Of a stretch of DNA of 5,930 nucleotides, positions 1 through 5,930 are shown piece by piece (the stretch's first letter is position 1; every line of letters begins with the position of its first letter). The translations under genes were made by a program, and so were the position numbers. The DNA is taken from NCBI GenBank assembly GCA_947584955.1, contig CANPWS010000080.1:1-5930 (forward strand). The letters are read 5' to 3'. Below the pieces are notes generated by a model. That model was not told the origin of the DNA. It did not search any database and saw only the letters and a list, made by a program, of their open reading frames with translations. The stretch is from an uncultured Bacilli bacterium (lineage in GTDB: Bacteria > Bacillota_I > Bacilli_A > RF39 > UBA660).

Positions 1-74
1 TTTAACCCTAGTTTTTTAGCAAATATATAATCTTGCTCATCCTCGAATTTAATTTTTCCGATAAATTTAGACAC
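1..74 (-). CDS. Possible 5' end of an unidentified gene (GTG start, runs off the left edge)
   Basis: This is an open frame of 24 full codons reading MSKFIGKIKFEDEQDYIFAK and then KLGL before it leaves the window. The composition, alternating charged and hydrophobic residues, looks like real protein. The only conventional start is the GTG at 74-72; in-frame stops lie about 20 bases upstream, so the gene cannot begin much earlier. It would start 22 bases after the sigma factor stop with no terminator between them, so cotranscription with the sigma gene is likely if it is real. The weak point is the ribosome binding site: only an A-rich AAAAAG precedes the GTG. I do not recognise the family from so short a stretch. 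A competing frame with an ATG at about 39 stops within 11 codons and is less convincing. Confidence 0.4.
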   Translation of the reverse strand, partial: MSKFIGKIKFEDEQDYIFAKKLGL

Positions 75-96
75 CGTCTTTTTAATATTTTATCAA

Positions 97-1311
97 TTAT
101 TTTTTTAATTTCTTAATCTTTTTTTCTTCATTACTCTCTTCTTGTAAATAACCATAATCTTCAAAAGCTTTAGTATTTCTTAATTTTTTAAGTGCTCTTT
201 TTTCTATTTGTCTTATTCTTTCACGAGAGACATTATAAATTTTAGAAATGTATCTTAATCCTTTAGGTTCACCATCAATAAATCCATATCGCAGTTCTAA
301 TATTTCTTTTTCTTTATTACTTAATACACTATTATTTAATATATCTTTTATATTATTTTTATCAAAATCTTCTTCAATATAATCTACATAATTATTAAAA
401 TAATCATCTACATGCTTATCATATTCTCCACTTTCATAAAGTAAATTATCAATACTTTCTACATCATAACATAATATTTCTAATTCAGAAACTTCTTCAT
501 TAGTAATATTAAGTTTTTCAGCTAATTCATTAATACTTGGTTCTCTATTTAAATCAATAGCAAGATTTGTTTTAGCTACTTTATATAAATTAATTTTTTC
601 TGTTACATAAACTGGTAATCTGATAATTCTTCCTTTATTTTCTATTGCTCTATTTATTGATCTTTTTATCCACCAGTAAGCATAAGTTGAAAATCTATAT
701 CCTAAAGTAACATCAAAAGTTTCAACGGCTCTCATAAGTCCAAGATTTCCTTCTTCTATTAAATCCATAATATCAAGACCTTGTCCAACCTTTTTTTTAG
801 CTATTGAAACTACTAATCTTAAATTACTTTCTATTAAAATATTTCTTGCTTCCATATTTCCATTTAAAATATCATAACATACTTTTTGCTCTTCTTCTCT
901 TGTAAGTATATGATAATTTAATTTATTTATATAACCAATATAGGCATTTTCAATATATAATTTATCTTGACTATTATTATCTAAATTTGAATCTTCATTT
1001 ACAAGCTCAATATTATTTAGTAAACAATATTCTTCAATAATTGTAATACAAAGATTATTTTTAAATACCCTTTCTAATTCTTCATAGCTTATCTTTTTTT
1101 TATTTTTAATAATTATTTTTATAATATTATTTAAATATTCATTCATTTTTAATAATTGTAAATGTTCACTTGAAAAAAATAATCTTTTTTTAATTAGATA
1201 TTGGACGATTTTTTTAAATTCTTCGGTAGCTTCGTTATATGTATTACATTCTTTAAAATTAATCGTTATATAATTAGAAATTTCTTCAATATTTTCATTA
1301 AATTTTATCAT
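97..1311 (-). CDS. RNA polymerase sigma-70 family factor, RpoD/SigA-like but divergent
   Basis: This 404-residue protein directs core RNA polymerase to promoters. Residues 64-106 (with ISYEELE and IELVNED) resemble region 1.1, the self-inhibitory domain typical of primary sigma factors. Region 1.2 is about 117-152. Region 2 is about 153-225 and includes NLRLVVSIAKK, DLIEEGNLGLM and GYRFSTYAYWW; the promoter-melting aromatics F207, Y210, W213 and W214 are kept. Region 3 is about 228-312, and region 4 about 320-380 with the -35 reading helix VSRERIRQIE at 361-370. Position 2.4 reads WWIKRSIN where RpoD has WWIRQAIT, so both -12-reading residues differ. Residues 1-63 extend beyond the usual start of region 1.1, and the C-terminus ends in a lysine-rich tail. 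The ATG at 1311 has the site AGAAAGGA just upstream. No dnaG precedes it, unlike many rpoD genes, so it may be a second, group-2 type factor. The family call is sure; housekeeping versus alternative role is open. Confidence 0.93.
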   Translation of the reverse strand: MIKFNENIEEISNYITINFKECNTYNEATEEFKKIVQYLIKKRLFFSSEHLQLLKMNEYLNNIIKIIIKNKKKISYEELERVFKNNLCITIIEEYCLLNNIELVNEDSNLDNNSQDKLYIENAYIGYINKLNYHILTREEEQKVCYDILNGNMEARNILIESNLRLVVSIAKKKVGQGLDIMDLIEEGNLGLMRAVETFDVTLGYRFSTYAYWWIKRSINRAIENKGRIIRLPVYVTEKINLYKVAKTNLAIDLNREPSINELAEKLNITNEEVSELEILCYDVESIDNLLYESGEYDKHVDDYFNNYVDYIEEDFDKNNIKDILNNSVLSNKEKEILELRYGFIDGEPKGLRYISKIYNVSRERIRQIEKRALKKLRNTKAFEDYGYLQEESNEEKKIKKLKK

Positions 1312-1358
1312 TTTATGATCCTTTCTAATTTTAAAAAATTAATTATTTATATATAAAA

Positions 1359-1386
1359 TCCCACTTAAGTTTTATACTTAATGGGA
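1359..1386 (-). terminator. Intrinsic terminator or attenuator between the 182-residue gene and the sigma gene
   Basis: Read on the minus strand, TCCCATTAAGT, a five-base loop and ACTTAAGTGGGA form an 11-bp stem with one bulged base, followed by TTTTATATATAA. It lies 17 bases past the stop of the upstream gene, so it probably ends that transcript. Only about 47 bases separate it from the sigma start codon and I see no good promoter there. It could therefore also act as a partial terminator that lowers sigma expression. The stem is AT-rich and the U-run short, so termination may be incomplete. Confidence 0.65.
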
Positions 1387-1403
1387 AAATTTATTTATTA
1401 TAA

Positions 1404-1952
1404 TTATAATTTTATATATTTTTTTGTTACATTTTTAGAATTAATATTAAGTAATTCTTCTTTTAACTGTTTTAAGTTATCTATTTTATTTATATTATTT
1501 GCAAGCTTTAAAGCATCAATAAAGTAATCTATATTTGGAAATAATTCTACACCAATTTCATCTAATAAACTTAATGCTTTAATTGTATCTTCTATTTCAA
1601 TACGATGATTTGTTTTTAAAACTTTTTCAAATTTAGTAATACTTCCAAATTTTTCTATAGTTAATAAATAACTGTTATTTAAATGGTTTAATAGCATATT
1701 TTTTTGTATATTAGCTGGTATGTTTGAATTATTTTTTGATATTATAGTAATATCATTTCCATTTAACGTAAAATATATTTTAGTACTATCTTCTGGAATT
1801 CTAATTGATAATATTTTATCTTCTTTATTTTTATTTTTACTTTCTTCTAAAAATTCTACCTTTTTCTCGTGATTATTTGATGTAGGCATTATATTTGAAA
1901 TAAGATTTTTTAATTTTATTTTTGTATTTGCTTTATTATATGAATACTCCAT
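1404..1952 (-). CDS. Hypothetical protein, 182 residues, upstream of the sigma factor
   Basis: I do not recognise this protein. It has no signal peptide, membrane segment, cysteine cluster or nucleotide-binding motif, so it should be a soluble cytoplasmic protein. Residues 1-45 are lysine/asparagine-rich and look flexible. Residues 47-73 (ILSIRIPEDSTKIYFTLNGN onward) have the alternating pattern of two or three beta strands. Residues 82-100 and 120-170 are predicted mostly helical by eye, and the tail is basic. The ATG at 1952 is preceded by AAGAAAGGGG at good spacing and by its own consensus promoter, so it is an independent transcription unit with a terminator after it. Its place directly before a sigma gene raises the possibility of a regulatory partner such as an anti-sigma protein, but nothing in the sequence itself shows this. 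Confidence 0.8.
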   Translation of the reverse strand: MEYSYNKANTKIKLKNLISNIMPTSNNHEKKVEFLEESKNKNKEDKILSIRIPEDSTKIYFTLNGNDITIISKNNSNIPANIQKNMLLNHLNNSYLLTIEKFGSITKFEKVLKTNHRIEIEDTIKALSLLDEIGVELFPNIDYFIDALKLANNINKIDNLKQLKEELLNINSKNVTKKYIKL

Positions 1953-1981
1953 AATAATTCCCCTTTCTTAAGCAGAAATAT

Positions 1982-2009
1982 ATTATAGATTATTTTTTTA
2001 TTTTGTCAA
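1982..2009 (-). promoter_or_regulatory. Consensus sigma-A promoter for the 182-residue gene
   Basis: On the minus strand TTGACA (2009-2004) and TATAAT (1987-1982) are separated by 16 bases, matching the consensus at all twelve positions. Transcription should begin near 1975, giving a leader of about 23 bases that is mostly the ribosome binding site AAGAAAGGGG. The phased T-tracts just upstream may strengthen it. Confidence 0.88.
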
Positions 2010-2020
2010 GTTTTTTATAA

Positions 2021-2057
2021 CTATTTTGCTATTTTTTGCTTTTTATAGCTTATTTTT
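2021..2057 (-). promoter_or_regulatory. Phased T-tract array with a small dyad upstream of the promoter
   Basis: On the plus strand GCT occurs at 2028, 2038 and 2048, exactly 10 bases apart, each followed by a seven-base A/T tract (ATTTTTT, TTTTATA, TATTTTT). This phasing matches the DNA helical repeat and is the classic arrangement for intrinsic curvature. The outer elements also form a dyad, GCTAT (2028-2032) with ATAGC (2045-2049). The block ends about 12 bases upstream of the -35 box, where an UP element or an activator site would sit. A bending or UP-element role is inferred. Confidence 0.45.
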
Positions 2058-2077
2058 CTATAAAGGATTATAACAAA

Positions 2078-2125
2078 GTAAACAAAAACCATTAATTTTT
2101 AGAAAACTTTTCTAAAAATAATGGT
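2078..2125 (-). terminator. Strong intrinsic terminator of the coiled-coil operon, overlapping the DUF1292-like gene end
   Basis: Positions 2088-2125 form a hairpin of about 17 base pairs with a single bulged A and a three-base loop (arms ACCATTA + TTTTTAGAAA and the complement). On the minus strand the stem ends in GG and runs into TTTTTGTTTACTTTG. The stop codon TAA (2094-2092) and roughly the last ten codons of the small gene lie inside the stem. It should end the three-gene transcript that starts near 5623. Confidence 0.87.
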
Positions 2126-2346
2126 AATATTTCTTTTAATTTAGATTCTCCAGTAATTTCTTCAATATATGTTTTTCCATTTTCGTTATTTGAAATAACT
2201 ATTTTATAATTGTCTTTTATGTCTGTTTCAGCATTGTTAAGTTCTGCAATATAATAATATTCTACACCATCTTTTTCTGCTTTTTCTATTATTAAATATT
2301 CTTCGTCATTACCTAAAGTAATTACTTTATTTACCTCTAGTGTCAT
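2092..2346 (-). CDS. Small acidic DUF1292-like (YrzB-type) protein
   Basis: This 84-residue soluble protein has the build of the DUF1292 family, small Firmicutes proteins of unknown function. A first beta-rich half reads NDEEYLIIEKAEKDGVEYYY (13-32), the family's 'EYxVLxxxxxDGxEYxxL' pattern. A second strand pair follows at 47-65 (YKIVISNNENGKTYIEEI), and a C-terminal helix (68-82) corresponds to the family's 'DEEEWxxVxxxFxE' end. No catalytic motif is visible. It is third in the operon, 15 bases after the stop of the 581-residue gene, and that gap holds its site AAGAAAGGAG. Its last codons double as the terminator stem. The family assignment is by pattern only and is moderate; the gene itself is convincing. 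Confidence 0.72.
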   Translation of the reverse strand: MTLEVNKVITLGNDEEYLIIEKAEKDGVEYYYIAELNNAETDIKDNYKIVISNNENGKTYIEEITGESKLKEILPLFLEKFSKN

Positions 2347-2361
2347 AATTCTCCTTTCTTC

Positions 2362-4107
2362 CTAGTTAGGGAAAACTCCATTTATATCAAGTGTTTCCAT
2401 ATTTTCAGTCCAAGCGAATTGATCTTTTTGATCATTATCTACACTTTGATAAGAATTATTTTGTGAAAAATTATCATTAGACATACTATAGTTATAGTCA
2501 TAGTTATTGGTATTTAAATTATCAGGTGTATTAATTATATTAACGTTTTCATTTATATTATTATTTTCTTGCTCTTTAACATCATAATTATATGTATTAT
2601 CTACATTTGGCGTATAATTTTGTGTATAGCTTTCTTGTGGTTCATTATTTAAATTTTCTTTAGAATCTAAAGTTTCATTTAATTCAGAAGGTACCCAATA
2701 TAAGTCCTCTGGTTCTTCTTTTACTTCTGGCTTTTTATTTATACTTACTTCAGGCATTTCTGGGAAGTCTTCCTCTTTTTTAGCGTTTATTTCTAGCATA
2801 TCTGCGACTCTTTTCATAACACTAATTGATTTTAATCTTGATAAGCCTAAATTCATCGAAGGAATGGTTTCCATTTTTATTACTTCATTTGGACTTACAA
2901 CTTCTTCAACATAAGAATCTTTAATAGCATCCTCATCTTCTGCACTATCCATTAAATCTTCAAATAAATTTGCTGAATCTTCTTTGTCTTCTTCAATAAC
3001 ATCATCATGATCATAGGTATCAATTAATGAATATTCTTTAAGTATTGCTAATATTTCAGGCTTTTTTACTTCTTTTCTTAATTCTTCTAATTTATTTTCT
3101 TTTAATCTTATTCTTTCTGTTAAACTATTAATTGTATCAACATTTTCTTTTTCATTAGCAATTTCGCTACTTTGTTCACTAATTAAATCAGATATTGATA
3201 CTAATAAATCTTTACTATTTATTCCTAATTCACTTCTTAATATAAGTCTATCTTGTAAAAGGGTTCTAATTTCTTCTCTTTTAGCATATAAATCACTATA
3301 TTCATGTTCTTTTGCTTCAATTAACTTGTATAAATTAAGCATCATTTCTTTTTCTTTTACATTATAGTAATTCTTTTTAGAATTTTCAACAAATGCACTG
3401 TATTCATTTTCTAATTCTCCATTTATTCCAGATGATTTTAAATTATTAAATGCTGTAATAAATGTATCTTTTTGATCACGTGCTTCTCTAATTTCTAATT
3501 GTAATTCTGCAATTTCTTTATCTACATCAGATAAATCTACTTTAGAAAACAAATCCATTTCATATAATATATTAATAAATGAATTATATAATGTTTCTTC
3601 TAATCTAGCATTTTTTGATTCATTTACTGATTTTTGTCTATATTCTCCAGCTAATTCTTCTTTTAGCTTTTCTAGTTCTGTTTCATTTACATTTATAAGT
3701 TTTGAACTTTCTAAATAAGATCTTATTGTATCTAGTCTTTTTTCATAAAATTCTAATTCAGATAATTTATCTATATATTCTAAATCTGTTAATTCTTTAT
3801 TAGTTACGTTCCTATAATCTTCCATTAAATCTTTTCTTTTTTCGCTTCTAGCAACAATAAAAGCTATTAAATCTTTTAATCTCTTTTCTTCTGCTTCAAG
3901 TGTTTCTGTATTATAAAACATCGTCTTAAGTGTTTTATTATATTCTTCATTTAACATATTATCTATGCTTAATGAAGCATCTTTGAATCTTTTTAATGTT
4001 GTACTATCTAAACTATCACCACTTAATAAAACACTCATTCTTAATATTTTGTATAAATCATATTTAACTTTTTCTTTACTATCTACATTATCATTATGCT
4101 TTAACAT
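2362..4107 (-). CDS. Coiled-coil protein, 581 residues, paralogue of its upstream neighbour, with a long Asn/Tyr-rich tail
   Basis: The function is unknown. Residues 10-135 and 141-350 are almost wholly charged, leucine-spaced helix typical of coiled coil or helical bundle. There is no signal peptide, membrane segment, Walker motif or SMC hinge, so it is likely a cytoplasmic scaffold-type protein. The helical core is colinear with the gene before it: EEYNKTL and AEEKRLKDLI near 54-81, MDLFSK at 184-189, and EYSDLYAKREEI at 269-280 match segments of the neighbour in the same order. Residues 366-404 are strongly acidic. After a short helix at 421-440 the remainder is disordered, with proline/glutamate at 445-470 and an Asn/Tyr/Gln-rich stretch at 484-562, ending in the hydrophobic motif INGVFPN. 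The ATG at 4107 has GGAAGGTG upstream and lies 12 bases after the preceding stop. An ATG four bases further upstream is out of frame. Confidence 0.88.
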   Translation of the reverse strand: MLKHNDNVDSKEKVKYDLYKILRMSVLLSGDSLDSTTLKRFKDASLSIDNMLNEEYNKTLKTMFYNTETLEAEEKRLKDLIAFIVARSEKRKDLMEDYRNVTNKELTDLEYIDKLSELEFYEKRLDTIRSYLESSKLINVNETELEKLKEELAGEYRQKSVNESKNARLEETLYNSFINILYEMDLFSKVDLSDVDKEIAELQLEIREARDQKDTFITAFNNLKSSGINGELENEYSAFVENSKKNYYNVKEKEMMLNLYKLIEAKEHEYSDLYAKREEIRTLLQDRLILRSELGINSKDLLVSISDLISEQSSEIANEKENVDTINSLTERIRLKENKLEELRKEVKKPEILAILKEYSLIDTYDHDDVIEEDKEDSANLFEDLMDSAEDEDAIKDSYVEEVVSPNEVIKMETIPSMNLGLSRLKSISVMKRVADMLEINAKKEEDFPEMPEVSINKKPEVKEEPEDLYWVPSELNETLDSKENLNNEPQESYTQNYTPNVDNTYNYDVKEQENNNINENVNIINTPDNLNTNNYDYNYSMSNDNFSQNNSYQSVDNDQKDQFAWTENMETLDINGVFPN

Positions 4108-4119
4108 ACATACACCTTC

Positions 4120-5610
4120 CTATCCTAAATTTTCTTTTAATGGTGGAAATATATCTTCTTGATCACGGAACATATCATTTTCTAATACCCTATTTTCTTT
4201 TTTAGGTTTTTCGCTTCCAACTATTTCTGGCTTTAAATTATTATTTTTTATTATTGGTATTGAATCAACTTCTAACATTGAATTAAATGAAATTGTATCT
4301 TCTTTTTTTTCTTTAGGAATACTTGCTACTACACTATTAAATCCTATTTTTTCTTCTTTATTATCTTTTTCTATTTTTTTCTCTGATGTAAATCTTTTTT
4401 GTTCTTCTAATAATCTTTTAGTTAATTGTTCTTGAGATTTTTTTCTTTCTTCAAGTATTTGATTTTGTTTTCTTCTTTTTTCATCTTCTTCTCTTTTTTC
4501 TTCAATTAACTTTCTTTGTCTTTCTTCATATTCTTTTTTACGTTGTTCTTGTAATAATTCTTCTTGTCTTTTCTTTTCATTTTCTATTAAAACATCAAGA
4601 ACTTCTCTAAATTCTCTGCTGTTATTTTCATCAGTTATTTTTTCAAGTTCATTATACTTTGCTTCTCTTTCACTAGTTAATGTTTCATAAGTATTCATAT
4701 CTTGTTTTTCAATTTTAATTGTATTATATTGTTTATTTAACTCATCACCAATTATACCATATAGATAACTATTTGATATTTCTACTAATATATCATTCAT
4801 TTCTTCTCTTTTTGCTAAAAGATCATCATAATCACTAATTGCATTATCAAATATTTCTATAAGCTTTAAAGTATATTTTTTTTCTTTTGCTTGCTCATAA
4901 CTTAATGTTACTGATGATAATAAACTATCACATTCTATAATTAAATCTTCTCTTCCTTTAGATTTAGCTTTTTTAACATTTTCTTTAGCTTTAATTAAGG
5001 AATATTCTAATTCATTATATTCTGCTTCAATTATATCTTTTTGATCTGCTAGTTTATATAAATCTAATTTATTAAAAATTCTACTTAATAAACTAATCAT
5101 TTTCTTTTCTAAACTAGTATTTAAATATTTATTGTTTTTAATTTTTTTAACTGCTTCACTAATTTTGTCATCTAATTCATTTATTTCTCTATTTAAAACA
5201 TTTTCTTTACTTAAGTTTTCACTAAACTTATCTATAATTTTTACTTTTCTTTTTAATTCTCCAATTCTGTCTTCGCCCATGATGTTAGGGTATGCTACAG
5301 CATAACCAGTTATCTCTTTGTGTTTCTTTCTTTCATCTTTAATATAGTTTATTCTATCTTCAATTAATTTTATTAATTTTAATAATCTTTCTTTTTCTTC
5401 ACTAATTAAAAATGTTTCTTGTTCTAATAGAGACATGTATTTTTCTTCATACAATGAATTTGTTTCAACTAGCAATTTTTCTTCTATTTTACTCATTTGA
5501 ATGCACATCTTTGCTTTATCTTCTTCGCTAGCTAAAATATCCAAACTTCTTAAAAACATTTCATACTGCCTAGTTAATTGTGTTATTTGACGACTAGTGT
5601 ACTCTAGCAT
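4120..5610 (-). CDS. Coiled-coil protein, 496 residues, first gene of the operon
   Basis: The function is unknown. Residues 1-100 and 113-280 are helical, rich in Lys, Glu and Leu. The break at 101-112 (TGYAVAYPNIMG) is the one clearly non-helical, uncharged stretch. A second block at 332-418 is an unbroken, highly charged coil (KKRQEELLQEQRKK and similar), probably a single long alpha helix. The tail (421-496) is disordered and holds a repeated motif, IGFNSVVASIP at 422-432 and ISFNSMLEVDSIP at 440-452, then the acidic end MFRDQEDIFPPLKENLG. No enzymatic motif, signal peptide or membrane segment is present. It shares a colinear core with the next gene, including DYDDLLAKREEM at 260-271, so the two are probably tandem paralogues acting together. 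The ATG at 5610 has the strong site GAGGTGG, and a consensus promoter ends 20 bases upstream. Confidence 0.88.
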   Translation of the reverse strand: MLEYTSRQITQLTRQYEMFLRSLDILASEEDKAKMCIQMSKIEEKLLVETNSLYEEKYMSLLEQETFLISEEKERLLKLIKLIEDRINYIKDERKKHKEITGYAVAYPNIMGEDRIGELKRKVKIIDKFSENLSKENVLNREINELDDKISEAVKKIKNNKYLNTSLEKKMISLLSRIFNKLDLYKLADQKDIIEAEYNELEYSLIKAKENVKKAKSKGREDLIIECDSLLSSVTLSYEQAKEKKYTLKLIEIFDNAISDYDDLLAKREEMNDILVEISNSYLYGIIGDELNKQYNTIKIEKQDMNTYETLTSEREAKYNELEKITDENNSREFREVLDVLIENEKKRQEELLQEQRKKEYEERQRKLIEEKREEDEKRRKQNQILEERKKSQEQLTKRLLEEQKRFTSEKKIEKDNKEEKIGFNSVVASIPKEKKEDTISFNSMLEVDSIPIIKNNNLKPEIVGSEKPKKENRVLENDMFRDQEDIFPPLKENLG

Positions 5611-5629
5611 ACAACCACCTCTTATTATA

Positions 5630-5657
5630 ATTATATAATAAATTTAATTTTTGTCAA
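5630..5657 (-). promoter_or_regulatory. Consensus sigma-A promoter of the coiled-coil operon
   Basis: On the minus strand TTGACA (5657-5652) and TATAAT (5635-5630) are 16 bases apart, the same design as the promoter of the 182-residue gene. A second TATAAT at 5629-5624 would give a 22-base spacer and is unlikely to be used. The predicted start near 5623 leaves a leader of only about 13 bases, almost entirely the GAGGTGG ribosome binding site (5621-5615). Confidence 0.87.
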
Positions 5658-5775
5658 TGAATATATTAAAAATTAAGCAAAAAAATTATTAAATTTTATT
5701 ATTTTTTATATTATTTATATTATTCCCAGTTTATATTTTTTTATTATAAATATTATAATTTTTAATATAATAATA

Positions 5776-5804
5776 TTGACAGTAATCGCTTATTAAAATA
5801 TAAT
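5776..5804 (+). promoter_or_regulatory. Consensus sigma-A promoter of the hydrolase gene
   Basis: TTGACA (5776-5781) and TATAAT (5799-5804) are separated by exactly 17 bases, a full match to the consensus. Transcription should start near 5811, right at the AGGTGAT ribosome binding site (5811-5817), so the leader would be about 12 bases. The A/T-rich DNA at 5680-5775 between this and the divergent promoter holds no gene or hairpin that I can support and may serve as UP-element DNA. Confidence 0.88.
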
Positions 5805-5822
5805 TTTCATAGGTGATTATAT

Positions 5823-5930
5823 ATGATTTTTAGAAAAGCTATTTTACTTATTCATGGTTTAGCTGGAGGAAATTATGATTACGAATCTTTAGGTAATGAT
5901 TTACAACTTAATTTTGATTTTGATGTATAT
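5823..5930 (+). CDS. Alpha/beta hydrolase (esterase/lipase-like), N-terminal part only
   Basis: Only 36 residues are in the window; the gene continues past the right edge. The start MIFRKAILLIHGLAGG shows a hydrophobic beta strand (6-10) ending in the HG pair (H11-G12) and a glycine-rich turn, the oxyanion-hole segment of alpha/beta hydrolases. NYDYESLGNDLQ (17-28) is the following helix, like the 'PxDxxxLxxxL' of carboxylesterases and lysophospholipases of the serine aminopeptidase S33 type. No signal peptide is seen, so a cytoplasmic enzyme is expected. The nucleophile serine and the rest of the triad lie outside the window, so substrate and activity cannot be judged. The ATG at 5823 follows AGGTGAT at good spacing and its own perfect promoter. 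It is divergent from the coiled-coil operon. Confidence 0.82.
   Translation, partial: MIFRKAILLIHGLAGGNYDYESLGNDLQLNFDFDVY

Follow-up and report, generated by a model that had tools for sequence, protein, structure and literature searches.

Bacteria with genomes of ~0.8 to 1.3 Mb keep two large putative scaffold proteins adjacent to each other, and the locus studied here raises the question of whether the two descend from one gene and act together. The window (the whole stretch of 5,930 nucleotides that was analyzed, from an uncultured Bacilli bacterium) holds five complete genes in the open reading frame (ORF) listing, all on the minus strand. Gene A (positions 4120-5610) encodes a coiled-coil protein of 496 aa, and gene B (2362-4107) encodes a coiled-coil paralogue of 581 aa; they are followed by an 84-aa gene (2092-2346), a 182-aa gene (1404-1952), and a gene of the sigma-70 family (97-1311; Pfam/NCBIfam). 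As the preliminary description had it, A and B are 12 bases apart (4108-4119), and the ATG of each has a purine-rich stretch upstream that resembles a ribosome site. The 84-aa gene is DUF1292-like only by a sub-threshold Pfam match (PF06949; E = 0.016; 16.5 bits, below the membership cut-off of 24), and its counterparts in four relatives gave no Pfam match at 1e-3. No ATPase gene was found in the window (ORFs, Pfam, and NCBIfam).

Duplication had been proposed from four pairs of landmarks, all of which are present: EEKYMSL (A55) and EEYNKTL (B54), SEEKERLLKLI (A70) and AEEKRLKDLI (B72), LDLYKL (A182) and MDLFSK (B184), and DYDDLLAKREEM (A260) and EYSDLYAKREEI (B269), the last with 8 of 12 residues identical. 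Every pair is colinear, lying no more than 10 residues apart between the two chains. BLASTP aligned A directly with B (E = 1e-6; 27% identity over A164-325/B166-343), and a first profile-profile comparison (49 and 22 rows) gave 98.1% probability and an E value of 1e-13 over 292 columns. Relatives were filtered by length (440 to 650 aa for A, >540 aa for B) and at 80% identity; alignment A1 held 49 of 50 representatives (P0010 omitted), alignment A3 (A) held 59 sequences (36 of the 49 P rows plus 23 loci), and alignment A4 (B) held 45 (21 P rows, the window, and 23 loci). Compared with hhalign, A3 and A4 matched at 99.5% (E = 1.7e-22, 323 columns) over A16-341 (4588-5565, minus strand) and B19-359 (3031-4053, minus strand), so the shared core placed earlier at residues 50 to 300 is indeed homologous but longer than was thought.

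Since coiled coils resemble one another, the columns of B were permuted seven at a time, so that composition and heptads were preserved (n = 24); the real comparison gave an E value of 7.6e-22 and the best shuffle 0.0027, while the reversed profile gave 0.0044. Two unrelated families of long-helix proteins encoded in these genomes (b-like, 18 rows; gamma, 19 rows) matched A or B at E values of 0.069 to 0.54 only, far short of the A-B match. At 16 of 23 loci, a profile of A built without any B recovered the adjoining B ORF, and across all 23 it matched no other non-A ORF of ≥40 aa. Low-complexity helical proteins often match weakly, as the best shuffle illustrates, but these shuffle, reversed-profile, and long-helix-family controls and the recovery of neighboring B alone dispose, almost beyond doubt, of the idea that A and B merely look alike as any two coiled coils rich in lysine and glutamate would. 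Given BLASTP, the profile comparison and its controls, the recovery of B, and the colinear helix borders described below, the duplication is real, and A and B are true colinear paralogues.

A quick tree was built from 79 chosen rows (7 of the 36 A P rows and 4 of the 21 B P rows; A of L021 omitted). All A rows form a single clade (support, 99), and the A/B split therefore looks older than the sampled lineages. Resolution on the B side is poor: midpoint rooting places B3_L028, together with six diverged B rows, on the side of A (supports, 83 to 94), and B3_L028 and B3_L069 have very long branches and fall outside their own group. The antiquity claimed for the duplication thus holds as judged from A and is blurred as judged from B.

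Neither protein could be placed in a described family, as had been suspected. At 1e-3, Pfam gave no match for any sequence in A3 (59) or A4 (45), and NCBIfam, PHROGs, and PADLOC, searched with the window pair, returned no family for A or B; these searches support an undescribed coiled-coil family. A P-loop ATPase head of the Smc/Rad50/RecN kind was not found in A or B, for which Pfam and NCBIfam gave only sub-threshold matches to other families, and the pair differs from the coiled-coil arms of Smc, Rad50, and MukB in having neither such a head nor a family match by HMM. Z scores in the range met against Smc, Rad50, and MukB arms are common for helical models.

AlphaFold models, made from separate alignments, had a mean pLDDT of 80 for A, with helices between residues 7 and 409, and of 72 for B. 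Helix borders are colinear between the models, at residues 29-63, 69-101, 116-181, 191-218, 221-254, 261-277, and 282-329 in A and at 35-62, 70-102, 118-183, 192-225, 231-264, 270-294, and 303-347 in B. In neither protein is any hydrophobic run of sufficient length to form a membrane segment (peak 19-residue hydropathy, 0.71 in A and 0.75 in B; charged residues, 41% and 35%). The long tails that had been called disordered do fall mostly below a pLDDT of 50 (A408-447 and A459-485; B368-382, B385-401, and B443-570), but they are not featureless. In a tail helix of B (residues 420-437, LGLSRLKSISVMKRVADM; positions 2797-2850, minus strand; alignment and model), K426 and V434 are the same in all 45 sequences, among them B copies at about 20% identity. 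Near the C terminus of A, within the disordered tail, is an FPPL peptide (residues 488-491; 4138-4149, minus strand), in which F488 and P489 each reach 90% conservation or more across 59 sequences; B ends in FPN (residues 579-581; 2365-2373, minus strand), in which F579 and P580 are invariant in 22 sequences of the window's clade. Of 59 A tails, 49 contain the pattern FP.[ILM], against a mean of 2.9 and a maximum of 8 in 200 shuffles; the pattern is weakly enriched in B tails (13 of 45; shuffle maximum, 10), and the looser [FILMV]P.[ILMV] occurs in 41 of 45 B tails (shuffle maximum, 31); the rows are related, and these counts are descriptive, not probabilities. Such Phe-Pro type peptides are probably docking peptides.

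We propose, with a probability of about 0.6, that A and B together make up a cytoplasmic scaffold of two subunits, whose disordered arms carry peptides. An old duplication would have produced A and B, which would have been retained, and probably transcribed, as one operon comprising A, B, and the small DUF1292-like gene. Each protein would be a mostly helical rod of ~350 to 400 residues, most likely pairing with its paralogue, and the C-terminal arms would present the Phe-Pro type peptides, and in B also the conserved helix, to dock partner proteins. The pair might, in addition, assemble into filaments.

The constancy of the pair bears on this proposal. Scanning genome contigs turned up 23 A loci, mostly in metagenome-assembled genomes titled Bacilli, Bacillales, Tenericutes, or Erysipelotrichaceae, with two titled Clostridia/Clostridiales and one titled "uncultured bacterium"; over its best segment, the nearest of them shares 47% identity with A. 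Together with G064, G138, G154, G220, and G318, they make 28 A-bearing genomes, and in all 28, B adjoins A on the same strand, with a gap of −19 to 119 bases. The first profile missed B in five loci, where divergence had gone too far; these copies were identified by position and tail, and then by a wider profile that included them. By the criterion used, a small gene follows B in 27 of the 28 cassettes; in the 28th (L016), an ORF runs in from B. The adjacency foreseen in the preliminary description is thus borne out, and so is half of its expectation that no genome would carry a single gene of the two: every A has its B, but G043 and G230 have a B-like gene and no A. In G043, this is a lone diverged gene flanked on both sides by small genes that look DUF1292-like; in G230 (0.8 Mb), the sole B-family gene is a copy downstream of an ATPase gamma gene (see below).

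A and B could instead be separate homomeric scaffolds with different clients, their adjacency reflecting only tandem duplication and shared regulation. The B-like gene of G043, kept without A, would fit, as would G016 to G019 and G318, in which the B beside A is far diverged (stem branch, 2.14 in the quick tree) and a second copy, B2, lies elsewhere. We nonetheless consider this rather unlikely against 28 of 28 A genes beside B, on the same strand, at such short gaps and in several different genome neighborhoods.

In the order that includes G008, 7 of 97 and 20 of 385 genomes (overlapping samples) yielded B-family genes; across the class, 5 of 395 genomes did so, all five within that order. 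Among the candidates scored, at least 170 public protein clusters for A (its own included) and at least 383 for B matched at E ≤ 0.001; in the best 120 of the 170 A clusters, 119 besides A's own were homologous, and for B the relatives listed were the best 120 of the 383 clusters. The relatives of A include some at 60 to 69% identity, part of them from contigs 100 to 500 kb long. Among the genomes sampled, the family is thus confined to a small part of one order, yet it is not rare in public collections.

Neighbors of the cassette differ between lineages, which indicates that the cassette stays together while its surroundings change. In L001, scpA and scpB lie downstream (Pfam), followed by ruvB and, two genes past scpB, an smc-like gene (both by look), and the neighbors in L002, L004, L006, L007, and L020 are roughly like those of L001 in size and order (judged by length only). 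These loci would suit a role of the pair as an accessory of Smc-ScpAB in chromosome organization or segregation. Elsewhere, however, the neighbors are a CofD-family gene with whiA (by Pfam in L008) or rplM-rpsI (by Pfam in L016), labels that in the remaining loci were given by look; with a neighborhood that shifts among housekeeping genes, and with no Pfam match at 1e-3 in the 59 A and 45 B members, this role is improbable.

When whole genomes were searched with the profile of B, additional B-type copies emerged in relatives, and these point to a possible partner. A B-type gene directly follows the gene for an F1-like ATPase gamma subunit in 11 of the 22 genomes in which gamma and the next gene were read (G050, with a different gene order, was excluded from this count). 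Five have a B2 copy of 589 to 640 aa (G016 to G019 and G318; that of G017 is cut by a contig end), and six have a shorter B3 copy (G001, G002, G004, G009, G020, and G230; that of G009 is likewise cut). Where fully read, the operon runs in the order of two transmembrane (TM) proteins, c-like, b-like, alpha, beta, epsilon-like, TM protein, gamma, and B-type protein, with c, alpha, beta, and gamma labeled by Pfam and b-like, epsilon-like, and TM by position, size, and look. In the other 11 genomes (G003, G005, G008, G013, G014, G015, G021, G022, G023, G064, and G138), the protein after gamma has 56 to 317 aa and is matched by neither the A nor the B profile.

A 12-residue motif, [FMLI]P.[ILV]..[FIL]G[ST]V.P, whose pattern was designed after inspection of the tails, links these proteins. 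Among 899 ORFs (including some duplicates that come from overlapping loci), it occurred in post-gamma proteins only: coil-less ones in nine genomes (L046 to L053 and L070), ones that join it to a complete B coil in four (L024, L026, L027, and L071), and one with a shorter coil (L069). L025 and L028 were omitted from this test (contig ends), L040, L056, L068, and L070 were skipped, and L066 and L071 are the same gene. Neither this motif nor a companion motif occurred in any of the 59 A3 and 45 A4 members. FP.[ILM] occurred in 13 of 20 post-gamma tails (shuffle maximum, 4; two of the 20 rows are one gene). By the kind of argument applied to fused genes, B-type coils would work with the F1-like operon, though this says nothing direct about A or B of the cassette. 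With this third copy inside the rotary ATPase operon of some relatives, the pair may hold or organize a cellular machine.

The operon itself appears unusual. Its alpha and beta subunits scored higher against ordinary F1 chains (alpha, 301 bits; beta, 372 bits against the best natural chain) than against the G1-ATPase chains of Mycoplasma mobile (246 and 298 bits, respectively). Of 25 genomes, 19 had a c-like gene scoring above the PF00137 cut-off, with one match each; the acidic residue of helix 2 was absent in all 19 c-like proteins read, G050 included, and in L026 the carboxylate column, aligned against solved c-rings, is Ala. Subunit a (PF00119) was found in none of the 25 genomes, compared with 9 of 14 control genomes, and the b-like protein beside the c-like one had no Pfam match. 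The relatives' operon thus lacks both subunit a and the helix-2 carboxylate of c by which an ordinary F1Fo ATP synthase is recognized, and its gene content suggests a rotary ATPase unable to move ions.

The nearest known analogues of such a working, offered as a lead and not as the family of A and B, would be the Type 2 and Type 3 F1-like ATPases of mycoplasmas. The gliding machinery of M. mobile (Type 2; chains of G1-ATPase, the bridge protein GliD, and the internal "jellyfish") may be alike in the way it works, in that an F1-like ATPase is accompanied by extra lineage-specific scaffold proteins. Like Type 2, the relatives' operon has alpha, beta, gamma, and an epsilon-like gene with membrane proteins, joined in the 11 genomes above by a B-type coiled coil; unlike Type 2 and Type 3, whose clusters are described without homologues of a, b, or c in the portion of text available (PMC3369863), it has b-like and c-like genes, the latter in the 19 of 25 genomes given above. 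Its alpha and beta are also unlike those of M. mobile in being closer to ordinary F1, and the window differs from the Type 2 machinery in carrying no ATPase gene itself. The Type 3 F1-like X0 ATPase, described as mycoplasma-specific in the excerpt available, co-occurs with dedicated partner genes (PMC12994834); in this it resembles the relatives' operon, but with MIB-MIP it has different partners and different membrane genes. A and B themselves are not part of a seven-gene cluster with alpha, beta, gamma, and epsilon, by which Type 2 and Type 3 are defined.

According to the part of the source available (PMC11864180), GliD is believed to have arisen from b and delta, and B-type copies stand within the operon, so A and B might be taken for peripheral-stalk (b/delta) relatives of the F1-like ATPase; this is very improbable, as the operon has a b-like gene of its own and the 18 b-like sequences, the only stalk family compared, matched at E values of 0.069 (A) and 0.12 (B).

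How far the link to the motor extends to A and B can be judged from co-occurrence. An F1-like gamma was found in 21 of the 28 A-B genomes (18 of the 23 loci plus G064, G138, and G318). Among 97 genomes, it was found in 6 of 7 with B and in 1 of 90 others (Fisher, 4.9e-8, or 1.9e-7 if the marginal hit G089 with E = 5e-4 is counted; both uncorrected for kinship). In 395 genomes of the class, gamma scored at least 446 bits in four, all of them A-B carriers, 198 bits in G050, and no more than 67 bits in all others; 17 of the gammas read make up alignment A5. G050, whose operon is diverged, lacks both A and B, and the A-B cassettes of relatives lie at loci other than the ATPase operons where both were seen.

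We tentatively suggest that the F1-like rotary ATPase without an ion path, an operon known from relatives' genomes, is a client of the A-B scaffold, which is possible though on balance doubtful. The fuller version, in which A, B, and the operon paralogue form an internal scaffold that anchors or chains an ion-decoupled, purely mechanical rotary ATPase in non-mycoplasma Bacilli, perhaps acting on adjacent surface proteins, is unlikely and more so than the client role by itself. If A and B do serve such a motor, mechanical use of rotary ATPases would extend beyond mycoplasmas, and the origin of such motors could be tested in other Bacilli.

Seven of the 28 A-B genomes have no F1-like gamma (G006, G007, G010, G011, G012, G154, and G220), and the first four form one A clade in the quick tree. 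Gamma and PF00137 were both sought in 25 genomes, and the six that lack gamma (G006, G007, G010, G011, G012, and G043) are also the six that gave no PF00137 match. As the two sets coincide and four members fall in one A clade, true loss of the motor is likely there, with the pair kept without it.

B is strongly diverged where it adjoins its coiled-coil paralogue A at loci L012, L016 to L019 and L072 of the relatives, and the first B profile failed to detect it in L012 and L016 to L019. The genomes G016 to G019 and G318 carry a further B-type copy, B2, within an F1-like rotary ATPase operon, directly after the gamma gene; this copy is perhaps the original B, displaced. A diverged B-like gene stands alone in genome G043 (L055, positions 4037 to 5632), flanked on both sides by a small gene that is DUF1292-like by look, and A was not found in that genome.

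The F1-like operon was read in uncultured Bacilli at L024 to L031, L043 to L053, L070 and L071. Its c-like subunit lacks the helix-2 carboxylate (19 of 19 sequences read), and no subunit a was found in the 25 genomes of relatives searched; the enzyme is possibly a motor without ion transport. Several proteins encoded next to the operon carry a hydrophobic segment at the N terminus (L026, 9588 to 10379; L031, 8757 to 11142; L047, 8909 to 10883; L049, 5558 to 6891), and their beginnings, judged by look, are TasA/camelysin-like; their top Pfam match was M73, under the cut-off (E value, 0.0014). Those in L049 lie close to a sub-threshold signal-peptidase match.

An F1-like operon of diverged type and different gene order was seen at L056 in G050 (identity, 51% for the c-like subunit and 39% for gamma), with the alpha-like domain carried by a single 1,416-aa open reading frame. 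Neither A nor B was found in G050.

The window also encodes, on the minus strand, a 404-aa sigma-70 protein with regions 2, 3 and 4 (97 to 1311), which fell under the cut-off of every RpoD/RpoS model among the matches listed (25 of 46 NCBIfam), and, between it and the small DUF1292-like gene, a 182-aa protein (1404 to 1952) without a family match. A divergent plus-strand frame beginning MIFRKAILLIHGLAGG (5824 to 5930) is cut by the window end and presumably resembles an alpha/beta hydrolase.

Just upstream of A, a Leu-Ser-Met-Asp-Phe tRNA cluster was present, in either orientation, at six of the seven loci scanned (L003, L005, L008, L016, L072 and L074); L013 has four of these tRNAs, but at the opposite end of the locus.
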